Shown here: positions 1 to 64,000 of the stretch, piece after piece
Layout: the number at the start of each line of letters is the position of its first letter
Numbering within the stretch: position 1 is the first letter of the stretch
Origin: Betaproteobacteria bacterium
Lineage (GTDB): Bacteria > Pseudomonadota > Gammaproteobacteria > Burkholderiales > Thiobacillaceae
Length of the DNA stretch: 64,000 nt
Reading direction: 5' to 3'
Assembly: GCA_016219425.1 (NCBI GenBank)
Contig: JACRNB010000010.1
Coordinates: 124,001-188,000 of the forward strand
The notes under the pieces: model-generated
Database searches by the model: none
Told to the model about the DNA's origin: nothing
Seen by the model: only the letters and a program-made list of their open reading frames with translations
Made by a program: the position numbers and the translations under genes

Positions 1-5
1 CTCAT
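1..5 (-). CDS. Start codon of the next gene, probably qmoC (cut by window edge)
   Basis: Only the first codon is present: an ATG on the minus strand at 5-3, preceded by the Shine-Dalgarno-like run TAAGGAGAGAGAG that begins with the qmoB stop codon. In known qmo operons qmoC (a membrane subunit with Fe-S and haem b domains) follows qmoB. The identity is inferred from this order alone; no protein sequence is visible. Confidence 0.4.
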
Positions 6-15
6 CTCTCTCTCC

Positions 16-2271
16 TTACAGGCCCTTGAACGGCGACGGGCCCATGGCCTTGATCTGTTCCGCGTAGGCGTTGATCTTGCCGGGCAGGGTGTCCATGTCG
101 GTGATGGCCACTTCCATGTCCATCAGACGGTCGATCTCCAGGTTCATGCCCTTCAAGGTGTCGTACACCTTGGACATGCGGTAGCGGCCAAGTTCAGAAC
201 CCTTCACGAAGTGGCACTGGTATTCGTCGCCGTGCTTGCAGCCCATGAGCATGACGCCGTCGTAACCGGAGTTGAGCGCATCGGTGATCCAGATGGTGTT
301 GACGGAGCCGAGGCAGCGCACCGGGATGACGCGCACGAAGGGATCGTAGGCGTTGCGGTTCATGCCGGCCATGTCCAGCGCCGGGTAGGCGTCGTTCTCG
401 CAGGCCAGGATCAGGATGCGGGGCTTTTCGGAGAACTCGTCCGGCATGTCCACGGCCTTGATCTGCATGCCCACGGTGTTCACCGAGTAGTTCTCGAAGG
501 AGATCACGCGCACCGGGCAGGCGCCCATGCAGGTGCCGCAACGACGGCAGCGAGACTCGTTGAACAGCGGGAAGCGCTTCTCGTCTTCGTCGATGGCGCC
601 GAAGGGGCACTCCACCGTGCAGCGCTTGCACTGGGTGCAGCCTTCGAGACGGGCGGTGGGGAAGGACAGATCGCCCGCACGGGGGTGGGCGGCCTTGCCC
701 AGACCGGCGTTTTCCACCGCCTGGATGGCCTTCATGGCCGCACCCGTGGCGTCTTCCTGGGCTTGCAGGATGTCCATGGGACGGCGCACCGGGCCCGCGG
801 CGTAGATGCCCGTGCGGCGGGTTTCGTAGGGGAAGCAGATGAAGTGGCTGTCGTTGAAGCCGTGCTTGAAGTGGGGGATGTCCGGGCCCTGGCGGTAATC
901 CAGGTTGAGCACGGACTTGTCCATCATCTGGAGCACGACATTCTTGGTCTCTTCGGTGCCGCTCTCGGCGGCGCGCTTGGCGTCGGCCAGAGCCTCCAGT
1001 TCGGGGCCGGAGGTGGGCACGGAGCCCGTGGCCAGCACCACCAGGTCGGCTTCCGCTGCGGTGTCTTCGTTCAGGATCAGATCCTTGAACTGGACGGTGC
1101 AGGTGTTGCCGTTGGCGGTCACTTCAGAGACCACGCCCTTGGAGAAGATCACGCCGCGGTTCTGGGCGGAACGGTAGAAGTCCTCGCCATTGCCGGGGGT
1201 GCGCAGGTCGGTGAACAGGACCACGGTGTCGATGTCCGGGTTGCTGTCCTTGAAGTAGGTGGCCTGCTTGATGCTGACGTTGCAGCAGTAGCCGGAGCAG
1301 TACTGGAGGTGCTCACCGGAGGCATCCCGCTGGCCCGCGCACTGCACGAACACCACGGACTTGACCGGCTGACCGTCGGAGGGACGGCAGATGGGCTTGC
1401 CGGAGGCGGCGGCTTCCTTGGCCAGGGCTTCCAGACCGGCCTGGTCCACCACGTTGGGGGACTTGCCGTAGCCCAGATGGGGCAGCTTGTTGGCGTCGTA
1501 CAACGTAAATCCGGTCGCCTGAATGATCGCCCCTACGTCTTCGGTCACGACACTGCCGCTTTCGATGGCGATGTCGATCTTGAAACGACCGGGGGAACCG
1601 GAGGTCTTGGCGATGGTGGCGTTGAGGTAGACCTTGATGTTGGCGTCCGCGTCGATGCGGGCGGCCATGTCGGCCACGCCGTTGTCCTCGGGGGACTTGA
1701 ACGGCTCGCGGGTGGGCACGCGCTTGTGCAGCTTGGCGGCCCAACCGCCGAGGGCGGCGGCCTTCTCGATCAGCACGACCTTGTAGCCGGCCTTGGAGGC
1801 CTCCAGCGCGGCGGTCATGCCGGACACGCCACCACCCACCACGAGGATGGTCTTGATGGTGCCGGTCTTCTGGTTGCCGGCGGGAACCTGCATGGTCTTC
1901 ACTTCGGCGCACATCATGCGCACGTAGTCTTCCGCCATTTCCTGGGTGGTTTCCTGGGCGTCCGGGGTGTCGGGACGAATCCAGATCACGCCTTCGCGCA
2001 GGTTGCCGCGACTCAGGGCCACGGTGGGGAAGTTGAAGGCCTCGGTCTTGGCGCGACGGGAACAGGCGCCCAGGGCAACGTGGGTGACGCCTTCGTTGTC
2101 GATGTCGTTCTGGATCAGGGCGACGCCGTCGGCGGAACACAGGAAGTCATGTTCACGCACCAGGGCCATCTTGCCTTCCTTGGTGGCGATCTTGGCGAGG
2201 GCGGCGACATTGACGCGTTTATCAATCTCGCAGCCCTTGCAGAGATACGCAGCGGTTTTCATCTCAGCCAT
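16..2271 (-). CDS. qmoB: Quinone-interacting oxidoreductase subunit QmoB (HdrA/MvhD-like flavoprotein)
   Basis: This 751-residue protein resembles heterodisulfide reductase HdrA fused to an MvhD-type domain, which is the QmoB layout. An N-terminal region of about 140 residues with a CKGC motif is followed by an FAD-binding Rossmann motif (VVGGGVSGMTAAL, about 143-155). Next come a Cys-rich stretch (QCAGQRD...YCSGYCC) and two 4Fe-4S ferredoxin motifs near residues 540-585 (CTQCKRCTVECP and CRRCGTCMGACP). The C-terminal 130 residues carry the MvhD/HdrD-like signature (ILACENDAYPAL, MGCKHGDEYQCHF). In sulfur oxidisers Qmo is thought to take electrons from APS reductase to quinone at the membrane, the reverse of its role in sulfate reducers. 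It starts 3 bp after qmoA stops, with GGAGGGG lying inside the end of qmoA. An HdrA of another complex is possible, but the pairing with qmoA favours Qmo. Confidence 0.88.
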   Translation of the reverse strand: MAEMKTAAYLCKGCEIDKRVNVAALAKIATKEGKMALVREHDFLCSADGVALIQNDIDNEGVTHVALGACSRRAKTEAFNFPTVALSRGNLREGVIWIRPDTPDAQETTQEMAEDYVRMMCAEVKTMQVPAGNQKTGTIKTILVVGGGVSGMTAALEASKAGYKVVLIEKAAALGGWAAKLHKRVPTREPFKSPEDNGVADMAARIDADANIKVYLNATIAKTSGSPGRFKIDIAIESGSVVTEDVGAIIQATGFTLYDANKLPHLGYGKSPNVVDQAGLEALAKEAAASGKPICRPSDGQPVKSVVFVQCAGQRDASGEHLQYCSGYCCNVSIKQATYFKDSNPDIDTVVLFTDLRTPGNGEDFYRSAQNRGVIFSKGVVSEVTANGNTCTVQFKDLILNEDTAAEADLVVLATGSVPTSGPELEALADAKRAAESGTEETKNVVLQMMDKSVLNLDYRQGPDIPHFKHGFNDSHFICFPYETRRTGIYAAGPVRRPMDILQAQEDATGAAMKAIQAVENAGLGKAAHPRAGDLSFPTARLEGCTQCKRCTVECPFGAIDEDEKRFPLFNESRCRRCGTCMGACPVRVISFENYSVNTVGMQIKAVDMPDEFSEKPRILILACENDAYPALDMAGMNRNAYDPFVRVIPVRCLGSVNTIWITDALNSGYDGVMLMGCKHGDEYQCHFVKGSELGRYRMSKVYDTLKGMNLEIDRLMDMEVAITDMDTLPGKINAYAEQIKAMGPSPFKGL

Positions 2272-2274
2272 TTC

Positions 2275-3558
2275 TTACCCCTCCGCGCGGGCGACTTTGT
2301 TGACGACCTGGATGGCGCGCAGTGCGGCAGCGGTAGCGCTCTGCACGGCGCGGTTCACATCCAGCGCGTTGGTGGCGCAGCCGGCGCCGAAGATGCCGGC
2401 GTTGGCCGGGTCAGCCATGACGAAACCGGAGGAATCGCTCATGACTTCCGCCGGGATCGACACGCCCTTCACTTCCGGCTCCATGCCCACGGCCAGGACC
2501 ACCAGGTCATGGGCGGTGGCGTAGCGCAGGTAACCCTCGGTGTTGACGCCGTTGCAGACGGGGTTGCCGTCCTTGTCCTGGGTGATGCGGGCCACCTTGG
2601 ACTTCACGAAGCTGACGTTCGGGTTGGCCTTCACCTTTTGGTAGAAGTCCTCGAAACGGTCGATGGCGCGGATGTCGATGTAATAGATGGTGGACTTGCC
2701 TTCGTCGCCAAAGGCTTCCTGCACATAGTGGGTCTGCTTCAGCGAGCCCATGCAGCAGAAGCGCGAGCAGTGGCGCAGGTGGTTCTCGTCACGGGAGCCG
2801 GCGCACTGGATGAAGGCCACGTTCTTGGCCTCCTTGCCGTCGGAGGGACGCAGGATCTTGCCGCCGGTGGGGCCGCGCGGGTCGGCCATGCGCTCGAATT
2901 CCACGTTGGTCACCACGTTGGGGAAGCGGTCGTAGCCGTAGTAGACGATCTTCTCGGCGTCGTAGGGCTTCCAGCCGGTAGCCCAAACGATGGCGCCGGC
3001 GTTCAGGGTGACGGTCTCTTCCTTCATCGTCAGGTCCACGGCGTTGTACTTGCACGCGGCCTTGGCGGCCTCGCCTTCCGCGCCGCCGACGATGGAGGGG
3101 TCGATCACATAGCGCTGGGGATAGGCAAAGATGGAAGGCAGGAAAGCGGCCTTCACCTTGGTGAGGTTGTAGTTGTAGGCGTCGTCGATCTCGGTCTGCA
3201 CGGCCTGCGCGCAATCGCCGCAGGCGGTGCAGTTCTCGTTCACGAAGCGGGGCTTCAGCTTCAGCGAGACGCTGTAATTACCCTTGCCGCCGGTGATGCC
3301 CGTGACTTCCGCCATGGTCAGCACCTGGATGCGCGGATTGGCCTTGAGCCGGCGCAGATTGATTTCCAGGCCGCAGGTGGGATGGCACATTTTGGGGAAG
3401 TACCGGTAGAGCTGAACGGTACGACCGCCCAGGTACGGGTTCCTCTCCACCAGCACGACTTGCTTCCCGGTTTCAGCAGCTTCGAGCGCCGCCGTCATGC
3501 CCGAGATGCCGCCGCCCACGACCAGAATGGTCTGGTTGGTCGCCACTACAGACGTCAT
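2275..3558 (-). CDS. qmoA: Quinone-interacting oxidoreductase subunit QmoA (HdrA-like flavoprotein)
   Basis: The chosen start gives 427 residues, usual for QmoA. The reading frame stays open upstream to 3831, but that would run through the tRNA-Ala gene. The ATG at 3558 is preceded by a strong GGAGGCGATTC site and starts just before the dinucleotide-binding motif LVVGGGISGMTAAL. HdrA-type features follow: CHPTCGLEINLRRLK, a single Cys cluster CTACGDC near residue 110, and QCAGSRDENHLRHCSRFCC near 245-270. The classical double ferredoxin pattern seen in QmoB is absent. It is first in the qmoAB(C) operon. The region upstream (3559-3745) is AT-rich and probably holds the qmo promoter, but I see no convincing -35/-10 pair for the minus strand. 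Confidence 0.87.
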   Translation of the reverse strand: MTSVVATNQTILVVGGGISGMTAALEAAETGKQVVLVERNPYLGGRTVQLYRYFPKMCHPTCGLEINLRRLKANPRIQVLTMAEVTGITGGKGNYSVSLKLKPRFVNENCTACGDCAQAVQTEIDDAYNYNLTKVKAAFLPSIFAYPQRYVIDPSIVGGAEGEAAKAACKYNAVDLTMKEETVTLNAGAIVWATGWKPYDAEKIVYYGYDRFPNVVTNVEFERMADPRGPTGGKILRPSDGKEAKNVAFIQCAGSRDENHLRHCSRFCCMGSLKQTHYVQEAFGDEGKSTIYYIDIRAIDRFEDFYQKVKANPNVSFVKSKVARITQDKDGNPVCNGVNTEGYLRYATAHDLVVLAVGMEPEVKGVSIPAEVMSDSSGFVMADPANAGIFGAGCATNALDVNRAVQSATAAALRAIQVVNKVARAEG

Positions 3559-3745
3559 GAATCGCCTCCGATGGGTGAGACTTGAAAAAACAGCGGACGA
3601 GCGCCCGCCAAAAATAGGCGCGAATGATACCCGCGATGCCCACCCCCCCGACGGCGGCTTTAATCGAAAGTTCTTATATACGAATAGAGCGGGTAAATCG
3701 GATGGCGAGGTGGGGTTGCGGCGGAAAAAAATAGCGCTGCCGGGC

Positions 3746-3774
3746 TTTACAAGCCCAAAGTCGATCCATAGAAT
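3746..3774 (+). promoter_or_regulatory. Sigma-70 promoter of the tRNA-Ala/tRNA-Glu operon
   Basis: A TTTACA -35 box (3746-3751) and a TAGAAT -10 box (3769-3774) are separated by 17 bp. The sequence after the -10 box is GCGCGCC, a GC-rich discriminator of the kind associated with stringent control of stable RNA promoters. The predicted start lies just before the tRNA-Ala 5' end at 3790. Confidence 0.75.
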
Positions 3775-3789
3775 GCGCGCCTCTCGTGT

Positions 3790-3865
<76 letters not shown>

Positions 3866-3907
3866 CAGATCGAGAAGACTTGGGAAACCAGGTCTTCGGC
3901 CTCATAA

Positions 3908-3983
3908 GTCCCTATCGTCTAGAGGCCTAGGACATCGCCCTTTCACGGCGGTAACCGGGGTTCGAATCCCCGTGGGGACGCCA
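3908..3983 (+). tRNA. tRNA-Glu (anticodon TTC)
   Basis: The 76-nt sequence has acceptor GTCCCTA paired with TGGGGAC, then G73 and CCA. The anticodon loop CTTTCAC gives TTC, and the T arm is GGGGTTCGAATCCCC. It lies 42 bp after tRNA-Ala and is probably co-transcribed with it from the promoter at 3746, ending at the terminator at 3994. Confidence 0.97.
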
Positions 3984-3993
3984 GTAATAAAGA

Positions 3994-4026
3994 ACGGCTC
4001 GCAGCAATGCGGGCCGTTTTTCTTTT
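3994..4026 (+). terminator. Rho-independent terminator of the tRNA operon
   Basis: A 9-bp stem (ACGGCTCGC at 3994-4002 with GCGGGCCGT at 4009-4017, one G-T pair) and a 6-nt loop are followed by TTTTTCTTTT. It ends the tRNA transcript about 30 bp before the sensor kinase gene. Confidence 0.85.
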
Positions 4027-4055
4027 CCCCCGGCCCGGAACCTACAATCCCGGCC

Positions 4056-5381
4056 ATGAATTCCATCCGCCGCCGCCTCATCTTCTGGCAGATCGGCGCC
4101 CTGCTGATGACTGGGGCGTTGGCCAGCGTGATCACCTACACCTTGGCTTGGGATGGCTTCAACCGTTTGCGGGACTACGGTCTGGAACAGGTTGCCTATT
4201 CCATCGTGCGCCACGGCGTGGAGACGGAGAACGATGAGGAGTTGGCGGACCACGGGCAGTTCGTGAGCCAGATCTGGTACTCCAATGGCGATCTGGCCTA
4301 TTCCTCGCTGGAATCGGTGGGGCCGCCCCCGCAGAAGCCCGGGCTCAATGTCCTTCGCTGGCAGGGCCAGGAATGGCATGTCTACACCTTGGTGGAGGGG
4401 GGGTTGACCATCCAGGTGGGCAATCCGGTGGCCAACCGCGCCCGCATTTTTGCCGGCATCTTCCCCTGGCTGCTGTTGCCCATGAGTCTGTTGGTGGCGC
4501 TTCTGGGCGGATTCATCTGGATGTCGGTGGGACGTGCGTTGTCGCCCCTGGCGCATGTGCGCGCGGAAATCGGGCGCAAGGAGGCGTCCAGCCTGACTCC
4601 TCTGGAGACCCACGGTCTGCCCGATGAGGTGGCGCCCCTGGTACGCACTCTGAACGACCTCCTGGCCAGTCTGGATGCGGCGTTGCTGGCCCAGCGCCGC
4701 TTCATCGCCGATGCCGCCCACGAGTTGCGCACGCCGCTCACGGGGGTGCGCCTGCAGGCCCAGTTGGCGCGCCAGGCGGGTTCGGTGGAGGAGCTGGAAG
4801 CGCCCTTGTCCCAGCTCATTCAGGGGGTGGACCGGGCCGGTCATCTGGTTGAGCAACTGTTGCAGATGGCCCGGCTGGAGCCGGAGGCGCGCAAGACCAA
4901 CCTGGAGCCGGTGGCGATGGATGAACTGGTGCGCCAGACCGTGGCCCATCTCTCCGCCCAGGCGGATGCCAGGAATATCGACCTGGGCGTGGGGGCTTGC
5001 GTGGCGGCCACGGTCCATGGTCATGCCCTTAGCCTGGGCGCGATGCTGACTAATCTGGTGGACAACGCCCTGCGTTACACCCCTGCCGGAGGGCGGGTGG
5101 ACGTGGAGGTGCAGGCGGATGCGGAGGATGTCCTGATCCTGGTGAAGGACAATGGCCCCGGCATTCCGGTTTCGGAACGGGCTCATGTGTTTGACCGGTT
5201 CGTGCGGCTCGCGGGCGCGGAGATTCCCGGTAGCGGCCTGGGGCTTTCCATCGTGCAGCGGGTGGCGGACCTGCATAACGGCTCCATCACGCTGGATGAC
5301 ACCCCTGGCGGCGGCCTCACGATCCGGGTGCGCCTCCCCCGGGTCGGCGGCAGCGCCTCCCGCCCGCTGTCGGCTTCATAG
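4056..5381 (+). CDS. Two-component sensor histidine kinase (QseC/TctE-like), no adjacent regulator
   Basis: This 441-residue membrane sensor kinase starts at ATG 4056; longer readings run back through the tRNA genes and are rejected. TM1 is at about residues 9-31, then a short periplasmic domain of about 95 residues, TM2 at about 131-158 and a HAMP-like linker. The HisKA box RRFIADAAHELRTPLTG has phospho-acceptor His222. The ATPase domain shows the N box NLVDNALRYTP and the glycine boxes DNGPGIP and GSGLGLSI. It is therefore expected to autophosphorylate and signal to a response regulator, but none lies beside it. The next gene starts 29 bp downstream on the same strand and encodes a cNMP/CBS nucleotidyltransferase-like protein, so the two may be co-transcribed. 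The signal sensed is unknown. Confidence 0.88.
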   Translation: MNSIRRRLIFWQIGALLMTGALASVITYTLAWDGFNRLRDYGLEQVAYSIVRHGVETENDEELADHGQFVSQIWYSNGDLAYSSLESVGPPPQKPGLNVLRWQGQEWHVYTLVEGGLTIQVGNPVANRARIFAGIFPWLLLPMSLLVALLGGFIWMSVGRALSPLAHVRAEIGRKEASSLTPLETHGLPDEVAPLVRTLNDLLASLDAALLAQRRFIADAAHELRTPLTGVRLQAQLARQAGSVEELEAPLSQLIQGVDRAGHLVEQLLQMARLEPEARKTNLEPVAMDELVRQTVAHLSAQADARNIDLGVGACVAATVHGHALSLGAMLTNLVDNALRYTPAGGRVDVEVQADAEDVLILVKDNGPGIPVSERAHVFDRFVRLAGAEIPGSGLGLSIVQRVADLHNGSITLDDTPGGGLTIRVRLPRVGGSASRPLSAS

Positions 5382-5410
5382 AATTCATTTGATTCGTACC
5401 TGGATACGTC

Positions 5411-7306
5411 ATGGCCAATCCCAACTCCCTGATCGCCGCAACCGCCGAGCACCTCGCCCGCTACGCCCCCTTCGACACCGTCGCGCCGGACCACCTGACC
5501 TGGCTGGCCCAGCGTTTGCGGGTGGATTACTACGCCAAGGGAGAGGTGGTGATGTCGCCGGACGAGGGCGAGGTCAAGCGCCTGATCATCATCAAGCAGG
5601 GGGTGATCCAGGGGCGGCAGGACGGTAATGAGGCCTGGATCGTGCTGCACGAAGGCGAGGCCTTTCCCATCGGTGCGCTGCTTTCCGGGCGCGCAGCCAT
5701 CAGCGTGTTCCACGCCGAGACCGACGTGTTCACCTACGAACTGCCGGCGGCGGATTTCCATGCCTTTGTGGGCCTGTCCGCACCGTTCCGCGACTTTTGC
5801 ACTCGCCGTCTCGCCAACCTGCTGGAGAAGTCCCAGCGCGGCATTCAGGCCCATTACGCCGCCAGCACCAGCGACCAGCAATCCCTGCGCAGCCAGTTGG
5901 GCGACATCGTGCGCCGCGATCCGGTCACCTGCTCCCCGGACACCCCCCTGCGCGAGGCGCTGGAGACCATCCAGAAGCACGCCATCGGCTCCATCGTCGT
6001 GGTGGAAAGGGAGGCCGGCGGCGACCGGCCCGTGGGCGTGTTCACGGTGCGCGATCTGATCGGGCGCGTGATCCTGCCAGGCGCCGACCTGACCGCGCCC
6101 ATGCGCGAGGTGATGACCCCCAACCCGGTGGCCCTGCCCTCCAGCGCCCACGCCTTCGAGGCCGCCATGCTCATGGCCCGGCATGGTTTCCGCCACGTCC
6201 TGGTGGCGGACGAAGGCCATCTCACCGGCGTGATCTCCGAGAAAGACCTGTTTTCCCTGCAACGGGTGGGCGTGACGCAAATCTCCGGCACGATCCGCAG
6301 CGCCAAGAATGTGGAGACCCTGGTGAAGGCCTCCGACGACATCCGCCAGCTTGGCCACAACATGATGGCCCAGGGCGTGGCGTCGGAGCAGCTCACCCAG
6401 ATCCTCTCCACCCTCAACGACCTGGTGACCCAGCGCGTGATCGAACTGGAGTGTTCCGCCACGGGTGACTGCCGTAGTGAATTCTGCTGGCTCGCCTTCG
6501 GCTCCGAAGGGCGGCTGGAGCAGACCCTGTCCACCGACCAGGACAACGGCATCATCTTCCTGATCGCCCCGGACGAAGACCTGGAGACGGTGCGCGCCCG
6601 CCTGCTGGGTCTGGCCGGACGCATCAATCGCGCCCTGGACGCCTGCGGTTTTCCCCTGTGCAAGGGCGAGATCATGGCCATGAACCCCAAGTGGTGCCTG
6701 ACCCTGGACGAGTGGAAGGGCGCCTTCTCGCGCTGGATTGATGCGGGCGACCCGGAATCCCTGCTCAAGGCCAGCATCTTCTTCGACTTCCGTCCCCTGC
6801 ACGGCCAGCACGCCCTGGCCGACGACCTGCGCGCCTGGCTGCTGGAGAAGACCGTGGCCACCCCCCGTTTCCTGCACCAGATGGCGGCCAATGCTTTGCG
6901 CAACCGCCCGCCTCTGGGGCTGGTGCGGGACTTCGTGGTGGACGGCGAGGGCGACAACGCCAACACACTGGACCTCAAGCTCAATGGCGCCACGCCCTTC
7001 GTGGACGCGGCGCGCGTCTTCGCCCTGGCCACCGGCGTCGGCGCCACCGGCACCGCCGCCCGCATGCGCGGCGCGGCGGCCAAACTCAACATTGTCGAAG
7101 CCGAGGTGGAGGCCTGGCTGTCTTCCTTCTTCTTCATCCAGATGCTGCGCCTGCGCGGCCAGCACGAGGAAAGCGAGGCGGGCAAGGAGATGGACAACCG
7201 CATCAACCCGGATCAATTGAATGACCTGGATCGGCGCATCCTCAAGGAATCCTTCCGCCAGGCGCGCCGGGTGCAGAGCCGCATGGCGCTGGATTACAAG
7301 GTCTGA
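5411..7306 (+). CDS. Cyclic nucleotide-binding, CBS-pair, DUF294 nucleotidyltransferase-like protein
   Basis: This 631-residue soluble protein reads in four parts. A cNMP-binding (CAP_ED-like) domain spans about residues 10-125. A CBS pair spans about 165-285 (MTPNPVALPSS, GVISEKDLF). A DUF294 GlnD-like nucleotidyltransferase domain spans about 310-450, with GSEGRLEQTLSTDQDNG supplying the GS and DxD active-site pattern. The DUF294 C-terminal domain reaches residue 625. Such proteins are presumed to sense adenine nucleotides and transfer a nucleotide to a partner protein, but no substrate is established. It lies between an orphan sensor kinase and a shorter paralogue, all in the same direction. 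Confidence 0.85.
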   Translation: MANPNSLIAATAEHLARYAPFDTVAPDHLTWLAQRLRVDYYAKGEVVMSPDEGEVKRLIIIKQGVIQGRQDGNEAWIVLHEGEAFPIGALLSGRAAISVFHAETDVFTYELPAADFHAFVGLSAPFRDFCTRRLANLLEKSQRGIQAHYAASTSDQQSLRSQLGDIVRRDPVTCSPDTPLREALETIQKHAIGSIVVVEREAGGDRPVGVFTVRDLIGRVILPGADLTAPMREVMTPNPVALPSSAHAFEAAMLMARHGFRHVLVADEGHLTGVISEKDLFSLQRVGVTQISGTIRSAKNVETLVKASDDIRQLGHNMMAQGVASEQLTQILSTLNDLVTQRVIELECSATGDCRSEFCWLAFGSEGRLEQTLSTDQDNGIIFLIAPDEDLETVRARLLGLAGRINRALDACGFPLCKGEIMAMNPKWCLTLDEWKGAFSRWIDAGDPESLLKASIFFDFRPLHGQHALADDLRAWLLEKTVATPRFLHQMAANALRNRPPLGLVRDFVVDGEGDNANTLDLKLNGATPFVDAARVFALATGVGATGTAARMRGAAAKLNIVEAEVEAWLSSFFFIQMLRLRGQHEESEAGKEMDNRINPDQLNDLDRRILKESFRQARRVQSRMALDYKV

Positions 7307-7348
7307 TTCATGTTTTGACGCAGTGCACAAAAAGTGGCAGTCTGAGGT

Positions 7349-8806
7349 ATGCACAGCGAACTGCCGCCTCCCGTCGCCCTGGTTGCCGACCCCCTTGCCA
7401 CGCCCTTGTCCGCACTGCTGCGGCGCGCGGCGGTGACCTGCTGCGAGGACACGCCGGTGCGGCTGGCCCTGGAGATGATGCGGCGCGAGAACATCGGCTC
7501 CATCCTGCTGACGGACGCCGCAGGCCGTCCTTCCGGCATGTTCACCCTGAAGGATCTGCGCGACAGGGTTGCCCTGGGGGCCTGCAACATCGACCAGCCC
7601 ATGCGTCGGGTGATGACCCCGCACCCCTTCTCCCTGCCGGAGGATGCGCCCGCCTTCGAGGCGGCCATGGCCATGGCGCGGCGTTCCATTCATCACGTCG
7701 TCGTGACGCGCGACGGCCAGGTGGCCGGGGTGATCTCGGAGAAAGACCTGTTCGCCCTGCAACAGGTGGGCGTGTCCCGCATCGCCAGCACCCTTTGCCT
7801 GGCGGAAGACCTGCCCACCCTGCGCCGTGCGGCGGAGGACATCCGCCGTCTGGCGCGCAACCTGATGGCACAGGGCGTGGGGGCGGAACAACTCACCCGC
7901 CTCATCTCCCAGCTCAACGACCAGCTTACCCAGCGCATCCTGTTCCTTGCCTTCGCCGAAGCGGGTCTGGAAGACGTGGACTGGTGCTGGCTGGCGCTGG
8001 GGTCAGAGGGGCGCTTCGAACAGACCCTGCATACCGACCAGGATAACGGCCTGATCTTCGCCGCGCCGGAGGGCATGGACGCGGACGCCGTGCGCGCGCC
8101 CCTGCTGGCGACGGCGCAGCGCGCAAATGAATGGCTGGACGCCTGTGGTTTCCCCCTGTGCAAGGGCGAGATCATGGCCAGCAACCCCAAGTGGTGTCTG
8201 TCCCTGAGCGAGTGGCAGGACACCTTCGGCGACTGGATCTTCCGCGGCGATGCTCCGGTGCTGCTCAACGCCAGCATCTTCTTCGACTTCCGCGCCCTGG
8301 CCGGGGATGCGCGCCTGGCCGAGGAACTGCGCGCCTGGCTCAATGGCCGCGTCAAGGAGCACCGCATGTTCCTGCGTCAGATGGTGCAGAACGCCTTGGG
8401 ACGCCGCCCGCCTCTGGGTTTGGTGCGGGATTTCGTGGTGGACGGCGAAGGGGCGGAGGCGGACACCATCGACCTGAAACTGGCGGGGGCCACCCTGTTC
8501 GTGGACGCCGCCCGCATCTTCGCCCTGGCGGCGGGGGCGGATGTCACCGGCACGGTGCAACGCCTGCGCGCTGCGGGAGAAACCTGGCGTCTGAACACCC
8601 AGGAAGTGGAGGGCTGGGTGGGCGGGTTCCTCCAGATCCAGCAGATGCGTCTGCATCTGCATCAGTCCCAGCTGGAGGAAAACCGCGCCCTGGGCAACCG
8701 CTTGGACCCGGACACCCTCTCCTCCGTGGAGCGACAGGGCCTCAAGGAGGCCTTGCGCCAGGCCAGAAAGTTGCAAGGCCGGCTGGAGAGCTTTTTCCAG
8801 TTTTAG
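7349..8806 (+). CDS. CBS-pair, DUF294 nucleotidyltransferase-like protein (paralogue of the preceding gene)
   Basis: The 485-residue product is a shortened paralogue of the 5411-7306 protein. It keeps the CBS pair (about residues 20-140, ending GVISEKDLFALQQVGV), the nucleotidyltransferase motif GSEGRFEQTLHTDQDNG and the DUF294 C-terminal domain, but has no cNMP-binding domain. Long stretches match almost word for word (FPLCKGEIMA.NPKWCL; RPPLGLVRDFVVDGEG), showing a tandem duplication. It may act with its neighbour or provide a nucleotide-insensitive version; this is inference. The start ATG 7349 has no strong Shine-Dalgarno site, so the exact N-terminus is not certain. Confidence 0.82.
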   Translation: MHSELPPPVALVADPLATPLSALLRRAAVTCCEDTPVRLALEMMRRENIGSILLTDAAGRPSGMFTLKDLRDRVALGACNIDQPMRRVMTPHPFSLPEDAPAFEAAMAMARRSIHHVVVTRDGQVAGVISEKDLFALQQVGVSRIASTLCLAEDLPTLRRAAEDIRRLARNLMAQGVGAEQLTRLISQLNDQLTQRILFLAFAEAGLEDVDWCWLALGSEGRFEQTLHTDQDNGLIFAAPEGMDADAVRAPLLATAQRANEWLDACGFPLCKGEIMASNPKWCLSLSEWQDTFGDWIFRGDAPVLLNASIFFDFRALAGDARLAEELRAWLNGRVKEHRMFLRQMVQNALGRRPPLGLVRDFVVDGEGAEADTIDLKLAGATLFVDAARIFALAAGADVTGTVQRLRAAGETWRLNTQEVEGWVGGFLQIQQMRLHLHQSQLEENRALGNRLDPDTLSSVERQGLKEALRQARKLQGRLESFFQF

Positions 8807-8817
8807 CGCGGGAGGGC

Positions 8818-8840
8818 GTAGCGCCGGCATCCGTGCCGGC
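8818..8840. repeat. REP-like palindromic repeat (half element) between convergent genes
   Basis: GTAGCGCCGGCATCCGTGCCGGC forms a hairpin through GCCGGCA/TGCCGGC. The same repeat family, with almost identical sequence, recurs upstream of murG (49887) and murE (56670). Here it lies between the stop codons of two convergent genes, a usual site for REP sequences. Confidence 0.75.
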
Positions 8841-8848
8841 TCGTGTTC

Positions 8849-9436
8849 TCAGTGCGTGGGGCGCTTCATGAAGTTGACCACCTTGGCATCGGTGGACGGC
8901 CCCTTGTGCAGGCCGCTGGCGCAGGAGATGCCTTCCGTCTCCATGATGTATCCCTCAGCCTCATGTAGCAGGTTGATGACGTCCACGAAGAAGCGTTCCT
9001 TGGCCATCATCAGGGCGGTGCGCCCGCCATCATTGGCGGCCTTCACCTCGGCCCCGGCCCGGAGCAGGGCCTCGCATACCGCGCCTTCCCCCGCGCCCGC
9101 GGCCAGCATCAGGGGGGTGAGCCCGTAGAAGATGCGCGCATTCACATCCGCGCCTGCGTCGATCAAGGCCTGCACCACGGGGGCATAGCCGCAATCGAGT
9201 TCGTGGTCGTAGGCGGCCTTGAAGAGGGGGGTCCATTCCTTGCCGTCGCGGGCGTTGACGTCCGCCCCGGCTTCGATCAGCAGGCGCACGGCTTCCAGTT
9301 GTCCGGCGGCGCAGGCGAGATGCAGGGCGGTGGCCCCATCCGCATCGGCGGCGTTGACCTCCGCACCCGCCGACAGGGCCTGGCGCAGGGCGGAAAGATC
9401 GCCCTGGCGGGCAAAGGTGTGGAGTTCAGCGGTCAT
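8849..9436 (-). CDS. Ankyrin-repeat protein
   Basis: This 195-residue protein has four recognisable ankyrin repeats (GDLSALRQALSAGAEVNAAD, GATALHLACAAG, WTPLFKAAYDHELD, LTPLMLAAGAGE) and a final one GRTALMMAKER. The C-terminal 45 residues (EGYIMETEGISCASGLHKGP) are not ankyrin. The ATG at 9436 has GGAG upstream; the frame extends to 9553, but that would overlap the neighbouring rhodanese gene. No signal peptide is present. It lies last in a minus-strand run headed by ybiT. Its binding partner is unknown. Confidence 0.85.
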   Translation of the reverse strand: MTAELHTFARQGDLSALRQALSAGAEVNAADADGATALHLACAAGQLEAVRLLIEAGADVNARDGKEWTPLFKAAYDHELDCGYAPVVQALIDAGADVNARIFYGLTPLMLAAGAGEGAVCEALLRAGAEVKAANDGGRTALMMAKERFFVDVINLLHEAEGYIMETEGISCASGLHKGPSTDAKVVNFMKRPTH

Positions 9437-9500
9437 GTCGGGCTCCGTACAAGGTGAATACCCGACAATTGTACTCAGGTAATCGCGGGCGTCCAGCGTT

Positions 9501-10550
9501 TCAGACGGGGCGACGCAGGCCGCCCATGCCGCCTGCCAGGACGTAGGTCTCAAACCCCATCTGGGTGAGCAGGAAGGCGGCGGTGTTGGCGCGCAGGCCG
9601 CTGTCGCAGAACAGGATGAAGGGCTTGTTCTTGGGCAATTCCGGGGCCTTGGCGCGCAGCAGGTAGAGCGGCAGGTTGACCGCGCCGCGCAGGCTGCCCT
9701 GCTTGAATTCGGATTGCACCCGCACGTCCACCAGGAACGCGCCGCGCTTCATCAGGGCGATGATGCCGTCGGCATCCAGGCTATGAACCAGAGGCTCCTT
9801 GAGCAGGGTGTTGAAGTCCGCTGCCGGCAGGCGCATGAGCACGCCGTCGGTTTCCATGGTGACGGAGGCGTTGCGTGGGTTGCCGGAGATCAGGGCCTCT
9901 TCGCCGAAGGAGCTGCCCGGCCCCAGTTCGGCGATGGTCACCTCGCCGCCGCCCGGCGATTTGCGGGTGACGCGGGCCTTGCCTTCCCGCAGCAGGTAGT
10001 AATAGTCCCCCGGCGCGCCCTGACAGAGGATCAGTTCCCCGGCCTTGACCTGAACCGGCACGAAGCGCCCGAACAACTCGTGCAGGTTGGAGGGGGGGAC
10101 GCCCTGAAAGGCGGGGTTGCCCATCAACTCGAACATCCATTGGGGGTCTTCCCCTTCCCATTCCGTCACCTCGTAGGCGGTGGCTTGATCGCGCGCCACC
10201 AGGCTGTCCAGCGCGGCGGTCTCGATGCGGGCCAATTGGCACGGGGCCAGCGCCCGGCAGGTGTAGTTGCGGGGCTTGAGGCTGGAGATGGGGCGGTGGG
10301 CGTTGTCGCTGCCGGCCACGACCCGCAGGGTTTGTGCGTCTTCCTCCTCGGCGTCCAGGCTGACCTCGCCCTCCATCAGGTAGTAGGTGTAGGCGTCGTT
10401 GTCGCCCTTGCGGAACAGGATCTCGTTCTGGTGCAGTTCCACCGGTTGGGCCAGGCGTGTGAACAGGGCCAGACCTTCCTTGGACAGGCTTTCCAGCGGG
10501 ACGAAACGGGCCAGCGGGTGGGAGGTGAGGGTTTGTTCTGCGGGGGACAT
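9501..10550 (-). CDS. Double cyclic nucleotide-binding protein with C-terminal rhodanese domain
   Basis: The 349-residue product has two cNMP-binding domains (about residues 12-115 and 140-245; the second has PGSSFGEEALISGNPRNASV, a typical phosphate-binding cassette). A rhodanese domain follows at about 255-349, with active-site loop CDSGLRAN and catalytic Cys315. Rhodaneses carry persulfide sulfur, so nucleotide-controlled sulfur transfer is a possible role in a sulfur-oxidising host; this is inference. The first cNMP domain lacks the conserved FGE..R cassette and may not bind nucleotide. It starts 16 bp after ubiD. Confidence 0.83.
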   Translation of the reverse strand: MSPAEQTLTSHPLARFVPLESLSKEGLALFTRLAQPVELHQNEILFRKGDNDAYTYYLMEGEVSLDAEEEDAQTLRVVAGSDNAHRPISSLKPRNYTCRALAPCQLARIETAALDSLVARDQATAYEVTEWEGEDPQWMFELMGNPAFQGVPPSNLHELFGRFVPVQVKAGELILCQGAPGDYYYLLREGKARVTRKSPGGGEVTIAELGPGSSFGEEALISGNPRNASVTMETDGVLMRLPAADFNTLLKEPLVHSLDADGIIALMKRGAFLVDVRVQSEFKQGSLRGAVNLPLYLLRAKAPELPKNKPFILFCDSGLRANTAAFLLTQMGFETYVLAGGMGGLRRPV

Positions 10551-10566
10551 GGCGGCGTCTATGCGG

Positions 10567-12033
10567 TTAATTCAGGCCCAGCGTTGGCCACAGTGCGTCG
10601 ATCCGGCGCTTGACCTCGGGACTCATGGCGATGGGCGCGCCCCATTCGCGCTGGGTCTCGCCCGGCCATTTGTTGGTGGCGTCGATGCCCATCTTGCTGC
10701 CCAGGCCGGACACCGGGCTGGCGAAATCCAGGTAGTCGATGGGGGTGTTTTCCACCAGCAGGGTGTCGCGCGCGGGGTCCACGCGGGTGGTCAGCGCCCA
10801 CATCACGTCGTTCCAGTCGCGCACGTTGACGTCGTCGTCCGTCACCAGGATGAACTTGGTGTACATGAACTGGCGCAGGAAGGACCACACGCCGAACATC
10901 ACGCGCTTGGCGTGGCCGGGGTATTGCTTCTTCATGCTCACCACCGCCATGCGGTAGGAGCAGCCCTCGGGCGGCAGGTAGAAGTCGCTGATCTCGGGGA
11001 ACTGCTTTTGCAGCAGGGGCACGAACACCTCGTTCAGCGCCACGCCCAGGATGGCGGGCTCGTCCGGCGGCTTGCCGGTGTAGGTGCTGTGATAGATGGG
11101 GTTGCGCCGGGTGGTGATGCGCTCGACGGTGAAGACCGGGAAGGTCTCCTGCTCGTTGTAATAGCCGGTGTGATCGCCGAACGGGCCTTCCAGCGCGGTT
11201 TCACCCGGATGGATGACGCCTTCGAGCACGATCTCGGCATTGGCGGGCACGTTGAGGTCGCTGCCCAGGGCCTTGGCCACCTCGGTCTTGGCCCCGCGCA
11301 GGAGACCGGCGAACTGGTATTCGGAGAGCGAATCCGGCGCCGGCGTCACCGCGCCCAGGATGGTGGCCGGGTCGGCGCCGATGGCGACGCACAGGGGGAA
11401 GGGCTGGCCGGGGTGCGCGGCCTGGAACTCGCGGAAATCCAGCGCGCCGCCGCGGTGCGCGAGCCAGCGCATGATGAGCTTGTTGGGGCCTATGACCTGT
11501 TGCCGGTAAATCCCCAGGTTCTGGCGCGGCTTGCTCGGGCCTTGGGTGATGACCAGGCCCCAGGTGAGCAGCGGGCCGACGTCGCCGGGCCAGCAGGTCT
11601 GGATCGGCAGGCGCGCCAGGTCCACGTCCTTGCCCTCCCACACCACCTCCTGGCAGGCGGGGGAACGCACCTCTCTGGGAGTCATGTTCATCACCTGCTT
11701 CAGCACCGGCCATTTGTCCCAGGCGTCCTTGAGGCCCTTGGGCGGCTCCGGTTCCTTCAGATATGCCAGCAACTTGCCGATCTCGCGCAGGCGCGCGGGG
11801 TCTTCCTCGCCCATGCCCAGCGCCACCCGCTTCACCGTGCCGAACAGGTTGGCCAGCACCGGCATGGCGTGTCCCTTGGGGTTTTCGAACAGCAGGGCGG
11901 GACCGCCGGCGCGCAACACGCGGTCGCCGATCTCGGTCATCTCCAGGGCCGGGTCCACCTCGACGCCGATGCGCTTCAGTTCGCCGCGCTGTTCAAGCTG
12001 GGCGATGAAGTCGCGCAGGTCGGCGTATTTCAT
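10567..12033 (-). CDS. ubiD: UbiD, 4-hydroxy-3-polyprenylbenzoate decarboxylase
   Basis: This 488-residue protein is full length for UbiD, the prenylated-FMN-dependent decarboxylase of ubiquinone synthesis. Family stretches are clear: [20 protein letters not shown] at the N-terminus, [30 protein letters not shown], and [17 protein letters not shown]. The cofactor-making partner UbiX is not in the window. It lies between a lipoprotein gene (13 bp upstream) and the cNMP-rhodanese gene (16 bp downstream), all likely in one transcript. Confidence 0.95.
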
Positions 12034-12046
12034 CGCTGAACTCGCA

Positions 12047-12493
12047 TCACTGGGCGTTGCCTTCGTCAGCGCCCGGGGTCTTGGCCGGCGCGGGGGCGAA
12101 CTGGAACACGCCGTCCTTCTCTGCGAAGGTTCCGATCTTGTCGCCGCGCTCTTCCGGCGCTTCCTTCAGGCGCGTGACCTTGCAGTTTTCGCTGTTGACG
12201 CTGTAGTGGCGTTTGCCGGTCTTGAGCAGGAAGACGCCGTTTTCCGTGGCGTAATAGAGGAACAGCTTGGCGTCGTGCGCCACGTCTTCGATGGTTCCGC
12301 CTGCATTGCAGTCGGGCATGCGACGCATGATGACTTCCACCTGTAAATCGCTGTCCCATGGCCACTGCTGGGTGCGTTTCAGGGTGATGGCGTTGTCCCG
12401 ACCATTGAGTTCCACCGAGGCGGTGTCCTGCAAAAAACATCCCGCCAGGAGCAACGCGGGGGCGATGACGAAGGCAAAAAGGCGGGCGGTCAT
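12047..12493 (-). CDS. Small lipoprotein of unknown function
   Basis: This 148-residue protein has a lipoprotein signal peptide ([19 protein letters not shown], lipobox LLAGC). The mature part is a compact domain with two further Cys residues ([11 protein letters not shown] and [10 protein letters not shown]) that could form a disulfide. I do not recognise a family. It starts 5 bp after ybiT stops and precedes ubiD. Confidence 0.75.
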
Positions 12494-12498
12494 GACGC

Positions 12499-14118
12499 TT
12501 ACTCCAGTCCCTGGCTGGCCAGGTAGTCCTCATAGCCGCCATCGTAGACAACGTGGCTGCCGTCCAGTTTGAGCTCGATCACTTTGGTCGCCAGCGAGGA
12601 TACGAACTCGCGGTCATGCGAGACGAACGCGAGGGTGCCGGGGTATTTCTCCAGACCGTTGTTGAGCGACTCGATGGATTCCATGTCGAGGTGGTTGGTG
12701 GGCTCGTCCATGAGCAGGACGTTGTTGCGCAGGAGCATGAGCTTGCCGAACAACATGCGCCCCTGCTCGCCGCCGGAGATCACCCGCACCGACTTCTTCA
12801 CCTCGTCGCCGGAGAACAGCAGGCGGCCCAGGGTGCCGCGAATCAGGGTCTCGACATCGTTGCCCGCGTAGCCGCCGGCGCGCACCCACTCGCTGATCCA
12901 GTCGGTGAGCGATTCATCGACGCTGAAGTCGGTCGAATGATCCTGCGCGAAGTAGCCGGGGCGCGCCTTTTCCGCCCATTTCACTGCGCCGCCCTGGGGC
13001 TGGAGTTCGCCGTACAGCAGGCGCAGCAGGGTGGTCTTGCCGACGCCGTTCTCGCCGATGATGGCGATGCGGTCGCCGGCTGAAATGTTGACGCTCAAAC
13101 CGGAGATGACGGATTTACCGGCCTCGTAGCCGAAGCGCAGGTTCTCCACCTCGCAGGCCAGACGGTGCAGCTTTTCCTTTTCGTCGTACTCGAAGCGTAT
13201 CCACGGGTATTGGCGGCTGGAGGGCTTGATGTCTTCCGGCTTGATCTTGTCGATCAGCTTCATGCGGCTGGTGGCCTGTTTCGCCTTGGAGGCGTTGGCC
13301 GAGAAGCGGCGCACGAAGTTTTGCAGGTCGGCGATGCGGTCCTTGGCCTTGGCGTTGGCCGCCTGCTGGCGTTCGCGCGCCTGGGTGGAGGCCTCCATGT
13401 AGTCGTCGTAATTGCCGGGGTAGATCTTGAGCGTCTGGTAATCCAGGTCGGCCATGTGGGTGCAGACCTGGTTCAGGAAGTGGCGGTCGTGCGAGATGAT
13501 GACCATGGTGGAGTTGCGCGCATTGAGCACGCTCTCCAGCCAGCGGATGGTGTTGATGTCGAGGTTGTTGGTGGGTTCGTCCAGCAGCAGGATGTCCGGG
13601 TTGGCGAACAGCACCTGCGCCAGCAACACGCGCAGCTTCCAGCCGGGGGCCACCTCACGCATCGGCCCCTGGTGCTTGTCGGAGGGGATGTCCAGGCCCA
13701 GCAGCAGCTCGCCGGCGCGCGCCTCGGCGTCGTAGCCGCCCATCTCGCCGAAGTGCGTCTCCAGTTCGGCGGCGTGCATGTAGTCGGCCTCGCTCGCCTC
13801 CGGGTTCATGTAGATGGCGTCCTTCTCGTGCATGCAGGCCCACAGATCGGCGTGGCCCATCAGCACCACATCGAGCACGCGCACATCCTCGAACGCGAAC
13901 TGGTCCTGGCGCAGAAAGGCCATGCGCTCGTGCGGGTCGATGCTGACATTGCCGGCAGTCGATTCCAGCACCCCGGCCAGGATCTTCATCAGGGTGGATT
14001 TGCCGCAACCGTTGGCGCCGATGAGACCGTAGCGGTTGCCGTCGCCGAATTTGACGTTGACGTTTTCAAACAGGGGCTTGGCCCCGAACTGGATGGTGAG
14101 GTTGGAAGCGGTGAGCAT
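12499..14118 (-). CDS. ybiT: ABC-F family ATPase, YbiT type
   Basis: This 539-residue protein has two ABC ATPase domains and no membrane segments, the ABC-F pattern. Walker A motifs are GANGCGKST and GENGVGKTT. Walker B regions read DEPTNNLD and DEPTNHLD. A charged linker of about 80 residues between the domains ([20 protein letters not shown]) corresponds to the P-site tRNA interaction motif. Length and linker fit YbiT better than EttA or Uup. ABC-F proteins act on ribosomes to resolve stalled states. It is the first gene of the minus-strand run to 8849. Confidence 0.88.
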
Positions 14119-14225
14119 GGGTAAGACCTTGGGGAACAGAGCGGGATTTTACCTGCCTCAGGGCCTTTGCTTGACGCCGAGCTTGGCCTTGCGCAGGGAT
14201 TCCACGGGCGCGGGAGCGCCGCGTT

Positions 14226-14600
14226 TCAAGCGGCCTCCCCCATCAACGACGCATCCACTCGCACAATCACATCGTCCCAGGGTACGAACACGCGGCCTTG
14301 TTCATCCTTGGCCGCCAGTTCGAGCTCGATCAGCCGGGCGATATCGCCATGCACGTTGCTGTAGGCCCGGCCCGCGCGTTTTGCGAGGGCATAGACGCTC
14401 ATGGGGCCGCCTTCCCGCAGGGCGCGCAGCAGGGCCATGCGCGCCGGGGTCAGTTCCGAGAAGAGTTCCCGCGCGGTGCCGAAATCCAGTTGGTAATCCG
14501 CCTCCGGCAAGCGGACGTCGGCCTCGGCCTGACGTGCGAAGTCGCGCATTTCGTCGAGAAAGGCCGTCAGCGAGTGAATGCCCACGATGGCTTTGGCCAT
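14226..14600 (-). CDS. Winged-helix DNA-binding antitoxin, TumA-like
   Basis: The 124-residue product has a MarR/HVO_A0114-like winged helix in its second half (MSVYALAKRAGRAYSNVHGD is the recognition region) and no membrane segment. It starts 1 bp after the stop of the DUF6516-type gene at 14602-14886. This pairing is the known arrangement of TumE-family toxins with HTH antitoxins. It is expected to neutralise the toxin and bind the inverted repeat upstream of the pair. Confidence 0.7.
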   Translation of the reverse strand: MAKAIVGIHSLTAFLDEMRDFARQAEADVRLPEADYQLDFGTARELFSELTPARMALLRALREGGPMSVYALAKRAGRAYSNVHGDIARLIELELAAKDEQGRVFVPWDDVIVRVDASLMGEAA

Positions 14601-14601
14601 G

Positions 14602-14886
14602 TCACTTCTCCTTGATCAGTCGTGTCACGTCGGCAATGAAGTCTTCCAACAACTGCTCCAACGTGGTGAAGGGGTATGCGTTTTCCAGATCGCCCTCGTG
14701 GCGGTGGTCGCCTTTGCCGCGCTCGTTGTCGTAGCGCACCAGGCATTGACCGTCACGCCCGCAATACAGACTGTATTTGTAGCGGTGTCTGCTCCCCGGA
14801 GCCGCCGCTGGAAGCTGCCAAATGCGTTCCTGGATGACGAGACCGCCCTGGCGGAATTTGCGGTTGCGGATGAGTCTGGCTGGCAT
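14602..14886 (-). CDS. TumE-family (DUF6516) toxin
   Basis: This 94-residue protein matches by eye the DUF6516/TumE family: a basic N-terminus (MPARLIRNRKFRQGGLVIQE), a central strand region (YKYSLYCGRDGQCLVRYDNE), the motif GKGDHRHEGD and an acidic helical C-terminus. Family members sit next to small HTH proteins and are treated as toxins of type II systems; the target is not established. The toxin gene comes first, as in other TumE pairs. Confidence 0.68.
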   Translation of the reverse strand: MPARLIRNRKFRQGGLVIQERIWQLPAAAPGSRHRYKYSLYCGRDGQCLVRYDNERGKGDHRHEGDLENAYPFTTLEQLLEDFIADVTRLIKEK

Positions 14887-14893
14887 GGCTTCA

Positions 14894-14943
14894 GGCTATC
14901 TCCATGCCTGTATATAGTCAACAATAGATAGCCATGGAGGGGC
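14894..14943 (-). promoter_or_regulatory. Operator-like inverted repeat upstream of the toxin-antitoxin pair
   Basis: A perfect 8-bp inverted repeat, GGCTATCT at 14894-14901 and AGATAGCC at 14936-14943, flanks an AT-rich core containing TTGACT and TATATAC on the minus strand. It ends 8 bp before the toxin start codon. Its position fits autoregulation by the HTH antitoxin. Confidence 0.55.
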
Positions 14944-14970
14944 GAAGCCGTTTGGCATTGCGGGACGGGG

Positions 14971-16977
14971 TCATGCCCTGCCCGGTTTCTCCAGCATCGC
15001 CTTGAGCGCAGACAGCCGGCGATTGCCTTCCACCTTGGCCGCCCCCTGATCGGGTTCGGCGGCGCCGGCGCGGCGCACCACGTCGGGGTCGAGTTCTTCC
15101 AGAAAGCGCGAGGGTTCGCACGAGACGTTCTCGCCCCCGCGTTTGCGTCGGGAGCAGTGCGTGATGGTGAGGCCGCGCCGGGCGCGGGTGATGCCGACGT
15201 ACATGAGGCGGCGTTCCTCTTCCAGGCGCTCGCCCTCCAGGCATTCGCGGTGCGGCAGGATCTCTTCTTCCGCCCCCACCAGATAGACGTGCGGGAATTC
15301 CAGCCCCTTGGCGGCGTGCAGGGTGGACAGGCGCACGGCGTCGGGCTCGGCCTCCGTGCGGCCTTCCAGCAGGTTGATCAGGCTGATGGTCTGGGTGAGT
15401 TCATTCAGGCTCTTGCCGTCTTCCTCGCCCTTTTTTGCGAGCCAATCGACAAATTCGCGCACGTTTTCCCATTTGCTGCGCGCGGCGCGATCGTCTTCGG
15501 TGTCGTAGAGGAATTCCTCGTAATGGATGGCGGCGAGGAGTTCTTCCAGCAGGCCACCGGCGGGTTCCCGCTCGGCGCGGCTGGCGAGGCGGTTGATGAA
15601 GTCGCAGAACTCGATCAACGGTTCCAGTTGGCGCGGCAGCAGGTGGGACTGGAAGCCCTCTTCAAAGGCCGCTTCGAACAGGCTGACGTGACGCTTGCCG
15701 GCGTGTTCGCCCAGTTTTTCCAGGGCGCCGGGGCCAACCCCGCGCCGGGGCGTGGTGACGGCGCGGATGAAGGCGGGGTCGTCGTCTTGGTTGGCGATCA
15801 GGCGCAGGTAGGCGGTGAGATCCTTGATCTCGGCGCGGTCGAAGAAGGATTGCCCGCCGGTGACCTGGTAGGGGATTTTGGCCTCGCGCAGGGCTTCTTC
15901 GATCAGACGCGCCTGGTGGTTGCCGCGATACAGCACGGCGTAGTCGGCGTGGCGCGTGCGGTGCTCGAACTTGTGCGCGGAGATGCGCATGGCCACGGTT
16001 TCAGCCTCGTGGCGGTCGTCGCGGCACCGCACGATCTCGACCGGGTCGCCCAGGCCCAGTTCGCTCCACAGGTTCTTGTCGGAGAGGCGCGGGTTGTTGC
16101 GGATCACCGAGTTGGCGGCCTTGAGGATGCGCTGGCTGGAGCGGTAGTTCTGCGTCAGCGGGATGATCTTGAGGTGGGGCCAGTCCTGTTGCAGGCGGCG
16201 CAGGTTTTCCACGTCCGCGCCGCGCCAGGCGTAGATGGCCTGATCGTCATCGCCCACGGCGGTGAAGCGCCCCGCGGGGCCGGCCAGGAGCTTCATCAGC
16301 TCGTACTGGGCGCCGTTGGTGTCCTGGTATTCGTCCACCAGCAGGTAGCGCAGGCGGCCCTGCCAGGCGGCGAGCGCCTCCGGGTGCTGGCGGAACAGTT
16401 CCACCGGCAGGCGGATGAGGTCGTCGAAATCCATCGCCTGATAGGCGCGCAGGGTGTCCTGGTAGGCGCGGTAGGCCTGCGCGGTCTGGCGCTGGGCCTC
16501 GTCTTCGGCGGCGTCGAGCGCAGCCTGAGGGGCGAGCAGGGCGTTCTTCCAGCCCGAGATCATGGCGGCGGCGAGGCGCAAGGCGGCCTTGTCGGTGTTC
16601 TTGAGAATGTCGGAAAGGATGCCCTGGGCGTCGGCGGCGTCGAGGATGGAAAAGCGCGGTTTGTAGCCGATGCGCCGGGCCTCGGCGCGCAGGATGTGCA
16701 GGCCCAGGGAGTGGAAGGTGGAGACGGTGAGCCCGTGCGCGGCCTTGCCCGGCAGCAGTTCCGCCACCCGTTCGCGCATCTCGCGCGCGGCCTTGTTGGT
16801 GAAGGTGATGGCGGCGATGTGGCGCGCCTCGATGCCGCAGTCGGTGACCAGGTAGGCGATCTTGCGCGTGATCACACGGGTCTTGCCGGAACCCGCCCCG
16901 GCCAGCACCAGCAGGGGGCCGTCGAGAAACTTCGCGGCTTCGCGCTGTTGGGGGTTGAGTGCGGCGAGGTGGGACAT
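14971..16977 (-). CDS. rep: ATP-dependent DNA helicase Rep
   Basis: This 668-residue protein is a UvrD/Rep-type superfamily 1 helicase of usual length. It has LNPQQREAAK (Q motif), Walker A AGAGSGKTR, ITFTNKAAREMRERV (motif Ia), DEYQDTN (motif II), GDDDQAIYAWRGA (motif III), LTQNYRSSQRI (motif IV) and TLHAAKGLEFPHVYLVG (motif V). Length and the short C-terminus favour Rep over UvrD. Rep moves 3' to 5' and clears protein roadblocks ahead of the replisome. Confidence 0.92.
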   Translation of the reverse strand: MSHLAALNPQQREAAKFLDGPLLVLAGAGSGKTRVITRKIAYLVTDCGIEARHIAAITFTNKAAREMRERVAELLPGKAAHGLTVSTFHSLGLHILRAEARRIGYKPRFSILDAADAQGILSDILKNTDKAALRLAAAMISGWKNALLAPQAALDAAEDEAQRQTAQAYRAYQDTLRAYQAMDFDDLIRLPVELFRQHPEALAAWQGRLRYLLVDEYQDTNGAQYELMKLLAGPAGRFTAVGDDDQAIYAWRGADVENLRRLQQDWPHLKIIPLTQNYRSSQRILKAANSVIRNNPRLSDKNLWSELGLGDPVEIVRCRDDRHEAETVAMRISAHKFEHRTRHADYAVLYRGNHQARLIEEALREAKIPYQVTGGQSFFDRAEIKDLTAYLRLIANQDDDPAFIRAVTTPRRGVGPGALEKLGEHAGKRHVSLFEAAFEEGFQSHLLPRQLEPLIEFCDFINRLASRAEREPAGGLLEELLAAIHYEEFLYDTEDDRAARSKWENVREFVDWLAKKGEEDGKSLNELTQTISLINLLEGRTEAEPDAVRLSTLHAAKGLEFPHVYLVGAEEEILPHRECLEGERLEEERRLMYVGITRARRGLTITHCSRRKRGGENVSCEPSRFLEELDPDVVRRAGAAEPDQGAAKVEGNRRLSALKAMLEKPGRA

Positions 16978-17040
16978 GACGGGACCGGCGACAGGGGGGC
17001 GGAGGGTAGCACGGCGTCCCGGCGCTCCCGCCGGGCGGGG

Positions 17041-17643
17041 TTAGCGCAGGGTGCTGATGTATTCGGAGATCGCCTTGATTTCCTGATCCGTCATCTTGCG
17101 GGCGATGGTTTGCATCATCTTGCCCAGGTCGTTATCGCGGAAGCCGGTGCGGAAGTACTTCATCTGGGTGGTGGTGTACTTGGCGTGCTGGCCGGCGATG
17201 CGGGGGAACTGGCCATCCATGCCGGCCCCGTTCGGACCGTGGCAGGAGGCGCAGGAGGGCAGTCCGTTGGCGGCGTTGCCATTGCGGTACAGGCGTTGTC
17301 CTTCCGCCGCCAGACCCGGTTCCCGCGTGCCCGCTGCCTTGGGCGTCTGGGCGGCGTAGTGGGCGGCCAGATTTCGCATGTCGGCTTCGCTCAGGCTGGC
17401 AATGAGGCTGGCCATCATCACGTTGCGGCGCGCGCCGGCGCGAAAGTCGGTGAGCTGGCGCGCCAGATAGTCGGGAAACTGTCCTGCCAGGATGGGGTTG
17501 GAGGGGGTGGCGCTGTTGCCGTCCAGGGCGTGGCAGGAGGCGCAGATCTTTTCCGCCAGGGCCTGGCCCTTGCCAGGGTCGCCCGGGGCGGCGAGGGCTG
17601 GAGTGAGCATCAGCAGGCCGGCCAGCGCGGCGAGTGTTTTCAT
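17041..17643 (-). CDS. Dihaem cytochrome c4 (copy 1)
   Basis: The 200-residue product has an export signal (MKTLAALAGLLMLTPALAA) and two c-type haem sites, CASCH at 34-38 and 131-135. The two halves share the cytochrome c4 pattern LAGQFPDYLARQL / IAGQHAKYTTTQM and end in MTDQEIKAISEYISTLR. It is expected in the periplasm as an electron carrier to terminal oxidases. Frames open upstream to 17805, but the ATG at 17643 begins the signal peptide. A paralogue lies 133 bp upstream behind a terminator, so this copy probably has its own promoter. Confidence 0.92.
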   Translation of the reverse strand: MKTLAALAGLLMLTPALAAPGDPGKGQALAEKICASCHALDGNSATPSNPILAGQFPDYLARQLTDFRAGARRNVMMASLIASLSEADMRNLAAHYAAQTPKAAGTREPGLAAEGQRLYRNGNAANGLPSCASCHGPNGAGMDGQFPRIAGQHAKYTTTQMKYFRTGFRDNDLGKMMQTIARKMTDQEIKAISEYISTLR

Positions 17644-17728
17644 GGGGGCGGTCCCGTTGCGAGGTCGCCGCATTCTAGGGAGCGAATCGCGTTCCGAATA
17701 CCGGAGGCTTGTACTAGGGAATGACCCA

Positions 17729-17758
17729 AACAAAACGGCCCGCCGAGGCGGGCCGTTC
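17729..17758 (-). terminator. Rho-independent terminator after cytochrome c4 copy 2
   Basis: A perfect 10-bp stem (ACGGCCCGCC at 17735-17744 with GGCGGGCCGT at 17747-17756) is followed on the minus strand by TTTTGTTTGG. It lies 20 bp past the stop codon of the gene at 17777-18388 and separates the two c4 genes transcriptionally. Confidence 0.85.
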
Positions 17759-17776
17759 GGGTACAGAGGGAAAAGA

Positions 17777-18388
17777 TCAGCGCAGACCGTTGATGTACTC
17801 GGCAACCGCCTTCATCTCCTGGTCGGTCATCTTCTTGGCGATGACCTCCATCATCTTGCCGCCGTCATTGGTGCGGTCGCCGCTACGGAAGTTCTTGAGC
17901 TGGCTCAGCACATACTTGCTGTGCTGGCCGGCCAGACGCGGGAACTGCACCGGGATGCCGGCGCCGGCGGGGCCGTGGCAGGAGGCGCAGGCGGGTACGC
18001 CGCTGCCGGCATTGCCGCCCTTGTAGATCTTCTGGCCTTCGGCGATCAGGGCGGCGTCCTTGGCGACCTTGGATTTGGGCTGCTGCGCGCTGAAGTAGGC
18101 GGCGAGATTGTTCATGTCGTCGGCGCTCAGGTTGGTGACGTTGGGCGCCATGGTCGCGTTCTTGCGCGCACCGGACTTGAACTCGCCCAACTGCTTGGCG
18201 ATGTACTCGGGATGCTGTCCCGCAAGGTTGGGATACGTCGGCGATGTACTGTTGCCATCGGGTCCGTGGCAGGCGCCACAAACCTTATCGACGATGGGTT
18301 GGGCCTTGGCGGCGTCACCCTTTGTGGCGGGTGCGGCCAGGGCGGAAGTGGCGAACAGCAGACCTGCCAGCAACGCGAAAGATTTCAT
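17777..18388 (-). CDS. Dihaem cytochrome c4 (copy 2)
   Basis: This 203-residue periplasmic cytochrome has signal peptide MKSFALLAGLLFATSALAA and two haem sites, CGACH at 37-41 and CASCH at 134-138. It is clearly homologous over its whole length to the adjacent copy (both end MTDQE.KA..EYI..LR) but differs enough to be an old duplication. The start ATG at 18388 has AAGGAG upstream. It is divergent from engB. A promoter is possible at about 18426-18455 (CTGGCA, 18 bp, TACAAT on the minus strand). Confidence 0.93.
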   Translation of the reverse strand: MKSFALLAGLLFATSALAAPATKGDAAKAQPIVDKVCGACHGPDGNSTSPTYPNLAGQHPEYIAKQLGEFKSGARKNATMAPNVTNLSADDMNNLAAYFSAQQPKSKVAKDAALIAEGQKIYKGGNAGSGVPACASCHGPAGAGIPVQFPRLAGQHSKYVLSQLKNFRSGDRTNDGGKMMEVIAKKMTDQEMKAVAEYINGLR

Positions 18389-18465
18389 GTCGGCTCCTTA
18401 AATCCAGAATGACAGCATGGGAAAACCGCGGCATTGTATCGAGCCGCAATTCTTCGTGCCAGCCC

Positions 18466-19086
18466 GTGATTAATGCCTCTTTTCATATAACCGTTGCACA
18501 CCTGCGCGATCTGCCCGCGGATGCCCTGGCCGAGGTGGCCTTTGCCGGGCGCTCCAACGCGGGCAAGTCGAGCGCCATCAACACCTTGTGCAACCACAAG
18601 CGGCTGGCTTTCGTCAGCAAGTTGCCGGGGCGCACCCAGCTGCTGAATTTTTTTCGCGTCGAGGACAGCCGTTATCTGGTCGATCTGCCGGGCTATGGTT
18701 TCGCCCGTGCGCCCAAGGAGGTGCAGGCGGCGTGGCAGGCCCTGATCGGCGGTTATCTGGCCCGACGTCCGCCCCTGGCGGGGCTGGTGCTGATCATGGA
18801 TATCCGCCACCCGCTGACCGACCTGGATTGGGGGCTGCTGGAGTGGTTCCGCCCGTCGGGAAAGCCGATCCACGTCCTGTTGTCCAAGGCCGACAAGCTT
18901 TCCCGCGGGCCGGTGACGCAAACCGTGAAGACGGTGCGCGACGCCTTGGCCGAGGCCGGCTTCACCGCCTCCGTGCAGGCATTTTCCAGCCTGAAAAAGC
19001 AGGGCGTCGAGGAGGCGGAAGCGGTGGTGCGAGGCTGGCTCGGCACGCCGAAAAAAAACCCGGCCCAAGGGGAAGAGGCCGGGTGA
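18466..19086 (+). CDS. engB: Ribosome biogenesis GTPase EngB (YihA/YsxC)
   Basis: The 206-residue product has the EngB GTPase motifs: G1 GRSNAGKSS, G2 region PGRTQLLNFF, G3 DLPGYG, G4 LSKADKL and G5 FSSLKKQG. It assists large-subunit assembly. The start is chosen as GTG 18466 because VINASFHITVAHLRDLP aligns with the usual EngB N-terminus. An in-frame ATG at 18409 would add 19 residues that do not look like the family, though it cannot be excluded. The Lys-rich C-terminus encodes a run of eight A bases near 19049. Confidence 0.88.
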   Translation: MINASFHITVAHLRDLPADALAEVAFAGRSNAGKSSAINTLCNHKRLAFVSKLPGRTQLLNFFRVEDSRYLVDLPGYGFARAPKEVQAAWQALIGGYLARRPPLAGLVLIMDIRHPLTDLDWGLLEWFRPSGKPIHVLLSKADKLSRGPVTQTVKTVRDALAEAGFTASVQAFSSLKKQGVEEAEAVVRGWLGTPKKNPAQGEEAG

Positions 19087-19182
19087 ACGTGCCTCAACCT
19101 TGCGTCGAGGCGCCCGCTCAGGGAGGAGGAGCGGGGGACGGTGGAGTCCGTCCGGCAGGGTGGACGAGGCGCAACCAGATAA

Positions 19183-20229
<1,047 letters not shown>

Positions 20230-20230
20230 G

Positions 20231-20965
20231 TCAGGTGTAGCGGGTGCGGCGTTCGCGTTCCATGCGGATGATGTAGCGCTGGATCTCGGTCTCCACGCTG
20301 GGCGGCAGGTCGATGAAACGGCAGCCTGCGCGGTGGCTGAGGTTGCCGTTCTTCAGGGTCAGCTCATAGGTGCTGCAAACCTCCAGGCTGACGGCGTATT
20401 CACCTGCCTTGGGTAGGGCGATGCGGCAGCCATGGTAGATGTCCCCAGCCTGGAAACGGGGGCCTTCGCCGAAGGCCAGAACCCCGAGTCCGCCGACGCT
20501 GATGTCCACGACCGTGGTTTCCACGAACCCCTGCTCCGTGTTCACCATGCACTTGACGGGGTGGATGACGGAGGTGGTCAGCCGGTAGTACTCCCGGCGC
20601 TGCATGCGCAGCATCTGCGAGGGGAAGTCGAGGCGAATGCAGGGGATGCCGTCGTGCTGGATGGCGCGCGGTCGTCGGGCGGTGAATTGGATGTGAACCT
20701 GCTCAAAGATGGCGACGCAGGTCACTTCCTGGCTGGCGAGGAGGCCGCTCTCAGTCAGGGCGGAAGGCCCCCGTTCCAGTATCAGTTCGTTTTTTGCCGC
20801 GTCTACCGCGACGATGCTGGAGAGCGCCGGATCGCGCACGGGGTCGGAATAGATGCCGACCATGGTTCGCGCCAGTTGGATGCCGCGCAGTACGCGAACG
20901 ATTTCCTGCCGATCTTCCAGCAGGTACTGCGCATGGTCCTCACAAGAAAGCAGTTGGATTTTCAT
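20231..20965 (-). CDS. YcgR-like PilZ-domain c-di-GMP-binding protein
   Basis: This 244-residue protein has an N-terminal YcgR-type domain (about 1-115) and a C-terminal PilZ domain with the c-di-GMP motif RREYYR near residue 120 and DISVGGLG about 35 residues later. YcgR proteins bind c-di-GMP and brake flagella or affect other surface functions; no flagellar gene is nearby, but the pilus and exopolysaccharide genes are. The start ATG 20965 gives the family N-terminus; the frame stays open to 21052. It converges tail to tail with hemB with 1 bp between stop codons. Confidence 0.83.
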   Translation of the reverse strand: MKIQLLSCEDHAQYLLEDRQEIVRVLRGIQLARTMVGIYSDPVRDPALSSIVAVDAAKNELILERGPSALTESGLLASQEVTCVAIFEQVHIQFTARRPRAIQHDGIPCIRLDFPSQMLRMQRREYYRLTTSVIHPVKCMVNTEQGFVETTVVDISVGGLGVLAFGEGPRFQAGDIYHGCRIALPKAGEYAVSLEVCSTYELTLKNGNLSHRAGCRFIDLPPSVETEIQRYIIRMERERRTRYT

Positions 20966-21212
20966 GCTTGCTGTATTCCTGGCGCGACTGAACGGTAACC
21001 GCGGCATTTTTACATACTCCCTCGGGGCGGCTATTTCCCGAGGGCGGGACATCGGGATTTTCGGCGGGAATGCCCGCTCAGGAGGGGCGGCGCTCCGGAT
21101 TCCGTCCCTCAGGATGTTTCCTTTTGCGGCTCCAGTCGGATTCCTTTACAGGTTTTTTTGGACGCTCCGGGTTGTTTGGCGTAACTGCATGAAAAGCAAG
21201 AATAAATGGTCC

Positions 21213-21228
21213 TGGCATGCATTGTGCT
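21213..21228 (+). promoter_or_regulatory. Sigma-54-type promoter of the PEP-CTERM gene
   Basis: The sequence TGGCATGCATTGTGCT (21213-21228) has GG (21214-21215) and GC (21226-21227) separated by exactly 10 bp, as required for RpoN, and fits TGGCAC-N5-TTGCW with two mismatches. The predicted start near 21239 leaves a leader of about 29 nt with AGAGGA before ATG 21268. The rest of 20966-21267 holds no gene; CGGATTCC occurs twice there and could be part of an activator site. PrsR, encoded nearby, is a sigma-54 activator. Confidence 0.6.
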
Positions 21229-21267
21229 TAGTGCAGGACGTCGATAAAAGTGTTTAGAGGAATCAAG

Positions 21268-22275
21268 ATGCGTGCGATTCATAAATCAGTTCTGGCGGTA
21301 TCCGTAGCCATGTTGTTCGGCGGGGCTGCGCAAGCCGGGTCCGTGCTGAATATCGATCCGGATGGAACGGGCGGCGTGGGGCCCATCTATGACATGGCCA
21401 GCCTGGAATGGAGCGCGGGCAACATGCTGCGCACCCCCAGCAGTGTGGCCAGCGGGACGGTCAACAACCTGGCCGCGGGTGATGTGGTGCAGAACTATGT
21501 CCAGGCTTCGCTCGGTAATTTCCGTTCTTCTTCCGGGACGCTGACCTCGACCACCGGATATGAGTGGACCTTCGTCGGCGCCTACCAGGAGCGCGTCGAG
21601 GCGGTGCTGCCCGGTTTCGGTTCTTCCAGCACCTTTACCTCGACCATCCTCAGCGGCAATCCTTCCAACAACTATTTCGAGATCTGGTACGACGCCACGC
21701 CGGATGCGAATGACCGGTTGGGCAAAGGGTTCCAGAACGACACCAGTGATGCCGTCATGGTGATGTCCGGCAACATCCTGCCCTGGAGCGGTGTGGTCGG
21801 CGATCCCGGCGTGACCAGTTTCAACACCAACACGGGCACCCTGGTGACGCTGGATCAGTTCGGCGTTTCCAATGACTACGGCTCGCAGCAGACCCGGAGC
21901 GGTTTTGGCGCTTCCGACAATCTGGTTGTCCAGGCCACCTACTTCAACAGCGCCTTCTTCCCTGGCCTGTCTGCTGCATCGAATCTGTCCCTGCACATGC
22001 AGACGCAGCTTTCCCTGCCGTTCAACCATGTCGATCCGGCTTCCTGCTTCTGGAATGGCACGGCCTACATTGGCGGCGCAGGCGGCAGCTTTGCCGGCGC
22101 CTGCCCCAATACGATTGGCAGCCAGAACGGCGTGTTGGCCGTGGGGGTGTCCAACGAGATCATCCAGACCTACACCCGCACCGGCTTCCACATCATTCCT
22201 GAGCCCTCTTCTGTGGCTCTGATGGGTTTTGGTTTGCTGGGTCTTGGGTTGAGTCTGCGTCGCCGCAAGTCCTGA
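21268..22275 (+). CDS. PEP-CTERM sorting-domain protein
   Basis: This 335-residue exported protein has a signal peptide (about 1-23, ending GGAAQA) and a C-terminal sorting signal: PEPSS, a hydrophobic helix (VALMGFGLLGLGLSL) and the basic tail RRRKS. Exosortase cuts such signals at the outer side of the membrane; no exosortase gene is in the window. The middle is low in Lys and Cys and rich in Ser, Thr, Asn and Gly, usual for these secreted proteins, with one Cys pair near 265-285. ATG 21268 is preferred to GTG 21250 because AGAGGA precedes it. It is convergent with the prs operon. Confidence 0.88.
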   Translation: MRAIHKSVLAVSVAMLFGGAAQAGSVLNIDPDGTGGVGPIYDMASLEWSAGNMLRTPSSVASGTVNNLAAGDVVQNYVQASLGNFRSSSGTLTSTTGYEWTFVGAYQERVEAVLPGFGSSSTFTSTILSGNPSNNYFEIWYDATPDANDRLGKGFQNDTSDAVMVMSGNILPWSGVVGDPGVTSFNTNTGTLVTLDQFGVSNDYGSQQTRSGFGASDNLVVQATYFNSAFFPGLSAASNLSLHMQTQLSLPFNHVDPASCFWNGTAYIGGAGGSFAGACPNTIGSQNGVLAVGVSNEIIQTYTRTGFHIIPEPSSVALMGFGLLGLGLSLRRRKS

Positions 22276-22295
22276 GGCGAGGATGACAGACCCGG

Positions 22296-22320
22296 AAGGG
22301 GGGCTTCGGCCCCCCTTTCT
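22296..22320. terminator. Bidirectional terminator between PEP-CTERM gene and prs operon
   Basis: A stem of 9 bp (AAGGGGGGC at 22296-22304 with GCCCCCCTT at 22309-22317) closes on a TTCG tetraloop. It is followed by TCTTATT on the plus strand and preceded by A and G bases, so it could serve both convergent transcripts. Its right end touches the stop codon of the TPR gene at 22320. Confidence 0.75.
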
Positions 22321-25130
22321 TATTGCAGGGTCTGCATCAGCGTATTGGCTTCGGCCTTGAGCTTTTCGGTGGGGGAGCCGTTGATGACCTTGCGCACCTC
22401 CTGCTGGGCCTTGCCCTTCTGGCCGGTGGCCGAGAGGGCGCGGGCATAGCGCAGACGGGTCTCGGGCTTGGGACGGGAGGTGGTGATGACCCGCTCCAGC
22501 AGTTCCAGCGCCTTCGAGGCATTACCCTTTTCCAGCAGGATTCCCGCCAGGGTGTCGGCGGTGGCGGGGGTGGGCAGCACCTTGTAGGCCTGTTCCGCGA
22601 TGCTCTGGGCGCGCGCATCCTTCAACTTTTGCAGGGCCAGGGCCATTTCGTTGAGCGCCAGGCCATGTTCCGGATTCCGCTTCAGGATGTATTCATAGTG
22701 CTTGACGGCATCCTGCGGGTTGCCGTCCTCTCGCTGGATCGCGGCCAGATGCATGCGTGCGGAATCGTCGTCGGGCGACTGTTCGACCCAGCGAACCAGG
22801 GCATGGAGGGCTTGATCCGATTTGCCGGCGCCGCGCAACGCCTTCATCAGGCTGATGACGATGGGGCCGGACTTCTGGAGTTTGAGTCCGGCCTCATAGG
22901 CCTGGGCGGCTTCGGCGTAGCGCTCCATCCACATCAGGACATCGCCGGCGAGGACGTGGCCGTCCGGGGCGCTTGGGAATTTGCCCGCCAGTTCCCGCGC
23001 CCGGACGAGGGCCTGGTCGAATTTACGTTCCTGAATGTCAATCCGGATCAGGCCGGCGCGCGCCTTGAGGGCGGCGGGGTTGAGGGTGACGGCCTTTTCG
23101 TAGTTGGTGCGAGCATCCCTGGCCTTACCCAGGGTGGACTGCACATTGGCCAGATCGATCAAGGCATTGCTTGACTGCGGTTCCAGCGATGTGACGCGGT
23201 TGAGGTGTTGCACCGCGGACTCGTCATCGCCGGAGGCAATATGGATATTGGCCAGCAGGCGCAGGGTATCCGGATCATCCGGTGCGATGGCCTGCAGGGA
23301 CTTGGCCGCGAGCATGGCCTTGTTCAGATTGCGGGTGCGCAGGAAATGCTGCGCCAGCCGTTGCTGCGGAACGGGAGAGGCGGGGGCTGCGGTGGCGGCC
23401 TTTTCCAGCCATTTTTCGTAGAGCTTGTCCTGTCCCAGGGCGGCTTCGATGGCGGCGCGACCGAGTAGCGCTTCGAGATTGCCGGGGTGCTTTTCGATCA
23501 GCCGATCGAGCGCGGCGCGGGCCTCGGCAGGCCTCTTTTCGCGCAATTCCAGAAAGGCGAGATTCAAGGCCCCGGTCACGAAATCCGAGCGCAGGCGCAG
23601 GGCTTGTTGCAGGTGTTCCCTGGCCTTGGCGTTCTCCTTCTTGCCCATGTAGGCCAGGGCGCTGAGGTTTTCCGCCATGGCGTTGCTGGCGCGCTTGCTC
23701 TCGGGCATGGCGGCGAGTTCGGCCAGCGCCTTGTCCGGAGCGCCTTGCTGGATGTAGACCATGACCAGGGTGGCGTCGGCCTGGGTCCATTTGGGGGATG
23801 AGGCGCCCGCCTTGCGGAATTCCTCGATGGCCTTGTCACGTTTCCCCTGGGCCAGAAGGCTGCGTCCCAGAGCGGTGCGCAAGGTGATGTCGGAGGGGGT
23901 GGAGGCCAGGGCCTGGGCGAAGAATTCCTGCGCCTTGGCCGGCTGGCCGATGCCCAGCAGGACATCCCCCGCCGTGGCCAGCAACATGGGGTCCGCCTGC
24001 TTGATCGTCAGGCCGGGTTTGAGGGTCTCCATGGCGGCCTGGGTATTGCCCTGCTTGATCTGGCTGGCGGCGATCAGGGTGCGCACCACGCTGGAGTCCG
24101 GAGCGATTTCGAGCAGGCGAGAGAGGTGCAGTTCGGTGGATTTGTAGTAGCCCAGCTTGTAGGTGACCTGCCCGTACAGGAGCACGGTCTGGAAGTGCCA
24201 TGGCGAGTTCTTGAGGATGACCAGCAGCTTTTCCTGAGCCGGGAGGTAGCGTCCGGCGCGGTAGTCCAGCAAGGCTTGCATGTAGATCACCAGGGGGGAG
24301 GCCGGCTCGATCTTCGCGGCGGTCTGCACGTCCTCGCCGGCCTCTTTTTCCTTGTTCAGGGCGAGGCGCGCCCCGGCGCGGTGGACGTAGGCGGTGGCGT
24401 GGGCGGGAGCCAGTTTCACTGCGGTGGAGAAGGCCTCCTCCGATTCCTTGTAGCGTCCCTGCTGACGCAGGATGTCGCCCAGGCGGATATGGCTGTCGGC
24501 GTTGTCCGGGTCCAACTGGATGGCGCCGCGCAAGGTGCGTTCGGCGCCGGCGGGGTCGTTGCCCACATGGGCGCAGTTGGAAAGGCCCCATAGCGCCGGG
24601 ATCAGGTTTTTATCCAGATCCAGCGCCTCCTGATAGATCTTGCAGGCCTCCTCGGTGCGACGCAGACCGAACAGGGCGTCGCCGCGCATGCGCATGACCT
24701 CGGCCTGAACGTCGAACGTGGAGTTGTCGCTGGCCTTGATCTCGTTCAGCACCTCCTGGTACTTGCCGCGCAGCAGCATGGCCTCGCCCAGGGGGACGAC
24801 AACGGTGTCATGGTCCGCGCCTTCCTTTTCCGCCAGCCGCAGCTCGGTTTCCGCCTCCTGGCCCAGGTTGAAGCGCAGATAGGCGCGGCCCAGTTGCAGT
24901 CGGGCCTCGATGTTGCCCGGTTGTTTTTGCAGTGCGTTGCGGTACTCGATGACCACGCCGCGGAAATCGTTGCTCTTTTCCGCTTGTTTGGCGGCCTGGA
25001 TGTGTTCTTCGCTGGTGCGGCGGTCCACCTTGCCGCAAGCGCCCAGCATCAGGCTGCAAACCAGGCTCGCCAGGAGCAGGCGGAGGAAGGGAGGGCGTGT
25101 GGGCATGGGTAGTGAACGGGTGGCGATCAT
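22320..25130 (-). CDS. prsT: PrsT-like TPR-repeat lipoprotein (copy 1)
   Basis: This 936-residue protein has a lipoprotein signal (LRLLLASLVCSLMLGAC, Cys32) followed by about 20 tetratricopeptide repeats that fill the whole chain. Length and repeat layout match the PrsT protein of PEP-CTERM exopolysaccharide loci, thought to act at the envelope in polymer export or assembly. It starts 8 bp after its paralogue stops. No Shine-Dalgarno site is clear for ATG 25130 or the alternative ATG 25106; the latter would give a standard 24-residue signal peptide. Confidence 0.83.
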   Translation of the reverse strand: MIATRSLPMPTRPPFLRLLLASLVCSLMLGACGKVDRRTSEEHIQAAKQAEKSNDFRGVVIEYRNALQKQPGNIEARLQLGRAYLRFNLGQEAETELRLAEKEGADHDTVVVPLGEAMLLRGKYQEVLNEIKASDNSTFDVQAEVMRMRGDALFGLRRTEEACKIYQEALDLDKNLIPALWGLSNCAHVGNDPAGAERTLRGAIQLDPDNADSHIRLGDILRQQGRYKESEEAFSTAVKLAPAHATAYVHRAGARLALNKEKEAGEDVQTAAKIEPASPLVIYMQALLDYRAGRYLPAQEKLLVILKNSPWHFQTVLLYGQVTYKLGYYKSTELHLSRLLEIAPDSSVVRTLIAASQIKQGNTQAAMETLKPGLTIKQADPMLLATAGDVLLGIGQPAKAQEFFAQALASTPSDITLRTALGRSLLAQGKRDKAIEEFRKAGASSPKWTQADATLVMVYIQQGAPDKALAELAAMPESKRASNAMAENLSALAYMGKKENAKAREHLQQALRLRSDFVTGALNLAFLELREKRPAEARAALDRLIEKHPGNLEALLGRAAIEAALGQDKLYEKWLEKAATAAPASPVPQQRLAQHFLRTRNLNKAMLAAKSLQAIAPDDPDTLRLLANIHIASGDDESAVQHLNRVTSLEPQSSNALIDLANVQSTLGKARDARTNYEKAVTLNPAALKARAGLIRIDIQERKFDQALVRARELAGKFPSAPDGHVLAGDVLMWMERYAEAAQAYEAGLKLQKSGPIVISLMKALRGAGKSDQALHALVRWVEQSPDDDSARMHLAAIQREDGNPQDAVKHYEYILKRNPEHGLALNEMALALQKLKDARAQSIAEQAYKVLPTPATADTLAGILLEKGNASKALELLERVITTSRPKPETRLRYARALSATGQKGKAQQEVRKVINGSPTEKLKAEANTLMQTLQ

Positions 25131-25138
25131 GGCGGGTT

Positions 25139-27889
25139 TCAGCGCAGGGTTTCCAGCAACTTGCGGGCTTCCGTCTGGCGCGGGAACGGTCTGCCGCTGG
25201 CCAGCAGCCGTTCCAGTTCGATGCGGGCTGCGGTCTTGTCCCCCGCCTTGATATGGGCGGATGCCAGGTGCCAGGCGACCTCGGGGTTGCCCGGCAGTTT
25301 TGCAATGGCCTGGCGCAGGGTTTCGATGCCGCGCTTGGTGTCTCCCTGGCTGGTCAGGAGCCAGCCCAGGGTGTCCAGTACGGCGGCGTTGTCCGGGGCC
25401 GCCTTGAGTGCGCGTTCCGCGGTGCTGATGGCGAGGGGATTCTTGGCTTCGCCATAGAGCCAGGCCAGGTTGTTCAGGGCGGCGGCATCCTTGTCATCGT
25501 CCTTGACGAGTTGCTCGAAATGGGGGGTGGCGTCGCGCAGGCGTCCCTTGGCGATCAGGAACTGGCCCAGTTCACGGCGCACGATGCGGTCATGGGGGTG
25601 GCCGGCAAGCCAGTTCGACAGCACTTTTTCCGCCTCGGCGCCCTGTCCGGCGGCGTTGAAGGCCTTGGCGGCCTTCATGGCCATGAGGGGTTGGCCGGTC
25701 ATGTCCACCAGACGGACGTAGAGCTTGGCCGCCTCGGCGTGTTTTTTGGAATGGTCCTGCACCTCGGCCTCCAGCAGGTATCCCTGGGGCGAATGGGGCG
25801 ACTTGTTCTGGATGTCGCGCGCCAGACCCAGGCCGTGCAGCGATTTGCCGGCGTCCGCCAGGATCAGGGCCTTGGCGCGGACGGCCTCGAAGAAATCCGG
25901 ACGCAGGGTGATGGCGCGATCCAGCGAGATCAAAGCAACCCCGCTGTCGCCCGTAGCCAGTTCCGCATGGGCCTTGGCGAAGTGGGCGGTGGCGGAATCC
26001 GGTTTGTTCTGCGCCCAGTTCCGGAACACGTTCAGCGCCTCCTGCAACTCGCCGCGATGCCAGCGCACCATGCCCACCAGGGCGATGGCGTCTTCCCGGC
26101 CCGGGTTGTCCATGTTCGCTTCCAGGGCTGCGGTCAGGGCCTTGTCCGGCTCTTTCTTGGTGAGCCAGTGCTGCACCAGACGCAGGCGCACCGGCATGTT
26201 GGCCTTGTCGATCTGCTTGGCGCTCTCCAGGGCGTTCATCTGAGTGACCTCGTCTTTTTCGCCCTTGGCGAAGTCGGACAGGGCCAGCCAGGCGCTGACG
26301 TTCTTGGGGTCGGCCTTGAGGATGGCCATGATGCGGCCCTTGGCGGCCTTGAGATTGCTGGCCCGCGCGTCGAGCCGGGCCAGGTTCCGCGCGGCAGGAA
26401 GGTAGGCCGGCTTGAGGGCGAGCGCTTGCTCGAAACTCTTGCGCGCGCCGGCTTCGTCCCCGGAATTCACCTGCACGATGCCGCGCAGGTTGTAGGTGGA
26501 GGGGTCTTTGGGGGCCTCGGCTACATGCTTGTCCGCCACCTTGAGCGCTTCGGCATAGCGCTTGGACTTCATGAGGGTGTTCACCAGCGTGACCGAGGGG
26601 CCGATGTCCTCCGTATCCAGTTCGATCACCCGCGAGAGAACCTGAAGCGCTTCGCCCTCCTGACCCGCGCCGAGCAGGCTGGTGGCCAGCTTGTTGAGGA
26701 TGGCGGGGTCTTTCGGCGCGGCCTTGGCGGCGATCTCGTATTGTTTGCGGGCGGTTGCGAGATCGCTCTTGCTCAGGGCGATATCCCCCTGCAGGGCCAA
26801 CATGCGGGGGTCGTCGTCCAGCTTGATGTCGGCCAGGAGTTTTTGCGCCGCATGGATGTCGTTGCCCTGCACCATGGCGGTGGCCAGCAGCTTGCGGGCG
26901 TGGATGTTGCCCGGCTGCATCGTCACCACATAGGTCAGGTTGCTGACGGCCTGTTCGCGCTGACCCGTGACCATGCTGGCCGCCCCCAGCAGGGCGCGCG
27001 CGGGCAGAAAGTCCGGGGCGCTGCCCACCACCGTCAGCAACTTGTTGATGGCGTCGGGATAGCGCTTGTTCTGGAAGTCCAGCAAGGCGTCGAGATAGCG
27101 CACCGGCACCCGTGCGGGCGCCTGCTTGCGGGCGACGGCCATATCCGTCTCCGCCGCCTGTAACTGGTTGGTCTGGATCAGCAGGAGGGCGCGCGCGAGG
27201 CGCACTTCCACATCGGTGGGAGCCAGTTCCGCCGCCTTGTTCAAGGCGGCCATGGCCTCGGCGGTCTTGCCCTGGTCCCGCAACAACTGGCCTTTCATGC
27301 GCCAGCCATCCGCCAGCTTGGGCGCTTTTTCCAGCGCCCGATCCACCAGCCGCAGGGCGTCTTCGGGCGCCTTGGCGAGGACGGAGCGCAGCAGCAGGGT
27401 GTCGGGGTGGTCGAAGATGTAGCGATCCGCCCGTTCCATGCTTTGCAGGGCCTCGTTTTCTTCGTTCCGGCTGATCTGGGCGCGGGCGCGCAGGGCGTAG
27501 ATGGCGGCGTTGACTTCCGGCGGGGCCGAGGTGATCGGGCCGACTTCGCTCAATACGCGCCCCGGATCGCCCATGTTGAGCAGGACGCGGCCCATCAAAG
27601 GAGCGACGCGGCCCAGATCAAAGCCCTGCTTGCGGGCCAGGGTCAGTTCCTTTTCCGCATCTTCGAAGCGGCTGTTGTCGTTGTAGATGCGCGCCAGGAG
27701 ATAGTGGGCCTCCGGACTCGGTCCGGTTTGCAGCACGTTCCTCAACTCGATCAGGGCGGTGCGGGTATCGCCCTTCTCGATGTACTGGCGCGCCTTGACG
27801 ATGGAACCCTCGGGGGGGTTGGAACAGGCGCACAGAAGCGCAATCAGAAGCAGGGAGAGGGCGGTGCGGGTCTGTGTCATGGCGGTCAT
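25139..27889 (-). CDS. PrsT-like TPR-repeat lipoprotein (copy 2)
   Basis: The 916-residue product has lipoprotein signal MTQTRTALSLLLIALLCAC and TPR repeats throughout. It shares opening features with the next gene (KARQYIEKGDTRTALIELRN against KQAEKSNDFRGVVIEYRNAL) and the same length, so the two are tandem paralogues. ATG 27889 overlaps the prsR stop codon by 4 bp; an ATG three codons later (27880) is also possible. Most Prs loci carry one such gene, so the pair is notable. Confidence 0.82.
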   Translation of the reverse strand: MTAMTQTRTALSLLLIALLCACSNPPEGSIVKARQYIEKGDTRTALIELRNVLQTGPSPEAHYLLARIYNDNSRFEDAEKELTLARKQGFDLGRVAPLMGRVLLNMGDPGRVLSEVGPITSAPPEVNAAIYALRARAQISRNEENEALQSMERADRYIFDHPDTLLLRSVLAKAPEDALRLVDRALEKAPKLADGWRMKGQLLRDQGKTAEAMAALNKAAELAPTDVEVRLARALLLIQTNQLQAAETDMAVARKQAPARVPVRYLDALLDFQNKRYPDAINKLLTVVGSAPDFLPARALLGAASMVTGQREQAVSNLTYVVTMQPGNIHARKLLATAMVQGNDIHAAQKLLADIKLDDDPRMLALQGDIALSKSDLATARKQYEIAAKAAPKDPAILNKLATSLLGAGQEGEALQVLSRVIELDTEDIGPSVTLVNTLMKSKRYAEALKVADKHVAEAPKDPSTYNLRGIVQVNSGDEAGARKSFEQALALKPAYLPAARNLARLDARASNLKAAKGRIMAILKADPKNVSAWLALSDFAKGEKDEVTQMNALESAKQIDKANMPVRLRLVQHWLTKKEPDKALTAALEANMDNPGREDAIALVGMVRWHRGELQEALNVFRNWAQNKPDSATAHFAKAHAELATGDSGVALISLDRAITLRPDFFEAVRAKALILADAGKSLHGLGLARDIQNKSPHSPQGYLLEAEVQDHSKKHAEAAKLYVRLVDMTGQPLMAMKAAKAFNAAGQGAEAEKVLSNWLAGHPHDRIVRRELGQFLIAKGRLRDATPHFEQLVKDDDKDAAALNNLAWLYGEAKNPLAISTAERALKAAPDNAAVLDTLGWLLTSQGDTKRGIETLRQAIAKLPGNPEVAWHLASAHIKAGDKTAARIELERLLASGRPFPRQTEARKLLETLR

Positions 27890-29235
27890 TTCAGGCCGAA
27901 TCGGTGCATGAGGTCGTACAGGGTCGGACGCGAGACGCCCAGTTTTTCCGCCGCCACGCTGACGTTGCCGTTGCTGTGGGCGAGGGCGTTGATGACCGCC
28001 TGTTTTTCGGCGATATCGCGGATCTGGCGCAGATTCAGGGGCTCGCCGGGGGCGGCGGCGTGGAGCCCCAGGTCTTCAATGCCCACCTGGGGGCCGTCGG
28101 TCATGATTGCGGCGCGTTTCAGGGTGTTTTCCATCTCCCGCACGTTGCCGGGCCAGGCATGGGCGTCAATGGCCGCCAAGGCGTCGGGGGAGAAACCGCG
28201 CAGGTTGCGGCTCCGGTCCTGGGCAAAGCGTTCGAGCAGGGCATGGGCGAGCAGGATGCGGTCCCCTTGCCGCTCGCGCAGGGGCGGGATGCGAATGTCC
28301 ACTTCGGACAACCGGTAGAAGAGGTCTTCGCGGAAGCGTCCAGAGCGGATCAGTTCCTGCAAGTCCTGATGGGTGGCGGCCACCACGCGCACATCCACGG
28401 GGAATTCGCCGCGTCCGCCCAGTCGCTCGATCACCCGCTCCTGCAGGAAACGCAACAACTTGGCCTGCAAGGGCAGGGGAAGATCGCCGATCTCGTCGAG
28501 GAATACGGTGCCGTGATTGGCGTATTCGAGCTTGCCCAGGGTTTGTTTGACCGCGCCGGTGAACGCGCCCTTTTCGTAGCCGAACAGTTCCGATTCGAGC
28601 AGGTTGTCCGGAATGGCGGCGCAGTTGATGGCGACGAAGCGTTCCTTGGCGCGCGGGGACAGTTCATGCAGCGCACGGGCCAGGATCTCCTTGCCCGTGC
28701 CGGATTCCCCCAGGAGCAGGACCGTGACATCGCTGGGGGCCAGCTTTTCGATGTTGTGGCAGATCTTGAGCATGCCCGGGTCCGCCGTCACCAGGCCCCG
28801 CAGCGGCTCGGTGCGGTTTCTGGAGGCGAGAAGGCGGTTTTCCCGTTCCAGATCGTGCACACGGAAGGCCCGGTCTATGACCCATTTCAGGGTCTGCTCG
28901 TCAAACGGTTTGGCGTAGAAGTCGAAGGCGCCCTGGCCGATGGCGCGGATGGCGTTGGCTCGATCCTGGTTGCCGGTGATGACGATGACCTTGGTTTCCG
29001 GTCGCAGGGCGAGTATCTGGCCCAGGCTGGCCAGGCCTTCGGTGGCGCCGTCCGGGTCGGGCGGCAGGCCGAGGTCCAGCAGCGCCACCGCTGGTTCGTG
29101 TCGACGCATCTGGGTCAGGGCTTCCTCGCGCGATCCCGCAATCACCACCTCGTACTCGTCCAGGCTCCAGCGGATTTGCTTCTGCATGCCGGCGTCGTCT
29201 TCCACCAGCAGGACTTTTCGGTTCTTGTCGCTCAC
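27886..29235 (-). CDS. prsR: PEP-CTERM-type sigma-54 response regulator PrsR
   Basis: This 449-residue protein has a receiver domain (about 1-125; KVLLVEDDAG, LLDLGLPPD for the phospho-Asp, and VITGNQD), a sigma-54 AAA+ domain (Walker A GESGTGKE, GAFTGA loop, Walker B region FLDEIGDLP) and a C-terminal Fis-type HTH (VSVAAEKLGVSRPTLYDLMH). It is coupled to prsK by a 4-bp overlap. PrsR is expected to activate RpoN-dependent PEP-CTERM genes, such as the one at 21268 with its -24/-12 promoter. Confidence 0.93.
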   Translation of the reverse strand: MSDKNRKVLLVEDDAGMQKQIRWSLDEYEVVIAGSREEALTQMRRHEPAVALLDLGLPPDPDGATEGLASLGQILALRPETKVIVITGNQDRANAIRAIGQGAFDFYAKPFDEQTLKWVIDRAFRVHDLERENRLLASRNRTEPLRGLVTADPGMLKICHNIEKLAPSDVTVLLLGESGTGKEILARALHELSPRAKERFVAINCAAIPDNLLESELFGYEKGAFTGAVKQTLGKLEYANHGTVFLDEIGDLPLPLQAKLLRFLQERVIERLGGRGEFPVDVRVVAATHQDLQELIRSGRFREDLFYRLSEVDIRIPPLRERQGDRILLAHALLERFAQDRSRNLRGFSPDALAAIDAHAWPGNVREMENTLKRAAIMTDGPQVGIEDLGLHAAAPGEPLNLRQIRDIAEKQAVINALAHSNGNVSVAAEKLGVSRPTLYDLMHRFGLK

Positions 29236-31256
29236 ACGGTCTCCTGGACGGGAAGAGGCAGATGGATGCGAATGCGGGTGCCCTGGCCGGGACGACTTTC
29301 CACCTGGATATCACCCCCCAGGGCCTGTACGTATTCCTTGCATTCGAAGGCGCCGATGCCCATGCCCGTTCCCTTGGTCGAGACAAAGGGGCGAAACAAT
29401 TTTTCGCGTACAAATCGTTCGTCCATGCCCTGCCCCGAATCCTCTACGGTGATGACCGCCAACGCCTCATCGCGGGCGAGTGTAACACCCACCCTGCCGC
29501 CGTCCGGGGTGGCCTCTATGGCGTTCTGGACGATGTGTCCGAGCACTCGCGCCAGCCGTTCCCGGTCAGCCTGAAGCCAGATATCGGGGAGGTCCGGGGC
29601 CAGTTCAGGACGCGGGAGATGGGAGGATCTGGCGGCGACGACCTCGCGCACGATGGCGCCCAGGTCAACCAGGGCCAACTCCCCGGCATGGGGTTTTTCC
29701 GCCAACTTGGTCAGCATCCGGTTCATGCGCGTCACGGCGCTTTCGATGGTGAGCAGCATGTCGTCCTGGAACTCCGGCTTGTGCCGGTGGCGGGTGGCAT
29801 TGCTCAGCAGCAGGGAGAGTTGCGCCACCAGGTTCTTGATGTCATGGACCACGAAGGCGGTGGCGCGATTGAAGGATTCAAACTGGCGGGCGATGGTGAG
29901 CGCTTCCGCGGCCTGGGCCTGCATCAGGTGGGCGGTGGCCTGGAGGGCGGCAGTGCGCAGCAGGTCATTGATCTCCCAGTCCAGCCCGGAATGGCTCAAC
30001 GAGCGCGCCAGGACGACAAATCCGACCATCTCTTCATGCCAGACCAACGGCGCCACCAGCCAGGCCTGGGGGCTGTCCAGCAACCACTCGGGTGGAGCGG
30101 CGTCCGACAGCAGGGCGGGGTTTTCGCGCAGGTCTTCCAGATTGACGCAGGCCTGCTGCCGTTGAAGCGACAGGGCGAAGGGGTGGCGTCGGTCGAGCTC
30201 TTCGTGGATGCGGGAGAAGTTCCAGCATGCTGCGGTGCGGTATGCGCCGGATTCGTGGCGCAGCCATAACGCTGCGCCGGGGCTGTCCACCAGCCGTGCA
30301 ATGGATTCCAGCACCTTGTCGTACACGGGCACGCCGGGTTCGCCTTCCGCCAGCAGGGAGGTGAAGCGCAGCCACTCCACGCGGTAGTCGTAGCGATAGC
30401 GAAAGAAGTGCTTGGCCATGAACAGGCGCAAGCGGGCGCGGGCGGCGCCGGAAAACACCACTACGGCCAGGAGGATGGCGGCCCCCACCAGGAAGACGGC
30501 TTGCAGCATGCCCCCCCAGCCCCCGCCCGCGATGCGGATGAAATACCCCGCCGTGGCCATGAGCAGGAGATAGATGCCGCTCCCGAGCAGGGCGGCGGTA
30601 TGGAACGCGAGACCGTGGGAGATCCCCAGTTGGGAGTCCGCGCCCGATACGCGTTTGTGCGATATCCACAGCAGCGGGGCGATCAGGCACAGGATGAAAC
30701 CGCGCGCCGCCCAGATGTCCTGAGGAAAACGGGAGAACAGCATGGCCTCCGAGTGCAGGTAGAGGTCAACGGCGAAGGCGCCGCCCAGCCCCAGACAGAG
30801 GAATTTGATGCCCCAACGCTGGATCGGGGGGGTGTTGCGGTAGAACTGCTCTACCAGCACCAGGCCGGCTACGGACAGCAGGGTGGGGAGGACGGCGTTG
30901 ACCAGATAGGCGAGCCGGTGGTCGGGACGGGCCATGGACAGGGCGTGAATGACGATGGCGCTTGCGGCCAGGAGGGCCAGTCCCTTGCCCAGTCCGTCGA
31001 GCGGGTCGCCCCCGTCGCGTGCGTTCTGGCGACGCCAGAGGTAGCCCAGCCAGGCCAGGTTGCGCAGCAATTCCAGCAGGGCGCCCAGTTCCCGTCCGGT
31101 GTGCAACCAGCCTTCCAGCGCCAGGCCGGCGGCCCAGACGGCGGTGACCAGGGCGGGGACATGCAGGCCGAACGCCAGGCCGCGTTGCCGCGTGGCCAGG
31201 GCAAGGATCAGGAACGCCATGGCGGCCAGCCCGTAGCTGACGACCACGACCTCCAC
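29232..31256 (-). CDS. prsK: PEP-CTERM-type sensor histidine kinase PrsK
   Basis: This 674-residue membrane kinase has about eight N-terminal transmembrane helices (to residue 285), a GAF domain (about 310-460) and a kinase core with the phospho-acceptor region AFVVHDIKNLVAQLSLLL and ATPase boxes DSGQGMD and GTGMGIG. This layout is PrsK. It starts with GTG directly after the stop codon of the sugar transferase gene and ends in a 4-bp overlap with prsR, its presumed partner. Confidence 0.92.
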   Translation of the reverse strand: MEVVVVSYGLAAMAFLILALATRQRGLAFGLHVPALVTAVWAAGLALEGWLHTGRELGALLELLRNLAWLGYLWRRQNARDGGDPLDGLGKGLALLAASAIVIHALSMARPDHRLAYLVNAVLPTLLSVAGLVLVEQFYRNTPPIQRWGIKFLCLGLGGAFAVDLYLHSEAMLFSRFPQDIWAARGFILCLIAPLLWISHKRVSGADSQLGISHGLAFHTAALLGSGIYLLLMATAGYFIRIAGGGWGGMLQAVFLVGAAILLAVVVFSGAARARLRLFMAKHFFRYRYDYRVEWLRFTSLLAEGEPGVPVYDKVLESIARLVDSPGAALWLRHESGAYRTAACWNFSRIHEELDRRHPFALSLQRQQACVNLEDLRENPALLSDAAPPEWLLDSPQAWLVAPLVWHEEMVGFVVLARSLSHSGLDWEINDLLRTAALQATAHLMQAQAAEALTIARQFESFNRATAFVVHDIKNLVAQLSLLLSNATRHRHKPEFQDDMLLTIESAVTRMNRMLTKLAEKPHAGELALVDLGAIVREVVAARSSHLPRPELAPDLPDIWLQADRERLARVLGHIVQNAIEATPDGGRVGVTLARDEALAVITVEDSGQGMDERFVREKLFRPFVSTKGTGMGIGAFECKEYVQALGGDIQVESRPGQGTRIRIHLPLPVQETV

Positions 31257-32642
31257 TCAACGCACCCCTTTGCCGAGGACTACGACCTGCACGGTCTGGA
31301 GCAGGATCGAGAAATCAAGAAACAGGCTGTGATTTTTGACGTAGTAGAGGTCGTATTCCAGCTTGTGCATGGCGTCTTCGACACTGGCGCCGTAGGGAAA
31401 TTTGACCTGGGCCCAGCCGGTGATGCCGGGTTTGACGCTGTGCCGCGCCCGGTAGAACGGGATCTGCGAGGCCAGTTCGTCCACGAAATAGGGACGTTCG
31501 GGGCGCGGGCCGACAAAACTCATGTGGCCCAGAAAGACATTGAGGATTTGGGGCAGTTCGTCGATGCGGGTGCGGCGGATGAAGGCCCCCACGCGGGTGA
31601 TGCGGTTGTCGTTCTTGCGCGCCCAGATGGGGACGCCGTCCTTCTCTGCATCGGTGCGCATGCTGCGGAACTTGTAGATCGTGAAGGGTTCGTCGTTCTG
31701 GCCGACGCGCACCTGGGTGTAGAGGGCCGGCCCCCGGCTTTCGAGTTTGATCAGCACGAAAAACAGCAACATGACCGGCCCGGTCGCGAGCAGAAACAGA
31801 CCGCTTACGAGCAGGTCGAACAGGCGCTTGATGCTGTCGCGCAGGCTGCCCGGGGCGAAACCGTCGGCAAAGATGATCCAACTGGTATTGAGGGAGCCGA
31901 GCGGGATCAGGCCGGTCTGCCGTTCGCAGAAGTTGGCCATCTCCGAGACCGGAATGCCGCGCAGCTTGCATTCCAGCAACTCCGCCGAGGGCATGCCTCC
32001 CTGGCGGCGCTGGCGGATGGCGACCACGATCTCTTCCACCCGCAAGCGCCGGGCAATCTCGTAGATGCTGCCTTCCTCGTCGATGACGCGGTCTTCCGCG
32101 ACATAGCGGTGGGGCGATCCCATGGGCAGGTATCCCACCACCAGAATGCCCTTGTCTTCCCCCGCGGCGATGATGTCGTCCAGGGCGGCGGCGCGGGTGC
32201 CAGCTCCCACCACCAGCACCCGCCGCTTGAACATGTCGGTCTTGCCGAATTCCATGAACAGCAGCCGGATCAGGAGCGAGGTGAGCCCGGACATGGCAAT
32301 GGCCGCCACCATGCCGGAGCGGATCAGGAAGGGGTCGGTCAGGAATCTGGAAGCGCCGGCATACAGGAGAGTGGTGACCGCAAGGCTGCCCAGCACCCTG
32401 GATGTCATGGCCAGCGGTCCCCGCGTCCAGCCCCATTCATAGAGCCCGAAGACGGAATTCATCAGGGTCAGAACGGCAGCGAAAAGCCAGGGGCGATAAC
32501 CGGCGCCGTAAGCGTCGTGGGCGCCGTGGCCCTGGAAATAGTTTTCAGCGGAAAACTCCGCAATCTCCAGAAACAGCAGAAATTCCAGCCCGGCAAGCAA
32601 CAGGAGGCTGAGAGGGATGAAGTGGCGGAACAGCCGGATCAC
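31257..32642 (-). CDS. PEP-CTERM-associated polyprenyl-phosphate sugar-1-phosphate transferase
   Basis: This 461-residue protein has four to five N-terminal membrane helices, a Rossmann-like middle (RVLVVGAGTRAAALDDII), a further helix (about 275-300) and a C-terminal bacterial sugar transferase domain with KFRSMRTDAE, RRTRIDELPQ and VGPRPERP. It belongs by layout to the TIGR03013 group found with exosortase loci, which starts repeat-unit synthesis for exopolysaccharide by loading the first sugar onto undecaprenyl phosphate. It heads the operon continuing to prsT. No Shine-Dalgarno site is seen and no promoter is evident in the 109 bp before it. Confidence 0.9.
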   Translation of the reverse strand: MIRLFRHFIPLSLLLLAGLEFLLFLEIAEFSAENYFQGHGAHDAYGAGYRPWLFAAVLTLMNSVFGLYEWGWTRGPLAMTSRVLGSLAVTTLLYAGASRFLTDPFLIRSGMVAAIAMSGLTSLLIRLLFMEFGKTDMFKRRVLVVGAGTRAAALDDIIAAGEDKGILVVGYLPMGSPHRYVAEDRVIDEEGSIYEIARRLRVEEIVVAIRQRRQGGMPSAELLECKLRGIPVSEMANFCERQTGLIPLGSLNTSWIIFADGFAPGSLRDSIKRLFDLLVSGLFLLATGPVMLLFFVLIKLESRGPALYTQVRVGQNDEPFTIYKFRSMRTDAEKDGVPIWARKNDNRITRVGAFIRRTRIDELPQILNVFLGHMSFVGPRPERPYFVDELASQIPFYRARHSVKPGITGWAQVKFPYGASVEDAMHKLEYDLYYVKNHSLFLDFSILLQTVQVVVLGKGVR

Positions 32643-32751
32643 GGTGCGCGGACAAGGTCGCGGCGAATCGGCATCGCACGCGTGAAGGGAAAGGGGGGCG
32701 TCGTCCTGAATCTCATCTCGGCGGTCGGTGCGGTCAGGGGAGGCAAGGGGG

Positions 32752-33330
32752 TCACGCCAATTCTCCAGCAGTTGCCAGGGCGTGCGCCAGTTGCTGACGG
32801 CTCATGCGTAGACGGGGAGCGCCGGGTGCGTGCCGCAGTTCGGGCGGGATCAGTCGGATCAGCACGTCCGTTGGCTCGGCAAAGATCAGATACCCCATCC
32901 TGCCGGGGCGGTCCTGGATCTTGAATTCAATCGACTGGTTCACCAGAAACTGCTCGAACTCCTTGCTGGATTCCGCGGAGATCTCCAGCTCGATCAGGCT
33001 GTGCTCGGACACGATGCCAGTGGCCACAGGGCCGGTGAGTGCGGGCTGGAAGCGCGCAAAGACCTCCATGACCTCCATGGCCTCCTGCCTCAGTTCCGCC
33101 AACACGGTGGCCAGTTCTTCCGGCTCATACAAGGCCTGCCGTTCCGCCAATGCGGCTTCGATTTCCTCATTGCTGGGCATGTCCTGGCCTTCGGGCAAGC
33201 CCAGTTGGCGCGCCGCCTTGCGCTTGGCCAGGGTGTAGTCCTGGATGCCGTGTTCCGCGATCAGTCGGGCTGCGGCATCCGCCAGCATCTGTCGGGAGTG
33301 GCGTCCATGGAGAGCCCGGAACCGGGTCAT
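32752..33330 (-). CDS. Conserved hypothetical protein with a degenerate nucleotidyltransferase-like motif
   Basis: The 192-residue product is not firmly recognised. An N-terminal helical part (residues 1-90) contains ARLIAEHGIQDYTLAKRKAA. Residues 99-135 (TGPVATGIVSEHSLIELEIS) look like a nucleotidyltransferase signature in which the usual S-D-I-D-L has become S-L-I-E-L (111-115), so activity is doubtful. It overlaps the mrcA stop by 4 bp (ATGA), which suggests translational coupling with PBP1a. No signal peptide is present, so it is cytoplasmic. Confidence 0.72.
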   Translation of the reverse strand: MTRFRALHGRHSRQMLADAAARLIAEHGIQDYTLAKRKAARQLGLPEGQDMPSNEEIEAALAERQALYEPEELATVLAELRQEAMEVMEVFARFQPALTGPVATGIVSEHSLIELEISAESSKEFEQFLVNQSIEFKIQDRPGRMGYLIFAEPTDVLIRLIPPELRHAPGAPRLRMSRQQLAHALATAGELA

Positions 33331-35636
33331 GGCATGCCGCTTCCCGGCGCTGGGGCGGCAGGAGTTGTCGGCGCTGCCGGAACGGGCGCGCCGTCCGCGT
33401 TGGCGGGGATGGCGGGCTGGTAGGAGTATTCCGTGATGCCGCTGGCGGCGGCGGCCCCCGTCTTGGCGTCGATGACGGTGGTGTTGACGCCCTCCGGCAA
33501 CACCAGGGGAGACTCCGGCACGCCCTTCATGGCCTCGCTCATGTAGCGAACCCAGATGGGTAGCGCCGTGATGCCGCCGGTCTCTCCCGGCCCCAGGGGT
33601 TTGGGCTGGTCATAGCCCATCCAGGCGATGGCAACCCGCGTGGCCTGGAACCCGGAGAACCAGGCGTCATGGTGATCGTTGGTGGTACCGGTCTTGCCCG
33701 CCAGATCCCCCCGTCCCAGCTTCATGGCGGGGAAGCCGGTGCCGCGACGGATCACGTCCTGCAACAGGGTGGTCATGACGTAGGCATTGCGAGGATCAAT
33801 CGCCTGAACAGGTTCTGGCGCCATGAAGCTTTCCAGCACGCGTCCGTCCCGGTCGGTGACCTTGAGCAGGTGCCACGGCGCAACCAGTTTGCCGCCATTG
33901 GCGAAGACCCCGAATGCGGCGGCCAGCGACAGGGGGGTGACCTCCCCGGCCCCGAGCACCATGGTCATGTAGGGCGGTATCCGGCTCATGTCGAAGCCGA
34001 ATTTCGCGGCGTGTTCCTGCGCGAAGGGGATGCCCGTCGCCTGAAGCACGCGGATCGCGACCAGGTTTTTCGATTTGGCCAGGGCGTTGCGCAGGGTGAT
34101 GGGGCCGTCCATGTCCCCGTCGTAGTTTTTCGGCTCCCAGGCCTCGTTGCCGGTCAGGGCGGGGTCCAGGCTGATGGGGGCATCGTCCATGACGGTGGCG
34201 GGAGACATGCCCCGTTCCAATGCGGCGGAATAGATGAAGGGCTTGAAACAGGAGCCGGGCTGGCGCCAGGCCTGGGTGATGTGATTGAACTGGTTGCGGC
34301 GGAAATCAAAGCCGCCCACCAGGGCGCGAACCGCGCCGGATTCGGGCGAGATGGATAGCAGGGCGGCCTCCACCTGGGGAAGCTGGGTGAGTTGCCAGGG
34401 TTGATTCGCCGCCTCCCGCGCCACGCGCACGATGCTGCCCCGCCCCAGACGTTTCTCCTGAGGCATCTTGTCGGACAGGAAGCGCTGGGCGAACTTGAGT
34501 TCACTGGGCCCCAGGTCGATGTCGGCGCCGCTGCGCAGACGCACCCGAATCAGATTCTTCTGGACCGAGAGCACGACGCCGGGCAGAAATCCGCTGGATT
34601 CCTCGCGCTCCAGCAGAACATCCTCAATGGCGCGGTCTGCCGCCTTTTCCTCCGCAGGCAGGGCGATGCGGCCTTCCGGCCCCGCATAGCCCCGACGCCG
34701 GTTGTACTGGAGGACGCCTAAACGCACTCCCTCCAGCGCAGCGCGCTGATCCGCCAGGCGCAAGGTGGTATAGACCCGCATGCCGCTGACATAGATGGAC
34801 TCGCCGTATTTTTGCAGCATGCGCTGGCGCACCATCTCCGCCAGGTGAGGGGCTTCCGCCTCAAAGGTCTGGGGCGAGTATTTCACCGGCAGGTGGAATT
34901 CCCGCGCCTGTTCCAGTTGTTCGTCGGTGATGTACCCCAGGGTGCGCATGCGCCCGAGGATATGGACCTGCCGGGTGCGGGCGCGAGCGGGGTTCACGAC
35001 CGGGTTGTAGGCGGAAGGGGCCTTGGGCAGGCCCGCCAGCATGGCGGCCTCGGCCAGATTGATGCGGGCCAGAGGCTTGCCGAAATAGATCTGCGCCGCC
35101 GCGGCAAATCCGTAGGCGCGCTGCCCCAGGTAGATCTGATTGAGATACAGCTCCAGGATTTCGTCCTTGGACAGGGCGTGCTCGATCTTGATGGCGAGCA
35201 AGGCCTCCTTGAGCTTGCGACCGAAGGTTTTCTCCGAGGAAAGGAAGAAATTCCTGGCCACCTGCATGGTGATGGTGGAGGCCCCCTGTTGGGCGCCGCC
35301 GGAAACCAGATTGGTCATGGCTGCGCGCAGAACCCCCAGGGTGTCGACGCCGCCATGCTGGTAAAAGCGCTCGTCCTCGGCGGCCAGGATGGCCTGACGC
35401 AGGGATTCGGGCGTGTCCTGAAGGCGCACCACGGCGCGCCGCTCTTCACCGAACTCGCCGATGAGCGCCCCGTCCTCGGTGTAAATGCGCAGGGGTTGCT
35501 TGGGCCGATAGTCGGTCAGGGTTTCCAGACTGGGCAGATTTGGGTAAACCAGCCCCGCCGCCAGGAAGACCGTGGCCACCCCGATGGCGGCGACTCCCAA
35601 TATCCCTGCGAGCAGGTAATTCCACCAAGTTCTCAT
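33327..35636 (-). CDS. mrcA: Penicillin-binding protein 1A (bifunctional transglycosylase/transpeptidase)
   Basis: This 769-residue protein is anchored by one N-terminal helix (about 7-30). The glycosyltransferase domain has the catalytic EDERFYQHGGVD and later GASTITMQVARN and ELYLNQIYLG. The transpeptidase domain has SxxK in GSCFKP, SxN in SKN and KTGTT. The C-terminus is Pro/Ala-rich. It polymerises and cross-links peptidoglycan. It is divergent from pilM, the usual mrcA-pilM arrangement in Proteobacteria. Confidence 0.96.
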   Translation of the reverse strand: MRTWWNYLLAGILGVAAIGVATVFLAAGLVYPNLPSLETLTDYRPKQPLRIYTEDGALIGEFGEERRAVVRLQDTPESLRQAILAAEDERFYQHGGVDTLGVLRAAMTNLVSGGAQQGASTITMQVARNFFLSSEKTFGRKLKEALLAIKIEHALSKDEILELYLNQIYLGQRAYGFAAAAQIYFGKPLARINLAEAAMLAGLPKAPSAYNPVVNPARARTRQVHILGRMRTLGYITDEQLEQAREFHLPVKYSPQTFEAEAPHLAEMVRQRMLQKYGESIYVSGMRVYTTLRLADQRAALEGVRLGVLQYNRRRGYAGPEGRIALPAEEKAADRAIEDVLLEREESSGFLPGVVLSVQKNLIRVRLRSGADIDLGPSELKFAQRFLSDKMPQEKRLGRGSIVRVAREAANQPWQLTQLPQVEAALLSISPESGAVRALVGGFDFRRNQFNHITQAWRQPGSCFKPFIYSAALERGMSPATVMDDAPISLDPALTGNEAWEPKNYDGDMDGPITLRNALAKSKNLVAIRVLQATGIPFAQEHAAKFGFDMSRIPPYMTMVLGAGEVTPLSLAAAFGVFANGGKLVAPWHLLKVTDRDGRVLESFMAPEPVQAIDPRNAYVMTTLLQDVIRRGTGFPAMKLGRGDLAGKTGTTNDHHDAWFSGFQATRVAIAWMGYDQPKPLGPGETGGITALPIWVRYMSEAMKGVPESPLVLPEGVNTTVIDAKTGAAAASGITEYSYQPAIPANADGAPVPAAPTTPAAPAPGSGMP

Positions 35637-35762
35637 CGGGGCGCCGAAAAGTGGGACAAATGGAAAAACATTGTATTTAATAAGGAGTTGTTGCTAGGAT
35701 TTAACGTAGATTCTTAAGTTGATGCGCCCATGTCGTGCCGGGCATTGTTGAGGGGATAGTCT

Positions 35763-36842
35763 TTGAGATTTGCCTTCCCAGGTCGAGCCGCCAGACCCCT
35801 GATTGGGGTGGATGTTAGCTCATCGGCTGTGAAGCTGCTTGAGCTGGGGGACATCGGCAAAGGGCAGCATGTGGTGGAGCGTTACGCCTATGCCCGCCTG
35901 CCGAGAGACGCCATGAACGACGGCGTCATTACCAAGCCCGAACTGGTGGAACAGGCGTTGCGCGAGGCATGGCGCAACCTTGGAACGCGCACGCGGGAAG
36001 TGGCCATGTCCCTGCCGACGGCGGCGGTCATCACCAAGAAGATCCTGATCCCCGGAGGGGCGACGGAGGCGGAGATCGAAACCCAGCTTTCCGCCGAAGC
36101 CAACCAGATGGTGGCCCTGCCCATTGAAGATGTCAGTCTGGACTATCAATTGCAGGGGCCCAACGAGAAGAATCCGTCCGACCAGAACGCCCTGCTGGTG
36201 GTTACCCGCAGGGAGCGGGTGGAAGAACGGGTGGCCCTGGCCGAGTCGGTCGGGCTCAAGCCGTTGATCATGGACGTGGACATCTATGCCACGCTGGCCG
36301 CCTTCGAACAGATTGCCGCCACGCAATTGCCTGACAACGGCCAGGGGCAGACGGCGGCGGTGATTGACATCGGCGCCTACTCCACCTTTGTCAACGTCCT
36401 GCATGACAACCAGCCTGTGTACCAGCGGGAGCACACCCTGGGCGGTCAGACCCTGACCAACGAGATCGCCCGGCGTTTCGACATGTCCAGCGAAGAGGCG
36501 GAAGAGGCCAAACGCCGCGGAACCCTGCCGGAGAATTACGAAGCGGATGTGTTACAGCCATTTCTGGACAGCGTGGTGCAGGAGATCAACCGCGCCCTGC
36601 AATTGTTTTTCTCGGCCACGTCCTACCACAGCGTCGATCACATCCTGCTGGCAGGCGGATGCGCATCTCTTCCGGGCCTGGAAGACATGGTGCACCACCG
36701 CACCCAGGCCAGCACCCTGGTGGCCAATCCCTTCGCCCGCATGAGCGTGTCGCCCGAAGTGAAGGCCAGACAACTCGCCTCCGACGCGCCATCCCTGATG
36801 GTGGCCTGCGGCCTGGCATTACGTCGCTTTGACCCGGCATGA
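35763..36842 (+). CDS. pilM: Type IV pilus assembly protein PilM
   Basis: This 359-residue FtsA-like cytoplasmic ATPase-fold protein has PLIGVDVSSSAVKLLEL, AVIDIGAYSTFVNVL and LLAGGCASLPGLE. PilM binds the N-terminus of PilN and helps build the inner-membrane alignment complex. The start must be TTG 35763: an in-frame TAG stands at 35757-35759 and no ATG or GTG occurs before the essential GVDVSS. GAGGGG lies at 35750-35755. It heads pilMNOPQ, whose genes mostly overlap by 4 bp. Confidence 0.93.
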   Translation: MRFAFPGRAARPLIGVDVSSSAVKLLELGDIGKGQHVVERYAYARLPRDAMNDGVITKPELVEQALREAWRNLGTRTREVAMSLPTAAVITKKILIPGGATEAEIETQLSAEANQMVALPIEDVSLDYQLQGPNEKNPSDQNALLVVTRRERVEERVALAESVGLKPLIMDVDIYATLAAFEQIAATQLPDNGQGQTAAVIDIGAYSTFVNVLHDNQPVYQREHTLGGQTLTNEIARRFDMSSEEAEEAKRRGTLPENYEADVLQPFLDSVVQEINRALQLFFSATSYHSVDHILLAGGCASLPGLEDMVHHRTQASTLVANPFARMSVSPEVKARQLASDAPSLMVACGLALRRFDPA

Positions 36843-37432
36843 ACGCCATACGCATCAATCTCCTGCCCTATCGCCAGATGCGGCGCGCCCGCGCCCAGCG
36901 TTTGTTCGTGTTGCTGGCGCTGGTGGCCGCCGGGGCCGGGGTCGGCATCGTCCTGCTGGTTCAGTTTCTGCTGACCCAGCAGATCACGTTGCAGGAGGGC
37001 CGCAACGCCTTCCTGCGCAACGAGATCACGGGACTGGAACGTCGCATCACGGAAATCAATGAACTCAAGGAAAAGACCAAGGGATTGCTGGCCAAGAAGG
37101 ATGTGGTCGAGTCCCTGCAATCGAACCGTGGAGAGAACATCCGTCTTTTCCTTGAAATAGCGCGGCAACTGCCGGAGGGGCTGTATCTGAAGAGCCTGAA
37201 GCAGCGCGGGGACGCACTGGATCTGTCCGGCTACGCGCAATCGAGCGCGCGCGTGTCTACCTACATGCGTTCCCTCGACGAGTCCTCCCTGTTCCGCGAC
37301 CCGGTCCTGGTGGAGGTCAAGGCTGCGCAGGTCGGGAATCTGCGGGCCAACGAATTCTCCCTTTCGGTAAAAATCGAGAAAGCGACGCCGGACGCAGGCA
37401 AGGCGCCCAAAGGCGCGGGGGGCAAGCCATGA
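36839..37432 (+). CDS. pilN: Type IV pilus assembly protein PilN
   Basis: This 197-residue protein has the conserved PilM-binding N-terminus (INLLPYRQMRRARAQR), one membrane helix (about 22-44, VLLALVAAGAGVGIVLLVQF), a coiled-coil stretch (about 45-85) and a periplasmic ferredoxin-like domain. Its ATG overlaps the pilM stop by 4 bp. Confidence 0.93.
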   Translation: MNAIRINLLPYRQMRRARAQRLFVLLALVAAGAGVGIVLLVQFLLTQQITLQEGRNAFLRNEITGLERRITEINELKEKTKGLLAKKDVVESLQSNRGENIRLFLEIARQLPEGLYLKSLKQRGDALDLSGYAQSSARVSTYMRSLDESSLFRDPVLVEVKAAQVGNLRANEFSLSVKIEKATPDAGKAPKGAGGKP

Positions 37433-38067
37433 ACCTCTCTGATCTCAACAATCTGGATCTCGGTAACCTGGACCTGAAGGATGTCGCTTCGGCGTCCATG
37501 CCGGTGAAGGTCGTGATTCTGGCCCTGGTGTTCATGCTGGTGCTGGGAGGCGGCTGGTACGCGCTGTGGTCCGGCGCCATGAAACAACTGGACGTAAAAC
37601 GTGCGGAAGAAGTGAAACTGCGCAGCGATTTTCAGACCAAAAAGATGCTCACCGCCCATTACGAGGAATACAAGCACCGCCTGACCGTGATCGAGGATTC
37701 CCTGTCCTCGCTGATCAAGCAGTTACCGGGCAAAGCGGAAATGGACGCGCTGCTGGCCGATATCAACCAGGCCGGAGTGTCGCGCGGTCTGGAGTTCGAT
37801 TTATTCAAGCCGGGCACGGAAACCGCGGCGGACTTTTACGCCACCATGCCTGTGAACCTCAAAGTCTCCGGGTCCTATCACGACCTGGGCGGTTTTGTGA
37901 GCGATCTGGCCCGGCTCCCGCGCATCGTGACCCTGCACGACATCACCCTGTCTCCCCAGCCCGGCGGCAAGTTCATTGTTATGGACGCGCGCGCGGAAAC
38001 CTATCGCTACCTCGACGAGAAAGAACTGGCCGAGGCGAAGAAGCCCAAGGGAGGCAAACCGAAATGA
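37429..38067 (+). CDS. pilO: Type IV pilus assembly protein PilO
   Basis: The 212-residue product has an N-terminal cytoplasmic segment, one membrane helix (about 27-48, VVILALVFMLVLGGGWYALW), a coiled coil and a periplasmic domain (FYATMPVNLKVSGSYHDLGG). It pairs with PilN. Both ends overlap the neighbouring genes by 4 bp. Confidence 0.93.
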   Translation: MNLSDLNNLDLGNLDLKDVASASMPVKVVILALVFMLVLGGGWYALWSGAMKQLDVKRAEEVKLRSDFQTKKMLTAHYEEYKHRLTVIEDSLSSLIKQLPGKAEMDALLADINQAGVSRGLEFDLFKPGTETAADFYATMPVNLKVSGSYHDLGGFVSDLARLPRIVTLHDITLSPQPGGKFIVMDARAETYRYLDEKELAEAKKPKGGKPK

Positions 38068-38558
38068 AGCGCGCCTGCATCGTGTTGCTTGCGGCGCTGT
38101 CCGGTTGCGGCGGGGGCGATTTTTCCGACTTGAAGGCCTTCATGGAACAGGCGGGCAAAACCGGCATACAGCCGCTGGAACCTTTGCCCGCCCTCAAGAT
38201 TCTGGATGCGCCGGAATACGACCCGGCCAACCTGCCGGACCCGTTCCGCTCGCGCAGCATGAAATCCGCCAAGGCGGGCGGGCTGCAACCGGATGTGAAC
38301 CGGCAGAAGGTCTATCTGGAACGTTTTCCGCTGGATGGCCTGCGTATCATCGGCACCCTGGACAAAAGCGGACAGCTCGCGGCGCTGGTGCGTACGCCTG
38401 AAAACCATGTCCAGATCGTCCGCAAGGGAGATTTCATCGGCCAGAACAATGGCGTGGTCATCAATGTGCGTGAAGCCGGACTCGATATTCGTGAGATCGT
38501 GCAGGATGGCAATGGGGACTGGGTGGAGGCCAACGCCTCCCTGACCCTACAGGAGTAA
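38064..38558 (+). CDS. pilP: Type IV pilus lipoprotein PilP
   Basis: This 164-residue lipoprotein (signal MKRACIVLLAALSGC) links the PilNO complex to the secretin. The C-terminal half carries the PilP beta-sandwich (YLERFPLDGLRIIGTL, VRKGDFIGQNNGVVINV). The start ATG 38064 overlaps the pilO stop; reading frames open further upstream are inside pilO and rejected. Confidence 0.93.
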   Translation: MKRACIVLLAALSGCGGGDFSDLKAFMEQAGKTGIQPLEPLPALKILDAPEYDPANLPDPFRSRSMKSAKAGGLQPDVNRQKVYLERFPLDGLRIIGTLDKSGQLAALVRTPENHVQIVRKGDFIGQNNGVVINVREAGLDIREIVQDGNGDWVEANASLTLQE

Positions 38559-38562
38559 GGAT

Positions 38563-40770
38563 ATGAAGAGGTTTGTGAATGGCGGGTTCCGATGTGCGGC
38601 GTTGCGGCTTCTGGCCCTGGCAACGGCGTTGCTCGCGCCGGTTTCCTCCTGGGCGGCGAGCCCCGGAAATCTCATCACCGCGCTGTCGGTGGTGCGCGCA
38701 CAGAACGAGGATCGCGTCCTCAAGATCGTCCTGAAAGACCCTGTGCAGGGACTGCCGGTGACCTTTACCACCGTCAACCCCAACCGGATCGTGCTGGATT
38801 TTTCCGCCACCGGAAACGGCGCAGGGCGCGTCAACGAAGTGGTCAATGCCGGAGTGATCGCCTCCTATCAGGTGCTGGAAGCGGGGGAACGCACGCGCGT
38901 GGTGATGAATCTGACCGGACCCGCCACCTACGAATTGCGTCAGGACCGTAATGTGATCCTGGCCGTGGTGCGCGGCGTCGAGGCGGCGAAGGGCGTGCAG
39001 ATCGCCGCCAGCTTTCCGGAAGTGGGCAAGGCCAAGGCCCATGCCATCCGCGGCATCGACTTCCAGCGTGGCAAGGAGGGGGAGAGCCAGATCCAGGTGG
39101 CCCTGTCCGACCCGGGCGTAGGGGTGGATCTGCAACAGAAGGGGCAGGCCATCCAGGTCGACTTCATGAACACGTCCCTGCCCGAACGTCTGCAACGGCG
39201 CATGGACGTGACGGAATTCTCCACCCCCGCCCAGACCATCGAGGCCTTTGCGCAAGGGCAGCACACCCGTCTGGTGATCAATCCCAAGGGCAAGTGGGAC
39301 TACTCCGCGCACCAGATCGGCAACCAGTTCATTCTCACGATACGTCCCCTGGACGGCCCCAACGCCGCCCAGACCGACCGTCCCCAATACAGTGGCGAAA
39401 AGCTCTCCCTCAATTTCCAGAACGTGGAAGTCCGGGCCGTGCTCCAGGTGATTGCCGACTTCACCGGGCTCAACATCATCGCCAGCGATACCGTGAGCGG
39501 CAATGTCACCCTGCGGCTCAAGGACGTCCCCTGGGACCAGGCGCTGGAGATCATCCTGCGCGCCCGCGGCCTGGACAAACGCATGAGCGGCAACGTCATC
39601 TGGGTGGCTCCCAGGGATGAGCTGGTGACCAAGGAAAAGCTGGAACTGGAGGCGCGCAAGTCCATTTCCGAGCTCGAACCCCTGACCACCCGCAACTACG
39701 CACTGAATTACATCCGCGCCGACGAAGCCGTGTCGGTCCTGTCCGGGAGTTCGCGCAGCGGGCTCAGTACGGGCGAATCGGCGACCTGCTCGCCCAGCGC
39801 CACCGGGATAAAGGCCGAAGCGGTAAGCAGCGGCGCGAGCGCGGCCAGCGGGAGCGCTGCGGGTACGGGCGCCGCGGCCAGTTCAACGCGCGTGTTGTCA
39901 AATCGCGGCGGGGCCTCCTACGACCTCACCACCAACACCATGGTGGTCACCGATACGGTGGATCGTCACAAATCCATCGAAGCGGTGCTCAAGAACATCG
40001 ACGTACCCAGCCGCCAGGTCATGATCGAGGCGCGCATCGTCATCGCCGACGACACCTTCAGCCGCAATCTGGGCGCGAAACTGGGGGTGGCGGCCAAACG
40101 GCAGGGCGGTAACTTTGCCGCATCGGGGACGGACGCCACGGCCCTGGCCAGCGGCACTTCGGTCACCAGCGACCTGACCACGACCAACATCAACCTTCCC
40201 CTCGCCAGCTCGGCGGGCGCGCTGGGCTACACCGTCCTGTCCGCCTCCACCAACACCCTGCTTTCCCTGGAACTCCAGGCGCTGGAAGCGGAGAACCGCG
40301 GCAAGATCGTCTCCAACCCGCGCGTGGTGACCACCAATCTGCGGCCCGCCGTGATCCTTCAGGGCACCCAGATTCCCTATCAGACCACCAGCGGCACCTC
40401 CGGCACCCAGACCTCGTTCAAGGACGCCCTGCTGTGTCTGCTGGTCTCGCCCCAGGTGCTCAACAACGGCGACGTCATCCTCAATGTGGAAGTACAGAAG
40501 GATGCCCAGGGGGCCGACACCACTGCCGGCCCGGCCATCAACGTCAAGCGGGTCAAGACCCAGGTACGGGTCAGCAACGGCGAAACCGCCATCCTGGGCG
40601 GCATCTTCGAACAGACCCTGCGGGATGACGTCACCAAGGTTCCTCTTCTGGGGGATGTGCCCATCCTTGGGCACCTGTTCAAGACCACGCAGAAGCGGGA
40701 TGACAAATCCGAGATGCTGATCTTTCTGACCCCGCGGCTGCTGGATGAAAGGCTGACCGGGTTGAAGTAA
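38563..40770 (+). CDS. pilQ: Type IV pilus secretin PilQ
   Basis: This 735-residue outer-membrane secretin has a signal peptide ending SSWA, two AMIN domains (about 40-250) that bind peptidoglycan, an STN domain (SLNFQNVEVRAVLQVIADF), a secretin N1 domain and the C-terminal secretin domain (ENRGKIVSNPRVVTTN, VPLLGDVPILGHLF). A Ser/Ala/Gly-rich stretch near residues 390-445 replaces the usual short loop. It starts 4 bp after pilP with AGGAGTAAGG upstream. About 30 bp after its stop lies the convergent lpxC-side gene. Confidence 0.95.
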   Translation: MKRFVNGGFRCAALRLLALATALLAPVSSWAASPGNLITALSVVRAQNEDRVLKIVLKDPVQGLPVTFTTVNPNRIVLDFSATGNGAGRVNEVVNAGVIASYQVLEAGERTRVVMNLTGPATYELRQDRNVILAVVRGVEAAKGVQIAASFPEVGKAKAHAIRGIDFQRGKEGESQIQVALSDPGVGVDLQQKGQAIQVDFMNTSLPERLQRRMDVTEFSTPAQTIEAFAQGQHTRLVINPKGKWDYSAHQIGNQFILTIRPLDGPNAAQTDRPQYSGEKLSLNFQNVEVRAVLQVIADFTGLNIIASDTVSGNVTLRLKDVPWDQALEIILRARGLDKRMSGNVIWVAPRDELVTKEKLELEARKSISELEPLTTRNYALNYIRADEAVSVLSGSSRSGLSTGESATCSPSATGIKAEAVSSGASAASGSAAGTGAAASSTRVLSNRGGASYDLTTNTMVVTDTVDRHKSIEAVLKNIDVPSRQVMIEARIVIADDTFSRNLGAKLGVAAKRQGGNFAASGTDATALASGTSVTSDLTTTNINLPLASSAGALGYTVLSASTNTLLSLELQALEAENRGKIVSNPRVVTTNLRPAVILQGTQIPYQTTSGTSGTQTSFKDALLCLLVSPQVLNNGDVILNVEVQKDAQGADTTAGPAINVKRVKTQVRVSNGETAILGGIFEQTLRDDVTKVPLLGDVPILGHLFKTTQKRDDKSEMLIFLTPRLLDERLTGLK

Positions 40771-40800
40771 GGAAGTAAACCAACCCTGTGGGGCGTTCCC

Positions 40801-40986
40801 CTACAGGGCGATCACCAGTCGCTCCAGGGCGTAGACCAGCATCAGCAGGGCGATCAATCCCAGCGCGCCCTTCAAACTGAGCCCGGCAAAGCGTAGCCAG
40901 CGCGGGTCGCGGTTGAGGGAATAGCCCAGCAGGGAAACCACCAGCAGGACGCCCGCTAAAACGATCAACAGCCGAAAGGCCAGCAT
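40801..40986 (-). CDS. Small membrane protein of unknown function
   Basis: This 61-residue protein has two predicted membrane helices (about 4-24 and 36-57) joined by a short basic loop (NRDPRWLRF). It starts 3 bp after the lpxC stop codon on the same strand, so it is probably the last gene of the dcw transcript. I do not recognise a family. It is judged real because of its spacing, membrane pattern and ATG start. Confidence 0.65.
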   Translation of the reverse strand: MLAFRLLIVLAGVLLVVSLLGYSLNRDPRWLRFAGLSLKGALGLIALLMLVYALERLVIAL

Positions 40987-40989
40987 GGT

Positions 40990-41904
40990 TCAGGCCGGCA
41001 TCGGAAACAGATCGAGCAAGCCGCGCGGCGTGGCCGCGTCATCCTCGAACGTCGCCCACTCCCAGCTCGCAACGTCGGTCACCAGGGCGCGCAGCAACTG
41101 ATTGTTGAGGCCGTGGCCTGACTTGTGCGCGGCAAAGGCGCCCAGGATCGGATGGCCGGTGAGATAGAGATCGCCCACCGCGTCCAGCGCCTTGTGTTTC
41201 ACGAACTCGTCGGCGTAGCGCAGCCCGTCGCTGTTGAGTACGCGGAACTCATCCAGCACCACGGCGTTGTCCAGCGTACCCCCCAGCGCCAGACCGCGGC
41301 TGCGAAGGGTTTCCACATCCTGCATGAAGCCGAAGGTGCGGGCCCGGCTGACCTCGCGCACATAGGACTGGCGGGCGAAATCCAGCGTCACGGACTTGGC
41401 GGAATTGCGGAATACGGGGTGATTGAAGTCGATGCTGAAGGCCATTTTGAAGCCCTCGTGGGGCGTGAAGGACGCCCACTTGTCGCCATCCTCCACCCGC
41501 ACCTCGCGCCGGACGCGGATGAAGCGCTTGGCGCAGGGAAGGGGTTCAATGCCGGCGGACTGGATGAGGAAGACGAAAGGGGCGGCAGAGCCGTCCAGGA
41601 TGGGCACTTCGGGGCCGTCCAGATCAATGTGGACGTTGTCGATGCCTAGTCCGGCCAGGGCGGACATCAGATGTTCCACGGTGGAGACCCGTGCGCCGTT
41701 GGCTTCCAGTGCGGAGCACAGGCGGGTGTCGTGCACCTGTTCGGGCGCGACGCGAAAACTTGGGGCCTGAGGCAGATCGGTGCGGGTAAAGAGTATCCCG
41801 GTATTGGCCTGGGCCGGGCGCAGGGTCAGGTTGACGCGAACCCCCGAATGCAGTCCCACGCCGATGGTGTGGACCAGGGATTTCAGGGTGCGTTGCCGAA
41901 TCAT
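40990..41904 (-). CDS. lpxC: UDP-3-O-acyl-N-acetylglucosamine deacetylase LpxC
   Basis: This 304-residue enzyme carries out the committed step of lipid A synthesis. Its zinc ligands are in VEHLMSAL and in HKALDAVGD, with [18 protein letters not shown] following. The start at ATG 41904 gives the family N-terminus [21 protein letters not shown]. The sequence directly upstream is not native: it is the end of a 234-bp repeat element whose terminal repeat (CTGAGGTTTCTAGG) supplies the only Shine-Dalgarno-like sequence. Confidence 0.95.
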
Positions 41905-42143
41905 CCTAGAAACCTCAGTTGACCGCTCCTTGGCCCTCGTGAGGGCGCATGGGCGCTGGCGTTTGCGCCTCCGGGGACGCTCACCCATTGGGTGGCGCCG
42001 CTACGCGCCCGATTGCACGGTTTTCGGGTCGTCTGGCGGCGTTGCTCCTCCTTGCGGGGCCGGCCCCGCTGCGTCGTCGCGCCTTGCCAGACGCCCCGAA
42101 AACCGCACACTCGGACGCGTCCAACTGAGGTTTCTAGGATCAT
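41900..42143. mobile_element. 234-bp MITE-like element with 5-bp target duplication at the lpxC start codon
   Basis: The element (41905-42138) begins CCTAGAAACCTCAGTTG and ends with its exact inverse. ATCAT flanks it on both sides (41900-41904 and 42139-42143), the mark of transposition. Inside are a 20-bp inverted repeat with one mismatch (42018-42037 with 42086-42105) and the perfect palindrome GCGGGGCCGGCCCCGC (42054-42069). No transposase is encoded, so it would need one in trans. The lpxC start codon lies in the left ATCAT copy; the right copy keeps the original ATGAT. Confidence 0.88.
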
Positions 42144-42182
42144 GCTGATTGATAACTCATTGAGTAAACGAGGGAATTCTAT

Positions 42183-42212
42183 CCCGGACGGGGAGGAGGG
42201 GCCCCGTCCGGG
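42183..42212. other. Stable stem-loop after ftsZ
   Basis: A perfect 11-bp stem (CCCGGACGGGG at 42183-42193 with CCCCGTCCGGG at 42202-42212) has an 8-nt loop, 55 bp after the ftsZ stop codon. No T-run follows on either strand, so it is more likely an mRNA-stabilising or partly terminating hairpin between ftsZ and lpxC than a full terminator. Confidence 0.6.
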
Positions 42213-42266
42213 AAGAACCCGGACACACATGCCGTGCGTCGCGTGGCGCGGCAGCGCCGGAAGTTC

Positions 42267-43457
42267 TCAGTCCGCCTGTTTGCGCAGGAAGGCCGGAATG
42301 TCCAGGGTGTCGATGCCTGAAGAAGAGGCCGACACCTCCGTGACCAGACCGCCGCCGCGTTGGCTGCGGCGGAATGTGGTGGGCTGGTCGTAGTCGATTT
42401 CCGTGGAGGCGGAGGACATGGGGACGGCGTCGTAGGTGCCGGTCGCCTTCATCGGTTCGACGATGCGCATCTCCGGCGGCTTGCGCTGTTCCCGCACCGG
42501 ATTGCCCAGGCCGGTCGCCACCATGGTCACGCGCAGGTGCTCGCCCATGCTCTCGTCCACGGAGGTGCCCACGATCACGGTCGCTTCTTCGGCGGCGAAG
42601 CCCTGGATGGCGTTCATCACCTCGTAGTACTCCTCCATCGAGAAGCTTTCGCTGGCGGTGATGTTCACCAACACCCCGCGCGCGCCCTTCAGGTCCACGT
42701 TTTCCAGCAGCGGGCTGGCGACGGCGGCCTCGGCGGCCTCGCGGGCGCGGGATTCGCCGCTGGCCTGGGCGGAACCCATCATGGCCATGCCGACTTCGCT
42801 CATCACCGTCTTCACGTCGGCGAAGTCCACGTTGATCAGGCCCGGGTTGCTGATGATCTCGGAGATGCCCGAGACCGCGCTGTGCAGCACGTCGTTGGCG
42901 GCGGCGAAGGCGTCGGTGAACTTGGCCTTGCCCCCCAGCACCTGGATCAGTTTCTCGTTGGGGATGACGATCAGGCTGTCGACATGCTCCGACAGCGCCT
43001 TCAGGCCCTGTTCGGCGGAACGCATGCGCTTGGTCTGCTCGAACACGAAGGGCTTGGTCACCACTGCCACGGCGAGGATGCCCAGATCCTTGGCCACCTG
43101 CGCCACGATGGGCGCCGCCCCGGTGCCGGTGCCGCCGCCCATGCCTGCGGCGATGAACAGCATGTCGGCCCCGTCGATCAGTTCCGCGATGCGCTCGCGG
43201 TCCTCCAGCGCCGCCTCGCGGCCCACCTCCGGCTTGCCGCCGGCGCCCAGGCCCTTGGTGGCCGAGTTGCCGATCTGCAACTGCACCGGGGCGCGGTTGC
43301 GTTTCAGCGCCTGGGCGTCGGTATTGATGGCGACGAACTCCACGCCGCTCATGCCCTTGCCGATCATGTGATCCACGGCGTTGCCGCCGCATCCGCCCAC
43401 GCCGATGACCTTGATCACGGCATCCTGGGTTTGCAGGTCTTCCAGTTCAAATAACAT
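42267..43457 (-). CDS. ftsZ: Cell division protein FtsZ
   Basis: This 396-residue tubulin-like GTPase forms the division ring. It has the tubulin signature GGGTGTGAAP, GVGGCGGNAVDHM at the N-terminus and the C-terminal peptide DIPAFLRKQAD that binds FtsA. The start is taken as ATG 43457: AGGAGG at 43465-43470 is 7 bp from it, but only 1 bp from the in-frame ATG at 43463, which would add two residues. Confidence 0.97.
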   Translation of the reverse strand: MLFELEDLQTQDAVIKVIGVGGCGGNAVDHMIGKGMSGVEFVAINTDAQALKRNRAPVQLQIGNSATKGLGAGGKPEVGREAALEDRERIAELIDGADMLFIAAGMGGGTGTGAAPIVAQVAKDLGILAVAVVTKPFVFEQTKRMRSAEQGLKALSEHVDSLIVIPNEKLIQVLGGKAKFTDAFAAANDVLHSAVSGISEIISNPGLINVDFADVKTVMSEVGMAMMGSAQASGESRAREAAEAAVASPLLENVDLKGARGVLVNITASESFSMEEYYEVMNAIQGFAAEEATVIVGTSVDESMGEHLRVTMVATGLGNPVREQRKPPEMRIVEPMKATGTYDAVPMSSASTEIDYDQPTTFRRSQRGGGLVTEVSASSSGIDTLDIPAFLRKQAD

Positions 43458-43509
43458 CTTCATCCCTCCTAAGGGTTACAGGCACAAACAGCCGGACTGG
43501 GCCGGCATT

Positions 43510-44748
43510 TCAAAAATTCTGTTGGAACCACGACTTCATCCTGCCCATCACCTCGCCGAAGCTGGCGTTCTGGATACGGGCGGCTTGATCCTGTTCATGT
43601 TTTTCCAGGCCCGTCAGCAGCAGGCCCACGCCGGTGGCGAAGCGGGGGCTGCGCACGCGGTCGGTGAGGCCGGAGATGTCCTGCGGCACGCCGATGCGCA
43701 CCTGGGTGTGGAACACCTCCTCGCCCAGTTCCACCATGCCCTTCATCTGGCTGGTGCCGCCGGTGAGGACGATGCCGGACGAGATCAATTCCTCGAACCC
43801 GCTGCGGCGCAGTTCCGCCTGCACCAGGCTGAACAACTCCTCCACGCGCGGCTCGATCACCTCCGACAGCAGTTGTTTGGAGAGCATGCGCGGACCCCGG
43901 TCGCCGATGCCCGGCACCTCGATCATGTCGTCGCGGGCGGCAAGCTGGCGCAGGGCGATGCCATGCTCGATCTTCAGATCCTCCGCGTCGCGCGTCGGCG
44001 TACGCAGGGTCATGGCGATGTCGTTGGTGATCTGGTCCCCCGCCACCGGAATCACCGCCACATGCTGGATCGCGCCCCGGGTGAACACGGCGATGTCGGT
44101 GGTGCCGCCGCCGATATCCACCAGACACACGCCCAGATCCTTCTCATCCTCGTTCAGCACCGCATGGCTGGAGGCGAGCGGTTGCAGCACCAGATCCTTC
44201 ACCTCCAGGCCGCAGCGGCGCACGCACTTGACGATGTTCTGCACCGCCGACACCGCCCCGGTCACCACATGCGCCTTCACCTCCAGGCGCACGCCGGACA
44301 TGCCCAGCGGATCGCGCACGCCGTCCTGGTCGTCGATGATGAATTCCTGCGGCAGCACATGCAGGATCTGCTGGTCTGCCGGGATCGGCAGGGCGCGCGC
44401 GATCTCGATCACCCGGTCCATGTCGTTCTGGCTCACCTCGCGGTCGCGGATGGGCAGCATGCCGCTGGAGTTCTGGGCGCGGATGTGGCTGCCGGCGATG
44501 CCGGTGTAGACCTGGGTGATCTTGCAGTTGGCCATCAGCTCGGCCTCCTCCAGCGCGCGCTGGATCGCCGCCACGGTGGCCTCGATGTTCACCACCACGC
44601 CCTTCTTCAGCCCGCGCGACGGCGCCTGGCCCAGGCCCACGATGTTGAGTCCCCCCTCCGGCGTCGGCTCCGCCACCAGGGCGGCGATCTTCGAGGTGCC
44701 GATATCCAGGCCGACGATCAGATCCTTGTTTTCCCGGAGTTTGTTCAT
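43510..44748 (-). CDS. ftsA: Cell division protein FtsA
   Basis: This 412-residue actin-like protein tethers FtsZ to the membrane. It has VGLDIGTSKIAALVAE (phosphate 1), VDIGGGTTDIAVF (phosphate 2), GIVLTGGTSQMKG, and the C-terminal amphipathic helix GRMKSWFQQNF. Its start overlaps the ftsQ stop by 4 bp. Confidence 0.97.
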   Translation of the reverse strand: MNKLRENKDLIVGLDIGTSKIAALVAEPTPEGGLNIVGLGQAPSRGLKKGVVVNIEATVAAIQRALEEAELMANCKITQVYTGIAGSHIRAQNSSGMLPIRDREVSQNDMDRVIEIARALPIPADQQILHVLPQEFIIDDQDGVRDPLGMSGVRLEVKAHVVTGAVSAVQNIVKCVRRCGLEVKDLVLQPLASSHAVLNEDEKDLGVCLVDIGGGTTDIAVFTRGAIQHVAVIPVAGDQITNDIAMTLRTPTRDAEDLKIEHGIALRQLAARDDMIEVPGIGDRGPRMLSKQLLSEVIEPRVEELFSLVQAELRRSGFEELISSGIVLTGGTSQMKGMVELGEEVFHTQVRIGVPQDISGLTDRVRSPRFATGVGLLLTGLEKHEQDQAARIQNASFGEVMGRMKSWFQQNF

Positions 44749-45479
44749 GCCCGTTTTTCCTGCTGGTTGGCCTTGCTGGGGAGGGGCGACGGAGCGGACG
44801 CCCGTTGCGCCGAGAAACCGTTGGGATAACGCATGTCCACCCGCGCGATGGCGCCCACGGCGGTCACCGCCTGGGGGTAGAAGCGCGCGAAACGCTGCAT
44901 CCGTTCCTCGATCCGCTCGCGCCCCAACTCCACCTCAATGCCGCTGGAAAGACGCAGATGCCAGGACTGGCGCGGACTCAGCACCACCTGCTCCACCTTC
45001 AGCCCGAGCGGGGCGGCGGCCTGAGCGAATTCACCGTAGCGGCGCGCCACTTCGCGTTCCATGCCCTCCGGCGCCAGGACGCGCGGCAGGTTGGCGGCGG
45101 GCCGCACCGGGAACACCTCGCCCGCGGTGGAAAGGGTGGCGCGGTCGTTCCAGGCGGCGGCGGCCTCGTGCTCCTCCAGGGTCACGAACAGCCGATCCGG
45201 CCAAGCGCGTCGCACATCGGCGCGGCGCACCCAGGGCAGGGTCTCCAGGCGCAGGCGCGCATCCTGCAGATCCATCGAGAAGAACCCGCCGGCCAGCTTG
45301 GGCAGCAACGCCTGCACGGCATGTTGGGTGTCGGAGTGGGCCGCGCCCTCCACCGTCACCTGGCTGAAGGGGTAGCGCTGTTCCAGCGCCGCGCGCCCCG
45401 CCACCCACAGGGCAAACAGCAGGGTGAAGGCCAGCACGGCCTTGGTGATGCGGTTGAGGACTTCCGGCTTATCCCACAT
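44745..45479 (-). CDS. ftsQ: Cell division protein FtsQ
   Basis: This 244-residue protein has one N-terminal membrane helix (about 13-30), a POTRA domain ([20 protein letters not shown]) and the beta domain with [12 protein letters not shown]. It is the central scaffold of the FtsQLB complex. It overlaps ddlB by 11 bp and ftsA by 4 bp. Confidence 0.94.
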
Positions 45480-46398
45480 GGGCCAGCTCCAGCACCTTCA
45501 GGCACAGGTCCGGGAAGGCGATGCCCGCCGCCCGCGCCGCCATCGGGACCAGGCTATGGTCGGTCATGCCCGGCGCGGTATTGATCTCCAGCAGATAGGG
45601 TTTGTGGTCCGCGTCCAGCAGCACGTCCACCCGGCCCCAGCCGCGGCAGCCCAGGATGCGGAAGGCGCGCAGGGCCAGGAACTGCATCTCCGCCTCCGCC
45701 TCCGCCGACAGCCCGGCGGGGCAGAGGTAACGGGTGTCGTTGCGTAGATATTTGGCCTCGTAGTCGTAGAACTCCGTGGCCGGCTCGATCTTCACCGCCG
45801 GCAGGGCCTGCATGTCGTCGCCCTTGCCGAGAATGGCCACGGTGTACTCGCCGCCGCTCAGGAAACGCTCCGCCAGCACCAGCGGGTCGTGCCGCGCCGC
45901 CTCGGCATAGGCCGCAGGCAACTCCCCATGCGCCTTCACCTTGGTCACGCCCACGCTGGAGCCCTCGTTGGCCGGCTTCACAAACAGGGGCAGGCCCAAC
46001 TGTCGTTCCACCGCGCCGAAATCGCTGTCGGCGGTCAGCAGCGCGTAATCCGGCACCGGCAGACCGGCGCCCTGCCACAGGAGCTTGGTGCGCCACTTGT
46101 CCATCCCCAGGGCCGAGGCCATCACGCCGCTGCCGGTGTAGGGGATGCCCAACAACTCCAGCGCCCCCTGCACCGTACCGTCCTCGCCGCCGCGCCCATG
46201 CAGGATCACGAAGGCGCGGGCGTAGCCCTCGCGCTTGAGATCGCCCAGATCGCGCCCGGCGGGATCGAAGGCGTGGGCGTCCACCCCCTTCGAACGCAGA
46301 GCGGCCAGCACGGCGTTGCCGCTCTTGAGCGAGACATCCCGCTCGGCGGACGACCCGCCGAACAAGACCGCGACTTTTCCGAATGCTTCAGGGCTCAC
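45469..46398 (-). CDS. ddlB: D-alanine--D-alanine ligase
   Basis: The 309-residue product is an ATP-grasp ligase that makes D-Ala-D-Ala. It has [51 protein letters not shown] and [14 protein letters not shown]. The start is GTG 46398, overlapping the murB stop (GTGA) with GGAGAG upstream; the frame open to 46755 lies inside murB. Confidence 0.95.
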
Positions 46399-47327
46399 GC
46401 TTTCTCTCCAACGATTCTGACTTCCCGTTCCAGCCTCACCCCGGTCTTCGCCTCCACCCCCGCCTGCGCCGTCTCGATCAGGGTCTCGATGTCCGTGGCC
46501 GTGGCCCCGCCCAGGTTGACGATGAAGTTGGCGTGCTTTTCCGAGAACTGCGCGCCGCCGATGCTCCGACCCTTGAACCCGCAGGACTCGATCAGGCGCG
46601 CGGCGAAGTCGCCCGGCGGGTTGCGGAACACGGAGCCGGCATTGGGCTGGGTCAGGGGCTGGCTGGCGGCGCGCTTGGCCAGGAGCTGTTTGATCAGGGT
46701 GCGGCTGTGTTCGCCATCCCCGCGCGGCAGCAGGAACCAGGCGGCCACGAACCATTCCTCGCGCGGCTGGGCGGGTTTCACACTGCGATAGGCCACGCGA
46801 AAGTGCGCCGGTGCGCGCAGATGCAGGCGGCCATGGCGGTCCACGGTCTGCACCTGGCTGACGTACTCCCAGGTCTCATGGCCGTGGCAGCCCGCGTTCA
46901 TGGCCAGCGCTCCGCCCACGCAGCCGGGGATGCCGGCCAGGAATTCCGCGCCGACCAGATCGTTCTGGGCCGCAAAGCTGGCCACTTTGGGACTGGCCAC
47001 GCCGGCCTCGGCATGGACCACGCCGAAGCAGGGCTGGCCGTCGCGCGGCGCCAGACGCCGTTCCTGCAAGGCAATGTCTTTCAACGCCCCGTGCAGGGCG
47101 ATGGCCGTGCCCTGGAGCCCGCCGTCGCGCACCAGCAGATTGCTGCCCAGGCCGATGAAAAGAATCGGCTCGTCCGCCGGCAGGCTGCGCAGGAAGACGC
47201 ACAGGTCATCCAGGTCCGTCGGCGTGTACAGGCGCTCCACCCGTCCGCCCGCGCGCCAACTCACATAGCGGCCCATGTCCGCGTCCGCTTCGAGCACGCC
47301 GCGCAAGGGGTGCATGGACTCGCTCAT
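46395..47327 (-). CDS. murB: UDP-N-acetylenolpyruvoylglucosamine reductase
   Basis: This 310-residue flavoenzyme reduces the enolpyruvyl group to form UDP-MurNAc. It has the FAD-binding stretch [33 protein letters not shown] and the active-site region [18 protein letters not shown]. It overlaps murC by 4 bp. Confidence 0.96.
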
Positions 47328-48736
47328 GCCGTTTCTCCCAACGCCGTCATCCCCAACGCCGCCACCCGCGCCGGGGTCTGGCCGATGGAGCCCGCGCCCA
47401 TGGTCAGCACCACGTCGCCGTCCTGCACGAAATCGGCAAGGACCTGGGGTAGATCGTTCACGTCCGCCACGAACACCGGCTCCACCCGGCCCGCCACGCG
47501 CAGGGCGCGCGCCAGACTGCGTCCGTCGGCGGCGACGATGGGGGCCTCGCTGGCGGCGTAGACCTCGGTCAGCAGCACCGCGTCAGCCTGCGACAGGATG
47601 CGCACGAAGTCCTCGAACAGGTCGCGCGTGCGGGTGTAGCGGTGCGGCTGGAACGCCAGCACCAGACGCCGGCCCGGAAACGCGCCGCGCGCCGCCTTGA
47701 GGGTTGCGTCCATCTCCACCGGATGATGGCCGTAGTCGTCCACCAGGGTGAAGGCGCGCCCGTCCGTCAGGCGCACCTCGCCATAACGCTGGAAGCGCCG
47801 GCCCACGCCCTTGAACCCGGCCAGGGCGCGCTGCACCGCCTCATCCGGGATCTGCAACTCCCAGGCCACGGCGATGGCGGACAGCGCATTGAGCACGTTA
47901 TGCATGCCCGGCAGATTCAAGGTCACGGCGATGGGGGAGCGGATGCCGTTGCGCAGGGCGGTGAAGCTCATGCGCCCGTCCTCGGCGCGGATGTCCACGG
48001 CCTGGAAGGCGCAATCGTCGCTCGTGCCGTAGGTCATCACCGGCTTCTCGATGCGCGCCAGCAGGCTGCGCACGTTGGGGTCATCGGCGCACACCACGGC
48101 CATGCCCCAGAACGGCAGGCGGTGCAGAAACTCCACGAACGCGCCCTTCAAGCGCTCGAAGTCGTGGCCGTAGGTCTCCATGTGGTCGGCGTCGATGTTG
48201 GTGACGATGGAGATCACGGGCGAGAGATGCAGGAAGGAGGCGTCGGACTCGTCCGCCTCCGCCACCAGCCACTCGCCCTGGCCCAACTGGGCATTGGCCC
48301 CGGCGGCCAGAAGTTTTCCTCCGATCACGAAGGTGGGGTCCAGGCCCGCCTCGCCCAACATGCTGGCGATCAGGCTGGTGGTCGTGGTCTTGCCGTGGGT
48401 GCCGGCGATGGCGATGCCTTGTTTGAAGCGCATCAACTCGGCCAGCATCATGGCGCGCGCCACCACCGGGATATGGGCGGCGCGCGCGGCGGCCACCTCC
48501 GGGTTGTCGTCCTTGATCGCGCTGGAGATCACCACCACGTCCGCGCCCTGGATGTGCGCCGCGGCGTGGCCCTGAAACACCGTGGCCCCCATGCCGGTGA
48601 GGCGCTGGGTGACGGCGTTGCCGGCGGCGTCGGAACCCGAGACCTGATAGCCCAGATTGATCAGCACCTCGGCGATGCCGCTCATGCCCGCGCCGCCGAT
48701 GCCGACGAAATGGATGTGGTGGACCTTGTGTTTCAT
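47324..48736 (-). CDS. murC: UDP-N-acetylmuramate--L-alanine ligase
   Basis: This 470-residue Mur ligase adds the first amino acid to UDP-MurNAc. It has [15 protein letters not shown], the P-loop [13 protein letters not shown] and [10 protein letters not shown]. Its start codon lies 13 bp downstream of a REP-like hairpin that separates it from murG; GGGGG between hairpin and ATG is the likely ribosome site. Confidence 0.97.
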
Positions 48737-48749
48737 GGGCGCACCCCCG

Positions 48750-48809
48750 GTAGCGCAGGCGCCCTCGCCTGCTGTTTTGGCTGAAGGCAGGCGAGGGCGC
48801 CTGCGCTAC
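48750..48809. repeat. REP-like perfect inverted repeat between murG and murC
   Basis: A 23-bp arm, GTAGCGCAGGCGCCCTCGCCTGC written in two parts as GTAGCGCAGGC and GCCCTCGCCTGC, at 48750-48772 is repeated exactly in inverse at 48787-48809, with 14 bp between. It shares the GTAGCGC start with the repeats at 8818, 49887 and 56670 but has a different stem. In RNA it would form a very stable hairpin within the dcw transcript. Confidence 0.85.
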
Positions 48810-48824
48810 GAGAACGCGGCGCCT

Positions 48825-49874
48825 TCATCGCGCCAATTCCTTCACCGCGGCGGCGACCTGCGCCGTCGCATCCGGTTTCGCCAAGGCCCTGGCCTTTTCG
48901 GCGCGCGCCGACAGTTCCGCGCGCGTGAGCCCGCCGATCCAGTGCGCCAGGGATTGCGCGTTCAGTTCCTGTTGCGGCATCCGCCAGCCCGCGCCCTGGT
49001 CCGCGAGAAAGCGCGCGTTGGCGCTCTGGTGGTCGTCCACGGCAAAGGGGAAGGGCACGAACAGGGCGGCGGAACCGCTGGCGGCCACCTCCGCCACGGT
49101 GAGCGCCCCGGCGCGGCAGATCACCACATCGGCCCAGGCGTAGGCGGCGGCCATGTCGTCGATGAAGCTCAGGCATTCCGCCTCCACCCCGGCGCGGTCG
49201 TAGTTCGCGCGCAGGGCGTCCAGGTGTCTTGCGCCGGACTGATGCCGCACCAGCGGGCGCGCGCCGGGGGCGAGCAGGGCCAGGGCGGCGGGTACGCGCT
49301 CGTTCAGCGCCTGCGCGCCCAGGCTGCCGCCCACCACCAGGAGATGCAGCGGGCCGGTACGCCCGGCCAGACGCCCGGCGGGCAGGGCGGCGATCTCGGG
49401 ACGCACGGGGTTGCCCACCCACTCGCCCTTCAGGGCGGCGGGGAAGCCCAGCAGCACCCGATCCGCCAGCCGCGCCAGGATGCGGTTGGAGAGGCCGGGG
49501 ATGGCGTTCTGTTCGTGCAGCGCCAGGGGCTTGTTCAGCAGGCTGGCCATCATGCCGCCGGGGAAGGAGACGTAGCCGCCCAGGCCCAGGGCCACGTCGG
49601 GCCGTTCGCGGAAGATGACGCGCGCGGCCTGCCAGAAGGCCACCAGGAGGTTGAACGGCAGCAGGAGCTTGGTGACAAGGCCCTTGCCGCGCACCCCGGC
49701 GACCCGCACCCAGGCCATGTCGAACCCCTTTTCCACGGCGATGCGCGCCTCCATCCCCGCCCGCGTGCCCAGCCACACCACGCGCCAGCCGTCGGCGCGC
49801 AGGCTTTCCGCCACCGCCAGGGCGGGCATGACGTGGCCGCCGGTGCCGCCGGCCATGATGAGGACGGTGCTCAT
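48825..49874 (-). CDS. murG: Lipid II synthase MurG
   Basis: This 349-residue GT-B glycosyltransferase adds GlcNAc to lipid I. It has the N-terminal loop [42 protein letters not shown] and [12 protein letters not shown]. It starts 12 bp after a REP-like repeat, with AGGGGG as ribosome site, and is not coupled to ftsW. Confidence 0.96.
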
Positions 49875-49886
49875 GCCCCGCCCCCT

Positions 49887-49946
49887 GTAGCGCCGGCATC
49901 CTTGCCGGCTCTTTTCGGTGAACTTGCCGGCAGGGATGCCGGCGCT
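49887..49946. repeat. REP-like repeat pair between ftsW and murG
   Basis: GTAGCGCCGGCATCC followed by TTGCCGGC (49887-49909) faces an inverse copy GCCGGCAGGGATGCCGGCGCT (49926-49946). Each arm is itself palindromic, giving a two-hairpin or one-long-hairpin element. It matches the single copy at 8818 and the decayed pair at 56670. Confidence 0.82.
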
Positions 49947-49959
49947 GCCAAAACCGCCG

Positions 49960-50104
49960 TCATGCCCGTTTCCCCTTCATCAGGCAGCGGTTTTGGCTCC
50001 GGCCCGCCGCTGCGCGGCTTAACTTGCTGCGCAAGTTAGCCTGCACCGAAACCGCTGCCGCGAGCGTCCTCATGCCCGTTTCCCCTTCATCAGGCAGCGG
50101 TTTT
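49960..50104. repeat. 35-bp duplication of the ftsW 3' end flanking a palindromic insert
   Basis: The 35 bp at 50070-50104, which encode the last residues and stop of FtsW, occur again unchanged at 49960-49994. Between them lie GGCTTAACTTGC-TGC-GCAAGTTAGCC (50016-50041), a near-perfect palindrome, and CCGAAACCGCTGCC (50046-50059), which is inverse to GGCAGCGGTTTTGG (49983-49996) with one mismatch. The spacer between copies is 75 bp. Confidence 0.85.
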
Positions 50105-51230
50105 CAAAATCGATCCGCAGCAGTACGGCGATGGCGAGACAGTTGGCGACGATGCCGGAGCCGCCGTAGCTCATCAGCGGCAGGGTCAGCCCCTTGGTGG
50201 GCAGCAGGCCCAGGTTCACGCCCATGTTGATGAAGGCCTGGAAACCGAGCCAGACGCCCACGCCCTGCGCCACCAGGGCGGCGTAGTTGCGGTCCATGCG
50301 GCTGGCTTGCCAGCCCACCGAGAAGGCGCGCCAGGCCAGCCACGCGAACAGGCCGATCACGGCGAGGACGCCGATCAGGCCCAGTTCCTCGCCGATCACC
50401 GCGAGCAGGAAGTCGGTGTAGGCCTCGGGCAGGTAGAACAGCTTTTCGACGCTGTCGCCCAGCCCCACGCCCAGGGTCTCGCCGCGGCCCAGGGCGATCA
50501 GCGCATGGGTGAGCTGGTAGCCCTTGCCGTAGGGGTCGTCCCAGGGGTTGAGGTAGCCGGTGACGCGCGCCAGTCGATACGGCGACAGCACCACCAGGAG
50601 CACGAAGCCCACCGCCAGCATCGCGATCAGGCCCACGAACAGGCGCGCATCCAGCCCGCCCAGGAACAGGATGGCGAGGGCGATGGTGACGATGACCACG
50701 AAGGCGCCGAAGTCCGGCTCCATCAGCAACAGCCCGCCCAGGCCCAGCATCACCAGGAACATGGGCAGGAAGCCCTTGGTGAAGCTCTTCATGTCCGCCG
50801 CCTTGCGCACCGCGTAGTCGGCGGCGTAGAGGATGGTGGCGAACTTCATCAATTCGGAGGGCTGGAAGTTGCCCAGCGGACCCAGGGGAATCCAGCGCCG
50901 GCTGCCGTACACGTCCTTGCCGATGAAGGGGAGGAGCACCAGGATCAGGCACACGGCGGTGGCGACAAAAAGTACAGGCGCGAGCTTCTGCCAGGCGGCG
51001 CTGGGGAGCTGGAAGGCGGCATACCCCGCGCCCAGGCCGATCACCAGATACATGGCGTGGCGCAGCAGGTAGAACGAACCCTGATGCGAGGCGGACTTGG
51101 CCTCGGCGATGGTGACGGAGGCGGAATAGACCATGACCAGGCCGATCACCAGCAGCCCCAGGGCGGCGAAGACCAGGCCGAAGTCGTAGGGCGCCAGGGC
51201 GGTGCGGCGCAGGGCGGCGTTATGGAACAT
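50070..51230 (-). CDS. ftsW: Lipid II polymerase FtsW
   Basis: This 386-residue SEDS-family glycosyltransferase has about ten membrane helices. Typical stretches are GLVMVYSASVTIAEAK, GNFQPSELMKFATILY, LLMEPDFGAFVVI, AVIGEELGLIGVL and MSYGGSGIVANCLAIA. It works with FtsI in septal wall synthesis. Its start overlaps the murD end by 11 bp. Its last 11 codons are duplicated just downstream. Confidence 0.96.
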   Translation of the reverse strand: MFHNAALRRTALAPYDFGLVFAALGLLVIGLVMVYSASVTIAEAKSASHQGSFYLLRHAMYLVIGLGAGYAAFQLPSAAWQKLAPVLFVATAVCLILVLLPFIGKDVYGSRRWIPLGPLGNFQPSELMKFATILYAADYAVRKAADMKSFTKGFLPMFLVMLGLGGLLLMEPDFGAFVVIVTIALAILFLGGLDARLFVGLIAMLAVGFVLLVVLSPYRLARVTGYLNPWDDPYGKGYQLTHALIALGRGETLGVGLGDSVEKLFYLPEAYTDFLLAVIGEELGLIGVLAVIGLFAWLAWRAFSVGWQASRMDRNYAALVAQGVGVWLGFQAFINMGVNLGLLPTKGLTLPLMSYGGSGIVANCLAIAVLLRIDFENRCLMKGKRA

Positions 51231-52773
51231 CGCGCCCCCGGCGTCGTTCTTCCTCGGCGTGACGCCGGTCCTTGTTCATGCGCCGCTCGCCGCCATGCGC
51301 CGCCAGCACCTTCACCGCGGCGATGAACACCTCGGCGCGGTGCGCGTAGTTGCGGAACATGTCAAAACTGGCGCAGGCCGGCGACATGAGGATCACATCC
51401 CCCGGCTGCGACGCCTCGTAGGCGCGCCAGACCGCCTGCTCCATGCTTTCTTCGCGCAGCACCGGGCAGGCCCCGGCGATGGCGGCCTCGATCCGGGGTC
51501 CGTCGCGCCCGATCTGGACCACGGCGCGGGCGTTCTTCACCGCCTCGCGCAGGGGCGTGAAGTCCTGGCCCTTGCCGTCGCCGCCCGCGATCAGCACCAC
51601 CGGGCGGGCAAAGCCCAGGAGTGCGGCCACCGTCGCGCCCACGTTGGTGCCCTTGGAATCGTCAAAGAAGGTGCGGCCATGCACCTCATCCACCGGCTCG
51701 ACCCGGTGCGGAAGGCCGCGGAAGCTGGCCAGCCCCGGCAGCAGGCGCGCCAGGGGGATGCCGATGGCCTGGCACAGGGCCAGGGCGGCCAGGACGTTGG
51801 CGGCGTTGTGCAGGCCGGCGATGGGGAGCTGGTCCACCGCGTACAGCGGTTTGTCGCCCAGGGCGAGCCAGACGCCGCCCTGGTGCGGGAGCAGACCAAA
51901 AGCGCCCTCCCCCCCCGGGGGAGGGTTGGGGTGAGGGAGCAACGCTTGAGAAGCCGCCACCGCTGAAGCTGCTCCCTCATCCCCGGCCCTTCCCCCGGCG
52001 GGGGAAGGGGGCAAACCAAAGGTCGTCACCGTCCGCCCCGGCAGGGCCATGGCCCTCACCACCGGGTCGTCCCGGTTCAGAATCTGCGCCCCGTTCCCGG
52101 CGAACACGCGGGCCTTGGCGGCGATGTAGCCCGCCATGCCGTCGTAGCGGTCGAGGTGGTCTTCGCTGACGTTGAGCACGGTGGCCGCATCGGCGTGCAG
52201 GCTGTGCGTGGTTTCGAGCTGGAAGCTGGACAGTTCCAGCACCCACACATCGGGGTCGCCGCCTGCGGTCTCGCGGTTGTCCAGGGCGTCCAGCACCGGC
52301 AGGCCGATGTTGCCCGCCATCACCGCATCGAAGCCCGCCGCCGCGCACAGGTGATGGGCGAGGCTGGTCACCGTGCTTTTTCCGTTCGAGCCGGTGATGG
52401 CGATGACCTTGGCGCCGGAACCGGCGATGGCGCGCGCGAACAGTTCCACGTCGCCGACGATGTCCTTGCCCTGGGCCTGCGCCGCCTGGATCTCGGGGGT
52501 GGCGACCGGTACGCCTGGGCTGACCACGATCAGGTCGGCCCAGGCGAAATCGTCGGCGTTGAAGCCGCCCAGGGTCAGTTGCACCTCGGGGAAGGCCTCG
52601 GAGAGGTGTTGCGCGTGGGGCGGCGCGGCGCGGGTGTCGGTGGCGCGCACCTGGGCGTCGTGCTCGATCAGCCAACGCACGCAGGACGCGCCGGTATCGC
52701 CCAGACCCACGACCAGGGCGCGACGGCCTTGTTGCGAGTGGGGGGAGAGGGGCTGGGCGTGTTGCGCGTTCAT
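51220..52773 (-). CDS. murD: UDP-N-acetylmuramoylalanine--D-glutamate ligase with an inserted segment
   Basis: This Mur ligase adds D-Glu. It has [15 protein letters not shown], the P-loop [28 protein letters not shown] and [11 protein letters not shown]. At 517 residues it is longer than the usual 440-470. A low-complexity 40-residue segment (containing [16 protein letters not shown]) lies after VTTFGL near residue 252 and comes from a repeat insertion; the frame is kept. It overlaps mraY and ftsW. Confidence 0.95.
51895..52020. repeat. 120-bp palindromic repeat inserted in frame within murD
   Basis: Two GC-rich hairpin arms, 51905-51940 (CCCTCC...GTGAGGGAGC) and 51971-52011 (GCTCCCTCA...GGGGAAGGGGG), are roughly inverse to each other. 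ACCAAA flanks them as a direct repeat (51895-51900 and 52015-52020). Removing 51901-52020 restores an uninterrupted MurD reading [19 protein letters not shown]. The length, 120 bp, is 40 codons. Confidence 0.83.
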
Positions 52774-53855
52774 CTCAGCTTCAACGTGGAAAGGCCGATC
52801 AGCACCAGCATCATGCTGATGATCCAGAAGCGGACGACCACCTGGGTCTCCTTCCAGCCCTTCTTCTCGAAGTGGTGGTGGATGGGGGCCATGAGGAACA
52901 CGCGCTTGCCGCGCAGCTTGAACGAGCCCACCTGCACCATGACCGAGACGGTCTCGGCCACGAACAGGCCGCCCATGATGAACAGCACGATCTCCTGACG
53001 CACGATCACCGCGACCACGCCCAGGGCTGCGCCCAGGGCCAGCGCGCCGACGTCGCCCATGAACACTTCGGCGGGGTAGGCGTTGAACCAGAGGAAGGCC
53101 AGCCCCGCGCCCACCAGGGCGGCGCAGAACACCACCAGTTCGCCCGCGCCGGGGATGTGCGGCACGCCCAGGTACTTGGAGAACACGGCGTGGCCGGCGA
53201 CGTAGGCGAAGATGGCGAGCGCGCCCGCCACCATCACGGTGGGCAGGATGGCGAGCCCGTCCGCGCCGTCGGTGAGGTTGACCGCGTTGCTGGAGCCGAC
53301 GATGACGAAGTAGGCCAGCAGCACGAAGCCCGCCGCTCCCAGGGGCATGACGATGTTCTTGAAGAAGGGCACGATCAATTCAGTCTGCGCCGGCAGGTGT
53401 GCGGACCAGGCCAGCCAGCCGGCAATGCCGAGGGCGATGACGGATTGCCAGAAATACTTCCAGCGCGAGGCGAGGCCCTTGGGGTTCTTCTCCACCACCT
53501 TGCGCCAGTCATCCACCCAGCCGATGGCGCCGAAGCCCACCAGGGTGAAGAGGGCGATCCAGACATATTGATTAGTGAGGTCGCCCCACAGCAGGGTGGT
53601 GATAGCCACGGCGGAGAGGATCAATGCGCCGCCCATGGTAGGGGTGCCGGCCTTGACCAGATGGGTCTGGGGGCCGTCGTCGCGGATCGGCTGGCCGACC
53701 TTGAGGCTGGTCAGCTTGCGGATCATCCAGGGGCCGACCAGGAACGAGATGAGCAGGGCGGTGAGCGCCGCCAGCACCGCGCGCAGGGTGATGTAGTTGA
53801 AGACGTTGAACAGGCGGATGTCGTGACCGAGCCACTTGGCGAGCATCAAGAGCAT
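52770..53855 (-). CDS. mraY: Phospho-N-acetylmuramoyl-pentapeptide transferase MraY
   Basis: This 361-residue integral membrane enzyme makes lipid I. It has ten helices and the family motifs [20 protein letters not shown] and [16 protein letters not shown] 53855 has GGAGGG 8 bp upstream and overlaps the end of murF; the longer open frame to 54545 is inside murF. Confidence 0.97.
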
Positions 53856-55225
53856 TTGTGTCCCTCCTGGAACGCCTTCACCACCCGGTCCATTTGCATG
53901 AAGCGGGAGCCCTTCACCAGCACGGTGACCTCCGGTTCCAGGGCGGTTTCGATCTCTGCCAGCAACTCTTCGATGCGCTCGAAGTGCATGGCCCCGGCGC
54001 CGAAGGCCTGCGCCGTGTGCAGGGTCAATTCGCCCAGGCAGAGCAGGCGGTTGATGCCGGCGGCCTGCGCGCGCTCGCCCATCTCGCGGTGCAGTTGCGG
54101 GGCGTCCGGCCCCAGTTCGCCCATGTCGCCCAGGACCAGGATGCGCAGGCCGGGACGTTCGCCCAGCACCTGGATGGCGGCGGCGACGGAGTCCGGGTTG
54201 GCGTTGTAGGTGTCGTCGATCAGGGTCGCGCCCAGGATGCAGGCGTGGGTTTGCAGCCGTCCCTTGACCCCGCTGAAGGCGGCCAGCCCGGTGGCGATGG
54301 CCGCCGGGTCGATCCCCAGCGCCAGGGCGGCGGCGGCGGCGGCGGCGGCGTTGGCGAGGTTGTGCTCGCCCGGCACTTGCAGGGTGGTCTCGATCGCGCC
54401 GAAGGGGGTTTGCAGGCGCAGTTCGGTGACGCCGGTGTTGAGCTGCCAGCTCACCAGGGTGTCGTCCAGGCTCTGCACCCGCACGTCGGCATGGCGGTTG
54501 AAGCCGAAGCTCATCGTCTCGCGTTCGGCATTGAGCCGCCGCCACGTCTCGGCATGGGGGTCGTCGGCATTGATCAGCGCCACGCCGCCCTCCTTGAGGC
54601 CGGCGTAGATCTCGCCCTTGGCGCGCGCCACCGCTTCGACGCTGCCCAGCCCCGCCAGATGCGCGCGCAGGGCGTTGTTGACCAGGGCCACGTCGGGGCG
54701 CGCGATCTGGGTCAGGTAGGTCAGTTCGCCCGGATGGTTCATGCCCATCTCGATCACGCCGTAACGGTGCGCTCGGGTCAGGCCCAGCAGGGTCAGGGGC
54801 ATGCCGATGTCGTTGTTGAGGTTGCCTGCGGTGGCGAGCACCGCCGCGTCACCCGCATGGGCGCGGCAGATCGAAGCCAGCATCTCCTTCACCGTGGTCT
54901 TGCCGTTGCTGCCGGTGATGGCGGCCAACTGCGCCGGCATGCGGGTGCGATGCCAGGCGGCGAGTTGTCCCAGGGCGGCGTGGGCGTTCTCGACCACGAG
55001 CGCAGGGGCGATCTGGAGTTCCGCAGCCGCTTCGACCATGACCGCCGCCGCGCCCGCCTCCAGGGCGCGGGCGGCGAAGGCGTGGCCGTCGAAGTTCGGT
55101 CCCTTGAGGGCGACGAACAGCGCGCCCCGTTTGAGGCTGCGGGTGTCGGTGGAGACCGAGCTGATCTCGACGTCCGGCCCGACCGCCGAGGCGTTCAGGG
55201 CGCGCGCCGCTTCATGCAGCCACAT
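53846..55225 (-). CDS. murF: UDP-N-acetylmuramoyl-tripeptide--D-alanyl-D-alanine ligase
   Basis: This 459-residue Mur ligase adds D-Ala-D-Ala. It has [18 protein letters not shown], the P-loop [34 protein letters not shown] and [11 protein letters not shown]. An eight-alanine run in the central domain is encoded by a perfect triplet repeat. It overlaps murE by 14 bp. Confidence 0.96.
54326..54349. repeat. Triplet repeat (GGC)8 within murF
   Basis: Eight uninterrupted GGC units (GCC on the coding strand) encode a run of alanines after GEHNLAN. Unit changes would alter the Ala run without breaking the frame. Confidence 0.85.
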
Positions 55226-56657
55226 GTTGAATCTCCCAGTGTTGGAGCGCTTCCTGCGCTTCGTGAAGGTCGGAGAACGGACGCTTTACGCCCTGGATCT
55301 CCTGGTAGTCCTCGTGTCCCTTGCCGGCGAGCACGACGATGTCTTGCGCGCCTGCGCCGAGGATGGCGCTGCGGATGGCCTCGCGCCGATCCAGGATCAC
55401 GCTCTGCCCGGCGGGCATGCCGGCGAGGATGGCCTGCACGATGCGGGCGGGGTCTTCCTGGCGCGGGTTGTCGCTGGTGACGATGGCGAGGTCGGCCTGC
55501 GCCGCTACCGCCGCGCCCATGAGCGGGCGCTTGCCGGCGTCGCGTCCGCCGCCGCAGCCGAATACGCAGATCAGGCGGCCTTCGGTGAGGGGCTTCAGGG
55601 CCGCCAGCACCTTGTCCAGCGCGTCCGGGGTGTGGGCGAAATCGACGATGACGGCGGGGGCGCGGTCGAAGCCTTCCACCCGCTGCATGCGTCCGGCCAC
55701 GGCGCGCACCTGTTCCAGCGCGGCGATGGCGTCGGCCATCGGCACGTCGGCGGCGAGCAGCGCGCCCAGGGCGGCGAGCAGGTTGTAGGCGTTGAACTCG
55801 CCCAGCAGGGGGCTGGCGAGCAGGCCGTCGCCCCAGGGGGAATGGATCTCCAGGCGCAGGCCCAGGCGGTCGGCCTGCATCGTTGCGCGCAGGTCGCCGT
55901 TGTGCAGGCCGTAACCGATCACGCGGGGGCCTTGCACCTGCCGGATCAGGGTCGCGCCGAATTCATCGTCCGCGTTGAGCACGGCGGCCTTGAGGTCGGG
56001 CCAGTGGAACAGGCGCGCCTTGGCGGCGGCGTAGGCCTCCATGCTGCCGTGGTAGTCGAGGTGGTCGCGCGAGAGGTTGGTGAGCACGGCGACGTCGAAC
56101 GCGACGCCTGCCGCCCGGCCCTGGTCGAGGCCGTGTGAGGAGACCTCCATGGCCGCGCCTGCGGCGCCCGCAGCACGGTAGTGCGCGAGCAGGGCTTGCA
56201 GGCTCACGGCGTCCGGGGTGGTGTGGGTGGCGGCGCTCATCTCGCCCGGAAAGCCGTTGCCCAGGGTGCCCAGGGCGGCGGTCTTGCGTCCCAGGGCGGT
56301 GAAGGCCTGCGCCAGCCAGTGCGAGACCGAGGTCTTGCCGTTGGTGCCGGTAATGCCGGTCATCCACAGGGCTTGCGAGGGGTGGCCGTACCACTCGGCG
56401 GCAAGGGCGGCGGCGCGGTGTTTGAGGTCCGCTACCGGCAGGTGGGGCGCGCGCCAGGCGCTGTCCCAGACATGGCCTTCCGGCTCCCATGCCACCGCGG
56501 CTGCGCCCGCGTGCAGGGCGGCGGCGATGTGGGCGCGTCCGTCGTGGGCGTCGCCGGGGTAGGCGAGGAATACGTCGCCGGGCTGGATGCGGCGGCTGTC
56601 GGCGCTCATGCCCTGGGCTGTCGGCGCGAGTCGGCGCAGTTCGGCGGCTACGTTCAT
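55212..56657 (-). CDS. murE: UDP-N-acetylmuramoyl-tripeptide synthetase MurE (meso-diaminopimelate type)
   Basis: This 481-residue Mur ligase has SADSRRIQPGDVFLAYPG, the P-loop GITGTNGKTSVSHWLAQ and the substrate motif DNPR (TSDNPRQEDP), which marks use of meso-diaminopimelate. It overlaps murF by 14 bp and is separated from ftsI by a decayed REP-like pair 12 bp upstream of its start; AGGGGG is the likely ribosome site. Confidence 0.96.
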   Translation of the reverse strand: MNVAAELRRLAPTAQGMSADSRRIQPGDVFLAYPGDAHDGRAHIAAALHAGAAAVAWEPEGHVWDSAWRAPHLPVADLKHRAAALAAEWYGHPSQALWMTGITGTNGKTSVSHWLAQAFTALGRKTAALGTLGNGFPGEMSAATHTTPDAVSLQALLAHYRAAGAAGAAMEVSSHGLDQGRAAGVAFDVAVLTNLSRDHLDYHGSMEAYAAAKARLFHWPDLKAAVLNADDEFGATLIRQVQGPRVIGYGLHNGDLRATMQADRLGLRLEIHSPWGDGLLASPLLGEFNAYNLLAALGALLAADVPMADAIAALEQVRAVAGRMQRVEGFDRAPAVIVDFAHTPDALDKVLAALKPLTEGRLICVFGCGGGRDAGKRPLMGAAVAAQADLAIVTSDNPRQEDPARIVQAILAGMPAGQSVILDRREAIRSAILGAGAQDIVVLAGKGHEDYQEIQGVKRPFSDLHEAQEALQHWEIQHVAA

Positions 56658-56669
56658 GCCATGCCCCCT

Positions 56670-56733
56670 GTAGCGCCGACATCCCTGCCGGCAACTCCCG
56701 TCTTCGGGCGGGCCTGCAAACTTGCCGGCGCTA
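56670..56733. repeat. Decayed REP-like pair between ftsI and murE
   Basis: GTAGCGCCGACATCC then CTGCCGGC (56670-56692) is followed by a partial inverse copy TTGCCGGCGCTA (56721-56732). One G-to-A change and loss of the second arm's middle distinguish it from the element at 49887. It lies 12 bp before the murE start codon, the same distance as the element before murG. Confidence 0.75.
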
Positions 56734-56751
56734 TGTACTGCGACCGCCCGC

Positions 56752-58488
56752 TCATACCGCCTCCGGGATCACGGGCGCGCCGCCGGGCGGGGCGCTGTTC
56801 TTGTCGTAGGAGGCGTCGGGCGGGATCGCCATGAAACGCAACGCGCCGCTCATCACCCGCGAGAACACGGGGGCGGCGACCAGACCGCCGTAGTAGTCCT
56901 TGCCGCCCGGCTCGTCGAGCATCACCGCCACCACCAGACGCGGGTTGGATACGGGGGCAAGGCCGACGAAGGAGCTGATGTATTTGGTGGCGTAGGCGCC
57001 GTTGACCAGCTTGCGCGCGGTGCCGGTCTTGCCCGCCACCTGGTAGCCGGCGACGCGGGCATGGGGGGCGGTGCCGCCGTCCTGGGTCACCCGTTCCAGC
57101 ATGCGCAGGACGTCCTTGGCGGTGTCGGGCTTCATCACGCGGACGCCGCTGACGCCGGCATCGCGCCGTAGCGTGGTGAGGGGAGGCATGACGCCTTCGT
57201 TGGCGAAGGCGGTGTAGGCGTGGGCGAGTTGCAGCAGGCTGACCGACATGCCGTGGCCGAAGGCGAGGGTGGCCTTTTCGATGGGTCGCCAGGTGGCGTA
57301 GGGGCGCAGGCGTCCGCTGGCCTCGCCCGGCATGCCGGATTTGGGCGGTGCGCCGATGCCGGCCTGGGTGAGCAGACGCCAGTAGTCCTCGCTCTTCATG
57401 TCCAGGGCGATCTTGGCGACGGCGACGTTGCTGGAGACCTGGAGCGCTTCGGCGATGCTGACCACGCCCTTGGCGTGCACGTCGCGGATCACCTTGTCGC
57501 CCACCAGGAATCCGCCGTTGCCGGTGTCGATGCGGGTCTCCGGCTTGACCACGCCGCTGTCCAGGGCGGCGGCGACCAGCATGGGTTTCATGGTGGAGCC
57601 GGGCTCGAACAGGTCGGTGACGGCGCGGTTGCGCACCCGCGTCGGGTCCAGGGTGGCGCGGCTGTTGGGGTTGTAGCTGGGGGTGTTGACCAGGGCGAGG
57701 ATCTCGCCGGTGCGGGCGTCCAGCACCACCACGGCGCCGGCCTTGGCCTGGTGCTTCACCACGGCGTCGCTGAGTTCGCGGTAGGCGAGGTACTGGATGT
57801 GCTGGTTGATGGAAATGGCGAGATCGCGTCCCGGTTTGGGGGCCTTTACGCGCTCCAGCACTTCCACCACGTTGCCTGGGCGGTCGCGGATCACGCGCTG
57901 CTTGCCCGGGGCGCCCGCGAGCCAGGATTGGTACGAGAGTTCGATGCCTTCGCGCCCCTGGTCATTGATGTCGGTGATGCCGAGGACGTGGGCCATGACG
58001 TCCGCCGCGGGGTAGTAGCGCCGGTACTCGGGGGAAGAGCGCAGGCCGGTGATGCCCAGTGCCTTGACGTCCGCAGCCAGGGGCGGGGGAACCATGCGCT
58101 CCAGGTAGACGAAGCCGCGCGTCTTGTCGTTGATCTGGCGTGTGAGCTGGGCCGGGTCTTTGCCCAGGAGGCGGGCCATGGATTCGATCTGGCCCGGCGT
58201 GGCGTTGGTCTCGCGCGGGTTGATCCACAGGCTTTCCACCGGCGTGCTCACCGCCAGGGGCTCGCCGCGGCGGTCGGTGATGATGCCGCGGTGGGCGGGG
58301 ATGTCGACCACGCGCTGCACCCGTTTTTCGCCCTCTTCATTGAGGAAGTCGTTGTGCCAGGCCTGGAGGTAGACGGCGCGGGTGGCCAGGAAGCCAAAAC
58401 CGGCAAACAGCAGGCCCAGGGCCATGCGCTGACGCCAGCGTTGCAGTTCGTGTTTGTTGTCGCCGAAACGGGCTGCCGGGGCGGTCAT
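56752..58488 (-). CDS. ftsI: Septal transpeptidase FtsI (PBP3)
   Basis: This 578-residue monofunctional class B penicillin-binding protein has one N-terminal helix (about 22-40) and a transpeptidase domain with SxxK in EPGSTMKPML, SxN in SSNVA and KTG in VAGKTGTARK. ATG 58488 overlaps the ftsL stop by 4 bp; the frame open to 58713 lies inside ftsL. Confidence 0.97.
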   Translation of the reverse strand: MTAPAARFGDNKHELQRWRQRMALGLLFAGFGFLATRAVYLQAWHNDFLNEEGEKRVQRVVDIPAHRGIITDRRGEPLAVSTPVESLWINPRETNATPGQIESMARLLGKDPAQLTRQINDKTRGFVYLERMVPPPLAADVKALGITGLRSSPEYRRYYPAADVMAHVLGITDINDQGREGIELSYQSWLAGAPGKQRVIRDRPGNVVEVLERVKAPKPGRDLAISINQHIQYLAYRELSDAVVKHQAKAGAVVVLDARTGEILALVNTPSYNPNSRATLDPTRVRNRAVTDLFEPGSTMKPMLVAAALDSGVVKPETRIDTGNGGFLVGDKVIRDVHAKGVVSIAEALQVSSNVAVAKIALDMKSEDYWRLLTQAGIGAPPKSGMPGEASGRLRPYATWRPIEKATLAFGHGMSVSLLQLAHAYTAFANEGVMPPLTTLRRDAGVSGVRVMKPDTAKDVLRMLERVTQDGGTAPHARVAGYQVAGKTGTARKLVNGAYATKYISSFVGLAPVSNPRLVVAVMLDEPGGKDYYGGLVAAPVFSRVMSGALRFMAIPPDASYDKNSAPPGGAPVIPEAV

Positions 58489-58754
58489 GGTCTGGCCCCC
58501 AGTTTGAGGACGTAGATGCGCCCCTCCGGCTCCGACATCTGTAGGCGGTCGCGCGCCACCTCTTCCACCCGGTTGTGCATCAGCCAGGTGGAGATCTCCA
58601 GTTGCAGACGCCCCCAGTCGGTATCGAATTCCCGCGCACGGGCTTGTTCGGCCTGCAAGGTCATAAACAATTTGCGCGCCTGATGGCGCGCGGAGACGAC
58701 GGCAAGGGCGCACAGGACCAGAAGCCCCAGGAGCAGGAGGTTCAGCTTGACCAT
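58485..58754 (-). CDS. ftsL: Cell division protein FtsL
   Basis: This 89-residue bitopic protein has a helix at about 3-22 ([17 protein letters not shown]) followed by a leucine-zipper-like periplasmic region ([20 protein letters not shown]). It forms the FtsQLB complex. ATG 58754 overlaps rsmH by 13 bp; the longer frame to 58817 is inside rsmH. Confidence 0.93.
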
Positions 58755-59674
58755 GAACCTTCCGTCCTCGCAGCGACGCGCAGGGTGGCGCTGCGCGCGC
58801 GCGGGTTGGCGGCGCACTCGGCCTCGCCCGGCTTCAGCGCCTTGCCGACCAGGCGCAAGCGGCCCGGACGCAGGTCGGCAGCCAGCACGGGGATGTCAGG
58901 CGGCGCCTGTTCCCCAGCCGATTCCTTGCGCATGAACTGCTTCACCATCCGGTCTTCCAAAGAATGAAAACTGATCACCACCAGACGTCCGCCCGGTTTC
59001 AGAAGCTCAACTGCCTGAGGCAGCGCTGCCGCAATTTCTTCCAGCTCCCGGTTAATAAAAATCCGCACAGCCTGAAAGGTGCGCGTAGCCGGGTCTTGCC
59101 CACGCTCGCGGGTACGCACCGCACCGGCGACCAGGGTGGCAAGTTGTCGCGTCGTGGCGATGGGCGATTCCGTGCGAGCCTGGACAAGCGTCCGCGCAAC
59201 CTTCCGAGCAAACCGTTCCTCGCCGTAGTCCCAGACAACATGTGCGATCTCCTCTTCAGACGCGGTGTTGAGCCAATCCGCCGCGGTCATGCCGCGGCTT
59301 GTATCCATGCGCATGTCCAGCGGGGCGTCGAAGCGGAAACTGAAGCCCCTCTCCGCCTCGTCCAGTTGCGGGCTGGACACCCCAAGATCGAACAACACGC
59401 CGTCCAGCCGCTCGATCCCCTGTTCCCGCATCGCCTCGCCCAGTTCGGAGAACGGGGCATGCACGATGGAGAAGCGCGCATCCTGGAGCGCTGCCGCCGC
59501 GGTCACCGCGACCGGGTCGCGGTCCATGGCGATGAGCCTGCCGCCCTGTCCCAGCCGCGCCAGGATCGCCCGGCTGTGGCCGCCGCGCCCGAAGGTGGCG
59601 TCGAGATAGACCCCGTCCGGGTGCAGATCGAGCGCCGCCACCGCTTCGCCCAGAAGGACGCTGATGTGGCTCAC
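58742..59674 (-). CDS. rsmH: 16S rRNA (cytosine1402-N4)-methyltransferase RsmH (MraW)
   Basis: This 310-residue SAM-dependent methyltransferase modifies 16S rRNA C1402. It has [26 protein letters not shown] (SAM site), [23 protein letters not shown] and [14 protein letters not shown]. The start is GTG 59674, overlapping the mraZ stop (GTGA). Longer frames to 60193 lie inside mraZ. Confidence 0.96.
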
Positions 59675-60147
59675 AGCGAGAAACCCTTGATCTCCTCGGG
59701 CAGGGTGCCGTCGCGCATGGCGGCATTGATCAGTTCGGGCAGACGTGCGGCGGCATCCACCTGGGCCTGCCAGGACTCGGCGCTCCAGATCGCCAGCTTG
59801 TTGCCCTGACCCGTCAGTACGGCGTCCTTTTCCAGCTTGGCGAACCGGCGCAGGACCGGGTTGATGAGGATGCGACCGGCAGAGTCCATCTCCACCTCCT
59901 CGGCAGACCCCACCACCACGGTCTTCAACTGGCGTCCCACCGGGTCCATGCTGGACATGGCGTTGATCCGGCGTTCGACGACTTCCCAGTCCGCCATGGG
60001 GTAGAGCAGGAGACAGCCTTGCGTAGGGTCCAGGGTGAGCATGAGCAGACGCGCCTCGCCCTGCGCCGTCAGGCGCTCGCGATGCTTGGAGGGCACGGAC
60101 ATGCGTCCCTTCCCATCCAGCACCAATGGCGATGTCCCTCTGAACAT
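59671..60147 (-). CDS. mraZ: Transcriptional regulator MraZ
   Basis: This 158-residue AbrB-like DNA-binding protein has two MraZ repeats ([17 protein letters not shown] and [17 protein letters not shown]). MraZ forms ring oligomers and represses its own promoter through short direct repeats. It is the first gene of the dcw cluster; five such repeats lie just upstream. GAGGAG precedes ATG 60147. Confidence 0.96.
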
Positions 60148-60168
60148 GTCTCCTCAAACCCCTTTTGA

Positions 60169-60213
60169 ACCACGAATGAACACAAAAAAACACCTTTCAC
60201 CACTTCCCCCCAC
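60169..60213 (-). promoter_or_regulatory. MraZ operator: five GTGNN motifs with 10-bp period
   Basis: On the minus strand GTGGG, GTGGT, GTGTT, GTGTT and GTGGT occur in this order, each separated by exactly 5 bp (CAC on the plus strand at 60211, 60201, 60191, 60181, 60171). Known MraZ boxes are three or four such repeats with the same spacing. The array overlaps the -10 box and the expected transcript start. Confidence 0.75.
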
Positions 60214-60241
60214 TATAGTGAGCAAAAAAACCGCCCGTCAA
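60212..60241 (-). promoter_or_regulatory. Sigma-70 promoter of the dcw cluster (Pmra)
   Basis: TTGACG (60241-60236) and TATAGT (60217-60212) are 18 bp apart, close to consensus. The transcript would start near 60205 and be about 58 nt long before mraZ. Overlap with the first GTGGG motif fits MraZ repression. Confidence 0.82.
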
Positions 60242-60597
60242 GCCGGAAATGGATTTTTTTTCAATCACATCAATGGCTTACGAGCGATTCCAAGGGAAAG
60301 GTTCAATGTAAATACGGTGATAGGGTCAGAAGTTAAAGTGATTTGTTAAGAGTTGCGGGGGTGGGGCGGTGGCGCGACCGGTGTTGGCCGGGGATGAGGG
60401 TGATGCGTTCAGGGGGCGTCACCGGAGCTGTTTTTTGTGCTCTGCACAAGTGCGGATGCGGGTTTTGGCTATAAACCACGCCCCCGGAACATAAAAAAAT
60501 TTTCATTTATGTCTTTTCCGTCGCCAGCGCCCCCGTAAATCAAGGCGATGCGGCGAATTGCACGGCCCGATGCGGGATTTGAGAGGAAAGAGTCTCC
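60242..60597. other. Intergenic region between the dcw promoter and tkt promoter
   Basis: These 356 bp between divergent operons hold no convincing gene. Short open frames (for example 60469-60657 minus) lack ribosome sites and family features. The stretch around 60470-60540 is AT-rich with A and T runs (CATAAAAAAATTTTCATT) and may contain further promoter or regulator sites, such as one for a Calvin-cycle regulator, but I see no clear motif. Confidence 0.6.
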
Positions 60598-60626
60598 TTG
60601 CCCGGATATTTTTGCTTGGACATAAT
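60598..60626 (+). promoter_or_regulatory. Sigma-70 promoter of tkt-gap-pgk
   Basis: TTGCCC (60598-60603) and CATAAT (60621-60626) are separated by 17 bp, 61 bp ahead of the tkt start codon. Both boxes match consensus at four or five of six positions. Confidence 0.55.
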
Positions 60627-60686
60627 CAAAGCTTTCCGCCCGTCCAGGGCCACGCATTCGGTTTTTTTCTCAAAGGAATCAAAGAC

Positions 60687-62672
60687 ATGGCAACCCGCAC
60701 CGATCTCGCGAACGCCATCCGCGCCCTGGCGATGGATGCAGTCGAAAAGGCCAAGTCCGGCCACCCCGGCGCCCCCATGGGCATGGCGGAAATCTCCGAA
60801 GTGGTCTGGAACCACCATCTGCGCCACAACCCGGCCAACCCCAAGTGGCCCGACCGTGACCGTTTCGTGCTGTCCAACGGCCACGGTTCCATGCTGATCT
60901 ATTCCCTGCTGCACCTGACCGGCTATGACGTCACCATCGACGACATCAAGAACTTCCGTCAGCTGCACTCGCGCACCCCCGGCCACCCCGAGTACGGCTA
61001 CACCGCCGGCATCGAGACCACCACCGGCCCCCTGGGCCAGGGCATCACCAACGGCGTGGGCATGGCCCTGGCCGAGAAGCTGCTGGCCGCCGAGTTCAAC
61101 AAGCCCGGCCATGAGATCGTCAATCACCACACCTATGTGTTCATGGGCGACGGCTGCATGATGGAAGGCATTTCGCACGAGGCCTGCGCCCTGGCCGGCA
61201 CCTGGAAGCTGAACAAGCTGGTCGCCGTGTGGGATGACAACGGCATCTCCATCGACGGTCACACCGACGGTTGGTTTACCGAAGACGTGTGCGGTCGCTT
61301 CGAGGCCTACGGCTGGAACGTGGTGCGCAATGTGGACGGCCACAACTTCGCCGCCCTGGAGGCCGCTGTGCAGGCCGCCAAGAAGAGCAGCGACAAGCCC
61401 ACCCTGATCCAGGCCAAGACCATCATCGGCAAGGGTTCCCCCAACAAGCAGGGCGGCCACGACTGCCACGGCGCGCCGCTGGGCGACAAGGAAATCGCCG
61501 CTGCGCGCGAGACCATCGGCTGGCCCCACGCCCCGTTCGAGATCCCGGACGATGTGTACGAGGGCTGGAGCGCCAAGACCAAGGGCGAGGGCCTGGAAAA
61601 GCTGTGGAACAACAAATTCGCCGAATACGCGGCCCTGTTCCCCGCCGAGGCGGCTGAGTTCACCCGCCGCACCAAGGGCGAATTGCCCGCCGACTGGTCC
61701 GAGCGCGTCGCCGCAGCGATGAAGACCACCCTGGACAAGGCCGAGACCGTGGCTACCCGCAAGGCCAGTCAACTGGCCATCGAGCGCCTGGTCTCCACCC
61801 TGCCCGAGCGCGTGGGCGGTTCCGCCGACCTGACCGGTTCCAACCTGACCAACTGGCCCAACTGCCAGCCCATCCACCGCCACGAGAAGGCCAACTACAT
61901 CTCCTACGGCGTGCGTGAGTTCGGCATGAGCCACATCATGAACGGCATGGCGCTGCACGGCGGCCTGTTCCCGTTCGGCGGCACCTTCCTGATGTTCTCG
62001 GAATACGCCCGCAACGCCCTGCGCATGTCCGCCCTGATGAAGCAGCGCGTGGTGTACGTGTTCACGCACGACTCCATCGGCCTGGGCGAGGACGGCCCGA
62101 CGCACCAGCCGGTCGAGCAGACCGCCACCCTGCGCATGATCCCCAACATGTCGGTCTGGCGTCCCTGCGACACCACCGAGACCCTGGTGGCCTGGCAAGC
62201 CGGCGTGGAAAAGATGGACGGCCCCACCTGCCTGATCCTGTCGCGCCAGAACCTGCCCTTCGTGGCGCGTTCCGAGGCCCAGATCGCCGACATCCGCAAG
62301 GGCGGCTATGTGATCTCCGACGCCGCCGACGCCAAGGTGATCCTGATCGCCACCGGTTCCGAAGTGGAACTGGCGATGAATGCGCAGAAGGCGCTGGCCG
62401 CCGACGGCATCGCCGCCCGCGTGGTGTCCATGCCCTGCACCAACGCCTTCGACAAGCAGGACGCCGCCTACAAGGCCAGCGTGCTGACCGCCGGCGTGAA
62501 GCGTGTGGCGATCGAGGCCGGCGTTACCGACGCCTGGTACAAGTACGTCGGCCTGGACGGCGCCGTGGTAGGCCTGGACCGCTTCGGCGAATCCGCCCCC
62601 GCCCCGCTGCTGTTCAAGGAGTTCGGCTTCACCACGGAGAACGTGGTGGCCAAGGTCAAGGCAGTTCTGTAA
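60687..62672 (+). CDS. tkt: Transketolase
   Basis: This 661-residue thiamine-diphosphate enzyme moves two-carbon units in the Calvin and pentose phosphate cycles. It has [30 protein letters not shown], the diphosphate site [13 protein letters not shown] and [19 protein letters not shown] 60687 has AAAGGA upstream. In autotrophic betaproteobacteria tkt-gap-pgk is a common carbon-fixation order. Confidence 0.97.
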
Positions 62673-62700
62673 TTCGATTCATTCAATCAGGAGCACTTAA

Positions 62701-63699
<999 letters not shown>

Positions 63700-63708
63700 T
63701 CATGTGGC

Positions 63709-63742
63709 GTCGGGTTACGGCCTTTGGCCTAACCCGACCTAC
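63709..63742. repeat. Palindromic repeat between gap and pgk
   Basis: GTCGGGTTA (63709-63717) pairs with TAACCCGAC (63730-63738), with inner arms GGCC/GGCC around a TTT loop; CTAC follows. The pattern resembles the widespread GTAGGTCGGGTTA-type intergenic repeats. No T-run follows, so it is not a standard terminator; it may set gap and pgk mRNA levels apart. Confidence 0.7.
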
Positions 63743-63805
63743 TGCTTGAGCTGTAAGGCCTGAGCCTCCTCAGCCCTCACCGCTTAACTCTTCAGGAGCA
63801 TCCCA

Positions 63806-64000
63806 ATGGCCAAATTCCTCCGCATGACCGACCTCGACCTCAAGGGCAAGCGCGTGTTCATCCGCTCTGACCTGAACGTGCCCGTCAAGGAAGGCAAGGT
63901 CACCTCCGACGCCCGCATCACTGCCTCCATGCCCACCATCGAGCACGCCATGAAGGCCGGCGCACGGGTCATGGTCACCTCCCACCTGGGTCGCCCCACC
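63806..64000 (+). CDS. pgk: Phosphoglycerate kinase (5' part, cut by window edge)
   Basis: The first 65 codons are present. The start ATG 63806 has AGGAG upstream, and the protein begins [20 protein letters not shown] then [12 protein letters not shown] and [10 protein letters not shown], the substrate-binding N-terminus of phosphoglycerate kinase. The reading frame is open to the window end. Confidence 0.95.

Follow-up and report, generated by a model that had tools for sequence, protein, structure and literature searches.

A MITE-type element at the duplicated start codon of lpxC belongs to a family found repeatedly at start and stop codons

The lpxC locus

The stretch of DNA analysed here (the window, 64,000 nucleotides) carries lpxC on the minus strand at 40990..41904 (304 aa; Pfam LpxC PF03331, E=2.2e-108), with ftsZ as its upstream neighbour on the same strand at 42267..43463 (Pfam Tubulin and FtsZ_C). 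Directly upstream of lpxC, and read on the minus strand like all the features that follow, is a 234-bp segment (41905..42138) that is a MITE-type, non-autonomous element, identified by its exact 17-bp terminal repeats, its copies elsewhere and the empty sites in relatives. The gene-proximal terminal inverted repeat (41905..41921) is CCTAGAAACCTCAGTTG, which on the lpxC strand reads CAACTGAGGTTTCTAGG, and the distal one (42122..42138) is CAACTGAGGTTTCTAGG, the exact inverse of CCTAGAAACCTCAGTTG. The element contains a long internal hairpin at 42003..42120 with 35-nt arms (42003-42037 and 42086-42120), and a repeat search of the window returned the element arms, flanks included, as 27 nt with 89% complementarity.

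On the forward strand the element is flanked by ATCAT at 41900-41904 and at 42139-42143, which is ATGAT on the lpxC strand. The upstream copy of this target duplication (42139..42143) holds the original lpxC start codon (42143-42141), which now opens a leader frame of 80 codons running through the element (41901..42143), and the downstream copy (41900..41904) holds the present start codon. The TGA of the leader (41903-41901) overlaps the functional ATG (41904-41902), forming ATGA. Read outward, the repeat end is CAACTGAGGTTTCTAGG followed by the ATG, and it places a Shine-Dalgarno-like GAGG core (41913..41916) 8 nt 5' of the start. An earlier note on this DNA had described a transposon-like insertion exactly at the lpxC start codon, with the codon duplicated, exact inverse repeats bounding 234 bp, ATCAT on either side and an old ATG opening a frame whose TGA overlaps the lpxC ATG. 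Direct reading of the sequence confirmed the coordinates and the frame, and the copies, 5-bp duplications and empty sites presented below agree with the insertion.

A 109-aa frame through the element had no Pfam match, and an Rfam scan of 40800-43600 returned no family up to E=1. Together with the empty alleles in relatives, this Rfam result rules out a conserved leader RNA. Between ftsZ and lpxC we also noted a GC-rich hairpin with 12-bp perfect arms (42182-42213), followed by TAGAAT on the lpxC strand. By eye, same-genus relatives have a comparable hairpin with a TAGAAT- or TAACAT-like motif, and this region is perhaps the lpxC promoter region.

Copies and spread of the element family

The genome that contains the window (G000, 3.1 Mb in 16 contigs) was searched for further copies, and 11 full copies with 86-100% identity are present, so the lpxC copy does not stand alone. 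The terminal repeat has 46 matches at up to 3 mismatches, compared to 4 for the reversed pattern. Given the 11 full copies and a terminal repeat far above the controls, the element is not a chance pattern. Measured against their consensus, the copies in this genome have 5 to 29 deviating alignment positions (11 in the lpxC copy), and they are therefore not very recent.

DNA matches were found in 56 of 121 genomes, own genome included, and 21 of the 22 other members of the genus are among these. At most 6 candidates were scored per genome in this search, so the copies obtained from it (set 1) are a sample. The repeat end followed by NTNA has matches in 20 of the 23 genomes of the genus, with none for the control. 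At least 114 stretches taken from named genome contigs contain the exact repeat end, and the matches listed include Gallionella, Sulfuricella, Thiobacillus, Azoarcus and the gammaproteobacterium Thalassocella blandensis; a Polaromonas plasmid has one copy that is 70% identical. The Thalassocella blandensis MAG (L171 and others) has many copies, mostly of 163 bp, with an identical terminal repeat and with TTAAA as the commonest target.

We also observed a second element family in G000 (L310-L327, L369-L372 and L377). Its members are 141 bp long, with the end CCTGGAAAACGCAGTTG and an internal palindrome resembling GTGCGAATGAATTCGCAC.

Target sequence and target duplication

We located 80 copies in set 1, dropped 7, and counted the flanks and duplications of the remaining 73. 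The pentamer WTNAW fits both flanking 5-mers in 60 of the 73; the left flanking copy is ATGAT or ATCAT in 25 and TTCAA or TTGAA in 14. The two flanking 5-mers are identical in 40 copies and imperfectly matched in 33. In these 33, the differences fall at positions 1, 3 and 5 (14, 13 and 12 cases), with only 2 and 1 at positions 2 and 4, and the bases that touch the element are complementary in 32 of them. Examples are ATGAT / element / ATGAA and ATGAA / element / TTGAA. In the second type the gene now begins with TTG (fliQ in L031; also L009 and L044). Either the touching base is part of the element repeat, or a palindrome was made symmetric after insertion. Six set-1 copies have flanking 5-mers that are identical and not palindromic, which shows that insertion can also produce a true 5-bp duplication. 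No clear association was found between element ancestry and the kind of base that abuts the element (37 vs 31.7, p=0.17). In the 141-bp sister family, 20 of 28 copies have identical flanking 5-mers.

Insertion at start and stop codons

Genes around the copies were predicted with a home-made gene finder trained on the window and the loci; its start calls are approximate and were applied alike to observed and background sites, the background being sites with the same pentamer limited to non-genic positions. The empty site was joined in two ways, and one join yielding a start sufficed to class a copy as START, a rule that favours START and that decided the class of L044 and also made a difference for L061.

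Counted in this way, 22 of the 73 set-1 copies are on a predicted start codon (START), 15 on a stop codon (STOP), 23 elsewhere between genes and 13 within genes. Among the 60 non-genic copies, START exceeds its expectation (22 vs 13.2, p=0.0009) and so does STOP (15 vs 5.1, p=0.0001). Set 2 consists of copies found only via the exact repeat end, and 6 of its 76 were dropped (3 duplicates of set 1 and 3 with short flanks). In its high-GC group (31 non-genic copies of 34) we counted 12 START vs 4.3 expected and 9 STOP vs 2.8 expected. The AT-richer Thalassocella copies of set 2 gave START in 0 of 31 and STOP in 3 of 31 (1.3 expected, p=0.13), and the low-GC group gave START in 0 of 5 and STOP in 1 of 5.

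Across the genus, the repeat end followed by ATGA occurs at 106 ends in 18 of 23 genomes, with none for the reversed-pattern control. From these we assembled a genus-wide set, with 30 ends fetched by pattern, 45 by place and set-1 loci for the others. Contig-edge ends and copies with unlike or repeated flanks were left out, 60 copies were placed and 32 occurrences were not placeable. The set overlaps set 1: it shares 18 of its 60 rows with set 1, and among the other 42 rows, treated as new, at least 5 are places already in set 1 that received different locus ids, each counted once. Of its 49 non-genic copies, 36 are START, where 20.9 were expected (p=1e-5).

The preference for WTNAW targets therefore explains much of the boundary effect in GC-rich genomes, and an excess of 1.7- to 2.8-fold persists beyond it. 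The start-codon position is a habit of the element family, one that is common also to stop codons, and the earlier note did not anticipate this. Insertions at stop codons keep the upstream gene intact. In the 141-bp sister family, START was found in 1 of 28 copies (L314), which has a GAGG end and an open 49-codon leader, and the genus-wide set contains another 141-bp START copy (L406).

The genes hit include lptG, fliQ, trpF, acpS, rodA, tolC, folE and leuD, as well as genes for a VOC protein, a GH3 glycosidase and a ThiS/MoaD-type protein. Family models of LptG, AcpS, LeuD, FliQ, TrpF and the ThiS-type protein align from residue 1-6, which supports the start sites of those genes; the model of FolE begins only at residue 25-31. 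Four of the scanned proteins had no family match at first, and two of them later matched Pfam. For acpS, start-codon copies are found in two genera (L060 in G028 and L113 in G016), making it the second case, after lpxC, of insertion at the same codon across lineages.

The lpxC locus in relatives

We compared the lpxC loci of 29 relatives (L072-L100). In 28 of them there is no repeat end at the ATG, and a mismatch scan agrees; the sole further match, in L093, has 4 mismatches and sits downstream of the lpxC start. With empty alleles in 28 of the 29 lpxC loci, the segment is not a conserved leader.

In G021 (L090), a different element of 288 bp occupies the same lpxC codon. It is flanked by exact ATGAT copies, and its leader is open over 98 codons and has the same ATGA overlap. 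Over its 3' 178 bp, this element shares 83-91% identity with copies in G004, G002, G021 and others. In the LpxC tree, G021 groups with G002, G013, G007 and G012, and G000 groups with G001, and none of these five neighbours has an element at the lpxC ATG. Based on the tree placement and on the 3' similarity of the G021 element to other copies, the two lpxC insertions are most simply read as independent events. In a third species, G013 (L086), we observed a further end of the family 175 bp upstream of lpxC.

The leader frame

Among the 22 START copies of set 1, 17 have a leader that stays open up to the gene start; the corresponding figure for the 51 non-START copies is 37 of 102 strand reads (p=0.0005). 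Openness at START copies is confounded by the relatedness of the copies: among those at least 80% identical to the window copy, the leader is open in 15 of 16 START copies vs 19 of 32 others (p=0.0125), and at 85% or more in 11 of 12 vs 13 of 18 (p=0.20). In the genus-wide set the counts are 26 of 36 START copies and 11 of 24 others (p=0.037), 16 of 25 and 6 of 17 for new loci only (p=0.065), and 26 of 36 and 9 of 19 if an upstream ATG, GTG or TTG is required (p=0.064). In set 2, read by gene strand, the leader is open in only 4 of 12 START copies.

Counting each distinct length once, 17 of the 29 element lengths in the genus-wide set are divisible by 3 (p=0.0045), although lengths linked by descent are not independent. 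Such lengths are found in 28 of 36 START copies and 17 of 24 others, so length alone does not single out START. GAGG was not enriched at START copies (p=0.07 overall, 0.83 once the target was matched).

Pairs of START leaders differ at 261, 385 and 308 sites for codon positions 1, 2 and 3. There is no third-position excess, which rules out a functional leader peptide.

The frame of lpxC itself is open up to 41988, where an ATG inside the element could begin a 332-aa frame and give LpxC an N-terminal extension. We consider this very improbable, as that ATG has no scored ribosome binding site, conservation of the start region in relatives sets in at the duplicated codon, and only 1 of 22 START copies has a gene frame that stays open across the entire element. 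The last count also rules out N-terminal fusion as a general mode for the family.

A candidate mobiliser

A search of the own genome for an IS1380-type transposase (PF13701) found none, and G000 is not among the 10 of 199 genomes that have relatives of the transposase described next. As far as searched, then, an active helper in the own genome is ruled out. In G102, a diverged IS1380-like transposase (L157) lies directly inside a CCTAGAAGCCTCATTTG end. It scores 95.2 bits on NF033539, below the cut-off of 180, and the protein is incomplete, being cut by a contig end.

Among 11 IS loci tried, 7 contain an IS of 1639 bp whose ends are CCTAAATCCGGCAGTT and whose 5-bp duplications are exact; all 7 are from G184. 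In G107, a broken IS copy has CCTAAAAACCGCAGTTG as its end, and MITE copies, L068 and L140 among them, carry the identical end. In the IS1380 family the target duplication is 4-5 bp, and the end of ISEcp1, which we take to be CCTAGATTC, resembles the ends of the elements here. The similarity between IS and MITE is confined to about 22-25 nt at the end, so the link to a mobiliser is one that we infer. When the PF13701 loci were first searched for ends, clear matches came only from L157 and L161, and L155 yielded an unrelated MITE pair. We also considered pairs of terminal repeats in the loci analysed that were separated by 450-4500 bp and had similar flanks; every one of them enclosed additional repeats and was thus not a simple IS.

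The mobiliser is thus probably an IS1380-like IS, seen only in relatives. The earlier note had proposed looking for an IS with the same terminal repeat; IS1380-like ISs in relatives have similar or identical ends, and none was found in the own genome.

RNA structure and translation of lpxC

The element transcript folds with a predicted -163 kcal/mol (z=-9.3). In the predicted fold of the full transcript, all 17 bases of CAACUGAGGUUUCUAGG, GAGG included, have an unpaired probability of 0.00. With 60 nt of 5' sequence kept, the predicted unpaired probability of GAGG rises to 0.20-0.66, and with 40 nt kept it is 0.01-0.76; with 25 nt kept GAGG is paired again (0.05-0.13).

Taking the observed element, duplication, copies, empty sites, enrichment and open leader together with the predicted RNA structure, we infer as the best explanation, with a probability of roughly 0.6, that a MITE mobilised by an IS1380-like IS inserted at the start codon and that lpxC is coupled to the leader by termination and reinitiation. 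The element inserts mostly at AT-rich WTNAW pentamers and duplicates 5 bp. In GC-rich, gene-dense genomes, many of the non-genic WTNAW pentamers are start codons (ATGAW) or stop codons, and a duplication at either leaves the coding sequence of the genes whole. At a start codon, the native ribosome binding site and ATG now begin a leader frame that runs into the element. In an untranslated transcript, the element-borne GAGG would be locked in the element stem; translation of the leader would open the stem, and the terminating ribosome would reinitiate at lpxC. Overlaps of the ATGA type or similar ones showed strict coupling in 13 of 14 gene pairs tested in a published study (PMC6728339).

Alternatively, the start-codon position may be merely tolerated, with lpxC translated independently from the GAGG of the terminal repeat and the leader having no role. 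The spacing of GAGG to the lpxC ATG fits this, as do the mostly closed leaders of set-2 START copies (4 of 12 open), the lack of a coding signature in the leader and the leader test that is not significant among close copies. Nevertheless, GAGG is predicted to be fully paired in the full transcript, and in two overlapping sets open leaders are more frequent among START copies than among others, so we regard independent initiation as doubtful.

A promoter inside the element, or cleavage of its stem by RNase III, could also yield a short lpxC mRNA that lacks the 5' arm and leaves GAGG free. Such effects are reported for Correia elements (PMC10969869), the stem is highly stable (z=-9.3), and GAGG is predicted to be partly freed once most of the 5' part is absent. 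This explanation seems unlikely to us, since no sigma70-like promoter was found in 41700-42320 and GAGG is predicted to pair again with 25 nt kept.

Dependence of lpxC translation on coupling via the leader frame, a route that the earlier note had raised, is therefore plausible. We favour coupling at lpxC with moderate confidence, and do not claim it for all copies. A reading as special control of lpxC is disfavoured, as the leader has no codon-position signature and not every START copy has an open leader (4 of 12 do in set 2). More tentatively, it is possible that the ATGAW target, the duplication, the stop-free frame, the Shine-Dalgarno-like core and the ATGA exit jointly allow the family to insert at the start codons of essential genes and make each of these genes leader-coupled. 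If so, the native start signal would keep control, and a built-in, translation-sensing switch would have been added.

An element that inserts at the start codon of an essential gene should usually kill its host, yet members of this family are found at such codons again and again (lpxC in two species and acpS in two genera). This illustrates how a mobile element can exploit the punctuation of the genetic code as a harmless landing site, and how new leader frames with translational coupling could emerge in a single step. Where such copies sit, annotation pipelines may assign the wrong start codon.

Comparison with known systems

The leader and lpxC resemble coupled, overlapping gene pairs in their ATGA stop-start overlap (PMC6728339). 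Unlike in those pairs, the upstream cistron here arose through a transposon insertion that duplicated a start codon, and it lacks a signature of peptide conservation.

The candidate mobiliser ISs in G184 and G107, with their similar or identical ends, are like the IS1380 family (e.g. ISEcp1), and the G184 IS shares with it the 5-bp duplications. In contrast to that family, the L157 transposase, an incomplete protein, is under the NF033539 cut-off, and the G184 duplications include non-palindromic ones.

The element itself is like the bacterial MITEs Correia/NEMIS, ERIC, RUP and MITEAba12, which are short, multicopy and transposase-less, with terminal inverted repeats and target duplication; their transcripts form long stems, and some of them contain open frames (PMC10969869, PMC2229807, PMC6382973). 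Among the titles and abstracts on MITEs that our literature search covered, there was no family that lands on start codons; an earlier description is possible for the Polaromonas JS666 MITE. In a review of prokaryotic MITEs (PMC10969869), the terms "start codon" and "ribosome" occur 0 times, and start-codon duplication is absent from its section on gene expression. The MITE effects known from that review involve promoters, IHF sites, RNase III, RNase E, inactivation, sRNA, terminators or riboswitches, and frame fusions. Unlike the effects described there, the lpxC element combines a duplicated start codon, a Shine-Dalgarno-like end and an overlapping leader stop.
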